Below the pieces are notes generated by a model. The model saw only the letters and a program-made list of their open reading frames with translations, was not told where the DNA came from and did not search any database. Source: Flavobacteriia bacterium (lineage in GTDB: Bacteria > Bacteroidota > Bacteroidia > Flavobacteriales_D > Crocinitomicaceae). Taken from it: a stretch of 43,502 bases of DNA. Positions 1 through 43,502 of this stretch are shown in pieces. Position numbers and translations under genes: made by a program. The stretch is taken from the NCBI GenBank assembly GCA_947455255.1, contig CANGOA010000007.1:1-43502 (forward strand), written 5' to 3'. Position 1 is the first letter of the stretch; every line of letters starts with the position of its first letter.

Positions 1-357
1 TTATATAATAACGGTATAGTGATGTCTACTGGTAGTGAAGATTCTATAAATAATTTGACAGCAAATATTATGAAGAATTTTGTATTGTCTCCAAATATAT
101 TACATAAAGAAACACCAAATCTTTGGGGTAAAATTAATATTGATGGTTCTACAGTTAAAATTGAACAATCCAGTGAATCATTTTGTGGTAATTCTATAAT
201 ACTTTTAGAAGGTATAATTTTAAATGATACTACATTTAGTATCACAAAATATACTACAAGATTTAATAAGGATGTTAAAACAGGAGTTTCAAACTCAATC
301 TATCATTTTGTTCATTTAGACCAAAAACCAGATAGTACAAATAATTACATAAAATAA
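1..357 (+). CDS. Hypothetical protein, 3' fragment
   Basis: The frame is open from base 1 and ends at TAA 355-357, so the gene probably begins upstream of the window; an internal ATG at 19 would give 112 residues. I do not recognise a family. The visible part is hydrophilic, rich in Asn, Ser, Thr and Ile, with alternating hydrophobic residues that suggest beta-strands, and has no membrane segment. It ends 7 nt before the next gene on the same strand, so the two are probably co-transcribed. That next gene carries a YD-type motif and a T9SS tail, so this fragment may belong to a secreted surface-protein locus; this is inference only. Confidence 0.45.
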   Translation, partial: LYNNGIVMSTGSEDSINNLTANIMKNFVLSPNILHKETPNLWGKINIDGSTVKIEQSSESFCGNSIILLEGIILNDTTFSITKYTTRFNKDVKTGVSNSIYHFVHLDQKPDSTNNYIK

Positions 358-364
358 TTAAATC

Positions 365-796
365 ATGAAGATCATATTCGTTTTATCCTTTTTATTTATC
401 TCCAACCTCCTTTTTTCCCAAAGTGGTATCAATTACTACTATGATGCAGCTGGAAATCGTGTGTTGCGTAAAATTATCGCTCTTTATGAATTTTCAAAGG
501 CACCAGAAAAACCAACGAAACCCTTACTTACAGACCAACAAGGAGCATTTACGTTTAATGTTTTTCCAAATCCTACGTATGGGCTATTGAAAATACAGGT
601 AGATCGTGCGTTTTTTGAGAAAGGAACAGCTAGTTTAGAGGTCATAGACTTACAAGGAAAAAAATTACTGGAGCAAAGGTATGCTGAAAATGAAACAGGT
701 GTAGATGTATCTCAGTTGCCTGTAGGTTCGTATATCCTTCGAATACGTTCAACTGAAGGTTTTGTTGGGGAGTGGAACATTGTGAAGGCGGAGTGA
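365..796 (+). CDS. Small secreted protein with YD motif and T9SS type A sorting domain
   Basis: A 143-residue protein. Residues 1-19 form a signal peptide (Lys start, hydrophobic core, cut near FSQ/S). A single YYYDAAGNRVLRK motif at about 23-35 matches the YD/Rhs repeat signature. Residues 62-143 form a type IX secretion C-terminal sorting domain: VFPNPTYGLLKIQV, then a V-DLQGK turn, then QLPVGSYILRI. Such domains direct proteins through the outer membrane by T9SS. Nothing catalytic lies between the two motifs, so the mature protein is almost only a sorting tail. It could be the degenerate end of a larger Rhs protein or a natural small partner of one. Confidence 0.8.
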   Translation: MKIIFVLSFLFISNLLFSQSGINYYYDAAGNRVLRKIIALYEFSKAPEKPTKPLLTDQQGAFTFNVFPNPTYGLLKIQVDRAFFEKGTASLEVIDLQGKKLLEQRYAENETGVDVSQLPVGSYILRIRSTEGFVGEWNIVKAE

Positions 797-823
797 TCAG
801 TTAAACGAGCTATTAGTCTAACT

Positions 824-1852
824 CTATTTCAGTTGATTTATCTCTTCTTCTGTAAGACCAGTAAATTTTGAAATTTCAGTTATACTAATTCCATTTTTTA
901 ACGCATTTTTTACAATTTCATTTGTTTTTTTCTGTTCGCCTTCTTTTATTCCTTTCTCAATTCCCTCCTTTATTCCCTCCTTTATTCCCTCCTTTATTCC
1001 CTCCTTTATACCTTCCTTTATACCCTCCTTCTTACCCTCTTTTATACCTTTTTTTATGCCCTTTTCAATTCCCTTTTCAATTCCAACCTTCAACCCTTTT
1101 TCAACCCCTTTATTAAACCCATCTTCTTCGGCAGTGTCAAAAGAGTTTTTAAGGTCTCTAAAATATTTCAAACTGTTTTCGTAGGATCTAACTTGTTTTG
1201 GAGTAAACTTTGCAATTTCAGCGGTTCTAAATAATTTTTCAAAGATTGCTTCACGCATGGAGTCGGGAATACGGTCTAACTTGCTTAAATTCTTAATGAT
1301 ATACAACCATTTATCGAAACGCGTTTCAAGTTCATCTATTTTTTTATTGAACTTTGGCATCTCAAGATAGATAAATGTCAATTTATTATAAAAGATTTTA
1401 TTCGTATCAATATCTTGAAGTTTGACATCATACCTGAATTTATCAACGTCTTTTTTATCTTCATCAAAGACGAAATCTAAAATAGCAATGGTATAAACAG
1501 CTTTTAGTTCAAAATCCCAATTAGCTAATTGTGCTTGCTCACGTATTGGAAATGTTGAATAATAGACTGTACGATCTTTGAAGAATTTTTGTTTTGTCTT
1601 TTGAAGTTCAACGATGAATTTTTCTCCTCTTTCATTTTGACAGTACAAATCAAAAATGGCTTTTCTATCAATGGATGTGTCGCCTAGTTGTTCAGATTTA
1701 ATGTAATTAATACTAACAATATGGCCTTGCTCTTCTTTCAATAATTCATTCAAAAAATCTAACAACAAATCTTTATTAAGTTCTTCGCCAAAAAGTTTTT
1801 TGAACCCGTAATCTGTAAAAGGATTAATGTATTTTTCTTGAAAGTATTCCAT
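824..1852 (-). CDS. Rpn/PD-(D/E)XK nuclease family transposase-like protein
   Basis: 342 residues, ATG start at 1852. The N-terminus has NPFTDYGFKKLFG (10-22), the hallmark of the PDDEXK_2/Rpn family, annotated as recombination-promoting nuclease or 'PD-(D/E)XK nuclease family transposase'. The likely active site is D68 (FDLYC), E82 and Q84 (VELQ), the D...ExQ form seen in this family. Residues about 245-305 are a run of GIKEG/GIEKG tetrapeptides, highly charged and probably helical, encoded by 12-bp DNA repeats. The last 20 residues (ISITEISKFTGLTEEEINQL) resemble a small helix-turn-helix seen at the end of many family members. It is a lone gene, convergent with the T9SS gene. Known relatives act as DNA endonucleases or defence-linked proteins; no target can be inferred here. 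Confidence 0.85.
   Translation of the reverse strand: MEYFQEKYINPFTDYGFKKLFGEELNKDLLLDFLNELLKEEQGHIVSINYIKSEQLGDTSIDRKAIFDLYCQNERGEKFIVELQKTKQKFFKDRTVYYSTFPIREQAQLANWDFELKAVYTIAILDFVFDEDKKDVDKFRYDVKLQDIDTNKIFYNKLTFIYLEMPKFNKKIDELETRFDKWLYIIKNLSKLDRIPDSMREAIFEKLFRTAEIAKFTPKQVRSYENSLKYFRDLKNSFDTAEEDGFNKGVEKGLKVGIEKGIEKGIKKGIKEGKKEGIKEGIKEGIKEGIKEGIKEGIEKGIKEGEQKKTNEIVKNALKNGISITEISKFTGLTEEEINQLK
960..1031. repeat. 12-bp tandem microsatellite inside the Rpn-like gene
   Basis: The unit attccctccttt occurs four times without a mismatch at 960-1007 and continues as degenerate copies towards about 1120. On the coding strand each unit encodes one K-E-G-I tetrapeptide. As 12 is a multiple of three, copy-number change alters linker length without breaking the frame. 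Confidence 0.9.
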
Positions 1853-1873
1853 TTCTTTTGTTTTTCAGTTTAA

Positions 1874-1881
1874 CAAAATTA
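1874..1881 (-). promoter_or_regulatory. Putative -7 box (TAATTTTG) for the Rpn-like gene
   Basis: The minus strand reads TAATTTTG, matching the Bacteroidota -7 consensus TAnnTTTG, 21 nt before the ATG at 1852. No clear -33 TTG is seen, so this rests on one motif. Confidence 0.4.
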
Positions 1882-1975
1882 GAGAATTGGAAACTAATAT
1901 TCTAATATTTATGAAAGATTGCGTATAAATACTCTATTTTGAGACCTTTACCTTAGATCCATTTGAATTTCTCCC

Positions 1976-2665
1976 TTATTCCTTCACAAACTTATAACCA
2001 ACCCCTCGAATACTGTGAAAGTATTTTGGTGTTTTAGGATCTGTTTCAAAGATTTTACGAAAATTGAGAATATAGTTATCGATGGTTCTAGACGTTGGAA
2101 ATTGATCATTTCCCCAAAGTGTGTCTAGGATTTCATCTCTGGAAATGACTAGTCCTTGTTTTGAATTAAACAATTTCAATAAATCGATTTCTCGTTTGCT
2201 TAAATCGTGCTTTTCGCTTGTTTGGGTATTACTTACCAAATAACTGGTAAAATCCACAGAGAAGTCTCCTATGGTGATTTTATCTACAACCGTTGTAGCT
2301 TCTTCGATGCCTTCTACGAGAATTTGAACGCGAAGTAATAATTCTTCTAAGTCAAAAGGTTTTGGGAGGTAATCGTTAGCGCCCAATTTCAATCCTGCAA
2401 TACGGTCTTGGGTGGTTCCTTTGGCCGATAAAAACAATATTGGAACACGACTGTATTTGCGAATTTCTTTACAGATGGTGAGACCGCTGACTTCTGGTAG
2501 CATGACATCTAAAATCACCAAGTCGAAGTTGTCCATTTCAAAAGCACGCAAAAAGGCTTCGGTTCCGTGGCAAACCGTTTCAATAGAATACCCTTCCAAT
2601 TCCAGATTCATTTTGATTAAATCCGAAAGACTTTCTTCATCCTCTATTAAACAAATCTTTTTCAA
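1976..2665 (-). CDS. OmpR/PhoB-family response regulator
   Basis: 229 residues. Receiver domain 1-120: acidic pair E8-D9, phospho-acceptor D53 (VILDVMLP), switch Ser80 (FLSAKG) and Lys102 (YLPKPF). A winged-helix DNA-binding domain follows at about 130-229, ending SIRGVGYKFVKE. Together these make it a DNA-binding two-component regulator. The start is TTG at 2665: an in-frame TAA lies only four codons upstream, no ATG fits, and KKICLIEDE must be kept as the first receiver strand. It is the last gene of the ftsX-uppP-truB run, 15 nt after truB. No histidine kinase gene lies in the window, so its partner is elsewhere. Confidence 0.92.
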   Translation of the reverse strand: MKKICLIEDEESLSDLIKMNLELEGYSIETVCHGTEAFLRAFEMDNFDLVILDVMLPEVSGLTICKEIRKYSRVPILFLSAKGTTQDRIAGLKLGANDYLPKPFDLEELLLRVQILVEGIEEATTVVDKITIGDFSVDFTSYLVSNTQTSEKHDLSKREIDLLKLFNSKQGLVISRDEILDTLWGNDQFPTSRTIDNYILNFRKIFETDPKTPKYFHSIRGVGYKFVKE

Positions 2666-2680
2666 GTTATGAATTATAAT

Positions 2681-3370
2681 TTATGAATTATGAATGGTTG
2701 AAATCCAGTCGTCTACCGATTTGGAGTTTTCGATTAAAAAACTTCCGGAAGCCGTTCTTCGTAATGCGATTAATGCTGCTCCTGATTTCAGTTTTTCACC
2801 AAAGTCATTCGCAATCGAACGAATATAGGTTCCCTTACTACAGGTAATTTTGAAATCAATTTCCGGAAAACGTGTAGCATCGATTTCAAATGCAGTAATG
2901 TTAATTTTATTTGCTTTAAGAATTACTTCTTTCCCTGCTCTTGCGAGGTCGTAAGCACGTTTACCATCTACTTGTTTGGCAGAAAATATCGGAGGAACTT
3001 GGTCTTGTTCTCCTAAAAAAGAAAGACGAACTTCTTCGATTAATTCGGGTGTAATATGATCGATTGGAAATTCTTGGTTGTATTCCGTTTCTAAATCGTA
3101 CGATGGAGTAGTTTTACCAACTAAAATGGTACCCGTATAGGTTTTATCTTCCATCACAAATTGATCAATCTTTTTGGTGTTTTTTCCTGTACAAATAATT
3201 AAAAGTCCGGTTGCTAACGGATCTAAAGTTCCAGCATGACCTACCTTAAATTTTTTGATTCCAAGTTTTTGCTTGAGGTTCCAACGCAATTTATTCACCA
3301 CATCAAAGGAAGTCCAGTTTAGTGGTTTATCGACTAATAGGTTTTCGCCTGCTTGGAAATCGTATTGCAT
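2681..3370 (-). CDS. truB: tRNA pseudouridine(55) synthase TruB
   Basis: 229 residues, the usual length for the short Bacteroidota form. It isomerises U55 to pseudouridine in the T-loop of tRNAs. Motif I is LLVDKPLNWTSFDVV (11-25). The catalytic Asp is D50 in GHAGTLDPLATGLL. The DKTYTG segment and the CSKGTYIRSIANDFG block near residues 175-190 are both typical. A separate PUA domain is not seen. It lies 43 nt downstream of uppP and 15 nt upstream of the response regulator, in a co-directional cluster known from many Bacteroidota genomes. Confidence 0.96.
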   Translation of the reverse strand: MQYDFQAGENLLVDKPLNWTSFDVVNKLRWNLKQKLGIKKFKVGHAGTLDPLATGLLIICTGKNTKKIDQFVMEDKTYTGTILVGKTTPSYDLETEYNQEFPIDHITPELIEEVRLSFLGEQDQVPPIFSAKQVDGKRAYDLARAGKEVILKANKINITAFEIDATRFPEIDFKITCSKGTYIRSIANDFGEKLKSGAALIALRRTASGSFLIENSKSVDDWISTIHNS

Positions 3371-3413
3371 TAATTTGAAAATTTGAAAATGAGTGAATTT
3401 GAAAATGCAGGTG

Positions 3414-4253
3414 TTATTTATTGAACACTAATTCAAAAATAATAAATGCGATTCCAAGTACGATTCGGTACCATCCCCACATTTTGAATCCGTATTTTTT
3501 TAAGATTCCGATGAAGAATTTGATCGCTAGAACAGCTACAGCAAATGCTACGATGTTTCCGATAATGAATAAAATCAAGTAATTTTTCTCCATCAACATT
3601 TCGTAGCCTTTCATTTCCTTGATTGTTTCTACAGCATTAACCATAACTGGCACATCCCAATCTTTTAGGAAAATTGAATAACTAGTTACAGCTAGCATCG
3701 TTGGAACCGCTAAAAAGAAGCTGAATTCAGCAGCCATACGCATGGTCAATCCTTGTTGCATACCGCCGATGATAGAAGCAGCCGAGCGACTTGTACCAGG
3801 CATCATAGCTAAACATTGCCAGAAACCAATGGTGATTGCACTTTTATTGCTTACATTTTGTTCTTCGTCGATGCGTGTATTTTTAAACAAACGGTGAATG
3901 AATAACAAGATAATACCACCAACTATCAGCGTAATTGCAATAGGAAGAGGTTTTTCTAATACTGCTTCGATTTTGTCGTCGAACAATTTACCAAGTACTA
4001 AGGCTGGGATTACTGCTAATCCAATTTTCACGTAGAACTTGAAGTTGGTAAAATCAAAGAATTTTTTCCAATAAAGAACTACTACTGCAAGTATTGCTCC
4101 AAACTGAATGGAAACTTGAAACATTTTCACAAACACATCTTTTTCAATACCAAAGACGGTACTTGTGAAAATCATGTGTGCCGTTGAAGAAACAGGAAGG
4201 AATTCGGTTAGTCCCTCGATGATTGCAAGGAAGATTGCTTGAATAAAATTCAT
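3414..4253 (-). CDS. uppP: Undecaprenyl-diphosphate phosphatase (BacA/UppP)
   Basis: 279 residues, multi-pass inner-membrane protein. It dephosphorylates undecaprenyl pyrophosphate so that the lipid carrier can be reused in peptidoglycan and glycan synthesis; loss or gain affects bacitracin sensitivity. The first signature, EGLTEFLPVSSTAH, has E13, E17 and H26; the second, PGTSRSA, is at 152-158. Both line the active site in this family. The rest is made of hydrophobic helices, with about eight membrane segments. The start follows the stop of the DUF3098 gene by one base, so the two are translationally close. Confidence 0.97.
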   Translation of the reverse strand: MNFIQAIFLAIIEGLTEFLPVSSTAHMIFTSTVFGIEKDVFVKMFQVSIQFGAILAVVVLYWKKFFDFTNFKFYVKIGLAVIPALVLGKLFDDKIEAVLEKPLPIAITLIVGGIILLFIHRLFKNTRIDEEQNVSNKSAITIGFWQCLAMMPGTSRSAASIIGGMQQGLTMRMAAEFSFFLAVPTMLAVTSYSIFLKDWDVPVMVNAVETIKEMKGYEMLMEKNYLILFIIGNIVAFAVAVLAIKFFIGILKKYGFKMWGWYRIVLGIAFIIFELVFNK

Positions 4254-4254
4254 C

Positions 4255-4518
4255 TTACTTAGCAGGAGTTTCGTTGTTTTCTGTTTTCTTCGGTTTTTTC
4301 ATGATTGCGTAAATCATGATAATGTACCCCGCAATGATTAAGATCGGAGAAACAGTCAAACGCACAGGAGAAAACAAGGCTGCTGCATCGAATTTTGTTG
4401 GGTCAGCAGAACCACCACCGATCATTAAGATGAATCCAATGATGTTGATTACCAATCCGATGATTAATAATTTATAGTTTAAATCTTGAAATGCGAATCT
4501 GTGATTTGCTTTGTCCAT
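4255..4518 (-). CDS. DUF3098 small membrane protein
   Basis: 87 residues with two hydrophobic helices (about 15-36 and 53-73) and a charged Lys-rich tail. The NHRFAFQDLNYKLLIIGL start and the middle ...GGGSADPTKF loop match DUF3098, a Bacteroidota family of unknown function. Its gene sits between ftsX and uppP, as it does in many Bacteroidota, which suggests an envelope or division-linked role; this is inference from position. Confidence 0.85.
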   Translation of the reverse strand: MDKANHRFAFQDLNYKLLIIGLVINIIGFILMIGGGSADPTKFDAAALFSPVRLTVSPILIIAGYIIMIYAIMKKPKKTENNETPAK

Positions 4519-4533
4519 GGTTATCTAATTTAA

Positions 4534-5424
4534 TTAATATAAGTCGTCTAATTTCATGCGTAAATACTTGTTCAACGCGAACCAAGTAGAAAGCAAGGTG
4601 ATGATAATCCCAATAAGTACTAGGGAAGTAAATAAAATCAATAAGGTTTGTAGGTGAAATGCGATTTCTACTGAATCCACTAAGTTGTTGATCGTGTAAA
4701 ACAAGGAAACCAATAGCGCCATTCCAATCAATGCTGAAACAACACCTTGTAGAATAGCTTGCGTTAAGAAAGGTTTGCGAATAAATCCAGAAGTTGCACC
4801 TACCAATTGCATGGTTTTGATGGTAAAACGTTTTGAATACAAGGCCAAACGAATGGTATTGTTAATCATTGCGACAGCAACAACAATCAATAAGGCAGCA
4901 ACAATTAAGAAAAGGAACACGAATTGTTTGAAACCAAGGTTCACTTGTTCTACGCTCGCCTCATCGTAATTTACTTCGTCGATTTGATCTTTATATGCTT
5001 TTAATAATTTATGTTTGATAAACAACATCCCTTGCTTGTTCGCATATTGCTCTTTTGGTCGGTAGCTAATCGTAGGCGGTAGAGGATTTGATTTTTCAAA
5101 AATGGAAAGAATTTCCTTGGTGTTGCTTGTAGAACCACTAAATTCATCCATGGCGCGGTCTGGAGAAATGAAAGACACTTCTTTAAATTCTGGCCAATTT
5201 GCGATTTCCAATTCAATTTGTTTGATGTCGGCATTTGTTTGTTCCGGTTTGAAAAACAAATCCCCTTGTAGGTTTTCTTTCGCTTGTGTTTGGATGGATT
5301 TTAATCCCATCATACCTCCTAACACTAACCCAATCATAAATAGCACTAAGGAAATACCAATAACAGTAGAAACGTAGCTGGTACGTAGTCCTTTGCGGCT
5401 GTATTTTTCTGCAGATTCACTCAT
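4534..5424 (-). CDS. ftsX: Cell-division ABC permease FtsX
   Basis: 296 residues from ATG at 5424. The frame extends to a TTG at 5481, but the ATG (MSESAEKYSRKGLRTSY) fits the known N-terminus of Bacteroidota FtsX. There is one membrane helix near 22-46, a periplasmic domain to about 170, then three helices in the FtsX/MacB permease region (about 182-290) ending in NKYLRMKLDDLY. FtsX with the FtsE ATPase couples division to peptidoglycan hydrolase control; ftsE is not in this window. It is the first gene of the operon that continues with DUF3098, uppP, truB and the regulator. A possible weak -7-like TAACTTCG lies 5 nt before the ATG. Confidence 0.93.
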   Translation of the reverse strand: MSESAEKYSRKGLRTSYVSTVIGISLVLFMIGLVLGGMMGLKSIQTQAKENLQGDLFFKPEQTNADIKQIELEIANWPEFKEVSFISPDRAMDEFSGSTSNTKEILSIFEKSNPLPPTISYRPKEQYANKQGMLFIKHKLLKAYKDQIDEVNYDEASVEQVNLGFKQFVFLFLIVAALLIVVAVAMINNTIRLALYSKRFTIKTMQLVGATSGFIRKPFLTQAILQGVVSALIGMALLVSLFYTINNLVDSVEIAFHLQTLLILFTSLVLIGIIITLLSTWFALNKYLRMKLDDLY

Positions 5425-5552
5425 TGTCGCGAAGTTAGGAAAATTTAAGTTAAGAAAAAACGAAGTTAGTGCCTTAAACAAATATTAACAAAAAATAATT
5501 GAGAAATTCTGGGTGTAGGGTGTGTAGTGAGTAGGGTAAGAATGAGTACATT

Positions 5553-5850
5553 TATTGTTTTTAACCATTGAGAAATTAAGAAGTTTAGGATGTTTTTGGA
5601 GAAGGATGGATGGAAGAGCATTGAGTACACGTTGTTTATTTGAGTTGGTTTGGAAAGTGAACTATTATTGTTTTTAACCATTGAGAAATTTAGGACGTTT
5701 TAGGAGAAGGAAGGATGGGAGAGCATTGAGTTCACGTTGTTCATTTGAGTTGGTGTGGAATGTGAACTATTATTGTTTTTAACCATTGAGAAATTGAGAA
5801 GTTTAGGACATTTTAGGAGAAGGAAGGATGGGAGAGCATTGAGTTCACGT
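5553..5850. repeat. Tandem intergenic repeat, about 2.7 copies of a 105-113 bp unit
   Basis: Three copies begin at 5553, 5666 and 5771 with TATTGTTTTTAACCATTGAG and share GGAGAAGGA...GAGCATTGAGT(T/A)CACGT and TTTGAGTTGG. The middle copy lacks 8 bases after GAGAAATT; the last stops at about 5850. A weaker partial match (ATTGAGAAATT) lies near 5498. The array fills the divergent region between ftsX and the HAD gene. No protein-coding signal was seen in it. Confidence 0.88.
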
Positions 5851-5897
5851 TTTTCTTTTTTTGATTCTTTATGGGGTTTGATATTAATTAGAATAGA

Positions 5898-6515
5898 ATG
5901 AAATTAGCAGATTTTGACACGATTATTTTTGATTTAGGAGGGGTGGTGATTAACTTGGATTATGGGAAAACTACCCAGGCATTTGAGGCCTTGGGGTTGA
6001 CTAATTTCAATGATTTATATTCGCAGGCTGCACAAAGTGGTTTGTTTGATGCGTTTGAAAAAGGGGAGTGTTCGGTGCAATATTTTATTAATAAGGTATT
6101 GGATTATTTGCCAACTGGAACGCAGGCGAATCAAGTAGTTGAAGCTTGGAATGCGATGATTTTAGATTTTCCATTGGAGAATTTAGCGTTATTGAAGCGA
6201 CTACAAGGTGAAAAACGTACGTTTTTGTTGAGCAATACGAATGAAATTCATATTCAGAAAGTTCATCACCATTTGCAACAGGCGTCAGATGAAAAAACGT
6301 TACATCCGTATTTTGAAAAGGTATATTTTTCTAGCGATATTGGGATGCGTAAACCGGATGCTGAAATTTTCGAATTTGTTCTGAATGAGCAAGGATTAGA
6401 TCCAGCGAGGACTTTGTTTATTGACGATACTGAACAACATATTTTGGGGGCGCAGAAACTAGGGATTCAAACGTATCATTTAGGGAAAGGGGAGCGTATC
6501 TGTAGTTTGTTTTAA
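5898..6515 (+). CDS. HAD-superfamily phosphatase (YihX-like)
   Basis: 205 residues, cytoplasmic. Motif I is IIFDLGGVV with nucleophile D12; the second Asp common in HAD enzymes is Gly here, as in the YihX/HAD-IA variant-3 group with DLGNV or DLGGV. Motif II is FLLSNTNE (S112), motif III Lys152 in RKPDAEIF, motif IV LFIDDTEQH (D176, D177). Relatives include sugar-phosphate phosphatases such as alpha-D-glucose-1-phosphatase, but the substrate cannot be read from sequence. It precedes pdxJ by 26 nt; the pdxJ region has its own -7 box, so the genes may be separately transcribed. Confidence 0.9.
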   Translation: MKLADFDTIIFDLGGVVINLDYGKTTQAFEALGLTNFNDLYSQAAQSGLFDAFEKGECSVQYFINKVLDYLPTGTQANQVVEAWNAMILDFPLENLALLKRLQGEKRTFLLSNTNEIHIQKVHHHLQQASDEKTLHPYFEKVYFSSDIGMRKPDAEIFEFVLNEQGLDPARTLFIDDTEQHILGAQKLGIQTYHLGKGERICSLF

Positions 6516-6518
6516 TTC

Positions 6519-6526
6519 TATCTTTG
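6519..6526 (+). promoter_or_regulatory. Putative -7 box (TATCTTTG) for pdxJ
   Basis: TATCTTTG matches the TAnnTTTG consensus exactly and lies 15 nt before the pdxJ ATG at 6542, just after the HAD stop codon. Confidence 0.55.
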
Positions 6527-6541
6527 TAAAAATATTTTGAC

Positions 6542-7258
6542 ATGCAAACTAAACTAAGCGTTAACATCAATAAAATCGCTACGATACGTAATGCTCGTGG
6601 CGGTAATACTCCAAATGTTGAATTATCGGCGATTGACTGTGAACGTTTTGGTGCGCATGGAATTACGATACATCCGCGTCCAGATGAGCGTCATATCACG
6701 ACAAAGGATACCTATGACTTGGCAAAAGTTGTAAAAACTGAATTAAACATTGAAGGTTATCCTGACCAACGATTTATGGCGATGGTAGCTGAAATCAAAC
6801 CTGCTCAAGCAACGTTGGTTCCAGATCCTCCACATGTATTGACTTCCAATGCAGGTTGGGATACCGAAAAACACTTGGAGGAGTTAAGCAACATTATTAC
6901 TGAAATCAAAAGTCATGGTGTACGAACTTCGATTTTTGTGGATACGGATTTGAAAAACATTGAATACGCTGCAAAAACAGGGGTAGATCGTATCGAATTA
7001 TATACAGGTCCATACGCAGAACATTTTCCAATTAATAAAGAAGAAGCAATCGCTCCTTATGTTAAAGCTGCTGAATTGGCTAGGGAACTAGGGATGGAAG
7101 TTAATGCAGGTCATGATTTAAGCCTTGAAAATTTAGCGTATTTCAAAAAACACATTCCCTTTTTAGCGGAGGTTTCGATTGGACACGCCTTGATTTCAGA
7201 TGCCTTGTATTTCGGATTGGAGAATACGATTCAGTTGTATTTGAAGGAATTGGCGTGA
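6542..7258 (+). CDS. pdxJ: Pyridoxine 5'-phosphate synthase PdxJ
   Basis: 238 residues, the normal length. PdxJ joins 1-deoxyxylulose 5-phosphate and 3-amino-2-oxopropyl phosphate to make pyridoxine 5'-phosphate, the last ring-forming step of the DXP-dependent vitamin B6 route. Family blocks seen: [17 protein letters not shown] at the start, [19 protein letters not shown] near 40-57, the EINAGHDLS-type segment (here [13 protein letters not shown], near 190) and the [12 protein letters not shown] phosphate-binding end. It ends directly at a 42-bp palindrome that separates it from the convergent ABC ATPase gene. Confidence 0.97.
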
Positions 7259-7300
7259 TTTTTCAGTAGGGATTACTCGCGAGTAATCCCTACTGAAAAA
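7259..7300. terminator. Perfect 42-bp palindrome, two-way terminator
   Basis: Arms of 21 bp (7259-7279 and 7280-7300) are perfectly complementary with no loop; core AGTAGGGATTACTCG. The T-rich and A-rich ends suit termination on both strands. It starts right after the pdxJ TGA and covers the last nine codons of the ABC ATPase gene, so those C-terminal residues (FSVGITRE) are encoded by the palindrome. Confidence 0.85.
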
Positions 7301-7977
7301 TAGGTTTCTAGTTCCGAAAGGGTTTCTTCTGTTTTTGGTTTGTCTTCGAGCACTTTTCCTTTTTCCAACAAAATCATGCGATCACTAATTTCAGTGATGT
7401 GCGCCAAATCGTGACTGGAAATCAGCATCGTCATACCTTTTTGGTGCAATTTTTTGAGAGTTTCTTTCAACCACGATTGGGAAGTAGGATCTAAAAATGA
7501 AAATGGTTCATCTAAGATGAGAAGTTCAGGGTTAGGCAACAACGCACCTAAGATTCCAATTTTGTTTCTATTTCCGGCAGATAATTCTCGGATTAACGTT
7601 TTTGCTTTTGGCTCAACAGTGAAAAATGCAGCATGTTCAGCAAAAAAAGCATCGCGTTGTTCGTTTGAAATTTTGTGCAGTGATGCCACAAACGACAAGT
7701 ATTCGTAGGGAGTCAGGTATGGAATTAAAAAACTTTCATTTAAAAACGAACCAGTGTAAAACTTCCATGCTTCTGATTCATTGACAGGTACATTTTTGGA
7801 ATATACCGTTCCTGTATTTGCTTGAATGATGTCTAAAATTAAACTCAATAAGGTAGATTTTCCGGCACCATTATTACCTACCAATCCGATACTTTCTCCT
7901 TGATTGATTGTTAACGAAGGAATATCAAGTACCGTAATCTTGTTGTATTGTTTTTGAATGTTTTGAATGTTGATCAT
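7273..7977 (-). CDS. ABC transporter ATP-binding protein
   Basis: 234 residues. Walker A GNNGAGKST (K40), signature LSAGN (near 129-133), Walker B LLILDEP and the switch His in SSHD are present, so it should be an active ATPase. Its likely partner is the DUF5687 membrane protein encoded upstream on the same strand; two small genes lie between them. It starts 4 nt after the DUF2442 stop. The substrate is unknown. The C-terminus lies in the intergenic palindrome, so its final residues are probably not conserved. Confidence 0.93.
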   Translation of the reverse strand: MINIQNIQKQYNKITVLDIPSLTINQGESIGLVGNNGAGKSTLLSLILDIIQANTGTVYSKNVPVNESEAWKFYTGSFLNESFLIPYLTPYEYLSFVASLHKISNEQRDAFFAEHAAFFTVEPKAKTLIRELSAGNRNKIGILGALLPNPELLILDEPFSFLDPTSQSWLKETLKKLHQKGMTMLISSHDLAHITEISDRMILLEKGKVLEDKPKTEETLSELETYFSVGITRE

Positions 7978-7981
7978 GAAA

Positions 7982-8212
7982 TTACTTTAAAAGTGCATGT
8001 AAAGATATGTCTTCATCAATTAGTGGCCAATGTATACCATAACCAGACGGGGATACTTTATATAAAGCACGTTCAATATCTGATGCATTTAATAATTTTT
8101 TTGAAACTTGATTCAAATCAATATTTACAATCTCATTATCCGTTTTAATAACCATAAAATGATTGTTAAAAGTGATGTCTAAAACGATATGCTCTTTTAC
8201 AGAATTATTCAT
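7982..8212 (-). CDS. DUF2442 protein, likely antitoxin-like partner
   Basis: 76 residues. The VLDITFNNHFMVIKTDNEIVNIDL strands, the LLNAS block and the C-terminal GYGIHWPLIDEDISLHALL (W, D, E, D pattern) match DUF2442. This family is regularly encoded next to DUF4160, and the pair is predicted to be a toxin-antitoxin or similar module. Its start overlaps the DUF4160 stop by 4 nt, so the two are translationally coupled. Function is not proven for either family member here. Confidence 0.82.
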   Translation of the reverse strand: MNNSVKEHIVLDITFNNHFMVIKTDNEIVNIDLNQVSKKLLNASDIERALYKVSPSGYGIHWPLIDEDISLHALLK

Positions 8213-8457
8213 TTTTCAAAATATTTATACCAACTATCTACGATTAAATCAAAGTGTTGATAGATTATTTTTTTAATTTCTTTGCGATCTTTTTGATTCA
8301 AATTATAAGCGTACGCTTCTTTTAATTCTACTTCTTCTTCAAGAATCCAAAATTTACATTCCATATCTGCTTTTTCAGCGTGAATATGAATAGGTTCGTT
8401 TCCTTCATTTGAATAAAAAAACAATCTCCAACCGAAAATATAAACTATTGTGGGCAT
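8209..8457 (-). CDS. DUF4160 protein, likely toxin-like partner
   Basis: 82 residues from ATG at 8457 (a TTG two codons earlier is possible but less likely). MPTIVYIFGWRLFFYSNEGNEPIHIHAEK carries the conserved Gly-Arg/Tyr...EP.HIH(V/A) signature of DUF4160. The rest is acidic-basic and helical, ending VDSWYKYFEK. With DUF2442 it forms a two-gene module placed between the permease and ATPase genes of an ABC exporter. A -7 box directly before its start suggests the pair has its own promoter. Confidence 0.85.
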   Translation of the reverse strand: MPTIVYIFGWRLFFYSNEGNEPIHIHAEKADMECKFWILEEEVELKEAYAYNLNQKDRKEIKKIIYQHFDLIVDSWYKYFEK

Positions 8458-8460
8458 ACT

Positions 8461-8468
8461 CAAATATA
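8461..8468 (-). promoter_or_regulatory. Putative -7 box (TATATTTG) for the DUF4160/DUF2442 pair
   Basis: The minus strand reads TATATTTG and then only 3 nt to the ATG at 8457. If used, the transcript would be leaderless or nearly so and would also read into the ABC ATPase gene. Confidence 0.5.
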
Positions 8469-8483
8469 CAAAATATTTATCAT

Positions 8484-9959
8484 TTATTCTCTACTTCTAA
8501 ATCCTTCAGCGAGTTTGTATTTTTGTTCGTGGAATTTACGGGTAATTACTCCTAACCAATAGGAATTTGTAGCAATTCCAATAATACCCATTCCAGCTAG
8601 AATGTAATACGTAATGATAACATTTCCGAATAAAAAGCAAATTCCATGAATTAAATAGGGTACAAGTAAGATTGGAATTAACGGGATGAAATTTCTGATA
8701 TTGAACCCTTGCACGTCGAATTTTTTATTTTGAGTAATGTCAAAGGGTTGGTATTTGAAATTTGCCACGTAAAAAAAAAGGTATGGGAATGTACCTACTG
8801 CATAAATAAGAAGCGCAAAATTGATAAGAGGAATTCGTGCATCTAGCAAATAATAAGGAATTGTGAGAATGTATGCTAAAACCATAGCGCTTGTAAAAAT
8901 GATGTATTTTACTCTAAACAAGGTTTTAATTGGCAATGCCAAGGTCATGAGTCCATCAAAATGGGAACTGTAGCCTGAAAGCGTGATTTGTCCTATGTTC
9001 ATGATAAAACCACTACACATAAAAAGCCCTACAAATATTATTTTGAAAGAATTGACATTTATTATTTCGTTGCCATAAAACCCTATGCCATAGAACAGAA
9101 AAAATATTCCTGTAAACAGCATTGTTCTCGTTTTTTTATTTCTTAAGATAAACTTTAGTTCAAGCATAATCAAATGACCTAAATCTCCATATTTTTCAAG
9201 GAATTGAAACGTGATTAGTTTGCTTGAACGTTTCTTGTTTGCAGTAAACGATTCGTCGTAGCGGTTTTTCACCATCAATTGATAGGTAAAACGGTAAGAC
9301 GCAAACACAAGTGAGATTGGTAGTATTATCAACCAGGGTTGAGCCATCGCATAACGTACAAGTACAACATATCCTTTCGAAAGCGATATGATTCCTCGAT
9401 TTTCTAATGTTAACACTACTAAAACTACTGCAAACAGTAAATATCCCAATAGTGCTTTTTTAGAAAAAATGAATTTCACACCCAAGCTCAAAAAATTCAC
9501 CGTCAAAATTCCTCCATAGATATAGGTAAACCAGACGATGCTTTCGATGATCGCGTAGTTTGTGACAACATGTACAAAGAAAAAAGGAAGTAATACTAAA
9601 AAAGCCAAGAGATTGAAATAACTAAACAAGCTAGATATCAATGGGAAGTTAAATAGTTTTTTCTTCGAAAACGGTAGAGATAAATAATGTTGTAGGTCGA
9701 GCAGTGAAATGGATTGAAACTTAAAACGCAACACAAAATCTACTAAAAAATAGCTAAACACAAATCGTGTAAACATTTCCAACACATTATCGTTGGGGTA
9801 AATATCACGAACGATTTTATCTGCAATTATTCCAAAAAAACCAAAAGCAAACAGAAAATAAGCAGAAATTAATGCGAGAAAAATAGAAGATACAATCGAT
9901 TTTTTCCAGAAAAATGATCTGATTTTTTGTAGGTAAAGATGTTTTAAGAGGAGGAACAT
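8484..9959 (-). CDS. DUF5687 family ABC permease
   Basis: 491 residues with about ten to twelve predicted membrane helices and a cytoplasmic region near 230-255. The start MFLLLKHLYLQKIRSFFWKKS and the overall pattern (FRFKFQSISLLDLQHYLSLPFSKKKL, later GYSSHFDGLMTLALPIKTLFRVKY) match DUF5687, a Bacteroidota membrane family encoded beside ABC ATPases. It is probably the export channel for the ATPase at 7273-7977. The intervening DUF4160/DUF2442 genes look like a later insertion. Cargo unknown. Confidence 0.85.
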   Translation of the reverse strand: MFLLLKHLYLQKIRSFFWKKSIVSSIFLALISAYFLFAFGFFGIIADKIVRDIYPNDNVLEMFTRFVFSYFLVDFVLRFKFQSISLLDLQHYLSLPFSKKKLFNFPLISSLFSYFNLLAFLVLLPFFFVHVVTNYAIIESIVWFTYIYGGILTVNFLSLGVKFIFSKKALLGYLLFAVVLVVLTLENRGIISLSKGYVVLVRYAMAQPWLIILPISLVFASYRFTYQLMVKNRYDESFTANKKRSSKLITFQFLEKYGDLGHLIMLELKFILRNKKTRTMLFTGIFFLFYGIGFYGNEIINVNSFKIIFVGLFMCSGFIMNIGQITLSGYSSHFDGLMTLALPIKTLFRVKYIIFTSAMVLAYILTIPYYLLDARIPLINFALLIYAVGTFPYLFFYVANFKYQPFDITQNKKFDVQGFNIRNFIPLIPILLVPYLIHGICFLFGNVIITYYILAGMGIIGIATNSYWLGVITRKFHEQKYKLAEGFRSRE

Positions 9960-9971
9960 GAGACTTAAAGA

Positions 9972-10042
9972 TTTCCCTCCTTGAGGAGGGATTAAGGGAG
10001 GTGATTAAGTTGTCACCCACCTCAATCCTCCAAGGGAGGAAG
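9972..10042. repeat. Inverted pair of CCCTCC...GGAGGG intergenic elements
   Basis: The left half (9972-10003) reads TTCCCTCCTTGAGGAGGG then ATTAAGGGAGGTGA; the right half (about 10011-10042) is an imperfect reverse complement. Together they can form a long imperfect hairpin between the M16 protease stop and the DUF5687 start. The same element occurs at 40923-40980 and 41034-41070. Confidence 0.85.
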
Positions 10043-10050
10043 AACAATAA

Positions 10051-12927
10051 TTAATCGATTCTAATTTGTTTTGTTTTCAACACTTCGATTTCACCGAATT
10101 GTGCTAATTTCTTTTTGTCTACCAGTTTAAGGTTTCCGTAAATCGTAATGATACGTGGTCGGTTTATTAAATTGGTATTATAAAAATCAACGATGTTATC
10201 GAAAGTAAGGGATTTGTAGAGCGGATATTCTTCCTGTAAAGGTGAATTCGTATATCCCATTTCTCTTCCTTTTGCTATGGATGTGGAGATGTATCTAAAA
10301 CTTGGGTAATTTGAAGATATAGAATTGATTAATCCTGATTTAATCATGTTAATACGATCTGGTTTTTGAGGTAAAAATCGAAGAATACTATCCATTACAA
10401 CAATTGACTCATTGGTTTTATCCATTTGACAACCAACGTAGGAATAAAATGCTCCAGCTTTGTTTTTTGTGGTTGGAACAATAAATGCACCTGAAGTTGT
10501 GTAAGCCAAAGATCTATATTCTCTGATTTCTTGCATGAGTATACCAGAGAAGCCATCATTCATGTAGTTGTTAAAAGCTTCAGCATAAACTTTATCTTTC
10601 GTATTTCCAGAAAAATTAGGAGTTTTTATTAGGAAATAGATTTGACCTTGAACTGCTTTTTTATCATTCATCATGAGAACTTTGTTTGTTGGATTAGGAA
10701 GAAATTCTTTATCCGTAAAAGGGATGAATTTTGATGCAGTGTCTTTACTGAATGAATTTTCTAAAAGAGATTTTATATCGCTTGCATTACCAACATAATG
10801 CCATGTTGCTTTGTATTGATTTATTTTTTTGTAGGTCTCTAATACTTCTTGTGCGGTTAATGCTTTTAATTGTTTTTCAGAAGGACGAATTAAACTTTCA
10901 CTATTTTTTCCTAAAACAGAATACCATAATAATAATCTTCCCATTGCATCTGGGGATTTAAGTTCCGATTTTCTACCTGAAATAACTCCTTCAACAACTG
11001 TTTTGATTGAATTTTCGTCAACCACAGGTTCTTCAATTAAAGATTTAATGATTGGCAATGCGTTTTTCAAATTTGCTTCTAATCCTTCAAAGGTCAATGT
11101 AAATCTGTTATCATCTACGCTCGCGTAATAGGAGATACCATGTATTGCAAAAGCTTGTTTTAACTGGTCTCTTGTTAAGTTTTTCGTATAAAAATAATTG
11201 AATAAATTAGCTGCTAAATCTAAGTTTTTAATTGAATCAGTCCCAACAGCACGTTGAATTTTTAAGGTAAAAATATCATTGTATGGATTTGCTGTGATAT
11301 AAAAAGGTGTTGTACCATGTAAATTTGAAGTTACAGCATCTTTATTGTAATCTAGAATCTTAGGAGTCCCAGATTCTTTTAGTGTTGCTAAGTAATTTTT
11401 ACAATACTCAGATTCAATTTTTTGAGAAGCGACAACAGGTTTAAATCCTGGTTTTTCAAGTGTTGTTTTCTCAGGGAACCCCATGGAAGATTCAATTACT
11501 AAATGATTATCAATAAAATATTGGTTTGCAACACGAATAATATCTTCTTTAGTAATGTTTTTAATTTCATCTAGTTGTTTAAGATAATTGTCCCAATTCG
11601 AATTTTCTAAAAATAGGTATGTCAATTTATAGGCTCTATTTTGTTCATCTTCTAATTCTCTTTTGCGTTGAATTTCGATTTCTTGTTTGATGATATTCAA
11701 AATTGTGTCCGAAAAAACACCTTTTTTAATATTTTCAACGGCTTCATAGATAAGTGTTTCCGCTTCTTTAAACGATTGACCAATAATTTTAGGTCCAAAA
11801 ACAACAACTGTTGCACCATCGTCGTTAAAGTTCATATTATATCCAGCTCCAAATAATAATTTACCATCTAGTTGTAATTTATTTAAACTACCAGTTTCAG
11901 ATTGGTTAGATAATAGACTTGAACAAATTTCTAATGCTAATTGATCTTTGTGACCATTTTTAACGGTTTTATACCCAATATACCCAACTTTAATAGGTGT
12001 ATATTTTACTTCTATTACCTCTTTTTTATCGAATTTACTTTGTGCATATTCAGGAAAAATTGGAACTGGTGCAGAACGAAGTTTTCCAAATTTTTCATTA
12101 ATCCATTTCATTGCATTTTCCAAGTCAAAATTTCCTGAAATCACTAAGGCCATGTTGTTTGCCACGTAGTAATCGTTGAAATATTTGTACATTTTTGTTA
12201 AAGAAGGGTTTTTTAAATGTTCGACAGTACCGATTGTAGATTGTGTTCCATAAGGATGCGTTTTGAATAAATTAGCCATTAAATCTTCTTGTAATTTACT
12301 GAATGGACTATCCATCCCTCTGTTTTTTTCTTCGTAAACTACTTCTAATTCAGACTGAAAGGAACGAAAAACAGGATTTTGAAAACGGTGTGCATATAAT
12401 TCTAACCATTTTTCTAATTGATCTCCTGGGAAAGCGTTTAAATATACGGTCATATCGTTGGAAGTAAACGCATTTAAATCAGTTCCTCCGATGCTTTTTA
12501 TGAGTTTATCAAACTCTGTTGGATTTGCATAATTTGCTGCTTGAACACTTTGATTATTCACAAGTGATAAAATTCTTTTTCTTTCTTTTTCATCTTTTGT
12601 TTTTCCTATTAAATCATAGTAGTAAACAATTGAATCTAAAAATGGCTTTTCTTTCGCATAATCTGTTGTTCCAAGTTCATTTGTGCCTTTAAATAAAAGA
12701 TGTTCCAGATAATGTGCCATTCCGGTTGCATCTGATGGATCATTTTTACTTCCGGCTTTAACACTAACAATTCCATATGCTCCAACAGAATTTTTGTCAG
12801 GATTTAAGATTACTGTTAGACCATTATCTAACTTGTACGTTTTAATAGTGAAGGAAGCATTTTGTTGTCCTAGTGCTTGAAATACAAGCATTAAAAACAT
12901 GGATAGGGGTAAAAAGAGTTTTTTCAT
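10051..12927 (-). CDS. Secreted M16 family zinc protease (two M16 modules)
   Basis: 958 residues from ATG at 12927; the frame runs 27 codons further up, but the ATG starts a good signal peptide (MKKLFLPLSMFLMLVFQALG). The inverted zinc motif HYLEH (72-76) and the later acidic ligand region LEVVYEEKNRGMD (about 194-206) mark an active N-terminal insulinase-type module. The second half is a catalytically silent M16 module, as in the family. About 40 extra residues sit between the HxxEH motif and the Glu ligand, around 95-140. A role in periplasmic peptide breakdown is likely. It lies upstream of the ABC permease on the same strand, separated by a repeat element. Confidence 0.93.
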   Translation of the reverse strand: MKKLFLPLSMFLMLVFQALGQQNASFTIKTYKLDNGLTVILNPDKNSVGAYGIVSVKAGSKNDPSDATGMAHYLEHLLFKGTNELGTTDYAKEKPFLDSIVYYYDLIGKTKDEKERKRILSLVNNQSVQAANYANPTEFDKLIKSIGGTDLNAFTSNDMTVYLNAFPGDQLEKWLELYAHRFQNPVFRSFQSELEVVYEEKNRGMDSPFSKLQEDLMANLFKTHPYGTQSTIGTVEHLKNPSLTKMYKYFNDYYVANNMALVISGNFDLENAMKWINEKFGKLRSAPVPIFPEYAQSKFDKKEVIEVKYTPIKVGYIGYKTVKNGHKDQLALEICSSLLSNQSETGSLNKLQLDGKLLFGAGYNMNFNDDGATVVVFGPKIIGQSFKEAETLIYEAVENIKKGVFSDTILNIIKQEIEIQRKRELEDEQNRAYKLTYLFLENSNWDNYLKQLDEIKNITKEDIIRVANQYFIDNHLVIESSMGFPEKTTLEKPGFKPVVASQKIESEYCKNYLATLKESGTPKILDYNKDAVTSNLHGTTPFYITANPYNDIFTLKIQRAVGTDSIKNLDLAANLFNYFYTKNLTRDQLKQAFAIHGISYYASVDDNRFTLTFEGLEANLKNALPIIKSLIEEPVVDENSIKTVVEGVISGRKSELKSPDAMGRLLLWYSVLGKNSESLIRPSEKQLKALTAQEVLETYKKINQYKATWHYVGNASDIKSLLENSFSKDTASKFIPFTDKEFLPNPTNKVLMMNDKKAVQGQIYFLIKTPNFSGNTKDKVYAEAFNNYMNDGFSGILMQEIREYRSLAYTTSGAFIVPTTKNKAGAFYSYVGCQMDKTNESIVVMDSILRFLPQKPDRINMIKSGLINSISSNYPSFRYISTSIAKGREMGYTNSPLQEEYPLYKSLTFDNIVDFYNTNLINRPRIITIYGNLKLVDKKKLAQFGEIEVLKTKQIRID

Positions 12928-13064
12928 TATAAAATTTTTAAGCAACAATATTACGAAATATAAGTGGATTCGTTTATAAGTATAAATACTTGAATTATAA
13001 TATTTCACAAAAAATAAAACAAATTTTGAACTTTTACGTAATATGTATAAAGCTAAAACTGTAT

Positions 13065-14354
13065 ATGCGTTTTAAAAACGGAATTATTTTACTTATATCA
13101 TTGATTTCTACTGTATTGTTTTCACAGGAGAGTTATGATAATTGTATGTCAGCGTTAACGCTTTGTCCAAATGATACGTTAGTAGTGAATAATTATACCA
13201 CTTCAAGTACTAAATGTATTAATTGTGAGGATGATTTTTCAAAAGTGCTTTGTTTTGCTGCTAAAAACACGATTTGGTTAAAATTTACAACCAATGATAA
13301 AGGGGGGAATGTCTTTTTTTTTGCAGATAATATTAGCTATAAAACGAAAGTTAATCAAGCTTCACTAATAAACGTTTCGATGCTTGAAGCAACATTACCT
13401 TGTGATCCAACTACGTATAAGTTAGTAGGAAATTGTATAACAAATGCATCTACTTCATTATCTATAACAGCACCTAATTTAGCTCCTAATTCAACCTATT
13501 ACATTGTTATATCGGGTGGAGTAACCAATATAAACACGGTGCCTGCTGAGGCACAAATGCGCGTACATCTTTCTGGTGTAGGTATTGATCGTCCAATACC
13601 TTCAATTTCAATCTTCACTCAGAAACAAAATTTATGTCCAAATGAAACGATACGTATAAATAGTCAATTGAAAAATTGTAAAGATTCGGTGAGTTATTCT
13701 TGGTACATAAATGATACATTAGTTGCAATAACCGATACATCCTTTTTTGAAACAAATAAATTAAAAGAGGGAGATGTAGTAAGTGTATCGAACACCTGTT
13801 TTACAGCATGTAAGGTGGTAGTAAAAGCTAAAACACCTACGTTTTCCGTATTAAATTTTCTAGTGAATGCTGGAAAAGACATTACAATTCATGAGGGAGA
13901 AAGTATACAATTACAAGGGGCAACGAATGGAGATTCTTTTTATTGGATGTCTCATTTATTAGATTCAACCCACTTGAAACCAATCGTAAGTCCTCATTCA
14001 AATACAACCTATTATTTAGTTTCAAACTTTCAAGGGTGTAAAAAAACGGATGATGTTTTTATAAAAGTATTAAAAAGAAAATTTGAAGTAGTTACAAGTT
14101 TTAGTCCAAATGGCGATAATATTAATGATACCTGGGTGATTCCATACTTGGAAGATTATCCTAATTGTGAGGTGAAAATATACACACGATGGGGACAACC
14201 TGTTTTTGAAACTACTGGTTATACGTATAAAAAGTCTTGGGATGGTACCTATAATGGAGGAGTTGTCGATGAGGGAGTGTATTTTTATGTTATCCACCTA
14301 AGAGATTCGTTTAATAATGCTCCAATTCAAGGAACCATAACTGTTATACGATGA
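13065..14354 (+). CDS. Secreted protein with gliding-motility-type C-terminal domain (CHU_C, T9SS type B)
   Basis: 429 residues from ATG at 13065, chosen because it begins a signal peptide (MRFKNGIILLISLISTVLFSQ); the frame is open back to 12990. The N-terminal half is Cys-rich and beta-rich. The C-terminal 90 residues form the CHU_C/gliding-associated sorting domain: TSFSPNGDNINDTW, KIYTRWGQPVFET, SWDGTYNGG and DEGVYFYVIHLRD. Such domains send SprB-like adhesins through T9SS, often with a PorP/SprF partner, which is exactly the next gene; the two overlap by 4 nt (ATGA). Likely a surface-exposed adhesin-like protein. Confidence 0.9.
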   Translation: MRFKNGIILLISLISTVLFSQESYDNCMSALTLCPNDTLVVNNYTTSSTKCINCEDDFSKVLCFAAKNTIWLKFTTNDKGGNVFFFADNISYKTKVNQASLINVSMLEATLPCDPTTYKLVGNCITNASTSLSITAPNLAPNSTYYIVISGGVTNINTVPAEAQMRVHLSGVGIDRPIPSISIFTQKQNLCPNETIRINSQLKNCKDSVSYSWYINDTLVAITDTSFFETNKLKEGDVVSVSNTCFTACKVVVKAKTPTFSVLNFLVNAGKDITIHEGESIQLQGATNGDSFYWMSHLLDSTHLKPIVSPHSNTTYYLVSNFQGCKKTDDVFIKVLKRKFEVVTSFSPNGDNINDTWVIPYLEDYPNCEVKIYTRWGQPVFETTGYTYKKSWDGTYNGGVVDEGVYFYVIHLRDSFNNAPIQGTITVIR

Positions 14355-15277
14355 AAAAGTTTTTGTTTACATCCTTGTTTTCTGTTTCTATTTTGTTTGT
14401 TAAAGCACAGCAAGAGGCTCAATATACTCAGTGGATGTGGAATCATTTATCGTATAACCCGGCCTTAGCTGGAATTCAAAATTGTTCAAAGGTCAAATCC
14501 ATGAGTAGAATACAATGGGTTGGGTTTGATGGAGCACCAGTAAGTAATTTAATCACGTTTACAGCACCAATAAAAACGAAACGTACACAAATGTTTAGTC
14601 CGAGACAGGGATTTGGTATAAAATTTGAACGCGATAATATAGGGCCATTCACAAGTAATGGTTTATCATTTATGTATGCCATTCATTTCAATTTTACACA
14701 AGAAACTCGAATTTCTTTTGGCGTAAATTTAGGAGCTAAACAATTGACTTTTTCGAATCGAAACATAACAACTATTCAAGCAGATCCAGCGACACAAAAA
14801 AGTAGTACGTTTTATAGTCCGATTGCAAGTTTTGGTACGTGGTGGGATGGTAAAAATTATTTTATTGGTTTGAGTTTTGACCAATTAACAGCATCCAAAT
14901 GGAGTGGAATGGGAGTTGAATCCTATTATCGTCTGCATTATAATTTATCCAGTGGGTTTCGTTATTTAGTAAATGAGAATTATACAATTGTTCCTAATTT
15001 ATTAGTTAAAAAAACAGCAAACTCTCCCATTTCTATTGATTTGAATACGTTTTTAGATTATAAAGATGCGTTTAAGATAGGGGTTGGATTACGAAATAAT
15101 GAATCATTCTTAGGCATGTTCCAAGTGCGTTTTAAGGAACAATTTGCTTTTGGATATTCTGTAGATTTTATCAGTTCTAAAATCAACACAGTCGCTTTGT
15201 TGACACATGAATTTTCATTGCAATATTCAACGTGTGAGATAAAGCCAACTGATAAATTATCTTGTCCTTTGTTTTAA
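14351..15277 (+). CDS. PorP/SprF family type IX secretion outer-membrane protein
   Basis: 308 residues with a signal peptide (cut after KAQ near 20) and then a beta-barrel. The mature start QQEAQYTQWMWNHLSYNPALAG is the family signature (QDPQYTQYM...NP..AG). Its gene overlaps the preceding CHU_C gene by 4 nt. Known SprF proteins are needed for secretion or attachment of a matching type B cargo, so this is probably the dedicated partner of the upstream protein. Confidence 0.94.
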   Translation: MKKFLFTSLFSVSILFVKAQQEAQYTQWMWNHLSYNPALAGIQNCSKVKSMSRIQWVGFDGAPVSNLITFTAPIKTKRTQMFSPRQGFGIKFERDNIGPFTSNGLSFMYAIHFNFTQETRISFGVNLGAKQLTFSNRNITTIQADPATQKSSTFYSPIASFGTWWDGKNYFIGLSFDQLTASKWSGMGVESYYRLHYNLSSGFRYLVNENYTIVPNLLVKKTANSPISIDLNTFLDYKDAFKIGVGLRNNESFLGMFQVRFKEQFAFGYSVDFISSKINTVALLTHEFSLQYSTCEIKPTDKLSCPLF

Positions 15278-15393
15278 AGCTCTAATTACCTAGAGTTTCT
15301 AATAAATCAGTGTTTAAAACTAATTAAACTCGCTTATTTCAGCAGGTGACTATTTCCGATATTTGTTAGTCAACATAAACATAACTAACTATT

Positions 15394-16359
15394 ATGAAAA
15401 ACACCATTATCGTCTTATTTACTACATGTCTGCTATTAGTAGGCTGTGTACCAATGAAAAAATACAATGATGTAAAAGATAAAGCACGTTTGTGTGAAGA
15501 AGAATTGAATGCCTTGAAAGATAAGGCTATTAATTTTGAAACAAAATCGAATGAATTAGATGCGCGATTAAATACCTTGCAAAAAGAAGCGACACAATTA
15601 AAGCTAGATACAACTAATTTAGGGGAATTGTTGAGAGATTTGCGTACGAAATATGGTAAGTTGGAAGAACAAAATACTGCTTATGAAAAGCGTATTGAGC
15701 ATGACCGTGCTGCAATTTCAAAAAGTGCAGGAAGTATGCAAGCGGAAATGGATGCGAAAAGCGTTGAATTACACCGCAAACAAGATGTGTTAAAAGAATT
15801 AGAAGAAGAATTAAAAGAAAAACAACGTTTGTTAGCAGATCGTGAGAAACGTGTAAATGAGTTAGAGGAAATGATGCAACGTAAAGATGATGCGATCAAA
15901 TTACTTCAAAAAAGAGTTGCTGATGCTCTGTTAGCATACAAAAATCGTGGTCTTACTGTTGTGAACAAAAATGGTAAAATTTATGTGAGTTTGGAAGCGA
16001 AATTGCTTTTTAAAACGGGAAGTACTGAAGTAGAACCAGACGGTAAAACTGCATTAATTGATTTAGCGAAAGTATTAGAAAACGAAAAAGAATTGGAAAT
16101 TATTGTAGAAGGTCATACCGATTCGGATAAATTGACACGTGCAGGTCATCCAAAAAATAACTGGGAGTTGTCTGTTTTACGTGCAACATCTGTAGTAGAA
16201 ATTATGACTGGAAATACGGCAATAAGTCCTTCAATTTTGATGGCTGCTGGTCGTGGAGAATTTCACCCAGTGGATGAATTAGATAAGGCGAAGAATCGTA
16301 GAATTGATATCATTATTTCTCCGAATTTAAATCCATTGTACGAATTGATAAGTAAGTAG
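15394..16359 (+). CDS. OmpA-family lipoprotein with long coiled coil
   Basis: 321 residues. A lipoprotein signal ends LLVGC (Cys18). Residues about 25-190 are a charged heptad-like coiled coil. The C-terminal OmpA/peptidoglycan-binding domain (about 205-321) has KLLFKTGSTEV, IIVEGHTDSDK, NWELSVLRATSVV and the closing AKNRRIDIIISP. It likely ties the outer membrane to peptidoglycan. It follows the porP/sprF gene by 116 nt, so it may be in the same T9SS-linked group or independently expressed. Confidence 0.92.
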   Translation: MKNTIIVLFTTCLLLVGCVPMKKYNDVKDKARLCEEELNALKDKAINFETKSNELDARLNTLQKEATQLKLDTTNLGELLRDLRTKYGKLEEQNTAYEKRIEHDRAAISKSAGSMQAEMDAKSVELHRKQDVLKELEEELKEKQRLLADREKRVNELEEMMQRKDDAIKLLQKRVADALLAYKNRGLTVVNKNGKIYVSLEAKLLFKTGSTEVEPDGKTALIDLAKVLENEKELEIIVEGHTDSDKLTRAGHPKNNWELSVLRATSVVEIMTGNTAISPSILMAAGRGEFHPVDELDKAKNRRIDIIISPNLNPLYELISK

Positions 16360-16360
16360 T

Positions 16361-16403
16361 CTTCGACTTCGCTCAGACTGACTTACGACTTCGCTTTGGC
16401 GAC
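16361..16403. repeat. CTTCG...CTCAG intergenic repeat
   Basis: CTTCGACTTCGCTCAGACTG is followed by a second ACTTCGCTTTGGC piece, directly after the OmpA-like gene stop. It resembles a short dispersed element common in Bacteroidota intergenic DNA; a related piece (ACTTCGATAAACTCAGTGTA) is at about 40947-40967. Confidence 0.65.
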
Positions 16404-16433
16404 ATTTAACATATCCATTAAATCACACTAACA

Positions 16434-16823
16434 ATGCAAGACATTTTTGATAAATTTCAGATTACAGAAGTTATTCATTCGTATACCATTCATTTAGATA
16501 TCGAACGTATCGATGTTTGTCGTGATTTATTTTTGGAAGATGGAAAGTTAGAGTTACGAATTGGAAAGGCAAAAGGGAAAGAAGAAATCGAAGCATTATT
16601 GTCTAAAATTCTGGAGTTTACTCGAGGCAAACGCCATTTTATAACGAATACCTTAGTTGATCTACACGAAGGTGGAGCTTATGCTCAGAGTTATTTATTG
16701 GTTGTTGATGCAATAGAATCTACCAAGACAATCATGACAGGTGTATACCACGATACATTTGTAAAAGAAGATGGAGCTTGGAAGATTCATACGCGTAAGT
16801 TAGTGGTTGACTTAAGTTTTTAG
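16434..16823 (+). CDS. SnoaL-like / NTF2-fold protein
   Basis: 129 residues. The pattern ...ITEVIHSYTIHLDIERIDVCRDLFLEDGKLELRIGKAKGKEEIEALL, then a beta-sheet region closing with GVYHDTFVKEDGAWKIHTRKLVVD, is that of the SnoaL-like family (NTF2 fold), which includes small isomerases, dehydratases and ligand-binding proteins. The catalytic type cannot be assigned. No signal peptide, so cytoplasmic. Its stop overlaps the stop of the convergent DUF5686 gene by 3 nt (shared TTAG). Confidence 0.8.
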   Translation: MQDIFDKFQITEVIHSYTIHLDIERIDVCRDLFLEDGKLELRIGKAKGKEEIEALLSKILEFTRGKRHFITNTLVDLHEGGAYAQSYLLVVDAIESTKTIMTGVYHDTFVKEDGAWKIHTRKLVVDLSF

Positions 16824-19108
16824 TATAACCATTTATTACTGAATCGATCATATCCATTAATACCAAATTTGATTCCAGTGGTATGATGTGTGTGTGTTGA
16901 ATTAGCGTTGACAAAATAGATTCCAAATTTAAATATCTCTTTACGTATTCGAACTTTTCGTTCCACCCCAACATAGGATTCGATTTGTAGGAAACCTGAG
17001 TTAGGGAGATAGAGTAAGCTTCCTCCAATAGATTCTTCCAGCTTTAATTTATTAATCATCCATAGTTTATTTAGGAAGAAACCATTAAAATGATGAATGG
17101 CGTTACATTGAACAAAAGCATTTGACGTATTCATATTAGTATCAAGTAATTGCAATGAATTGTTGGGCATTGAAAACAGAAATTTATCGGAAGATCTAAA
17201 ATATTTGAGTTCGATTAAACGTAAATCATTTTTGTAAATAAATTGACCAAAAATCAAGCGATAATTGATTAATCCAAATGTTCGAATTTTTCGGTCATCT
17301 GAAATTCTTAATTCTAGGTATCCATAATTTGATTGTCCATGGAATAATTTAGGGATTCCAATTTGTAATTTTGTTCCAATTACAGGCCATTTGGAGCCTA
17401 GTACAATTTTTTTGTTGTCTTTAATCAAATATTTCTGTTGGTGGTAATATTCTAATTCCAAGGTTAATCGGCTGACTTTATAGCTTTCAAAAGGAACTGG
17501 ATTTGCAAAAGTCCCAAATAGACTTACCCATTCAGGATATTTGACATTTGTAATTGCAGAGCGGTAAGAAAATAGAAATTCTTTGTTAAAATATAAACCA
17601 TTACTTATTTCTTGTCTGTGGGCGATTTCGATTTTTTGATTCCTCACACGATTCGATGGTCCCCATGTACCTATAATACTTTGATAACTATTTACAAAGT
17701 CATATACATCACCAATATCGATTTTTACAGAGGAATTTTTCAATGGGTTATAAAAATATTTAACGGTTAATTCACCTTTTAAGTCTTTGTTTAGGAAGCC
17801 ATAATCGATCAGTGGTTTTATGTAAAATTCTTTGCCATTATTAAATTCTTTTTCATAGGAAACTCCAAGTCTATATCTAAATCCTCCTACACCAAATGGA
17901 ACAAATTGATCTAGGAATGGATTTATATAAAATTCTCTTTTTTTGAACGTATTACGAAACCCCATGCCTCTGTAATAAAAATCCCAAAATGACACTGTAT
18001 TATAGATACTATCTCTTCGATGAATCGCAGTATCTGAGTTAACTACAGAAAAAATACTGTCTTGTTTAGATATAAACGAGAGATCTATCTGACTTAATTT
18101 TTGAGGCCTTATAGAATCCCAATAGGTCTGTTTATGGCTGTAAGAATCAGTATCGTATTGTATAGATTCTAGCCAAAAGTCTGTTGGTTTTTCAGATGTA
18201 GGAATCGTATAATTGGAGTAATACACTTCAGAAGTACCAAAAATTAATAATTTACCTTCTCTAGTGATATAATTAAATTTTCGTTGCGTTGGAACTAATA
18301 TGTTTTGAATCTTACGATAGGAACCTTCTAATTGCATCGTTTGAAAAAGTTCCATCCCACCTTTATTTAAGAATAGATTATAATCAATAATTTCCCAAGA
18401 TTTGTCTCTAATTGTAAGTGTTCCACTAAAAAGAGCTTCTTCTTTAAATATTTGTTCAACTCGAATTTCATAAACGATACTATCTTGCCTAAGTAAATTT
18501 GTGCTTTCCAAATAATAGGTATAATATAAAAAAGCATTGTCTGCTAAGGGTGAAATAATTGTATTAGTACTAAGTTGCGGTGCATTTATTTGACTTGTGT
18601 ATAGATTGATATCTGCATCTTTATAGCTTTTTACAAAAACAAAAGGATTCGTTGAAAGGCTTACATAACTTTTTAAAGATTCGTTACCTAACAAATTAGG
18701 TTCATTTGAACCTCCTTCATATTTTATTAAATTATTTTGATTTGAATAATCAAGGTATCCGTGAAAAACATCTTTGTAATTTCCTTTGTCTTTGTAATAA
18801 CTGCTAGCCATCCACTCCAATTGATTGATGCGCTCTGTTTCATTCATGTTATCTTTAATCGTATCTTCTTTTTCCTTGTCAAGTGTAGTAAAACAGTAGG
18901 TTTCAACGGAATAATTTTTTAGTTGATTAGCATAAAATTCGCGTTGTCCAATCACTTTTTTCATGATTTCTTTACCGCGTTGTTTTTTAGATTTTGGAAT
19001 GATATGAACTTCTTCCATTTCCTTTTCACGTTCAGGCATGTTAATCTGTGCTTGAGAGAAAGTAGCAAGCACTAGAAATAAGCATAAAATGGAACGTGAT
19101 TTATTCAA
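16820..19108 (-). CDS. DUF5686 outer-membrane protein
   Basis: 762 residues. A signal peptide covers 2-20 (cut near SQAQ). The first codon is TTG: no in-frame ATG precedes the signal sequence and the next Met would remove it. The N-terminal part KEIMKKVIGQREFYANQLKNYSVETYCF matches DUF5686; from about 370 onward alternating strands and aromatic residues suggest a C-terminal barrel ending in GINGYDRFSNKWLY. Most relatives start with a carboxypeptidase-regulatory-like domain; here only about 25 residues lie before the DUF5686 core, so that domain is missing. Function unknown; outer-membrane assembly or transport is the usual guess. Confidence 0.82.
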   Translation of the reverse strand: MNKSRSILCLFLVLATFSQAQINMPEREKEMEEVHIIPKSKKQRGKEIMKKVIGQREFYANQLKNYSVETYCFTTLDKEKEDTIKDNMNETERINQLEWMASSYYKDKGNYKDVFHGYLDYSNQNNLIKYEGGSNEPNLLGNESLKSYVSLSTNPFVFVKSYKDADINLYTSQINAPQLSTNTIISPLADNAFLYYTYYLESTNLLRQDSIVYEIRVEQIFKEEALFSGTLTIRDKSWEIIDYNLFLNKGGMELFQTMQLEGSYRKIQNILVPTQRKFNYITREGKLLIFGTSEVYYSNYTIPTSEKPTDFWLESIQYDTDSYSHKQTYWDSIRPQKLSQIDLSFISKQDSIFSVVNSDTAIHRRDSIYNTVSFWDFYYRGMGFRNTFKKREFYINPFLDQFVPFGVGGFRYRLGVSYEKEFNNGKEFYIKPLIDYGFLNKDLKGELTVKYFYNPLKNSSVKIDIGDVYDFVNSYQSIIGTWGPSNRVRNQKIEIAHRQEISNGLYFNKEFLFSYRSAITNVKYPEWVSLFGTFANPVPFESYKVSRLTLELEYYHQQKYLIKDNKKIVLGSKWPVIGTKLQIGIPKLFHGQSNYGYLELRISDDRKIRTFGLINYRLIFGQFIYKNDLRLIELKYFRSSDKFLFSMPNNSLQLLDTNMNTSNAFVQCNAIHHFNGFFLNKLWMINKLKLEESIGGSLLYLPNSGFLQIESYVGVERKVRIRKEIFKFGIYFVNANSTHTHHTTGIKFGINGYDRFSNKWLY

Positions 19109-19198
19109 TGTGTTTTTTTAACGAAAATATAGAATTTAAGGTAGTTTTGATGTCCTTCATGAAATTTTAACGTTGTAAAGTGATAATTTCTTACATTT

Positions 19199-19220
19199 AG
19201 GTTAAATTATTATTTAACCT
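19199..19220. promoter_or_regulatory. Inverted repeat at the murF-alr start
   Basis: AGGTTAAAT-TATT-ATTTAACCT has perfect 9-bp arms and a 4-nt spacer, ending on the first base of the TTG start codon. It overlaps a TACATTTA stretch that could be a weak -7 box. It may be an operator or an mRNA hairpin that limits initiation. Confidence 0.5.
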
Positions 19221-21529
19221 TGAAACTAAATTTAACCATAGATCAATTTTCTGAAGCCATTCAAGCGCAAGAAGTGATAGGTATATCGGAAGGTATTATA
19301 TATCAAGTTGCGTATGATACACGTAAACTTGCTTCGTCAAATCATACTGTTTTTTTCGCTTTGACTGGAAAATATCGTGATGGTCAAACCTATCTTGAAG
19401 AGGCTTATCGTAAAGGTGTTCGTTATTTTGTTGTTTCAGCTACTGTTGATTTAGTTCAATTTCCAGACGCATGTTTTTTTGTGGTAGATTCCCCTTTAGA
19501 AGCCCTGCAAAAATTGGCTACGTTTCATCGAAATAAATTTTTAATCCCAGTTTTTATTATTACTGGAAGTGTTGGAAAAACAATGGTTAAGGAATGGTTA
19601 TATCACTTACTTTCAACTACTAAAAAAATAGTTCGTAGTCCTAAAAGTTTTAATTCTCAATTAGGTGTTGCCTTATCTTTGTTGGAAATTAATGAAACTC
19701 ATGAATTAGCTTTGATTGAAGCTGGAATTTCTGAACCAAATGAAATGCAAGTCTTAGTGGAAATGATAGATCCAACTTATGGTATTTTCACTTCTTTTGG
19801 TCGAGCTCACGCACACAATTTTGATTCAAAAGAGATACATCTTTCAGAAAAATTAACTGCTTTTTCACGTTGTAAAAGAACGTGGATATCTAATGATATT
19901 GTGTTGAATGAAAGTCAATTGAATTCTGTACATGGTGAAATTGTTCGTCCTAATTCAACGAAAGAATTAGTAGATTTAATTCCATATAATGATGGTGTAA
20001 GTATACGAAATTTAGAATTGATTATTTCTGTTGCTTCGCATTTTGAAAATAATACTGAAATTTTAAAAGAACGCATAAAAACGTTACCTAGTCTGGCATT
20101 GCGCATGGAAACTTTTGAAGGGATAAATCAGACTACCATCATCAATGATTCCTATAATTTAGATATAGACGCATTGGTTCAATCCTTGGAATATCAACTA
20201 AGTATTTCGTCTAACAAAAAACGTGTTGCAATTATTGCTACCACTGGTTTTTCGGACGTTCAAATTGATGAAATTAAATCTATTATTGCCTCCTTTAACT
20301 TGGATGCTGTTTATTATATTGATGCAATCACCGAAGTTCCAGTAAACGACATCGCTGATGCTACGGTATTGATTAAGGGAACACGTTCTGCTCAACTTCA
20401 AAAATTGGTTCGTTTGTTTCAATTAAAGAAACATAAAACTAGGTTGGAAATCGATTTGTCGGCAGTCAAACACAATGTGGAAGTTTACCGTTCGTTAATA
20501 CCGCATTCATGTATGGTTCTTGCGATGGTGAAAGCTTCATCCTATGGTTCTGGTGCAGTAAAAATGGCACAATACCTTCAAAAAATTGGAATTAATTATT
20601 TAGGTGTAGCTTATGCTGACGAAGGTGTAGAGTTACGCAAACATGGTATTACACTACCTATTTTGGTTATGAATGCAGAGGAGGATGGGTTTGACGATAT
20701 TATTTCGTATCAATTAGAACCAGCGATTTATTCTTTTAAAATGCTGGATGATTTTATTAAGGTATTAATTCGTGAAGGCATCGAAAATTACCCAGTTCAT
20801 TTAAAGTTCGACACAGGGATGCGTCGTTTAGGCTTTGAAGAAAGTGATTTAGATGAACTTACATCAATCCTGCAAACCCAACCTGAAATCAAACTACAAA
20901 GTGTTTATAGTCATCTGGCAGATGCTGATAATACAGAAGACGCATCATTTACCTTGTCTCAAATTAAGCGATTTAGTGCAATCATCCGTTATTTAGATAC
21001 CGTTATTTCCTATCCTTTTATCAAGCATTTAGCAAATTCTGAAGCTGTTGGAAATTTCCCTTCCATCCATTTAGATATGGTTCGTTTGGGAATCGGTATG
21101 TTTGGTTATAGTTCGAATCCACAGGTTCAGCACTCCTTACAAGAGGTCGTGTCTTGGAAAAGTGTAGTTACGCAAGTGAAGTCTATCCAAGCAGGAGAAT
21201 CTGTAGGCTATGGGTGTAATTTCATTGCTCAAAAGCCTATTAAAATTGCCGTGATTCCTGTCGGTTATGCGGATGGATTTAGAAGAATGTTAAGCAATGG
21301 TGTCGGTTCAGTAGTAATCCAAGGGGAATTTTGCCCTGTAGTCGGTAATGTGTGTATGGATATGACAATGGTAGAGGTTACTTCGGTAGAAGTGCATGAA
21401 GGTGATGCAGTTGAAATCATAGGAGAACATCAATCCTTGTCCTCCTATGCTCAAAAAATGAATACAATACCGTATGAAGTGTTGACATCAGTTTCGTCAC
21501 GCGTTCATCGGGTGTACGTGGAATCGTGA
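19220..21529 (+). CDS. murF-alr: Bifunctional MurF (D-Ala-D-Ala adding enzyme) / alanine racemase
   Basis: 769 residues. The N-terminal Mur ligase adds D-Ala-D-Ala to the UDP-MurNAc-tripeptide, with P-loop TGSVGKT (K120). The C-terminal half, from about 408 (KTRLEIDLSAVKHNVEVYR), is a fold-type III racemase that makes D-Ala, with PLP lysine K438 in VLAMVKASSYGSG and the family blocks KFDTGMRRLGF, GYGCNF, VIPVGYADGFRR and CMDMTMV. Fusion of the two steps is typical of Bacteroidota. The start is TTG at 19220: KLNLTIDQFSEA aligns with the expected N-terminus and no ATG fits. It is divergent from the DUF5686 gene and has its own promoter region. Confidence 0.96.
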   Translation: MKLNLTIDQFSEAIQAQEVIGISEGIIYQVAYDTRKLASSNHTVFFALTGKYRDGQTYLEEAYRKGVRYFVVSATVDLVQFPDACFFVVDSPLEALQKLATFHRNKFLIPVFIITGSVGKTMVKEWLYHLLSTTKKIVRSPKSFNSQLGVALSLLEINETHELALIEAGISEPNEMQVLVEMIDPTYGIFTSFGRAHAHNFDSKEIHLSEKLTAFSRCKRTWISNDIVLNESQLNSVHGEIVRPNSTKELVDLIPYNDGVSIRNLELIISVASHFENNTEILKERIKTLPSLALRMETFEGINQTTIINDSYNLDIDALVQSLEYQLSISSNKKRVAIIATTGFSDVQIDEIKSIIASFNLDAVYYIDAITEVPVNDIADATVLIKGTRSAQLQKLVRLFQLKKHKTRLEIDLSAVKHNVEVYRSLIPHSCMVLAMVKASSYGSGAVKMAQYLQKIGINYLGVAYADEGVELRKHGITLPILVMNAEEDGFDDIISYQLEPAIYSFKMLDDFIKVLIREGIENYPVHLKFDTGMRRLGFEESDLDELTSILQTQPEIKLQSVYSHLADADNTEDASFTLSQIKRFSAIIRYLDTVISYPFIKHLANSEAVGNFPSIHLDMVRLGIGMFGYSSNPQVQHSLQEVVSWKSVVTQVKSIQAGESVGYGCNFIAQKPIKIAVIPVGYADGFRRMLSNGVGSVVIQGEFCPVVGNVCMDMTMVEVTSVEVHEGDAVEIIGEHQSLSSYAQKMNTIPYEVLTSVSSRVHRVYVES

Positions 21530-21583
21530 TTTGTTGTTTTTTGTAGGGATGTAGCATACTACATCCCTACAAAAAACAACAAA
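21530..21583. terminator. Palindromic two-way terminator filling the whole intergenic gap
   Basis: A perfect 25-bp stem with a CATA loop; core GTAGGGATGTAG, outer arms TTTGTTGTTTTTT/AAAAAACAACAAA. It begins right after the murF-alr TGA and ends exactly before the stop of the convergent gene at 21584. Confidence 0.9.
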
Positions 21584-22078
21584 TTATTTATCCAACAATT
21601 CCAATCCTAAATGTGTTCCTTCGGTATGTAAAATATGTTCTGCTTGTTCGATTTCTTCTAACGGACCTTTTACGATTACTAAGAAACGACCTTCTTTGAT
21701 ATGTTCTTCGTATTTCACGATGTTATCGTTTTTAAATCCTGCAGCTGTAAGCACACTGAATAATCCAGTTCCAACTACTCCAATCTCCAAACCTGCGATT
21801 GCACCAACTAATGCACCAGCACCAAAAAGGAATCCTAAACCAGGGATGGCAAATACACCAATTCCAGATAATAGACCTAATGTTGAAGTAGCAACTACAC
21901 CAATGGCAGTTGTTTTAATGCGCATATCTGTTACTGATTTCACGTGTACATGATCATCCACTATTTCGGCTTGACCGATTAATGAAGTATGTTCCATGTT
22001 AAAACCTGATTCTTTTAATTTTCCTAAAGCTTCAACAGCTTTTTCGTGTGAATCATAAATGGCAACTTGAGATCTCAT
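21584..22078 (-). CDS. General stress protein 17M-like membrane-associated protein
   Basis: 164 residues. The start SQVAIYDSHEKAVEALGKLKESGF matches the YflT/17M-like domain found in general stress proteins. A Gly/Ala-rich hydrophobic hairpin (about 60-112) follows, then a beta-alpha domain with GRFLVIVKGPLEEIEQAEHIL. Proteins of this build are annotated as DUF1269/general stress proteins; the mechanism is unknown. It is a single gene, convergent with murF-alr and divergent from ygiQ. Confidence 0.75.
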   Translation of the reverse strand: MRSQVAIYDSHEKAVEALGKLKESGFNMEHTSLIGQAEIVDDHVHVKSVTDMRIKTTAIGVVATSTLGLLSGIGVFAIPGLGFLFGAGALVGAIAGLEIGVVGTGLFSVLTAAGFKNDNIVKYEEHIKEGRFLVIVKGPLEEIEQAEHILHTEGTHLGLELLDK

Positions 22079-22099
22079 AGTTTTCTAAATTTTATAGAA

Positions 22100-22107
22100 C
22101 AAATATA
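22100..22107 (-). promoter_or_regulatory. Putative -7 box (TATATTTG) for the stress-protein gene
   Basis: Exact TAnnTTTG match on the minus strand, 21 nt before the ATG at 22078. No -33 TTG is obvious. Confidence 0.5.
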
Positions 22108-22152
22108 GGAAAGCGTTGAGGAATAAAATGTGATGAAGGTCAGTTAATTCAA

Positions 22153-22202
22153 AAAAACATACCATAGCTGTGGGATTAATCCCACAGCTATGGTATGTTT
22201 TT
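22153..22202. repeat. Perfect 50-bp palindrome between divergent genes
   Basis: Arms of 25 bp are fully complementary with no loop; centre GGGATTAATCCC, ends AAAAACATACC. Unlike the other long palindromes here it lies upstream of two divergent genes, so it is placed as a possible operator or insulator rather than a simple terminator. Confidence 0.85.
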
Positions 22203-22245
22203 GAAATTTACATTCTATTAATTTTCCTCTTCATCGATTATCCCT

Positions 22246-22253
22246 TACCTTTG
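22246..22253 (+). promoter_or_regulatory. Putative -7 box (TACCTTTG) for ygiQ
   Basis: Exact TAnnTTTG match, only 6 nt before the ATG at 22260; a leaderless or very short-leader transcript would result. Confidence 0.5.
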
Positions 22254-22259
22254 TAAGGT

Positions 22260-24158
22260 ATGGAACAACAATTAAGACCAATTACCGACTGGTTACCAAT
22301 TACCAAGCAAGAAGTTGAAAAACGCGGATGGGACGATGTAGATGTCGTTTTAATCTCAGGCGATGCCTATGTGGATCATCCAGCATTTGGAACGGCTGTG
22401 ATTGGTCGTATTATCGAAGATGAAGGTTTTCGTATTGCGATTGTAGCGCAACCAAACTGGAAAGATGATTTGCGCGACTTTAAAAAGTTTGGTAAACCGA
22501 AGTATTTCTTCGGGGTTACAGCTGGTTGCATGGACTCGATGGTGAACCATTACACTGCCAATAAACGTTTGCGTTCTACGGATGCGTATACACCTGGAGG
22601 CGAAGCGGGTTACCGACCAGATTATGCTACGATTGTTTATTCGAATATATTAAAAGAACTCTACCCAGATGTTCCGATTTTAATTGGTGGTATTGAGGCT
22701 TCCTTGCGTCGTGTGACTCACTACGATTACTGGAAAGATCAATTGATGCCTTCCATTTTAGTAGATTCCAAAGCAGATATGTTGGTATATGGGATGGGCG
22801 AACAACCCTTGCGTGAGATGTTGCGATTATTGAAAAAAGGCGTTCCATTCTCTTCCTTAAAGACTTTAAAACAAATTGCTTTTCTTCAACCGAAAGAAGA
22901 AGAATTACCGAAAAACAAACAATGGGAAACCGTTGAACTGGCAAGTCATGAAACTTGTTTAGAAGATAAAATCAAGTATGCGGCGAACTTCAAAATTGTA
23001 GAGGTCGAGTCCAACAAATGGGAAGCAAATCGTATTATTCAACACGTTGGTAATCAAACTCTGGTAATAAATCCTCCCTATAAAACCATGGAGGAAAAAG
23101 AGATTGATAAATCGTTTGATTTACCCTATACGCGTTTACCACATCCAAAATACAAGAAGCGTGGTGCTATTCCTGCGTATGATATGATTAAATTTTCCAT
23201 CAACATGCATCGCGGATGTTTTGGTGGTTGTAGTTTTTGTACGATTTCTGCGCACCAAGGAAAATTCATTGCATCTCGAAGTGAAAAATCGATTTTAAAA
23301 GAATTGGATGAAGTAACCAAACACCCTGAATTTAGAGGATATATTTCTGATTTAGGTGGTCCTTCTGCAAACATGTACAAAATGAAAGGAAAAGACGAAG
23401 CGATTTGTAATCGTTGTTCGAGCCCTAGTTGTATACATCCTGTTATTTGTTCGAATTTAGATACTTCCCACAAACCGATGACGGAACTTTACAAAAAAGT
23501 AGATCAACATCCTAAGGTGAAAAAAGCATTTATAGGTTCTGGAATACGTTACGATTTATTGGTAGACGACTTTAATAAAAACAACGAAGACGGAAATCAC
23601 GATGAATACATCGAACAAGTTGTAAAACACCATATTTCAGGTAGGTTAAAGGTCGCGCCAGAACATACATCTGATGCAACTTTGCGTGTCATGCGTAAAC
23701 CGTCGTTTTCCTATTTCCATAAATTCAAGGAAAAGTATGATCAAATTTCTGCAAAACACAATTTGAATCAACCATTGATTCCATATTTCATTTCTTCTCA
23801 TCCTGGGTGTGAGGAAGAAGATATGGCGAATTTGGCTGCTGAGACTAAGGACATGGGATTCCAATTGGAGCAAGTGCAAGATTTCACGCCAACTCCGATG
23901 ACCGTTGCAGAAGTGATTTACTATTCAGGAGTTCATCCATATACCTTAAAACCAATCAAAACGGTTAAGACGAAAGAAGAAAAATTGAATCAAAATCGTT
24001 TTTTCTTTTGGTATAAGCGTGAGAATAGGGATTGGATTAAAAGTCGTTTACAGAAAGCTAACAGACCTGATTTAGCAGAAAAATTATTGGGTTCTGAAAA
24101 TCATAAACAGCCTAAGAAAGAGGTTCCGGAGTGGTTGGCGAAACGTAGGAAACGTTGA
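22260..24158 (+). CDS. ygiQ: YgiQ family radical SAM protein
   Basis: 632 residues. The 4Fe-4S/SAM motif CFGGCSFC (C320, C324, C327) sits in the family block HRGCFGGCSFCTISAHQGK. The N-terminal region (RPITDWLPITKQEVEKRGWDDVDVVLISGDAYVDHP) and the end of the protein (QDFTPTPMT...YYSGVHPYTLKPI) are typical of YgiQ. An extra Cys cluster CNRCSSPSCIHP..C lies near 382-400. The reaction is not established for the family. It is a single gene; it ends 1 base before a long palindrome. Confidence 0.95.
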   Translation: MEQQLRPITDWLPITKQEVEKRGWDDVDVVLISGDAYVDHPAFGTAVIGRIIEDEGFRIAIVAQPNWKDDLRDFKKFGKPKYFFGVTAGCMDSMVNHYTANKRLRSTDAYTPGGEAGYRPDYATIVYSNILKELYPDVPILIGGIEASLRRVTHYDYWKDQLMPSILVDSKADMLVYGMGEQPLREMLRLLKKGVPFSSLKTLKQIAFLQPKEEELPKNKQWETVELASHETCLEDKIKYAANFKIVEVESNKWEANRIIQHVGNQTLVINPPYKTMEEKEIDKSFDLPYTRLPHPKYKKRGAIPAYDMIKFSINMHRGCFGGCSFCTISAHQGKFIASRSEKSILKELDEVTKHPEFRGYISDLGGPSANMYKMKGKDEAICNRCSSPSCIHPVICSNLDTSHKPMTELYKKVDQHPKVKKAFIGSGIRYDLLVDDFNKNNEDGNHDEYIEQVVKHHISGRLKVAPEHTSDATLRVMRKPSFSYFHKFKEKYDQISAKHNLNQPLIPYFISSHPGCEEEDMANLAAETKDMGFQLEQVQDFTPTPMTVAEVIYYSGVHPYTLKPIKTVKTKEEKLNQNRFFFWYKRENRDWIKSRLQKANRPDLAEKLLGSENHKQPKKEVPEWLAKRRKR

Positions 24159-24238
24159 TTTTTTGATTTGTAGGGATGTTTTTTTATTTCGTAGGGATGT
24201 AGCATGCTACATCCCTACGAAATAAAAAAATCAAAAAA
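24159..24238. terminator. Nested palindrome with GTAGGGAT core after ygiQ
   Basis: Inner arms 24179-24204 and 24205-24230 are a perfect 52-bp palindrome (centre GTAGCATGCTAC). Outer TTTTTTGA (24159-24166) pairs with TCAAAAAA (24231-24238). Between the left arms sit 12 unpaired bases (TTTGTAGGGATG, 24167-24178) that repeat part of the core, as if one arm was duplicated. Likely the ygiQ terminator. The rest of the gap up to 24330 holds no other clear signal. Confidence 0.88.
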
Positions 24239-24330
24239 TTATTAACACCCGATACTCAAAACTTTATCTATGAAATTTTTATGTTCATCTACGATTTTGA
24301 AATATATTCGTAGTATCTAAAATATTTATC

Positions 24331-24522
24331 ATGGTTACAATGACTGAAGATGCAATTAAACAAGAGATTGCGGAATTAAAAACAAAATTAACAGGGAATT
24401 TGTTCGAGGATGGTGAGACAATGCAAGCCATTTATGAATTGAAAAAACAATTGAATCCTGAAATCGAATTTAATCCTTCGATGGAAGACGACGATGATGG
24501 TTGTCTTTATTGCGGAAGTTAA
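24331..24522 (+). CDS. Small acidic protein with C-terminal CxxC
   Basis: 63 residues (ATG at 24331; an alternative ATG is three codons later). Residues 5-42 are predicted helical (EDAIKQEIAELKTKL...MQAIYELKKQL); the tail is acidic and ends DDDDGCLYCGS. The CxxC at the very C-terminus could bind a metal or act in redox chemistry. I do not recognise a family. A strong hairpin terminator right after it supports a real single-gene unit. Confidence 0.7.
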   Translation: MVTMTEDAIKQEIAELKTKLTGNLFEDGETMQAIYELKKQLNPEIEFNPSMEDDDDGCLYCGS

Positions 24523-24526
24523 TTTC

Positions 24527-24555
24527 AAAGGTTGTCGAAAGGCAACCTTTTTTGT
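24527..24555 (+). terminator. Intrinsic terminator
   Basis: AAAGGTTGTC-GAAA-GGCAACCTTT hairpin (one G-T pair, GNRA-type loop) followed by a T-run, starting 5 nt after the stop of the CxxC protein gene. Confidence 0.88.
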
Positions 24556-24619
24556 TTTACAAACATTTCGTTCTTGAAAATATACATTTCCTCATTCAAT
24601 AACCCAACACCTTAGCTCG

Positions 24620-24627
24620 TATCTTTG
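24620..24627 (+). promoter_or_regulatory. Putative -7 box (TATCTTTG) for the DivIC-like gene
   Basis: Exact TAnnTTTG match with only 4 nt (AAGT) to the ATG at 24632, again pointing to a leaderless mRNA. Confidence 0.55.
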
Positions 24628-24631
24628 AAGT

Positions 24632-24955
24632 ATGAAAAGTGCAATTTATTCCAGTAAGTGGATGCTATGGATTCAAAGTAAATCGAAATACTACAAAAAT
24701 AAGTATGTAGTAACGCTATTCATATTTTCTTTTTATGGAATGTTTTTGGATGATGTGGACATTTTCACTATTATATCTCAGAACATTAAATTGCATAAAA
24801 TGAATGAGGAGAAAGAATTGGTAGAGGCTAAATTAACAAAAACTAAAAATACCTTAGATAAATTGCAATATCTTTCAGAATTAGAAGCATACGCAAGGGA
24901 AAATAAACTCTTCAAAAAAGACGACGAAGATATTTTTATAATTACCTATAAGTAA
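24632..24955 (+). CDS. Septum formation initiator (FtsB/DivIC family)
   Basis: 107 residues: a short cytoplasmic start, one membrane helix (about 25-41), then a coiled coil (about 55-92) and the closing LEAYARENKLFKKDDEDIFII, which is the family's conserved C-terminal block. Such proteins join FtsL and FtsQ in the divisome. It is a single gene between a terminator and a convergent SpoIID-like gene 13 nt away. Membership in FtsB versus DivIC cannot be separated here. Confidence 0.88.
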   Translation: MKSAIYSSKWMLWIQSKSKYYKNKYVVTLFIFSFYGMFLDDVDIFTIISQNIKLHKMNEEKELVEAKLTKTKNTLDKLQYLSELEAYARENKLFKKDDEDIFIITYK

Positions 24956-24968
24956 TTTGGAGTCATCA

Positions 24969-26171
24969 TCAATCTTCTACGCGGTATGGTGAACATAAAA
25001 ATAGATTCCCACGTTGTTTGTAGAAAGCATCCACTGCTAAATTGTGGATTTGAATTCCTGGAAAATAATAAATAGCAATCTGAATATAGTTATATTTATA
25101 TTTAGCCATGTGCATCGCTCCCTCTTGACATAAACCTACTCCATGACCATAACCTCTTCCACGAATCAATACGTCGTTACCATCTAGATAATTGCTAAAA
25201 TAAGTTGATTTTAACTTAAATTCTTGACGTATGTCGCGTAATGGAATCCCTAAAATAGGATTATGGTAAAAAGCTAAACGTTCAGTTTGTGTAAAATTGT
25301 ACAGCAGTGGTCCCATGATTGAGTCATTAATCGGGTAGTTGTATCTTTTTACTAAAAACTCTGCCCATTGATGTTTGGGTATCCGTTTTTCCCAAGTAGC
25401 TTGTTTGGTATAAATACAAAACGTGTCTTTAAAGGTATTTAAATAATGAACAGAATTATTCCAAATGTAATCAGCCTCACTTGTTTGTCCACCACAATTC
25501 GCATGAAAATAGGCATCCACTAAATTTCCATGCTCATCCTCCATCACCACGTTTTCAGTTGCTATAACTGCTTTCTCGATGTCAGGTGTAAAGCGAAGTT
25601 TATAATGGTAAGCTTGGCAATGTACTCGATCACATAAATTAAAACCTTCCTTCACATGTTTTGATATGTACTTAAGTGCATATGTGCGACTCATAAGCGC
25701 TTGTACTTTATAGTATTCAATATCTTTTCCTGTACCACCTTCAGATTCTACAACTCCAGATAAATAATTATTTATATTAACAACATTTACTATTGTAAGT
25801 CCCTTGATTCCAGGTAATACCTCAAAATCATCTTGGTATTTACGTGTTTTTTGTGAAGGAATTGTTGGAGTAAGCTCTATACTTGCATTTTCTTGATTTT
25901 CGATTAAAGTTATTTTATCAAAAATTCCCTGCGAAACTATACCAACAAATAATTCTAAACGATTATCAACTGTTTGTTGTATTTCTACATAACCTTCATC
26001 CATGATTTCTCCTAGATAGGAGGTATCAGTATAAATACTATAATTGAAACCGTCATGAGCAAAAACTATGCGTTGAATATCATACTCACGGTAAACACCG
26101 ATACGTATTTGTTGTCCGTAGGAGTAAACAGCAAAAAAACAAAGAAATAGATATGTAATAAGCGATTTCAC
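24969..26171 (-). CDS. SpoIID/LytB-domain secreted protein
   Basis: 400 residues from GTG at 26171, which starts a signal peptide (KSLITYLFLCFFAVYSYGQ); a TTG five codons earlier is possible but overlaps the promoter box. The SpoIID/LytB domain spans about 130-395: LSGVVESEGGTGKDIEYYKVQALMSRTYAL has the conserved Glu of the SpoIID catalytic site, followed by HANCGGQT and the closing GRGYGHGVGLCQEGAMHMA. SpoIID enzymes are lytic transglycosylases acting on denuded glycan strands. Here it is likely a periplasmic or surface peptidoglycan enzyme; Bacteroidota do not sporulate. Confidence 0.9.
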   Translation of the reverse strand: MKSLITYLFLCFFAVYSYGQQIRIGVYREYDIQRIVFAHDGFNYSIYTDTSYLGEIMDEGYVEIQQTVDNRLELFVGIVSQGIFDKITLIENQENASIELTPTIPSQKTRKYQDDFEVLPGIKGLTIVNVVNINNYLSGVVESEGGTGKDIEYYKVQALMSRTYALKYISKHVKEGFNLCDRVHCQAYHYKLRFTPDIEKAVIATENVVMEDEHGNLVDAYFHANCGGQTSEADYIWNNSVHYLNTFKDTFCIYTKQATWEKRIPKHQWAEFLVKRYNYPINDSIMGPLLYNFTQTERLAFYHNPILGIPLRDIRQEFKLKSTYFSNYLDGNDVLIRGRGYGHGVGLCQEGAMHMAKYKYNYIQIAIYYFPGIQIHNLAVDAFYKQRGNLFLCSPYRVED

Positions 26172-26175
26172 GGTG

Positions 26176-26183
26176 CAAAAATA
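26176..26183 (-). promoter_or_regulatory. Putative -7 box (TATTTTTG) for the SpoIID-like gene
   Basis: Exact TAnnTTTG match on the minus strand, 4 nt (CACC) before the GTG at 26171. Confidence 0.5.
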
Positions 26184-26302
26184 CAAGAATTTCTTGGGTT
26201 CAATTCACAATTAATAAATGTTCTGTCTTTGAACAATTGATCATAATAGTAGTTAACAATCAATGTTTAATTAAAAAAAAATAAAAACTTTTTTATTTTA
26301 CC

Positions 26303-26331
26303 TTGTAAATTCAGCAATTAATATATTTTTG
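26303..26331 (+). promoter_or_regulatory. Promoter of the acidic-protein gene (-33 TTG, -7 TATTTTTG)
   Basis: TTG at 26303-26305, an 18-nt spacer and TATTTTTG at 26324-26331 give the most complete Bacteroidota-type promoter in the window. CAGCAA (26312-26317) and TTGCTG (26329-26334) form an inverted repeat over the -7 box, a possible operator. The leader to the ATG at 26378 is about 40 nt. Confidence 0.65.
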
Positions 26332-26377
26332 CTGAAGAATAAGCATTCAACAATAAATAACAGGAAATTTATAGATT

Positions 26378-26734
26378 ATGTCGAAAAAACGTGCGATAGT
26401 AAGTTATGACAAGCTTTCAGAAGACATGAAAGACCGATTAGAAGATGCATTTCCAGAAGGATTTGGTGGAGGTATGACTCAGATCAAAACACCTACTGGA
26501 GAGACTTTAGATGCGCTTTTGTGGGAAACAGAGGAGATTATTTACTTGATTAAATTAAATAAAGTAAATAAAAAACCTGTTGTAATTCCAGATGACGATG
26601 AGGAAGAAGATGATGATATTGATGATATCGAAGAAGAAGAAGTGAAAGTAGAAGAGGCGGATGAAGTTGCGGACGATGAAGAGGATGATTTTGATGAGCC
26701 AGTGGACGACGACGATGACGCTGATGAAGAATAA
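26378..26734 (+). CDS. Conserved acidic-tail protein of unknown function
   Basis: 118 residues. The folded N-terminal part (1-68) has SYDKLSEDMKDRLEDAFPEGFGGGMTQIKTPTGETLDALLWETEEIIYLIKL. The rest is an almost pure Asp/Glu tail. I do not recognise a proven function; similar Flavobacteriia proteins carry inconsistent names. It is cytoplasmic and monocistronic, with its own promoter and a strong terminator, which suggests high expression. The polyacidic tail could bind basic proteins or metals; this is inference. Confidence 0.8.
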   Translation: MSKKRAIVSYDKLSEDMKDRLEDAFPEGFGGGMTQIKTPTGETLDALLWETEEIIYLIKLNKVNKKPVVIPDDDEEEDDDIDDIEEEEVKVEEADEVADDEEDDFDEPVDDDDDADEE

Positions 26735-26754
26735 TTTGGATTTAATATTCAAGG

Positions 26755-26786
26755 AAGCTAACCTATTTAGGTTAGCTTTTTTTTTG
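26755..26786 (+). terminator. Intrinsic terminator
   Basis: AAGCTAACCT-ATTT-AGGTTAGCTT, a perfect 10-bp stem followed by eight further T residues, 20 nt after the acidic-protein gene. Confidence 0.93.
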
Positions 26787-26879
26787 CTTTATAATAATAT
26801 AAGAAAAAATTAGTTAAAAATCAATCCCTTACATCTGCTTTCTTGTGGTTAATTTTAAGTAACAAACTTGAAAACTACT

Positions 26880-27968
26880 ATGAGCCTTGAACATCAAATC
26901 GCATTAACGTTACTTACAGGTGGAGGAAAAAAGAAGATTCGAAAAATTTTAGCGCATTTTGAAGATAGTACAGAATTTTTTAAAGCTTCAAAACATCGAT
27001 TAAAAACCATTCCAGGAATCGGAGAGAAATTTTTGCAACAACTAGATCGAAACCGTGCGTTAAAAGACGCTGGAAAATATACAGAATATTTTGATAAACA
27101 TAAAATTGAAACGCTTTTTTACAAAGACGATGAATTTCCTTATCGTTTAAATCAGTGTGATGATGCACCTATTTTATTATACAAAAAAGGGATGATGGAT
27201 TGCAATTTACCGCGTGTTGTGTCAATTGTAGGGACTCGTAATGCAAGTAATTATGGCCGTAAAATTTGCGAAGATTTGTTGCATTCATTTGTAGGGAAAG
27301 ACATTGTTGTGGTAAGTGGTTTAGCCTACGGTATCGATATTTATACCCATAAACTTTGCACAGAATTAGGAATACAAACCATAGGAGTACTTGGACATGG
27401 ATTAGATCGAATATATCCCCATGCACATACACCTGTTGCCAAAAAGATGTTGGAAAATGGAGGGTTATTATCCGAATTTCTCCCAGGAAGCAATCCTGAT
27501 CGTGAAAATTTCCCGATGCGGAACCGTATTGTTGCAGGGATGTGTGACGCTACAATCGTTATTGAAAGTGGTGAACGAGGTGGTTCATTAATCACGGCTG
27601 AGTTAGCCAATGATTATGCACGTGACGTATTTGCATTTCCAGGCGATATTTCACGTGAATATTCGAAAGGATGTAATTATCTCATTCAAAAAAATAAAGC
27701 GCATCTAATCACATCTTCAGACGATTTCTTTGAAATGATGAATTGGACAGATCAACTTAAACCCTTGAGTAATCAATTACAACTTTTTGCAGAGCTGGAC
27801 GAACAAGAACAAAAGATCGTCTCGATATTAAAAGAAATGCAAGATGTTAGTATGGATGTACTCGCAATCAAGACTGAAATTCCTATACGATTGATGAGTG
27901 GTATTTTGCTTGGTTTAGAATTAAAAGGGGTGGTTAAAGCCTTACCTGGGAAACGATTTGGTTTATAG
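26880..27968 (+). CDS. dprA: DNA-processing protein DprA
   Basis: 362 residues from ATG at 26880 (a TTG at 26868 is possible). DprA loads RecA on incoming single-stranded DNA during natural transformation. The N-terminal part has helix-hairpin-helix-like residues (KKIRKILAHF...LKTIPGIGEKFL). The Rossmann core follows: VSIVGTRNASNYGRK, VVVSGLAYGIDIYTHK, GHGLDRIYP, FPMRNRIVAGMCDATIVIESGERGGSLITAELA and FAFPGDI. A winged-helix-like C-terminal domain ends the protein. It abuts the convergent barrel-protein gene with no gap. Confidence 0.96.
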   Translation: MSLEHQIALTLLTGGGKKKIRKILAHFEDSTEFFKASKHRLKTIPGIGEKFLQQLDRNRALKDAGKYTEYFDKHKIETLFYKDDEFPYRLNQCDDAPILLYKKGMMDCNLPRVVSIVGTRNASNYGRKICEDLLHSFVGKDIVVVSGLAYGIDIYTHKLCTELGIQTIGVLGHGLDRIYPHAHTPVAKKMLENGGLLSEFLPGSNPDRENFPMRNRIVAGMCDATIVIESGERGGSLITAELANDYARDVFAFPGDISREYSKGCNYLIQKNKAHLITSSDDFFEMMNWTDQLKPLSNQLQLFAELDEQEQKIVSILKEMQDVSMDVLAIKTEIPIRLMSGILLGLELKGVVKALPGKRFGL

Positions 27969-28802
27969 TTACTTCGTCCCAAATACATAATTTAGTTGAA
28001 ATCCTAAAATGGAATAGTCATTAAAGGCTAAATTTGTTCGTTGTTTATTTGTAACCCCTAGAGATGGTGGACTAGTATTTATATCATGTCCACCCATCCA
28101 TGGTAGATTAAATTCTTTTTGACCCGCAAGATAAAGCATTAAATCTAATTTTTTCAATGCTTTTATAGGTTTAATTTTAAAACCTAATCTAAAACGGTAT
28201 CGATGTAAGCCATTTGGAGAATAATAACCATCATAACTACCATCATCCTTGTAATACATCATCGATTCACCTCCTAGATAATAATACAATATCATTTGTG
28301 CGAAGGGTTCAAATTCCAATGGCCATTTTCGATTATCATATGATAATTTTGATCCCAAAGTAATTCGTGAATGATATTTTTCCATGGATGGGGTAAAATA
28401 TTGGAAGGTCATATTCTCTTCTAATTCAAGTTTTTTGTTGAATTTGAAAATGTACTTTACACCAATGGTTGGTCTATTAAAATAAATTGCTCCTAAGTAA
28501 ATTTTATTGCGATATGCTTGATTATATTGTGGACTCCAATTATTTATATACAAAGCATCCCCAAACATCAAAATAAATTGTTTCGTCAATTTATAATTGA
28601 AGGTCAAATCATTTTGCATAAAATTAAAGATGTGCCGTCTTGAATCAAAACACATCAAATTAAAATTATCGATATAGATTTTTTTGTTAACCTTAAAATA
28701 GAGGTAACTACTATATTCAAATTTCTTTTCACCGTTAATATCTTGGGCAAAAATCAATGTTTGAAAGGATAGAAATAATATAATTAAAATGCGATTAATC
28801 AT
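27969..28802 (-). CDS. Outer-membrane beta-barrel protein (DUF2490-like), last gene of the pgs operon
   Basis: 277 residues from the second ATG (28802); an ATG at 28808 is equally possible. A signal peptide ends near FAQ. The mature protein is built of alternating polar and aromatic strands, with FEYSSYLYFKVNKKIY, RHIFNFMQNDLTFNYKLTKQF, YRFRLGFKIKPI and a C-terminal ...FQLNYVFGTK, which fit a 10-12-strand barrel like DUF2490. Its start overlaps the end of the lipoprotein gene by a few bases, so it belongs to the pgsBCW operon. It may be the outer-membrane exit or anchor for the polymer; that is inference. Confidence 0.75.
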   Translation of the reverse strand: MINRILIILFLSFQTLIFAQDINGEKKFEYSSYLYFKVNKKIYIDNFNLMCFDSRRHIFNFMQNDLTFNYKLTKQFILMFGDALYINNWSPQYNQAYRNKIYLGAIYFNRPTIGVKYIFKFNKKLELEENMTFQYFTPSMEKYHSRITLGSKLSYDNRKWPLEFEPFAQMILYYYLGGESMMYYKDDGSYDGYYSPNGLHRYRFRLGFKIKPIKALKKLDLMLYLAGQKEFNLPWMGGHDINTSPPSLGVTNKQRTNLAFNDYSILGFQLNYVFGTK

Positions 28803-29499
28803 TGACATTAAAATCTACATTTTTAATAGCATCGTTATTTTTTAAAACAGAAACGATGGTGTCGATTAACAAATATGGTGGTGTTGCAACGCTATTTTTA
28901 GAATATACATATATTTTGTATTTACCAACAGGTAGACTATTAAAAACATAATTTCCGTTATAATCTGTGTAATTTGCATTGGTATTTGTAGAATCATTCA
29001 TGTCTGTCAAATACACTTTTTCATGTATCGCAGTATACGAAGCTCCCAATTTGTGTCCAGTAATATTCCCAGATATGGATGCATTTCCTTTTATTGGTGT
29101 ATTATCTGCAATTTTAAAAACTCCTGCATCCACTAATTGATTGCTTTTTGTAATTGTTACTGGAATAGTAATCGGAATTTGACTTGAACTTAGCATAGTT
29201 GTATCGTCAGAATAAACATATAACTTATAATTTCCTGGCACTAAATGATTGAAGTTAAAGGAGCCATCAAAACCTGTTTTTACTTTATCTCCATATCCTT
29301 TTCCATCTTCAAAAATGATATAAACATCTGCGTTTGCATATAGTGATTCTTCTCTTAATACAGAATAATTAGAGTTATATTTTCTAATTTTTACTACACC
29401 TTTAATTCCAGAATTCCCTCCATATCCTGGTGTTTTATCACATGAACTAAAGAAAATAGATAAACCTGCTAAAAGGGTACATATAACTGATAATTTCAT
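28795..29499 (-). CDS. Lipoprotein with two carboxypeptidase-regulatory-like beta domains
   Basis: 234 residues. The lipoprotein signal ends FFSSC (Cys20). Two related beta-sandwich units follow, at about 33-115 (GIKGVVKIR...GFDGSFNFNHLVPGNYKLYVYSDD) and 140-232 (ISGNITGHK...DYNGNYVFNSLPVGKYKIYVYSKN). Both have the G-x-(Y/F)-x-F-x-x-L-x-x-G-x-Y-x-(I/L)-Y-V pattern of prealbumin-like domains that often stabilise surface or transport proteins. It sits 2 nt after the preceding gene and overlaps the barrel gene, so it likely works in the periplasm or at the outer membrane for the pgs system. Confidence 0.82.
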   Translation of the reverse strand: MKLSVICTLLAGLSIFFSSCDKTPGYGGNSGIKGVVKIRKYNSNYSVLREESLYANADVYIIFEDGKGYGDKVKTGFDGSFNFNHLVPGNYKLYVYSDDTTMLSSSQIPITIPVTITKSNQLVDAGVFKIADNTPIKGNASISGNITGHKLGASYTAIHEKVYLTDMNDSTNTNANYTDYNGNYVFNSLPVGKYKIYVYSKNSVATPPYLLIDTIVSVLKNNDAIKNVDFNVND

Positions 29500-29501
29500 T
29501 G

Positions 29502-29900
29502 TTATTTCGTTTTTATTTTGGTGTTATATTCAATTAATATTAAGGCGGATTTTTTCTTATCCTCTAAAGAAAACTCATAGGTATGCGCTCCTTTGGGTAG
29601 ACTTAAATATATCACATTGGAATTACCAGGTATCAATTTTTTCTCATCTACATATTCTGTTTTTTGTGATTTTTCACCAGATATTTTGTAGGATTTTACA
29701 ATAACTCCTTTTTCTTTTACATTTAAAATAATTGGTTTACCAGATTGATCTTTAAAATCTAATTCTGCTTTAATGATAATTTTAAGTTGCGTTGTATCGG
29801 TTGTATTTAAAACAAATTTTTTCTCGTTCGTTATTCGATGAAATTTTACAATTGAATTTTTCTTGTTTAAATATTTTACACGAACTGTATCTAATGGCAT
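29502..29900 (-). CDS. Beta-rich protein without signal peptide, in frame with upstream gene after one TGA
   Basis: 132 residues from ATG at 29900. No family recognised. It has no signal sequence, yet its neighbours are all secreted. It is in the same frame as the gene at 29919-30413, separated only by TGA (29921-29919) and six sense codons (KNLTPS). Its pattern (DTVRVKYLNKK...LKIIIKAELDF...LPKGAHTYEFSLEDKKK) resembles the upstream protein (HQVGIVRLQGKK...IEVLLRVRLED...VPPGQHVIKIYKGDTEQ), so the two look like tandem copies of one domain. It may be the second half of a split or read-through protein rather than an independent gene. Confidence 0.6.
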   Translation of the reverse strand: MPLDTVRVKYLNKKNSIVKFHRITNEKKFVLNTTDTTQLKIIIKAELDFKDQSGKPIILNVKEKGVIVKSYKISGEKSQKTEYVDEKKLIPGNSNVIYLSLPKGAHTYEFSLEDKKKSALILIEYNTKIKTK

Positions 29901-29918
29901 TGATGGCGTAAGGTTTTT

Positions 29919-30413
29919 TCAATCTGGTTGGTCCTTGTCTTTGAAGTATTTAAATTCAGCATGAATTTTTTGTTCGGTATCCCCTTTGTAAATTTTAATG
30001 ACATGTTGTCCCGGTGGAACATGAATAAATACTTTGCCAGCAGCACTCGGTTTACCTTTTAATTTAGCGTTTTTGAATTTTAAATGTTTTGAAACTTTCT
30101 CACCTTTAAGTGTATCCACTTTCATTTTCTTATCGTCTAATACGTGCTGTATCACATATGGCAAACTACTTTTTGTAGTGTCTTCCAAGCGTACACGTAA
30201 TAATACTTCTATTTTTCCAGGTCCCATTACTACCAATTCTGTTCTTTCTTTTTCAGATAATGCATAGTATGTTAGTGTTTTTTTACCTTGCAGACGTACG
30301 ATACCAACCTGATGTTTTGGTTTAATTTTTTTACCTTTTATGGTCGATTTTTGTCCAAAAACTAAACTTGTTGTACTAAATAGTAATGCAAGAAATAACG
30401 TGAATACTTTCAT
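29919..30413 (-). CDS. Secreted beta-rich protein of the pgs operon
   Basis: 164 residues from ATG at 30413, which starts a signal peptide (KVFTLFLALLFSTTSLVFGQ); the frame also opens at 30443 inside pgsW. The mature part is basic (many Lys) and beta-rich, ending HVPPGQHVIKIYKGDTEQKIHAEFKYFKDKDQPD. It lies 4 nt after pgsW. The excess of Lys would suit contact with a polyanionic polymer such as poly-glutamate; this is inference. See the next gene for the in-frame TGA. No known family was recognised. Confidence 0.75.
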   Translation of the reverse strand: MKVFTLFLALLFSTTSLVFGQKSTIKGKKIKPKHQVGIVRLQGKKTLTYYALSEKERTELVVMGPGKIEVLLRVRLEDTTKSSLPYVIQHVLDDKKMKVDTLKGEKVSKHLKFKNAKLKGKPSAAGKVFIHVPPGQHVIKIYKGDTEQKIHAEFKYFKDKDQPD

Positions 30414-30417
30414 AATT

Positions 30418-31524
30418 TTAATCGTTTGTTTTAATAATTTCATTTCCTAATGCGTGTTGTTTTTTATCTAAATAGATAGTAACTAATAACAAACCTACTA
30501 AGAAAAATAAAGCAACTCCTACTATTCCAACTTGGTATTTTAATGAATAGTATAATTTGCCTTTACCAATTTCTGGCAATGGAATAGGTTCTAATGGTAA
30601 ATCATATTTATTCATTAATTGTTCGACGTTTTTCAAATGTATGATTGGAATATTCTTTTTGGCCATTTCAAACATTACTCCTTTTTTATCAGGAAAATCT
30701 TTTAATTTTAATGTTTCATGATAGCCAGCACGAATGGCATCTCCATTGATATCACTACCATTACTGGCAACTCCACCTCCAATATTTATAAATGCTTTAA
30801 TGTTTTTGTGTTGGTTAAATAAGTGTAGTCTTTTTGAAATATTTCCTTCAAAACTTCCTGTATTAATGTATGGTAGATGATTTCTATTAATCGCTGCTTC
30901 GACTAAATCTCGGCCTTCTCCACTTAAAGCTCTTCCGATATCTAAATTACCTCCCATGGATGCAGCAATGGAGTGGTTTGTGAAAATTTTATCCTCAAAT
31001 AATTCGTGTTCCATATCAACCCATGTAAATTCTGGATCATTGGCTCCCCACGATGATGCCGTCACTGATGAAATAATGATTGGTTTAATTCCAAGCGTTT
31101 GAATAGCTGCTAATGCTGCGACATTTAATCCCGGGAACGAACCAGTCATACAAATTGCTACTTTATCTCCTTTTTTTAAGTGTGCATCTTTCAAAAGTTG
31201 TACAATCATTCCTCCAAAATTTGGATTCATGGTAGATGCTTTGATAGGTAATGAACCACTTCCTGTAGTAATTGGTGTGTATTGTTCTCCGATTAACCCT
31301 GTTTCGTTTGGATCATTGATGTTATCTACAAAGTGTACATTTTCAAAACGTTCATTTTTTAAATGTAAAAGTGCTTTTTGAGTTAGCCTAGAAGCTGCTA
31401 TTTTTTCGTTATACCATTCTTCCTTGACATTTTTTTTCGTTGTTTCAACAACATATAATAATCCTATAGAAAGTAAAGCTAACGTTGCAAGTATAGGAGT
31501 AGAACGGATGGATATTTTTGCCAT
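30418..31524 (-). CDS. pgsW: Poly-gamma-glutamate system protein PgsW
   Basis: 368 residues. A membrane helix at about 11-27, a large periplasmic or cytoplasmic domain, and a second helix at about 335-356 (QVGIVGVALFFLVGLLLVTIYLD). Blocks such as ETGLIGEQYTPITTGSGSL, KASTMNPNFGGMIVQLLKDA, GDKVAICMTGSFPGLNVAAL and FINIGGGVASNG fit the 'poly-gamma-glutamate system protein' family found next to pgsB and pgsC in Gram-negative genomes. The biochemical role is not known. It starts 3 nt after pgsC. Confidence 0.88.
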   Translation of the reverse strand: MAKISIRSTPILATLALLSIGLLYVVETTKKNVKEEWYNEKIAASRLTQKALLHLKNERFENVHFVDNINDPNETGLIGEQYTPITTGSGSLPIKASTMNPNFGGMIVQLLKDAHLKKGDKVAICMTGSFPGLNVAALAAIQTLGIKPIIISSVTASSWGANDPEFTWVDMEHELFEDKIFTNHSIAASMGGNLDIGRALSGEGRDLVEAAINRNHLPYINTGSFEGNISKRLHLFNQHKNIKAFINIGGGVASNGSDINGDAIRAGYHETLKLKDFPDKKGVMFEMAKKNIPIIHLKNVEQLMNKYDLPLEPIPLPEIGKGKLYYSLKYQVGIVGVALFFLVGLLLVTIYLDKKQHALGNEIIKTND

Positions 31525-31527
31525 GTG

Positions 31528-31983
31528 TTATATATTTGAAAGTAAAGCTCCTCCGAAGCAAAGAATAACTGCTAATCGCACAATGATAGAAGTAATTGCC
31601 AACATTGCTAGCGTTTTTGGATAACCTTGTTTTGCTGACCAGTGTGCTATTAATCCTGGAATTACCCATCCAATTGCACTAAATTCAGCAGTGCTATTAT
31701 CTGTATTGAAGACCAAAAAATGATGAGATAATATGGATAACAGTGTACCAACTAATAATGCTACAACCATTTGTCGACGACCAAATAAGAAGGTGAACTT
31801 TGAAATCAATAAAATGATTAAATAGGTGGCAAGTGAAATAATTACGGTTCCAATTAATTTATCGGGAGTATTTAATTGTAAGGCTATATAACCAGGTATA
31901 ATGACACCCCCGGCTGCCAATCCAAATGCTTCTATGAAAAACAAACTGAGTACAATTCCCAGTGTGATTGCTAATTCTACCAT
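31528..31983 (-). CDS. pgsC: Poly-gamma-glutamate biosynthesis protein PgsC/CapC
   Basis: 151 residues, the family length, with about four to five membrane helices. The start VELAITLGIVLSLFFIEAFGLAAGGVIIPGYIAL and the ending GWVIPGLIAHWSAKQGYPKTLAMLAITSIIVRL are PgsC/CapC hallmarks. PgsC forms the membrane partner of PgsB in polymer synthesis. Its ATG overlaps the pgsB stop by one base (TAATG), so expression is coupled. Confidence 0.95.
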   Translation of the reverse strand: MVELAITLGIVLSLFFIEAFGLAAGGVIIPGYIALQLNTPDKLIGTVIISLATYLIILLISKFTFLFGRRQMVVALLVGTLLSILSHHFLVFNTDNSTAEFSAIGWVIPGLIAHWSAKQGYPKTLAMLAITSIIVRLAVILCFGGALLSNI

Positions 31984-33158
31984 TATTTTACTTGTTTACT
32001 TTCAAAATATTTAACCAATTCTGCACCACCTGCTCCCATGTTTCCAATTCCAACGATTGTTGTTTTCTTTTTGGAAGCATTACATAAATCGATGTACACT
32101 TCTTCTGTTGGCTTGCTTCCTATCGGAACAATCTCTTCTCGTTTAATTTTCTGTTTGATGCCCATTTCAACAACTAAATCAACCACATCACCAATGAGCG
32201 CAACCGAACTATAATTCAATTTAAGTGCAATAAGTTCTATCAATTGCTTTGCACGATCTTGTCGATCTTTACGTGTATTCAATAAAATGATGAGGTGTTC
32301 ATCAGCATCTACATGTTTGACAATACTGTTCCAAATCATCAACGAAGATTCAGGATCGTTTGCAGCAAAAGCGTTGTAAAAGTCAATGCGTTTATCGTCA
32401 TAGTTTACAGTCACTTTCGTCAGTACTCCCTCGTCTGGAATAGTCTTTTTCATTTCTGCTAATGCAAGCGCTCGGTCGACGCCTAATTCTGCACAAATAT
32501 CCAATGCCAAGGATACATTTTCTTTGTGTTCGATGTAGGTAAATCCTACCATATCTTCATCCGAAATCGTACTCGCAAGTGCTTGATGAATCTTAGTATT
32601 TCGTTTCTTCGCAACCGCTTCAAACATGTCTAAACGTCGATCTTCACTGGTAAAAATCTTTGAGTTTTTAGGAATTGTTCCGCACAACGCTCGACCAACA
32701 TCGTCTAAACCTGGTCCCATGACATCTAAGTGGTCTAGACGAACATTGGTAATTACTCCAATCGTTGACTTAACCATTTGTAGTTCGGTAATTCGTTGGT
32801 ACTGTGGTTGCAAAGCCATACATTCAATAATCAATACTTGTGCTTTGTTTTTCGCACAGTATTTAATCACTTTAAGTTGCTCTAGTATGTTTGCTTTTTC
32901 ATTACGATGAATTGCTGCTTCGCTTCCATCTGGAAGAATGATTCGAGGAAAAGTCCCAGTAACTTTTGTATATGTTTTATATCCTCCAACCCTTAATCCT
33001 GCTCCAATCAAGCGTGTCACACTCGATTTCCCACGTGTACCATTGACATGTATACGCACGGGTATTGATTTCACATACCGTTGATGTATCTGATATTCAA
33101 TAATTCCATACACCAGAAGTATTGATAAAAGAATTAATGTAACGTAAAAACTTATCAT
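31983..33158 (-). CDS. pgsB: Poly-gamma-glutamate synthase PgsB/CapB
   Basis: 391 residues. An N-terminal membrane helix (2-21) is followed by a Mur-ligase-like ATP-dependent amide ligase. The P-loop is HVNGTRGKSSVTRLI (GTRGKS at 40-45), followed by GGYKTYTKVTGTFPRIILPDG, ECMALQPQYQ and ITNVRLDHLDVMGP, all typical of CapB. It joins glutamates through gamma-carboxyl links with PgsC. This is the first gene of a seven-gene run. No PgsA/CapA, CapD or CapE gene is present in the window. Confidence 0.95.
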   Translation of the reverse strand: MISFYVTLILLSILLVYGIIEYQIHQRYVKSIPVRIHVNGTRGKSSVTRLIGAGLRVGGYKTYTKVTGTFPRIILPDGSEAAIHRNEKANILEQLKVIKYCAKNKAQVLIIECMALQPQYQRITELQMVKSTIGVITNVRLDHLDVMGPGLDDVGRALCGTIPKNSKIFTSEDRRLDMFEAVAKKRNTKIHQALASTISDEDMVGFTYIEHKENVSLALDICAELGVDRALALAEMKKTIPDEGVLTKVTVNYDDKRIDFYNAFAANDPESSLMIWNSIVKHVDADEHLIILLNTRKDRQDRAKQLIELIALKLNYSSVALIGDVVDLVVEMGIKQKIKREEIVPIGSKPTEEVYIDLCNASKKKTTIVGIGNMGAGGAELVKYFESKQVK

Positions 33159-33177
33159 AATCTGTTTAATCAGATAC

Positions 33178-33185
33178 CAAAGTTA
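33178..33185 (-). promoter_or_regulatory. Putative -7 box (TAACTTTG) of the pgs operon
   Basis: Exact TAnnTTTG match on the minus strand, 19 nt before the pgsB ATG at 33158. No clear -33 element. Confidence 0.5.
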
Positions 33186-33248
33186 TAAAAAGGTTGCTTT
33201 TCGTTTTAAAATGTTTCTAAAATAGAATGAATACAAATAGAATTATAT

Positions 33249-33256
33249 TAAATTTG
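33249..33256 (+). promoter_or_regulatory. Putative -7 box (TAAATTTG) of the metal efflux operon
   Basis: Exact TAnnTTTG match, 21 nt before the ATG at 33278, in the 119-nt divergent region shared with pgsB. Confidence 0.45.
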
Positions 33257-33277
33257 ATGAAACATTAAACTGTTAAA

Positions 33278-34537
33278 ATGAAACTACAAAAACAAGTCAT
33301 CATAGCATTTGTATTTTCTTGTTTGTGTTTCTTTTCATTTTCTCAAAAAATTTCGTTAAAACAAGCACTTATACTGGCTGTAGAAAAAAATCCTGACCTC
33401 AAAATTTTAGCTTGTAATGTAACAATGCATGAAGCAGATACTATCACAGCAGGTTTAAGACCGAATCCTATTTTCAATACACAAGATTTATTTTTACTGA
33501 ATTCTAACTATTTTCCAGCTGGTTCTAGTTTGTTTGGTCCAAAAAATAGACAAACTTGGTTTCAATTAACCAAACCGTTCATTTTACCCGCACAACGAAA
33601 AAATAAAATTGCTTTAGCACATCAAAACTTAGTACAGGAACAAAAAAATTATAAAGAATCGGAACGAAACGTACTAATAAATGTCGCAAATCAATGGATT
33701 AATGTTTGGTATGCTCAAAAGCAGTTAGACATCTTAAAAGAAGCTAAGGAAAATTTAGACTCACTTGTGTTAATTAATAACCTACGCTTTAAAAATCAAG
33801 TTATATCTCATTCTGATTTAATGCGTGTAGAACTATTAGCAAATCAATTCTCAGTAAAAATCAAAACAGCTACCCAAAGTGTTCAAAATTCTATGATGGA
33901 ATTACGTTATACACTTGGGGGCGATGAAAAATTAGAAATTGATACGACAGACAATTTAATTTTTTCAAAATATAACTTTACAAATTATGATAGTTTACTA
34001 CGTTTTGCACTAATGTATCGGAGCGATATTCAAGTTGCAAAATCTACTATCGATGTTGCAAATGCAAATATTAAATTTCAAAAAACATCCGCATTACCAA
34101 CACCTGAGTTGGGATTTATTTTAAATCCTCAAAATACGCTACCTTATGCAGGGTTTTACGGGACACTTGTATTTCCAATTTTTTCTCGGAATCAAGGTGA
34201 GATTAAAAAATCAAACATCCTAAAAAATCAATCAGAAATTGCATTACTTGCGAATGAGAAATTAGTTCAAACGGAATTATTGAATGCATACCAAATGTTT
34301 AAACAACAAAAAGAGAACGTGGATCTTTATACGGATTATATTCAAATTTCGGATAAAATTTTAGCAAATGTGCGTTACAATTATTTAGCTGGAGGTACCA
34401 ACATTGTCGATTATCTTGAAGCACAAAGAAGCTGGATAGATACGCAACAACAATTTTTTGAAATCCAATATAATTTCCGAGGTAGTTTATTGCAAATGCT
34501 TTATACAGCTGGAATTATCCAACAATTAGCCCAATAA
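33278..34537 (+). CDS. TolC-family outer-membrane efflux protein
   Basis: 419 residues. Signal peptide ends near FSFSQ (about 22). Two repeats of the outer-membrane efflux family follow: SLKQALILAVEKNPDLKILACN near the start, long helices with VANQWINVWYAQKQLDIL, and a second half with NYLAGGTNIVDYLEAQRSW near the end. It is the outer-membrane channel of the tripartite pump encoded by the next genes. One base separates it from the adaptor gene. It is the CusC/CzcC-type component by context. Confidence 0.92.
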   Translation: MKLQKQVIIAFVFSCLCFFSFSQKISLKQALILAVEKNPDLKILACNVTMHEADTITAGLRPNPIFNTQDLFLLNSNYFPAGSSLFGPKNRQTWFQLTKPFILPAQRKNKIALAHQNLVQEQKNYKESERNVLINVANQWINVWYAQKQLDILKEAKENLDSLVLINNLRFKNQVISHSDLMRVELLANQFSVKIKTATQSVQNSMMELRYTLGGDEKLEIDTTDNLIFSKYNFTNYDSLLRFALMYRSDIQVAKSTIDVANANIKFQKTSALPTPELGFILNPQNTLPYAGFYGTLVFPIFSRNQGEIKKSNILKNQSEIALLANEKLVQTELLNAYQMFKQQKENVDLYTDYIQISDKILANVRYNYLAGGTNIVDYLEAQRSWIDTQQQFFEIQYNFRGSLLQMLYTAGIIQQLAQ

Positions 34538-34538
34538 C

Positions 34539-35543
34539 ATGATGTATAGAATAGTGTTTAGTATTTGTTTTTTTTTAGTAGCAGCTTGTTCTTCTAAAGC
34601 CAAATCAAAAAACCAGGATTATTTATCTCCAATCGTTTCTAAAAATGGCACGATTATTACTTTTCAAAGTCAAAAAATTTCAAATAATTTTGATGCCGAA
34701 AAATTGACTTCTAGTTTGTTAATTGCGGATTTAACCTCGCCTGCGAAAGTTGCCGCAACTGTTGAAAATTCTGGAGAAATTTCAAACCAAAACATCGTAT
34801 TGTTTGACAATTCGGACTTAGCAAGTAGTTATTCGATGTTAAAACAACATTTGATGAATATGAATCAAATTAAAAATGTAACTATCAAACAACGAAAAAT
34901 AGAATACGATCGTATCTATGATTTGAAAATGCATGGTGCAGCATCAGGGAAGGATTTATTAGAAGCACAAACCGCATTAGCATTGGAAGAAACAAATTTA
35001 GCCAATGAAAAAGCTGCATTAATTGAGCATGAAACGAAGTTTAAAATGAATGGATTTAATCCTGAAAAGCTTCGTAAAGCAAAAAATGGTGCAGTTTTTA
35101 TTATCTGTGATATCCCTGAAAACCTAATTCATGCTACCAAAGAGGGGCAACATTGTTCCTTGAAATTTAATGCATATCCAAATGAAACGTTCGAAGGAAA
35201 AATAGAAGAAATTACGGATGTGGTTGATCCTCAAACCCGTATGATTAAACTAAGAATTAGTGTGAAAAACACGGATGATATTCTAAAAGCTGGAATGTTT
35301 GCCATGGTTTCTTTTGGAATTAATGAAGGTAAACATCTTACTATCAGCAAATCTTCGGTTATTACCATTCAAGGAAGAAATTATGCATTTGTAAAAACAT
35401 CTTTGCTCACTTTTGAACGAAGAGAAATTTCAATTGGAAATGAAATTAACAATCGTATTATCGTCTTTAGTGGAATTATAGAAGGAGAAAACGTTGTTTC
35501 TTCCGGGTTAATGCAGTTAAAAGGATTATCATTTGGTTATTAG
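34539..35543 (+). CDS. RND efflux periplasmic adaptor lipoprotein
   Basis: 334 residues. A lipoprotein signal ends LVAAC (Cys17). The middle has an alpha-hairpin (about 98-165; LKQHLMNMNQ...KDLLEAQTALALEETNLANEKAAL) flanked by half-lipoyl strands. A beta-barrel domain with FEGKIEEITDVVDPQTRMIKLRISV and a membrane-proximal end complete the HlyD/CusB-type fold. It should link the inner-membrane pump to the TolC-like channel. It is shorter than many CusB proteins and has no extra metal-binding extension. Confidence 0.9.
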   Translation: MMYRIVFSICFFLVAACSSKAKSKNQDYLSPIVSKNGTIITFQSQKISNNFDAEKLTSSLLIADLTSPAKVAATVENSGEISNQNIVLFDNSDLASSYSMLKQHLMNMNQIKNVTIKQRKIEYDRIYDLKMHGAASGKDLLEAQTALALEETNLANEKAALIEHETKFKMNGFNPEKLRKAKNGAVFIICDIPENLIHATKEGQHCSLKFNAYPNETFEGKIEEITDVVDPQTRMIKLRISVKNTDDILKAGMFAMVSFGINEGKHLTISKSSVITIQGRNYAFVKTSLLTFERREISIGNEINNRIIVFSGIIEGENVVSSGLMQLKGLSFGY

Positions 35544-35545
35544 TT

Positions 35546-35854
35546 ATGAGACAAGTACAATTATTTATAGACGCTGATATACTTCGTAAAAATCGACCAT
35601 TATACGAATATGTAATTTATAAATTGGTGCAGGAAGGAGTGAGTGGTGCAACCGTTTTTAGAAGTGTATTAGGTTTCGGAGAAGAGAAAGTCATTAAACG
35701 TCCGGATGAATTGTTCAGTTTCGATGGCGCTACGATGTTAATTACGTTTATCGAAACAGAGGAAAAAGTGAAATCTGTTTTAAATCTTCTGAAAGAGGAT
35801 ATACAAAAATGTTTGGTGATTACTCATCCAGTAGAACGTTTTATCTATGATTAA
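35546..35854 (+). CDS. DUF190 PII-like protein
   Basis: 102 residues. The pattern VQLFIDADILRKNRPLYEYVIYKLVQEGVSGATVFRSVLGFG is that of DUF190, small trimeric proteins with a PII-like fold. It starts 2 nt after the adaptor gene and overlaps the pump gene by 8 nt, so it is made together with the pump. PII-like proteins have been reported beside heavy-metal efflux genes, where they could sense a nucleotide or metal and adjust the transporter; this role is inferred here from position. Confidence 0.85.
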   Translation: MRQVQLFIDADILRKNRPLYEYVIYKLVQEGVSGATVFRSVLGFGEEKVIKRPDELFSFDGATMLITFIETEEKVKSVLNLLKEDIQKCLVITHPVERFIYD

Positions 35855-38800
35855 ACAACTCTTAATATTTAGTCTTAAAAAACGCTGGGTAATCATTGCC
35901 ATAAGTGCTTTACTTATGGTACTAGGTTTTTTTAGCTTTCGAGAATTAAAAATCGAAGCATATCCAGATATTGCAGATACTAACGTAATTGTCATAGCAC
36001 AATTTCCTGGAAGAGCATCCGAAGAAGTTGAGCAACAAGTGACAATCCCCATCGAACGAGCGCTTCAAAACACACCCAATATTTTAGATCGACGTAGTAG
36101 AACTATTTTTGGGTTGTCTGTAGTACAGCTTACATTTAAAGATGGTACGGATGACTATTTTGCGAGACAGCAAGTCATTGAGCGCTTATCTGCAGCGCAA
36201 TTACCAGATGGAGTGTTACCTGAACTTGCACCACTTTCCACAGCAGTTGGAGAGATTTTACGTTACGTAGTAGATGCACCTTCTACATATACGCCTACTG
36301 AATTAAGGGATTTACAAGATTGGGTAATTAAACCTTCACTATTACAAGTGCCTGGAATAGCTGATGTTGTTACGTTTGGAGGGCCGATGAAACAATTTCA
36401 TATTCTTACTGCACCTGAAAAATTGCGTAAGTATGATTTAAAATTGGCGGATATCATTAATTCCATCAATGAGAATAATAAAAATACGGGTGGTGGTATT
36501 ATAGCACGCGGAGGACAAGGCTTTGCGATTCGAGGATTAGGAGCAATCAAGGATATTAATGACATTGAAAATATTGTAATTAAATCGGATAATGGTTTTC
36601 CGGTTTATGTAAAAGACATCGCTTCCATTGAAATCACTCCACCTTCACCAAGCGGTGTGTTAGGATACAAAACTTCAGAGGAAAAAGAAGATGTTAAAAG
36701 TGGGGTAGAAGGGATTATTTTACTTAGACGTTATGAAAATCCAAGTGAGGTATTAGAAAAATTAAAAGCAAAAATCAACGATATTGAGTCTAATGAATTA
36801 CCAGCCGAGGTAAATATTAAACCATTGTATGATCGTAGTTTTTTAATAGATCATTCCTTAGAAACGGTTGCACATACTCTGTTTGAAGGTATTTCTATTG
36901 TCGTTATTATCCTTATTTTCTTTTTGGGTAGTTTTCGAAGTGCGTTGGTTGTTGCAATTACTATTCCTTTTTCCTTATTATTTGCGTTTATATTAATGCA
37001 TTTGACAGGTATTCCTGCGAACTTACTTTCCTTAGGTGCAATCGATTTTGGAATTATTGTCGATGGTGCCTGCGTAATGACGGAGTACCTCATAAGGAAG
37101 TATCGATCGGCCACTCCAGAAGATAAACGACAAGGAATTATTAAAATTACTTTGATGGCAGCTCAAGAAGTTGGTAAAGAAATTTTCTTTTCGGTGACCA
37201 TTATTATCTTGGCATATATGCCGATTTTATTGATGACACGCGTGGAAGGTAAACTCTTTTCACCGATGGCATTGACTTTAGCGTTTGCGGTGATTGGTTC
37301 GATGATTGCTTCATTAACGTTCATACCTGTATTGATTTCATTTGTGTATAAGAAAGATTTACAAGACATCCATAAAAAAATCAAAAAACCTAAAAATTAT
37401 TTGTTGGATAAAATCGATAAAGGGTATGAACACATGATGAAAAAATTCATGGTGAATTATAAGAAAACAACTATTATTACAGCATCTATTGTGATTTTAT
37501 TATCCCTTTGGAGTTTTAAATTAGGGACTGAATTTTTACCACCTTTAGATGAAGGTTCAATTTTTTTACGAGCTAATTTTCCTTCAGGCATAACCATTCA
37601 AGAAAATGCAAAGTATGCTCCTAAAATTAGAAGAATCATCAGTAAATACCCACAAGTAGATTTTGTAATTACGCAATCTGGTCGCAACGATGATGGTACG
37701 GATCCCTTTCCAGCAAACCGTAATGAGATTTTAATTGGGTTGAAAAATTACGATTTATGGAGCGATAAAATTTCTAAAAAAGACTTAGTTTCAAAAATTA
37801 AAGATGACTTAAAAAAGAATTTACCGGGTGTTTCTATTAATTCAGGACAACCAATTATTGACCAAGTAATGGAAATTGTAACAGGCTCTGCTGCGGATTT
37901 AGCTGTTTCTATTGTGGGAGATAATTTGACTGTAATGCGTCAAAAAGCAGATAGTATTGTTGAAATTGTCAATAATACCCGTGGTAGCGATAATGTAAAC
38001 ATAGAACAAGAAGGACCGCAAGATCAATTGGCTATTGATATTGACCGGACAGCTGCTGCTCGTTATGGAATTAACATTGCCAACATCCAAAATATGATTG
38101 AAGCTGCAATTGGCGGTAAAACAATTTCAACGCTATATGACAATTACAAAAGATACGATATTGTGATTCGATTTTTACCTCAATATAGAAATTCCATAGA
38201 TGACATAAAAGACCTTCAAATTCCTTCTATAAGTGGTTCGATGATTCCTGTAAGTCAATTGGCGAATGTGCACTTTGTTCAAGGACAAACAAACATTTAC
38301 CATTATGGAAGTAAACGAATGATTACAGTTCGTACAAATATTAAAAACAGGGACCAAGGTAGTTTTGTAAGAGAATTAAGAAAGAAAATAGAACATAAAA
38401 TAAATATTCCTCGAGGTTATCGTTTAATGTACGGTGGTCAATTTGAGAATTTAGAACGTGCCTCTTCTCGTTTATTAGTCATTGTTCCATTAGTTTTAAT
38501 AGGGGTGTTTATTATTCTTATCATGCTGTACAAAGGGGACTTACGAGATGCTTCTTTAGCAATGTCTTGTGTATTATTCTCTTTACCGGGTGGTGTTTGT
38601 TTCCTATTATTTAGAGGATATTATTTCAATATTTCTGCAGGAGTAGGATTTGTTTCGCTATTTGGAATCGCCATCATGACAGGAATTCTCTTTGTCTCTG
38701 CCTTTAAACTCAAGCAGGAAGAAGGTAAATTGAGTTTATTTAATGCCATTTTAGATTCTTCTGTAGAACAAATTAATGTGCGTATCATGGTGATCACTTT

Positions 38801-39014
38801 GGCTGTTATGGGATTAGTTCCTGCAGCTATTTCATATGGTATTGGTTCAGATGTCCAACGACCATTAGCGACCGTAATAATCGGAGGACTGATAAGTACA
38901 ATGATATTTGCGCCAATTTTACTACCAAGTATTTATTACTGGACAGAGAAAAAACGCGTTGAGAAAAAAGAAAGTTTAGGTAAATTAGATGAGTTGGATG
39001 AGTTTGAAGATTAA
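35847..39014 (+). CDS. CzcA/CusA-family heavy-metal RND efflux pump
   Basis: 1055 residues, full length for the family, with 12 expected membrane helices and two large periplasmic loops. The helix-4 motif DFGIIVDGACVMTEYL carries the two Asp and one Glu used for proton relay in heavy-metal pumps; the N-terminal block QFPGRASEEVEQQVTIPIERAL and the mid-protein GTEFLPPLDEGSIFLRANFP are CzcA/CusA signatures. It exports divalent (Co/Zn/Cd) or monovalent (Cu/Ag) ions; I cannot decide which. It forms a tripartite system with the two upstream genes. Confidence 0.95.
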   Translation: MIKQLLIFSLKKRWVIIAISALLMVLGFFSFRELKIEAYPDIADTNVIVIAQFPGRASEEVEQQVTIPIERALQNTPNILDRRSRTIFGLSVVQLTFKDGTDDYFARQQVIERLSAAQLPDGVLPELAPLSTAVGEILRYVVDAPSTYTPTELRDLQDWVIKPSLLQVPGIADVVTFGGPMKQFHILTAPEKLRKYDLKLADIINSINENNKNTGGGIIARGGQGFAIRGLGAIKDINDIENIVIKSDNGFPVYVKDIASIEITPPSPSGVLGYKTSEEKEDVKSGVEGIILLRRYENPSEVLEKLKAKINDIESNELPAEVNIKPLYDRSFLIDHSLETVAHTLFEGISIVVIILIFFLGSFRSALVVAITIPFSLLFAFILMHLTGIPANLLSLGAIDFGIIVDGACVMTEYLIRKYRSATPEDKRQGIIKITLMAAQEVGKEIFFSVTIIILAYMPILLMTRVEGKLFSPMALTLAFAVIGSMIASLTFIPVLISFVYKKDLQDIHKKIKKPKNYLLDKIDKGYEHMMKKFMVNYKKTTIITASIVILLSLWSFKLGTEFLPPLDEGSIFLRANFPSGITIQENAKYAPKIRRIISKYPQVDFVITQSGRNDDGTDPFPANRNEILIGLKNYDLWSDKISKKDLVSKIKDDLKKNLPGVSINSGQPIIDQVMEIVTGSAADLAVSIVGDNLTVMRQKADSIVEIVNNTRGSDNVNIEQEGPQDQLAIDIDRTAAARYGINIANIQNMIEAAIGGKTISTLYDNYKRYDIVIRFLPQYRNSIDDIKDLQIPSISGSMIPVSQLANVHFVQGQTNIYHYGSKRMITVRTNIKNRDQGSFVRELRKKIEHKINIPRGYRLMYGGQFENLERASSRLLVIVPLVLIGVFIILIMLYKGDLRDASLAMSCVLFSLPGGVCFLLFRGYYFNISAGVGFVSLFGIAIMTGILFVSAFKLKQEEGKLSLFNAILDSSVEQINVRIMVITLAVMGLVPAAISYGIGSDVQRPLATVIIGGLISTMIFAPILLPSIYYWTEKKRVEKKESLGKLDELDEFED

Positions 39015-39029
39015 TATCGAATTACTGAA

Positions 39030-39584
39030 ATGAGTTATAAAGATTTAATTATTAAGTATTTAATGATTATGGGGTTTGGCCTCATCATTTTTTATATTGA
39101 TGAAAAGGATTTTTTTCACTACAAATGGACATTAGCACTAATTGACGTATTAGCATTTTTCAAAGCTTGGTATTTTATTTATTTCAGTTACAAAAAAATC
39201 CTTCATATTTCCGAAAATAACATTCCTTATAATGGATATTTACGCTTTATGTTAATCAACATTTTCATGGTAATATTATCATTTGGAGTTGATTATATGT
39301 GTTTATACAAAGTTGATCACAATTGTTTTGTTGGGGTAAATAAACACTTTTCGTATTATGAGTTGGTTTTTGAATTCTGGTATTTTAGTGTGTTGAACTT
39401 TTCATTCTTCGGATACGGCTATTTAATGCCAATATCGGTTGCCTCTAAATTTGTTGTGTTACTTGAAGTAATACTTTCATTTACAACTGTTTTCTTTATT
39501 TTATCTGACTTTGTGAGCTTGAAAGAATCACTTTCAGATCAAATGAAAACGAAGAAGAAAAACAATAAGCGAAATGTGATGTAA
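39030..39584 (+). CDS. Potassium-channel-like membrane protein with altered filter
   Basis: 184 residues with about four membrane helices (7-22, 34-52, 72-92, 138-161). The last part, ELVFEFWYFSVLNFSFFGYGYLMP...SKFVVLLEVILSF, has the layout of a two-helix ion channel: pore helix, filter, second helix. The filter reads FFGYGY (126-131) where true potassium channels have TVGYGD, so Thr and Asp are replaced. It lies 15 nt after the pump gene, so it is probably in the metal efflux operon. It may be a degenerate or differently selective channel, or only a structural relative. Confidence 0.65.
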   Translation: MSYKDLIIKYLMIMGFGLIIFYIDEKDFFHYKWTLALIDVLAFFKAWYFIYFSYKKILHISENNIPYNGYLRFMLINIFMVILSFGVDYMCLYKVDHNCFVGVNKHFSYYELVFEFWYFSVLNFSFFGYGYLMPISVASKFVVLLEVILSFTTVFFILSDFVSLKESLSDQMKTKKKNNKRNVM

Positions 39585-40826
39585 TCATCCTTTCACTAAC
39601 TCAATCACCGTAATCTCAGGTAAAATACCAACCCTTCCTGGGAATCCTAAAAACCCAAATCCACGGTTTACATAAATATGTTGGTCGTTTTTTGGATATA
39701 ATCCTGCCCATTGTGGGTAAATGTATTTCACAGGACTCCATTTGATTCCAGGGATTTCAATTCCAAATTGCATTCCATGCGTATGTCCTGCTAATGTTAA
39801 ATGCACCTTTTTTGGATGAGGTATAGTTACCGCTTCCCAATGGGATGGGTCGTGGGATAATAATACTTTGAACGTTGAATCTTCGATCGGAGCAATGGCT
39901 TTATCCAAATCTCCATGTTTCACAAATCCACGTTTCCCCCAGTTTTCTACCCCAATCAACGCGATTTTTTCGCCGTCTTTTTCCAAATGTAAACTTTCAT
40001 TCAACAACAAACGGAAACCGATTTTACCATGAACATCTTTTAAATCTTGTAAATTTTTAGCTTTCGCTTCCTCTGACGGCCATTGTACATAATCTCCATA
40101 ATCATGATTCCCTAAGATGGAAAACTTTCCGTGTGGCGCGTCTAATTGCGAAAAATGCTCTATCCAAGGATCCATTTCGGTAGCAACGTTGTTTACTAAG
40201 TCACCCGTAAAAACAAGGATATCACTTTTCTGAGCATTGGCTAGTTCAATTCCTCTTCGAACTGCTGCCACATCGTCCAACGAACCAGAATGTATATCTG
40301 AAAGTTGCGTGATTTTAAATCCATGAAAAGCATCCGGTAAATCTTTAAAGGCAATTTTTACTTTGTGCACGCGGTAATCGTATTTTCCTTTGATCATTCC
40401 CCAAGCCGTTCCTACGAATGGAATAGCTGCCAATCCTAAAGCTATTTGACTCACAAATTTTCGTCGACCCCACATGTGTAAATCTTCCGAACCAACAGTA
40501 TGACGCATTTTTTGGATGCCTACATATCCACCTTGGATCAAACGAACAATATCTTCAATCAATAAAAATGGGGTAACAATGATTTTTGGAGCTAAGGAAA
40601 GAATAGCTAATCCCATGATGTAACTTCCGCCTTTTGGAGGTCCACCCGCCATTTTACCGGATGCACCTACGTATATGATAATCACCATTAATACGATGTC
40701 AAACAACCAATAGGCATAGTTTACATAGACTGCTTTGGGTCCTGTAAAAACCGTTTTCATTGCTTGAAAAACATATAAATCAACCAATAACCAAATGGCA
40801 ATAAAAATAAAAAAGCGAAAAATCAT
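39585..40826 (-). CDS. Membrane-anchored metallophosphoesterase
   Basis: 413 residues. Three to four N-terminal membrane helices (about 2-20, 38-55, 68-90, 126-142), then a calcineurin-type phosphoesterase: LSDIHSG (D177, H179), FTGDLVN (D209), LGNHDYGDY (N240, H241), LLSHDP and LAGHTHGMQFG. All metal ligands are kept. The build is that of YkuE/YaeI-type phosphodiesterases that act on membrane lipids such as UDP-sugar lipids. Single gene; its stop directly abuts that of the channel-like gene. Confidence 0.92.
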   Translation of the reverse strand: MIFRFFIFIAIWLLVDLYVFQAMKTVFTGPKAVYVNYAYWLFDIVLMVIIIYVGASGKMAGGPPKGGSYIMGLAILSLAPKIIVTPFLLIEDIVRLIQGGYVGIQKMRHTVGSEDLHMWGRRKFVSQIALGLAAIPFVGTAWGMIKGKYDYRVHKVKIAFKDLPDAFHGFKITQLSDIHSGSLDDVAAVRRGIELANAQKSDILVFTGDLVNNVATEMDPWIEHFSQLDAPHGKFSILGNHDYGDYVQWPSEEAKAKNLQDLKDVHGKIGFRLLLNESLHLEKDGEKIALIGVENWGKRGFVKHGDLDKAIAPIEDSTFKVLLSHDPSHWEAVTIPHPKKVHLTLAGHTHGMQFGIEIPGIKWSPVKYIYPQWAGLYPKNDQHIYVNRGFGFLGFPGRVGILPEITVIELVKG

Positions 40827-40922
40827 ACGTAACTATTATTAAGAATGATTAAAGATAAGAAAAGGAAAAGGAGGATTGGTAATAAAATCGATGAAGAGGG
40901 AAATAAAGTAGATGGAGGAAGA

Positions 40923-40980
40923 GGTCACCTCCCTCGATCCCTCCTCACTTCGATAAACTCAGTGTAAACTTGGAGGGAAG
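40923..40980 (-). repeat. CCCTCC element interrupted by a CTTCG element
   Basis: Read on the minus strand this is CTTCCCTCCAAG, then about 21 nt (TTACACTGAGTTTATCGAAG), then GAGGAGGGATCGAGGGAGGTGA-like sequence. The outer parts match the intact copy at 41034-41070; the inner part matches the CTTCG...CTCAG family. This is a nested repeat. The surrounding gap 40827-41136 (310 nt) holds only this and the next repeat; no gene was seen. Confidence 0.82.
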
Positions 40981-41033
40981 ACAATAGCTCACTTCGTAAT
41001 AGTATAACCACATTAAACTTTAATGACTGTAAA

Positions 41034-41070
41034 ACTTCCCTCCTGGAGGAGGGATTAAGGGAGGTGACTA
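41034..41070 (+). repeat. Intact CCCTCC...GGAGGG intergenic element
   Basis: CTTCCCTCCTGGAGGAGGG followed by ATTAAGGGAGGTGAC, in inverted orientation to the interrupted copy 53 nt upstream. Nearly identical to the left half of the element at 9972-10003. Confidence 0.85.
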
Positions 41071-41136
41071 CTATTGAATTTAAGAAAAAAGAGGACTTTA
41101 TACAAGTACATTTATCGAAAATTAGAAGCTAAAATC

Positions 41137-41703
41137 TTAATAAAACACCAAATATTTATAGTATCCAAAAAATTCTCGGATCGTGGAGAAAAAGTCGTTT
41201 GCTTCCACATAATTGGCGTGTATTCCATCGACTTGAGCAATTCCAACATTTTTCAAGGCTAATTTGCTGCGAGAAATATGATAATATTGGGTAATGACAA
41301 TCACTTCTTTTTCATTGGGGAAATCTTTCACAAAATTTTCTGCTGTTTCGTGAGTGGTGTTTCCCTTGTTATCAATCACTATCGCTCGTTTAGGAACTCC
41401 GTGTTGCATTAAATATTCTGCCATTTTATCCCCTTCTTTATATCCTTCTTTTCCGAATCCACCACTGACATAAAGTATCTGAACAGTCTTATTTTGATAC
41501 AATTCAAGCCCCTTGTCTACACGAGCTTTTAATCGGTCAGATAAGGTACCATCTTCATTGACTTTATTTCCAAAAACAATTCCGACGTTCGTTGGTTTGA
41601 CTTCGTCTGTAAATCCATCGATGAGTATACACACGATATGAATAAAAAACCATGCAACAAATAGTTTTAAAAATAGCTTAGTAAACTTGAATGCTAAAAA
41701 CAT
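41137..41703 (-). CDS. YdcF/SanA-family membrane protein (DUF218)
   Basis: 188 residues with an N-terminal membrane helix (about 8-28). The soluble domain has the DUF218 pattern: NVGIVFGNKVNEDGTLSDRLKARVDKGLELY, ILYVSGGFG, DKMAEYLMQHGVP, DNKGNTTHETAENF and VITQYYHISRSKLALKN. SanA/ElyC relatives affect envelope integrity and vancomycin sensitivity or lipid-carrier use; the reaction is not known. It lies 71 nt downstream of ileS, beyond a terminator, so it is likely transcribed separately. Confidence 0.88.
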   Translation of the reverse strand: MFLAFKFTKLFLKLFVAWFFIHIVCILIDGFTDEVKPTNVGIVFGNKVNEDGTLSDRLKARVDKGLELYQNKTVQILYVSGGFGKEGYKEGDKMAEYLMQHGVPKRAIVIDNKGNTTHETAENFVKDFPNEKEVIVITQYYHISRSKLALKNVGIAQVDGIHANYVEANDFFSTIREFFGYYKYLVFY

Positions 41704-41722
41704 ATACTAGTATTTATCTGTG

Positions 41723-41754
41723 AAAAAAATAAGGCCACGAAATGTCGTGGCCTT
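41723..41754 (-). terminator. Intrinsic terminator of ileS
   Basis: A perfect 10-bp stem AAGGCCACGA / TCGTGGCCTT with an AATG loop (41731-41754); on the minus strand it is followed by a T-run (41730-41723). It lies 20 nt after the ileS stop. Confidence 0.92.
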
Positions 41755-41774
41755 ACATTCTATTTTTATTAAAA

Positions 41775-43502
41775 TTAGCTCTTCACCAACCCAATCTTCG
41801 CATCCCCTTCTTCGATTAAATCCACGATTAACGCTTCTCCGTCAAATGAACCAAATGAAATTTCTGTTGCTAACACCTCGTTGCAAACATACTCTTCATT
41901 TTGCGCAATGGCAGCTTGAATTTCACTCGCACATTCTACAGTCAATCTGATTTTATCCGTCACTTCCAAACCAGAATCTTTACGTAAATTTTGTACGCGG
42001 TTTACTAACTCGCGCGCAATACCTTCTGATTTCAATTCGTCTGTGATGGTAATGTCTAAGGCAACCGTTAATCCTCCTTCGGTACTTACCAACCATCCTG
42101 GGATGTCTTGTGCTAAGATTTCAAAGTCGTTGATGTCTAACACGATATTTTCTCCATCGATATCGCCCGACCAACCTTGGTTTTTCTCCACAGTAGCAAT
42201 GTCATCCGCAGTCATTTTGCCGACCAACGCAGCAATAGCCTTCATTTGTTTACCGTATTTCGGACCAATCGTTTTAAAGTTTGGTTTGATACTTTTCACT
42301 AATACGCCACTTCCTTCTTCTAACAAACGCAATTCTTTCACGTTTACTTCCGATAAAATCAATTCTTTCACATGCGTAATGTTGTCGGAGAAGGTTTGAT
42401 TTAAGGTTGGAACCATAATCGTTTGTAGCGGTTGACGGACACGAATACGTTCTTTCTTACGAATACCTAATACTAAGGAAGAAACGCGTTGTGCGATGTC
42501 CATTTGTGCTTCTAATGCGGTGTCAATCAATGCTGGATTTACTTTTGGGAAATCAGCTAAATGTACTGAAATTACATCGTGACGTTTCGTAACTGCATTT
42601 AAATCGCTGAATAGTTGATCCATAAAGAAAGGTGCGATTGGCGCTCCCAAAATGGAGACTGTTTCCAAACAAGTATACAATGTTTGGTAAGCAGACAATT
42701 TATCTTTCGAATCATCGCTTTTCCAGAATCTTCTACGACACAAACGTACATACCAATTCGATAATTGATCTGTTACGAAATCTTGAATCAAACGACCTGC
42801 TTTTGTTGGTTCAAATGTCTCATACGCTTCATCCACATTTTGGATCAAGGAATGAAGTTGTGAGATAATCCAACGATCAATTTCTGGTCGCTCGTTAATA
42901 TCTAAATCTGCTGCAGCATAATCAAACCCATCGATATTCGCATACAGTGTAAAGAAGGAGTAGGTGTTGTATAATGTTCCGAAGAATTTACGTTGCACCT
43001 CCGTGATTCCGTCTAAGTCAAATTTTAAGTTGTCCCATGGTTGCGCATTGGTAATCATGTACCAACGTGTAGCATCCGGACCAAATTTATCTAATGTCGT
43101 GAATGGATCCACAGCATTCCCCAAACGTTTCGACATTTTTTGTCCGTTTTTGTCTAACACCAATCCGTTAGAAATAACGTTTTTGTATGCTACTTTGTCG
43201 AATACCATCGTCGCAATTGCGTGTAGGGTATAGAACCATCCACGTGTTTGGTCCACACCTTCCGCGATAAAGTCTGCTGGGAAACTCGCGTGATTGTCTA
43301 TGTATTCTTTATTTTCAAATGGATAGTGCCATTGTGCATAAGGCATCGAACCTGAATCAAACCAAACGTCGATCAAGTCTGCTTCGCGTTGCATTGGTTT
43401 ACCAGACGCAGAAACTAAGGTAATCGTATCTACATAGTTTTTATGTAAATCGATTTTCGCATAGTTTTCGTTTGACATATCCCCTACCACAAAGTCAGCC
43501 AA
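41775..43502 (-). CDS. ileS: Isoleucyl-tRNA synthetase, C-terminal part (5' end outside window)
   Basis: 575 residues are visible; the frame is open to the window edge, so the first residue is internal. It charges tRNA-Ile. The region has DVWFDSGSMPYAQWHYPF, FIAEGVDQTRGWFYTLH, the KMSKRLGN loop that binds ATP (about residues 118-125 of the fragment), then the anticodon-binding domain (WIISQLHSLIQNVDEAYE...LSNWYVRLCRRRFW). The tail lacks the zinc-finger of bacterial type 1 enzymes, and the sequence looks like the eukaryote-like type 2 form that is usual in Bacteroidota and often less sensitive to mupirocin. It ends at its own terminator. Confidence 0.95.
   Translation of the reverse strand: MADFVVGDMSNENYAKIDLHKNYVDTITLVSASGKPMQREADLIDVWFDSGSMPYAQWHYPFENKEYIDNHASFPADFIAEGVDQTRGWFYTLHAIATMVFDKVAYKNVISNGLVLDKNGQKMSKRLGNAVDPFTTLDKFGPDATRWYMITNAQPWDNLKFDLDGITEVQRKFFGTLYNTYSFFTLYANIDGFDYAAADLDINERPEIDRWIISQLHSLIQNVDEAYETFEPTKAGRLIQDFVTDQLSNWYVRLCRRRFWKSDDSKDKLSAYQTLYTCLETVSILGAPIAPFFMDQLFSDLNAVTKRHDVISVHLADFPKVNPALIDTALEAQMDIAQRVSSLVLGIRKKERIRVRQPLQTIMVPTLNQTFSDNITHVKELILSEVNVKELRLLEEGSGVLVKSIKPNFKTIGPKYGKQMKAIAALVGKMTADDIATVEKNQGWSGDIDGENIVLDINDFEILAQDIPGWLVSTEGGLTVALDITITDELKSEGIARELVNRVQNLRKDSGLEVTDKIRLTVECASEIQAAIAQNEEYVCNEVLATEISFGSFDGEALIVDLIEEGDAKIGLVKS

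What the first reader, a model, noticed from the sequence alone, without database searches (positions are those of the whole stretch)
27969..33158. Gram-negative poly-gamma-glutamate-type operon with four extra envelope genes and no PgsA
Seen: pgsB, pgsC and pgsW are followed without gaps by a secreted basic beta-rich protein, a related domain, a lipoprotein with two prealbumin-like domains and an outer-membrane barrel, all on one strand with overlaps or gaps of a few bases. Known: PgsB and PgsC make the polymer, and PgsA is the usual third component in Bacillus and relatives; PgsW occurs in Gram-negative sets with unknown role. Inference: the four downstream genes form the export and outer-membrane anchoring path of a Bacteroidota version. 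The polymer could be gamma-glutamate or a related polyamide.
Basis: partly seen in the sequence, partly recalled or inferred. Interest (0 to 1): 0.88.

Follow-up and report, generated by a model that had tools for sequence, protein, structure and literature searches.

The report
Polyglutamate operon with envelope-crossing genes
A freshwater Bacteroidota bacterium carries a compact, gained-or-lost gene block that probably makes the polyamide poly-gamma-glutamate and moves it across both membranes, using a periplasmic binding protein and an outer-membrane barrel that Gram-positive producers lack; how Gram-negatives export this polymer has not been worked out.

Summary
The operon is real. pgsB, pgsC and pgsW pass their NCBIfam cut-offs and are followed by envelope genes; no PgsA (PF09587) is found in the (77% complete) genome or in five other PgsW-positive Flavobacteriales. 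So there are three extra genes, not four. In all 12 loci of this type the order is pgsB-pgsC-pgsW-tandem protein-barrel; the transthyretin-like lipoprotein is confined to one family. In 296 phylum genomes PgsB and PgsW occur in the same 12; the tandem protein occurs in 7, always in this operon. The six-gene block is cleanly present or absent between dprA and a metallophosphoesterase gene within the genus. PgsB and PgsW trees put this type in one clade, apart from a second Gram-negative type (ggt-DUF6305-TRAP-AspA-pgsBCW, also in Fusobacteriota). The tandem protein is predicted as two CBM-like jelly rolls, is strongly basic, and matches cellulose-synthase BcsB among others. Best reading: a BcsB-like periplasmic guide plus a barrel exit for polyglutamate. 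New variant of a known kind; export itself is inferred.

The parts
31983..33158 (-). pgsB: Mur-ligase-like polyglutamate synthase, N-terminal membrane helix, P-loop NGTRGKSS
   Evidence: TIGR04012 422.5 bits over cut-off 222.7; PF08245; hydropathy
31528..31983 (-). pgsC: small integral membrane partner of PgsB
   Evidence: TIGR04011 127.4 bits; PF14102 CapC 112.5 bits; four hydrophobic segments
30418..31524 (-). pgsW: membrane protein with a helix at each end and a conserved alpha/beta soluble domain between; takes the place of pgsA in the operon
   Evidence: TIGR04332 320.4 bits; 13-sequence alignment with 30 invariant columns; AlphaFold2 pLDDT 88, pTM 0.84; no PDB match at E<=0.001
29502..30413 (-).
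   Evidence: searches (single frame, sense codon in three congeners; single ORF in 11 relatives; '1 TGA'), halves homologous by hhalign 99.4%, model pLDDT 85
28795..29499 (-). Lipoprotein (FSSC lipobox) with two transthyretin/prealbumin-like domains; only in family f1 of the loci seen
   Evidence: PF13620 41.9 bits, two stretches; PF17802; relatives L018-L021
27969..28808 (-). Predicted outer-membrane beta-barrel (279 aa, signal peptide)
   Evidence: Conserved at the same position in six Flavobacteriales; a different barrel family fills the slot in six other loci
27969..33158 (.). Whole presence/absence block, inserted between dprA (ends 27968) and, in G010, the metallophosphoesterase gene (window 39585-40826)
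   Evidence: Empty sites in G001, G007, G008: dprA directly followed by that gene with 3-42 bp between

Best explanation
This is a horizontally exchangeable operon for making and exporting poly-gamma-glutamate (or a closely related amide-linked polymer) in a double-membraned bacterium. Shown: PgsB and PgsC are the synthase pair; PgsW stands where PgsA would; the tandem beta-sandwich protein and a barrel-slot gene always accompany this PgsBCW clade. Inferred: PgsBC polymerise glutamate at the inner membrane and push the chain out. PgsW, anchored at both ends with its domain probably in the periplasm, is the synthase's outer-face partner in place of PgsA. The basic two-domain jelly-roll protein binds the polyanion in the periplasm and hands it on, as BcsB does for cellulose. 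The barrel is the exit through the outer membrane. In this family the transthyretin-like lipoprotein caps or anchors the exit or the polymer at the surface. In the sequenced strain the tandem gene carries a stop, so export there may be impaired, or the stop may be an assembly error.
For: Family scores over cut-off for PgsB, PgsC, PgsW. PgsB (over cut-off) and PgsW occur in the identical 12 of 296 phylum genomes. The tandem protein occurs in 7 of 296 and the same 7 of 355 genomes, all PgsW-positive and next to pgsW. Gene order is invariant in 12 of 12 loci. The block is present or absent as a unit. This type is one clade in the PgsB (99/98) and PgsW (100/99) trees, while family f44 holds both types, so the accessory genes follow the synthase and not the organism. 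Tandem protein: two homologous halves, CBM-like jelly rolls with BcsB among the PDB matches (E 5e-5 to 7e-4), pI 9.5-10 in all 12 sequences and the most basic class of exported protein in these loci. Both halves are under purifying selection. PgsA is dispensable for polymer synthesis in B. subtilis: PgsBC alone made L-rich polymer (PMC6029982).
Against: No chemistry was tested: polymer identity rests on family membership. Foldseek matches of the tandem protein have low whole-chain TM-scores (0.14-0.29) with large rmsd, so the BcsB likeness is of domain type only; many of the matches bind sugars, not polyanions. The window's barrel has no Pfam hit, and the two barrel families are not homologous by sequence. 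The other PgsW type lacks both genes, so Gram-negative PgsBCW can be accompanied differently. The tandem gene is interrupted in this very genome.
Confidence: 0.5

Rival explanations
1. The operon makes polyglutamate, but the polymer stays in the periplasm or is bound there (osmotic or ion buffer); the barrel is an ordinary porin and the basic protein a periplasmic binder.
For: No dedicated outer-membrane polymer channel family was recognised; the window barrel is small (279 aa). The basic charge fits simple retention as well as hand-over.
Against: A barrel-slot gene follows in 12 of 12 loci, filled by two unrelated barrel families, which argues for a needed outer-membrane function.
Confidence: 0.2
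2. The product is an amide-linked polymer other than poly-gamma-glutamate, or PgsBCW modify another surface molecule.
For: For the Francisella capBCA locus, whose third gene is named 'poly-gamma-glutamate system protein' (PMC5362203), a review doubts a role in capsule (PMC4688374).
Against: PgsB scores about 200 bits above an equivalog cut-off set for polyglutamate synthases; Fusobacterium nucleatum, a Gram-negative, is reported to produce polyglutamate (cited in PMC4497714).
Confidence: 0.2
3. In this strain the operon is decaying: the in-frame stop in the tandem gene marks loss of export, and only relatives have a working system.
For: In-frame TGA; the block is absent from 9 of 13 genomes of the genus, so loss or non-acquisition is common, although several of those assemblies are incomplete.
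Against: The other five genes are open, with very low pN/pS for pgsB and pgsW (0.02-0.06), and the part after the stop is as constrained as in congeners (0.10-0.15), so the stop is recent or an assembly error.
Confidence: 0.25
4. A PgsA equivalent is hidden nearby: the metallophosphoesterase at 39585-40826 adjoins pgsB in G010 and belongs to the broad phosphoesterase fold class that PgsA is also placed in (own knowledge).
For: PF00149 49.7 bits; adjacent to pgsB in L019.
Against: It is equally present at that place in congeners without the operon (G001, G007, G008), and no PF09587 match exists in the genome.
Confidence: 0.04

Closest known systems
Bacillus pgsBCA(E) / capBCAD polyglutamate synthase operons
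   Same: PgsB and PgsC homologues in the same order at the head of the operon
   Different: No PgsA and no CapD-type transferase in the operon; PgsW in third place; followed by a periplasmic tandem beta-sandwich protein, a barrel gene and, in one family, a lipoprotein
Francisella capBCA
   Same: Gram-negative; PgsB and PgsC homologues; the third gene bears the name given to PgsW family proteins (PMC5362203)
   Different: Described as a three-gene locus (PMC4688374); the sequence of its third protein was not compared here
Fusobacteriota-type PgsW locus (Cetobacterium somerae NZ_CP143320.1; five Bacteroidota genomes of this survey)
   Same: pgsB-pgsC-pgsW without pgsA in the operon
   Different: Preceded by gamma-glutamyltransferase, DUF6305, TRAP-type permease and AspA/AstE-like genes; no tandem beta protein and no recognised barrel after pgsW; separate in the trees
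Bacterial cellulose synthase BcsA-BcsB-BcsC
   Same: Works-like analogy: inner-membrane synthase, periplasmic multi-domain jelly-roll binder, outer-membrane barrel; BcsB is among the structural matches of the tandem protein
   Different: Different synthase chemistry and polymer; no TPR scaffold as in BcsC; no membership claimed

Membership tests
Poly-gamma-glutamate synthase (PgsB/PgsC) | PgsB over the equivalog cut-off TIGR04012 | tested here: met
   422.5 vs 222.7 bits
Poly-gamma-glutamate synthase (PgsB/PgsC) | PgsC over the equivalog cut-off TIGR04011, adjacent to pgsB | tested here: met
   127.4 vs 96.45 bits; 1-nt overlap
Poly-gamma-glutamate synthase (PgsB/PgsC) | Product is gamma-linked glutamate | not testable with these tools
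   needs chemistry
Bacillus-type pgsBCA operon | PgsA (PF09587) in the operon | tested here: not met
   No match in own genome nor in five PgsW-positive Flavobacteriales relatives, four of them 92-100% complete
PgsW (TIGR04332) family | Score over the cut-off and position after pgsBC | tested here: met
   320.4 vs 100 bits; after pgsC in 18 of 18 loci
This operon type (defined here) | Order B-C-W-tandem protein-barrel | tested here: met
   12 of 12 loci; tandem gene interrupted by TGA in the window copy
This operon type (defined here) | Tandem protein found only beside pgsBCW | tested here: met
   7 of 7 hits in 296 genomes, the same 7 in an overlapping draw of 355
BcsB-like periplasmic polymer guide | Sequence homology to BcsB | tested here: not met
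   No PDB sequence match below E 0.69; likeness is of predicted domain fold only
Outer-membrane beta-barrel (last gene) | Barrel family match | tested here: inconclusive
   None for the window protein; DUF2490 weak in L022; OMP_b-brl, Porin_4, BBP2_2 mostly weak in same-position proteins of other families

The most novel reading that the evidence does not exclude
Bacteroidota have a dedicated trans-envelope export line for poly-gamma-glutamate: a PgsA-free PgsBCW synthase, a new family of basic tandem jelly-roll periplasmic guides, and an outer-membrane barrel exit that has been swapped between unrelated barrel families, the whole moving between genomes as one cassette.
Probability: 0.42. Interest if true: 0.7.

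Novelty: new variant of a known kind. Interest (0 to 1): 0.52.

Why it matters
Polyglutamate synthesis is studied almost wholly in Bacillus, where there is no outer membrane. PgsB/PgsC pairs are known in some 250 bacterial species (PMC4497714), but I found no paper in the held library that describes how the polymer crosses a Gram-negative envelope, and none that treats PgsW or the tandem protein. A module with a sharp boundary, a conserved order and one clear binding candidate makes that question testable in a few deletions. It also shows that two different accessory sets attach to the PgsBCW core, which gives annotators a rule for separating them.

Tried and rejected
2) Hidden PgsA: PF09587 absent; the nearby metallophosphoesterase is a core neighbour, not part of the block. 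3) Gamma-glutamyltransferase (CapD-like) as a constant partner: found in G000 and G009 but not in G004, G010, G020 or G030, so not required. 4) PgsW fold: confident model, but no PDB match at E<=0.001 and no sequence match, so its role stays inferred. 5) Homology of the two barrel families: hhalign probability 2.9%, not shown. 6) The genome-contig scan with a single sequence found only three near-identical congeners, so the named-organism range of this type remains unknown. 7) Plasmid search: PgsW only in Cetobacterium; tandem protein nowhere. 8) Literature on PgsW or TIGR04332: nothing but one Francisella table.
Full report
OBSERVATION. NCBIfam and Pfam identify PgsB (TIGR04012, 422.5 bits), PgsC (TIGR04011, 127.4 bits; CapC PF14102) and PgsW (TIGR04332, 320.4 bits), all over curated NCBIfam cut-offs. 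The lipoprotein (28795-29499) carries two transthyretin/prealbumin-like stretches. The last gene (27969-28808) has a signal peptide and barrel-like sequence, but no family match of its own.

CORRECTION. They share a reading frame; a TGA at 29919-29921 separates them, and three congeners have a sense codon there with otherwise collinear sequence. All 11 relatives have a single ORF of about 300 aa; a profile search of the own genome finds it as one match with one internal TGA. Constraint on the part after the stop equals that in congeners (pN/pS 0.10-0.15), and TGA ends other window genes, so this is a recent mutation or an assembly error and not a changed code. Whether it is real cannot be decided from one assembly.

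THE MODULE AND ITS EDGES. In the genus, 4 of 13 genomes have pgsW, though some that lack it are incomplete. In G001, G007 and G008, which lack it, dprA is followed within 3-42 bp by a metallophosphoesterase gene; in G010 exactly the six genes pgsB-pgsC-pgsW-tandem-lipoprotein-barrel lie between those two; in the window a TolC/RND efflux block follows as well. The same six genes sit in another genus of the family at another place (L021). This block boundary is the strongest evidence that the downstream genes belong with pgsBCW.

DISTRIBUTION. In an even draw of 296 phylum genomes, PgsB over its cut-off and PgsW are in the identical 12 genomes (the many weaker PgsB hits are probably other Mur/FolC-type ligases). 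The tandem protein is in 7 of those 12 and nowhere else, and lies next to pgsW each time; an overlapping draw of 355 gave the same 7, while PgsW rose to 13 over the cut-off plus one broken fragment. Together with the close relatives this makes 12 loci of this type, all in the order B-C-W-tandem-barrel; the lipoprotein is in 5, all of one family. Six Flavobacteriales share one barrel family; the six loci of families f29, f44 and f48 have another at the same position, with weak barrel-family hits, and the two are not detectably homologous.

A SECOND TYPE. Five Bacteroidota genomes (L029-L033) and the Fusobacteriota plasmid of Cetobacterium somerae carry pgsBCW with upstream gamma-glutamyltransferase, DUF6305, TRAP-type permease and AspA/AstE-like genes and none of the genes described here (families were checked by Pfam in L031 and by annotation in Cetobacterium, and by gene order, size and start sequence only in the rest). 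PgsB and PgsW trees each separate the two types with one change (support 99/98 and 100/99), and family f44 contains both: the accessory set follows the synthase lineage, not the species.

PGSA. PF09587 is absent from all six PgsW-positive Flavobacteriales, from both f48 genomes and from G266, and present somewhere in 8 of 17. In f29 a T9SS-type secreted protein with PKD and PGA_cap domains lies about 5 kb downstream of the operon; elsewhere the matches are on other contigs or far away. So PgsA is not always present. Its lack is also not paradoxical: PgsBC without PgsA make L-rich polymer in B. subtilis (PMC6029982).

STRUCTURE. The tandem protein is predicted to be almost all beta, in two sandwich domains (pLDDT 85). 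Foldseek finds tandem CBM51, CBM22, PNGase-type and cellulose-synthase BcsB structures (E 2e-6 to 7e-4); whole-chain TM-scores are low, so this is a domain-type likeness. It is basic in all 12 sequences (pI 9.5-10, net +11 to +40); among 48 exported-like proteins in the Flavobacteriales loci the tandem proteins take six of the seven highest charge values. PgsW is predicted with high confidence as an alpha/beta domain between two terminal membrane helices, with 30 invariant columns, and without a significant PDB match.

MECHANISM. Shown: synthase identity by family, module integrity, exclusivity in the sample, order, charge and predicted fold. Inferred: PgsW as the outer-face partner of PgsBC; tandem protein as periplasmic guide for the polyanion; barrel as exit; lipoprotein as surface anchor or cap. 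The scheme is like BcsA-BcsB-BcsC in logic only. Main uncertainties: no chemistry, and the barrel's identity is circumstantial.

KNOWN OR NEW. PgsBC in Gram-negatives is known, with polyglutamate reported for Fusobacterium nucleatum (cited in PMC4497714). A Francisella third cap gene carries the PgsW-family name (PMC5362203), and the role of that locus in capsule is doubted (PMC4688374). I found no description of the tandem protein or of an export module, though most subscription journals are not in the library. I rate it a new variant of a known kind.

Noticed in passing
L101:12485-15487 (G093), and G289:C15 about 70679-71482: A secreted T9SS-type protein joining PKD, a PgsA/CapA domain (PF09587, 201.6 bits in the L101 protein) and a C-terminal sorting domain lies about 5 kb downstream of the pgs operon in family f29: possibly a PgsA-domain protein delivered to the cell surface by T9SS.
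   Followed up: partly
L023:12267-16046, L025:10625-14431, L026:11010-14786: A protein of about 1,260 aa related to C25 (gingipain/PorU-type) peptidases with a T9SS sorting tail sits beside the operon in families f29 and f44; in f48 a long T9SS-sorted protein of another kind takes that place (L027, L028).
   Followed up: partly
L029-L033 and L103 (Cetobacterium somerae plasmid): Second Gram-negative PgsW locus type: gamma-glutamyltransferase, DUF6305, TRAP-type permease, AspA/AstE-like protein, then pgsB-pgsC-pgsW; looks like a synthesis-plus-turnover or export set of its own.
   Followed up: partly
window 33278-39584: TolC / membrane fusion / DUF190 (P-II-like) / RND pump block beside the pgs block; its TolC gene is also next to pgsB in G004 and G009 but not in G010, so it is a second presence/absence block at the same site.
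   Followed up: partly
G000:C150:2643-4169 and G009:C22:21400-22926: Gamma-glutamyltransferase (PF01019) is found in two of four pgs-positive and none of four tested pgs-negative congeners; too few to tell whether it is linked to polymer processing.
   Followed up: no
G617:C12:2244-2588 (L110): A broken PgsW fragment (73 bits, internal TAA) in family f26, perhaps the remains of a lost locus.
   Followed up: no

Follow-up and report, generated by a model that had tools for sequence, protein, structure and literature searches.

A predicted exported two-repeat protein of a poly-gamma-glutamate operon, interrupted by a single in-frame TGA in a freshwater member of the Crocinitomicaceae

Two consecutive open reading frames (ORFs) on the reverse strand of the window analyzed here, the whole 43,502 nt stretch taken from contig C7 of a freshwater bacterium whose draft metagenome-assembled genome (3.04 Mb, 212 contigs) is 77% complete, raise the question whether they represent two genes or one gene broken by a stop codon and, if the latter, what the stop signifies. 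The first-pass annotation had described the two as sharing a reading frame and being split by a TGA and six codons, and translation of the window reproduces this arrangement: positions 29502-30413 (minus strand) form a single frame in which the only internal stop is the TGA at 29919-29921 (codon 165), and six codons lie between this TGA and an ATG at 29898-29900 (codon 172), so that the translation reads KDKDQPD up to the stop, KNLTPS after it and MPLDTVRV from the ATG onwards. The gene likely starts at the ATG at 30413, which agrees with the starts in the relatives, rather than at 30443, where the ORF finder had placed the start. The N-terminal part (29922..30413, minus strand, codons 1-164; delimited by translation, alignment and profile comparison) consists of a putative signal peptide and repeat domain 1. 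The signal peptide, judged by eye, is typical, MKVFTLFLALLFSTTSLVFG followed by Q; it would span codons 1-20 (30354..30413, minus strand), with cleavage before Gln21, which is nearly invariant in the alignment of the homologues. The C-terminal part (29505..29918, minus strand, codons 166-303; delimited by translation and profile comparison) consists of repeat domain 2 and continues with an intact frame for 138 codons to the terminal TAA (29502-29504, minus strand). Its first ATG is located 18 nt past the TGA and, as the earlier reading had remarked, no signal peptide is discernible in its sequence.

The genomic distribution of this protein speaks directly to the choice between one gene and two. 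Homologues were identified in 17 other Bacteroidota genomes, 5 of them from the 119 relatives and 12 from class, phylum and order samples, and the set spans the range from the same genus to the same phylum; in all 17, the protein is encoded by a single ORF of about 300 aa with no interruption. Among the 119 relatives, there are 6 carriers including the present genome, and the other 5 copies are uninterrupted. The three same-genus homologues (G004, G009 and G010) are 90, 87 and 82% identical to the interrupted protein, respectively, are encoded in one ORF of 301-303 aa each, and contain a TGG codon at the position of the stop. The residue aligned with the stop is tryptophan in 15 of the 17 genomes, and leucine and serine in the two most distant ones; the same-genus proteins contain no other tryptophan. 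The alignments accordingly indicate that this is one gene, not two, and that the TGA is a derived, lineage-specific feature at a position occupied by a sense codon in the relatives, as the first-pass annotation had anticipated in proposing a single secreted two-domain protein that was broken. The possibility that the two ORFs are ancestrally separate genes that share a frame by chance, for which nothing can be adduced beyond the ORF listing itself, is refuted by the single ORFs that run across the stop position in all the homologues, and we assign it a negligible probability.

The resemblance between the two halves, which had been noticed from their strand patterns, is confirmed at the level of sequence profiles, though BLASTP of the N half against the C half yields no match. 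Comparison of profiles built from the N-half and C-half alignments of 11 sequences gives a probability of 96% and an E-value of 3e-9 over 104 columns, and a control with the reversed C profile produces no match. Judging by these profiles, one domain is repeated in the two halves in distantly related form, and the protein is the product of an old internal duplication. Both domains probably adopt a beta-sandwich fold. Neither half shows a significant match to a family in Pfam, NCBIfam, PHROGs or PADLOC, a profile search against the PDB sequences retrieved nothing significant (the best hit, to the putative adhesin 3pet, has an E-value of 0.08), and no description of the two-repeat protein was found in the literature searched.

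The genomic context connects the interrupted gene with poly-gamma-glutamate (PGA) synthesis. In the window, all on the minus strand, it is preceded by pgsB, the gene for poly-gamma-glutamate synthase (31983..33158, E 1e-126), pgsC/capC (31528..31983, matched to its family in Pfam/NCBIfam) and, 4 nt upstream, a gene for the poly-gamma-glutamate system protein TIGR04332 (30418..31524, E 1e-95). Downstream are two intact genes, one for a putative lipoprotein with two carboxypeptidase-regulatory-like beta repeats (28795..29499, assigned by family match and intact in comparison with G004), and another, at the end of the operon, for a probable outer-membrane beta-barrel protein (27969..28808), for which neither Pfam nor NCBIfam gives a match and which is so designated from its sequence character. 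The operon differs among genomes at its 3' end: some of the loci contain the carboxypeptidase-regulatory-like lipoprotein gene, and in others the gene for an outer-membrane-barrel-like protein follows directly (window 27969-29499; L007, L127, L131 and L139). The association with TIGR04332 is strict. The homologue and TIGR04332 are present in identical sets of genomes, namely, 6 of the 119 relatives and 6 of the 395 genomes in the class sample, and in all 18 genomes examined the homologue gene adjoins the TIGR04332 gene and directly follows it (window 29502-30413; L003-L007, L127-L131, L139-L144 and L150). In the 14 more distant genomes, without exception, the TIGR04332 match is on the same strand and ends about 140-240 nt before the homologue match. 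The interrupted protein would seem to be an accessory protein of the PGA operon that has so far gone undescribed. Because of the signal peptide and this strict operon partnership, we infer that the intact protein is an envelope accessory for the export or anchoring of poly-gamma-glutamate.

Given that the stop falls exactly on a conserved tryptophan, the TGA could in principle be decoded as tryptophan under a reassigned code. Codon usage argues against this. At aligned tryptophan positions in the window (each counted once per relative), TGG occurs 186 times and TGA six times, the latter being three views of codon 165 and three spurious antisense ORFs. In the 193 genes shared with G010, about 655 aligned tryptophans are encoded by TGG and two by TGA, one of which is the codon 165 site and the other lies upstream of a true start codon; no credible case of TGA for tryptophan besides codon 165 is left. 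Furthermore, TGA terminates six genes in the window, and a fragment of prfB, the gene for RF2, is present at a contig end. TGA is not credibly found at the many other conserved tryptophan positions compared and still serves as a stop, so that tryptophan decoding is refuted for practical purposes and its probability is vanishingly small. The prfB fragment, located at the end of contig C19, breaks off near model position 154; the G009 gene is scattered over contigs C122, C85 and C66 as fragments that cover 1-154 and, twice, 126-353, which may reflect an assembly break. No tryptophan tRNA was seen in the scanned parts of the draft genome, an observation that, with partial coverage only, proves nothing.

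The C half shows no sign of decay. In the comparison with G004, in which dS is above 1, dN/dS is 0.056 for the C half and 0.040 for the N half, with no indels, and no frameshift is found in the C half. The C half has acquired 7 synonymous and 4 nonsynonymous substitutions specific to this genome; the corresponding counts for the G004 branch are 15 and 6, which leaves no excess. An old pseudogene does not fit the low dN/dS and the lack of indels downstream of the stop; if the gene is a pseudogene, these data indicate that it is a recent one. Since the C half is undecayed, the stop either is young compared with the divergence from G004, or is not real, or is bypassed. Such preservation would fit an assembly error or a functional bypass equally as well as a recent mutation.

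With homologous ORFs intact across the stop position in all 17 genomes, and a derived stop at a sense position, the interruption is probably real, a nonsense mutation that this strain or species acquired recently and presumably an ordinary loss-of-function change. The first-pass annotation had named a nonsense mutation, a sequencing error and stop-codon read-through as potential causes; the first of these agrees best with the data, a base error is possible, and read-through finds no support, with no stop at this position in any of the other genomes. The source is a draft metagenome assembly, in which a single base may be erroneous or may come from a mixture of strains, with TGG and an intact gene in the real population. 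Domain 2 is fully preserved, with a dN/dS close to that of domain 1, and the gene contains no other lesion, as would be expected under such an error; the assembly, however, is not error-ridden. In a survey for broken genes that compared about 0.68 Mb of this genome with about 0.86 Mb of G010 (193 genes, 71,474 aligned residues), codon 165 was the only internal stop that could not be explained by an ORF start set too far upstream. A consensus error or strain mixture is accordingly unlikely, although it is the chief alternative; we infer that the TGA base is real, and the single frame, the single stop and the tryptophan of the relatives are read directly from the sequences.

The ATG at 29898-29900, 18 nt beyond the TGA, is a newly arisen potential start codon. 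It is present in this genome only, the three same-genus relatives having leucine in its place, and results from Leu172Met, one of two unique residue changes near the stop. Reinitiation at this ATG would yield two polypeptides, the second one cytoplasmic, and would be compatible with the constraint on domain 2 over the branch as a whole. Nevertheless, domain 2 would be made without a signal peptide, whereas the homologues are exported; leucine to methionine is a common change, and the genome-specific changes near the linker, suggestive at first sight, do not form a significant cluster (Fisher p 0.21). We regard a split gene with reinitiation as improbable, and as very improbable a genuine early fission, whereby domain 1 would be exported alone and domain 2 made from the new ATG, with both still useful. 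Programmed or leaky UGA read-through, producing a short and a long form, would account for the continuation of both the frame and the constraint past the stop. The signature of programmed read-through is a conserved stop with constraint on both sides; none of the 17 other genomes carries a stop at the position of codon 165, so that nothing is conserved and incidental leakage is the most that could be expected. Read-through of either kind is highly improbable.

Under the preferred explanation, a recent nonsense mutation, Bacteroidota with a PGA operon encode, directly after TIGR04332, a single exported two-domain protein of about 300 aa. A G-to-A transition would have converted the only tryptophan codon of this protein (codon 165, in the interdomain linker) to TGA, and the undecayed state of domain 2 would mark this change as recent. 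The predicted product is an exported truncated protein that consists of domain 1 only, and domain 2 would either not be made or be present in the cytoplasm at trace level. The step of PGA export or anchoring that is served by the full protein would then be impaired in this strain, with pgsBC and the other operon genes intact.

As a stop codon, the TGA is ordinary. The genome annotation should carry 29502-30413 as one interrupted gene. Of broader interest, the analysis delineates an exported protein of two repeats, apparently undescribed so far, that constantly adjoins TIGR04332 in the Bacteroidota sampled. As a constant, exported partner of TIGR04332, this protein likely acts in the envelope, in the export of poly-gamma-glutamate by bacteria that have two membranes; the present genome would provide one natural truncation of it. 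With respect to the known operon of TIGR04332 (gamma_Glu_sys) and PgsB/PgsC, the interrupted gene is inside that operon, always after TIGR04332, in the 18 genomes; its protein differs in that it reaches the cut-off of no family in Pfam or NCBIfam. Recent nonsense pseudogenes in surface-polymer loci are similar in that a single premature stop interrupts an otherwise intact and conserved gene, copies of which are intact in the relatives, and differ in that here the base is known from the assembly consensus of one draft genome only. The lesion in this gene consists of a base substitution and does not involve an indel in a repeat, so that phase variation by slippage does not apply.
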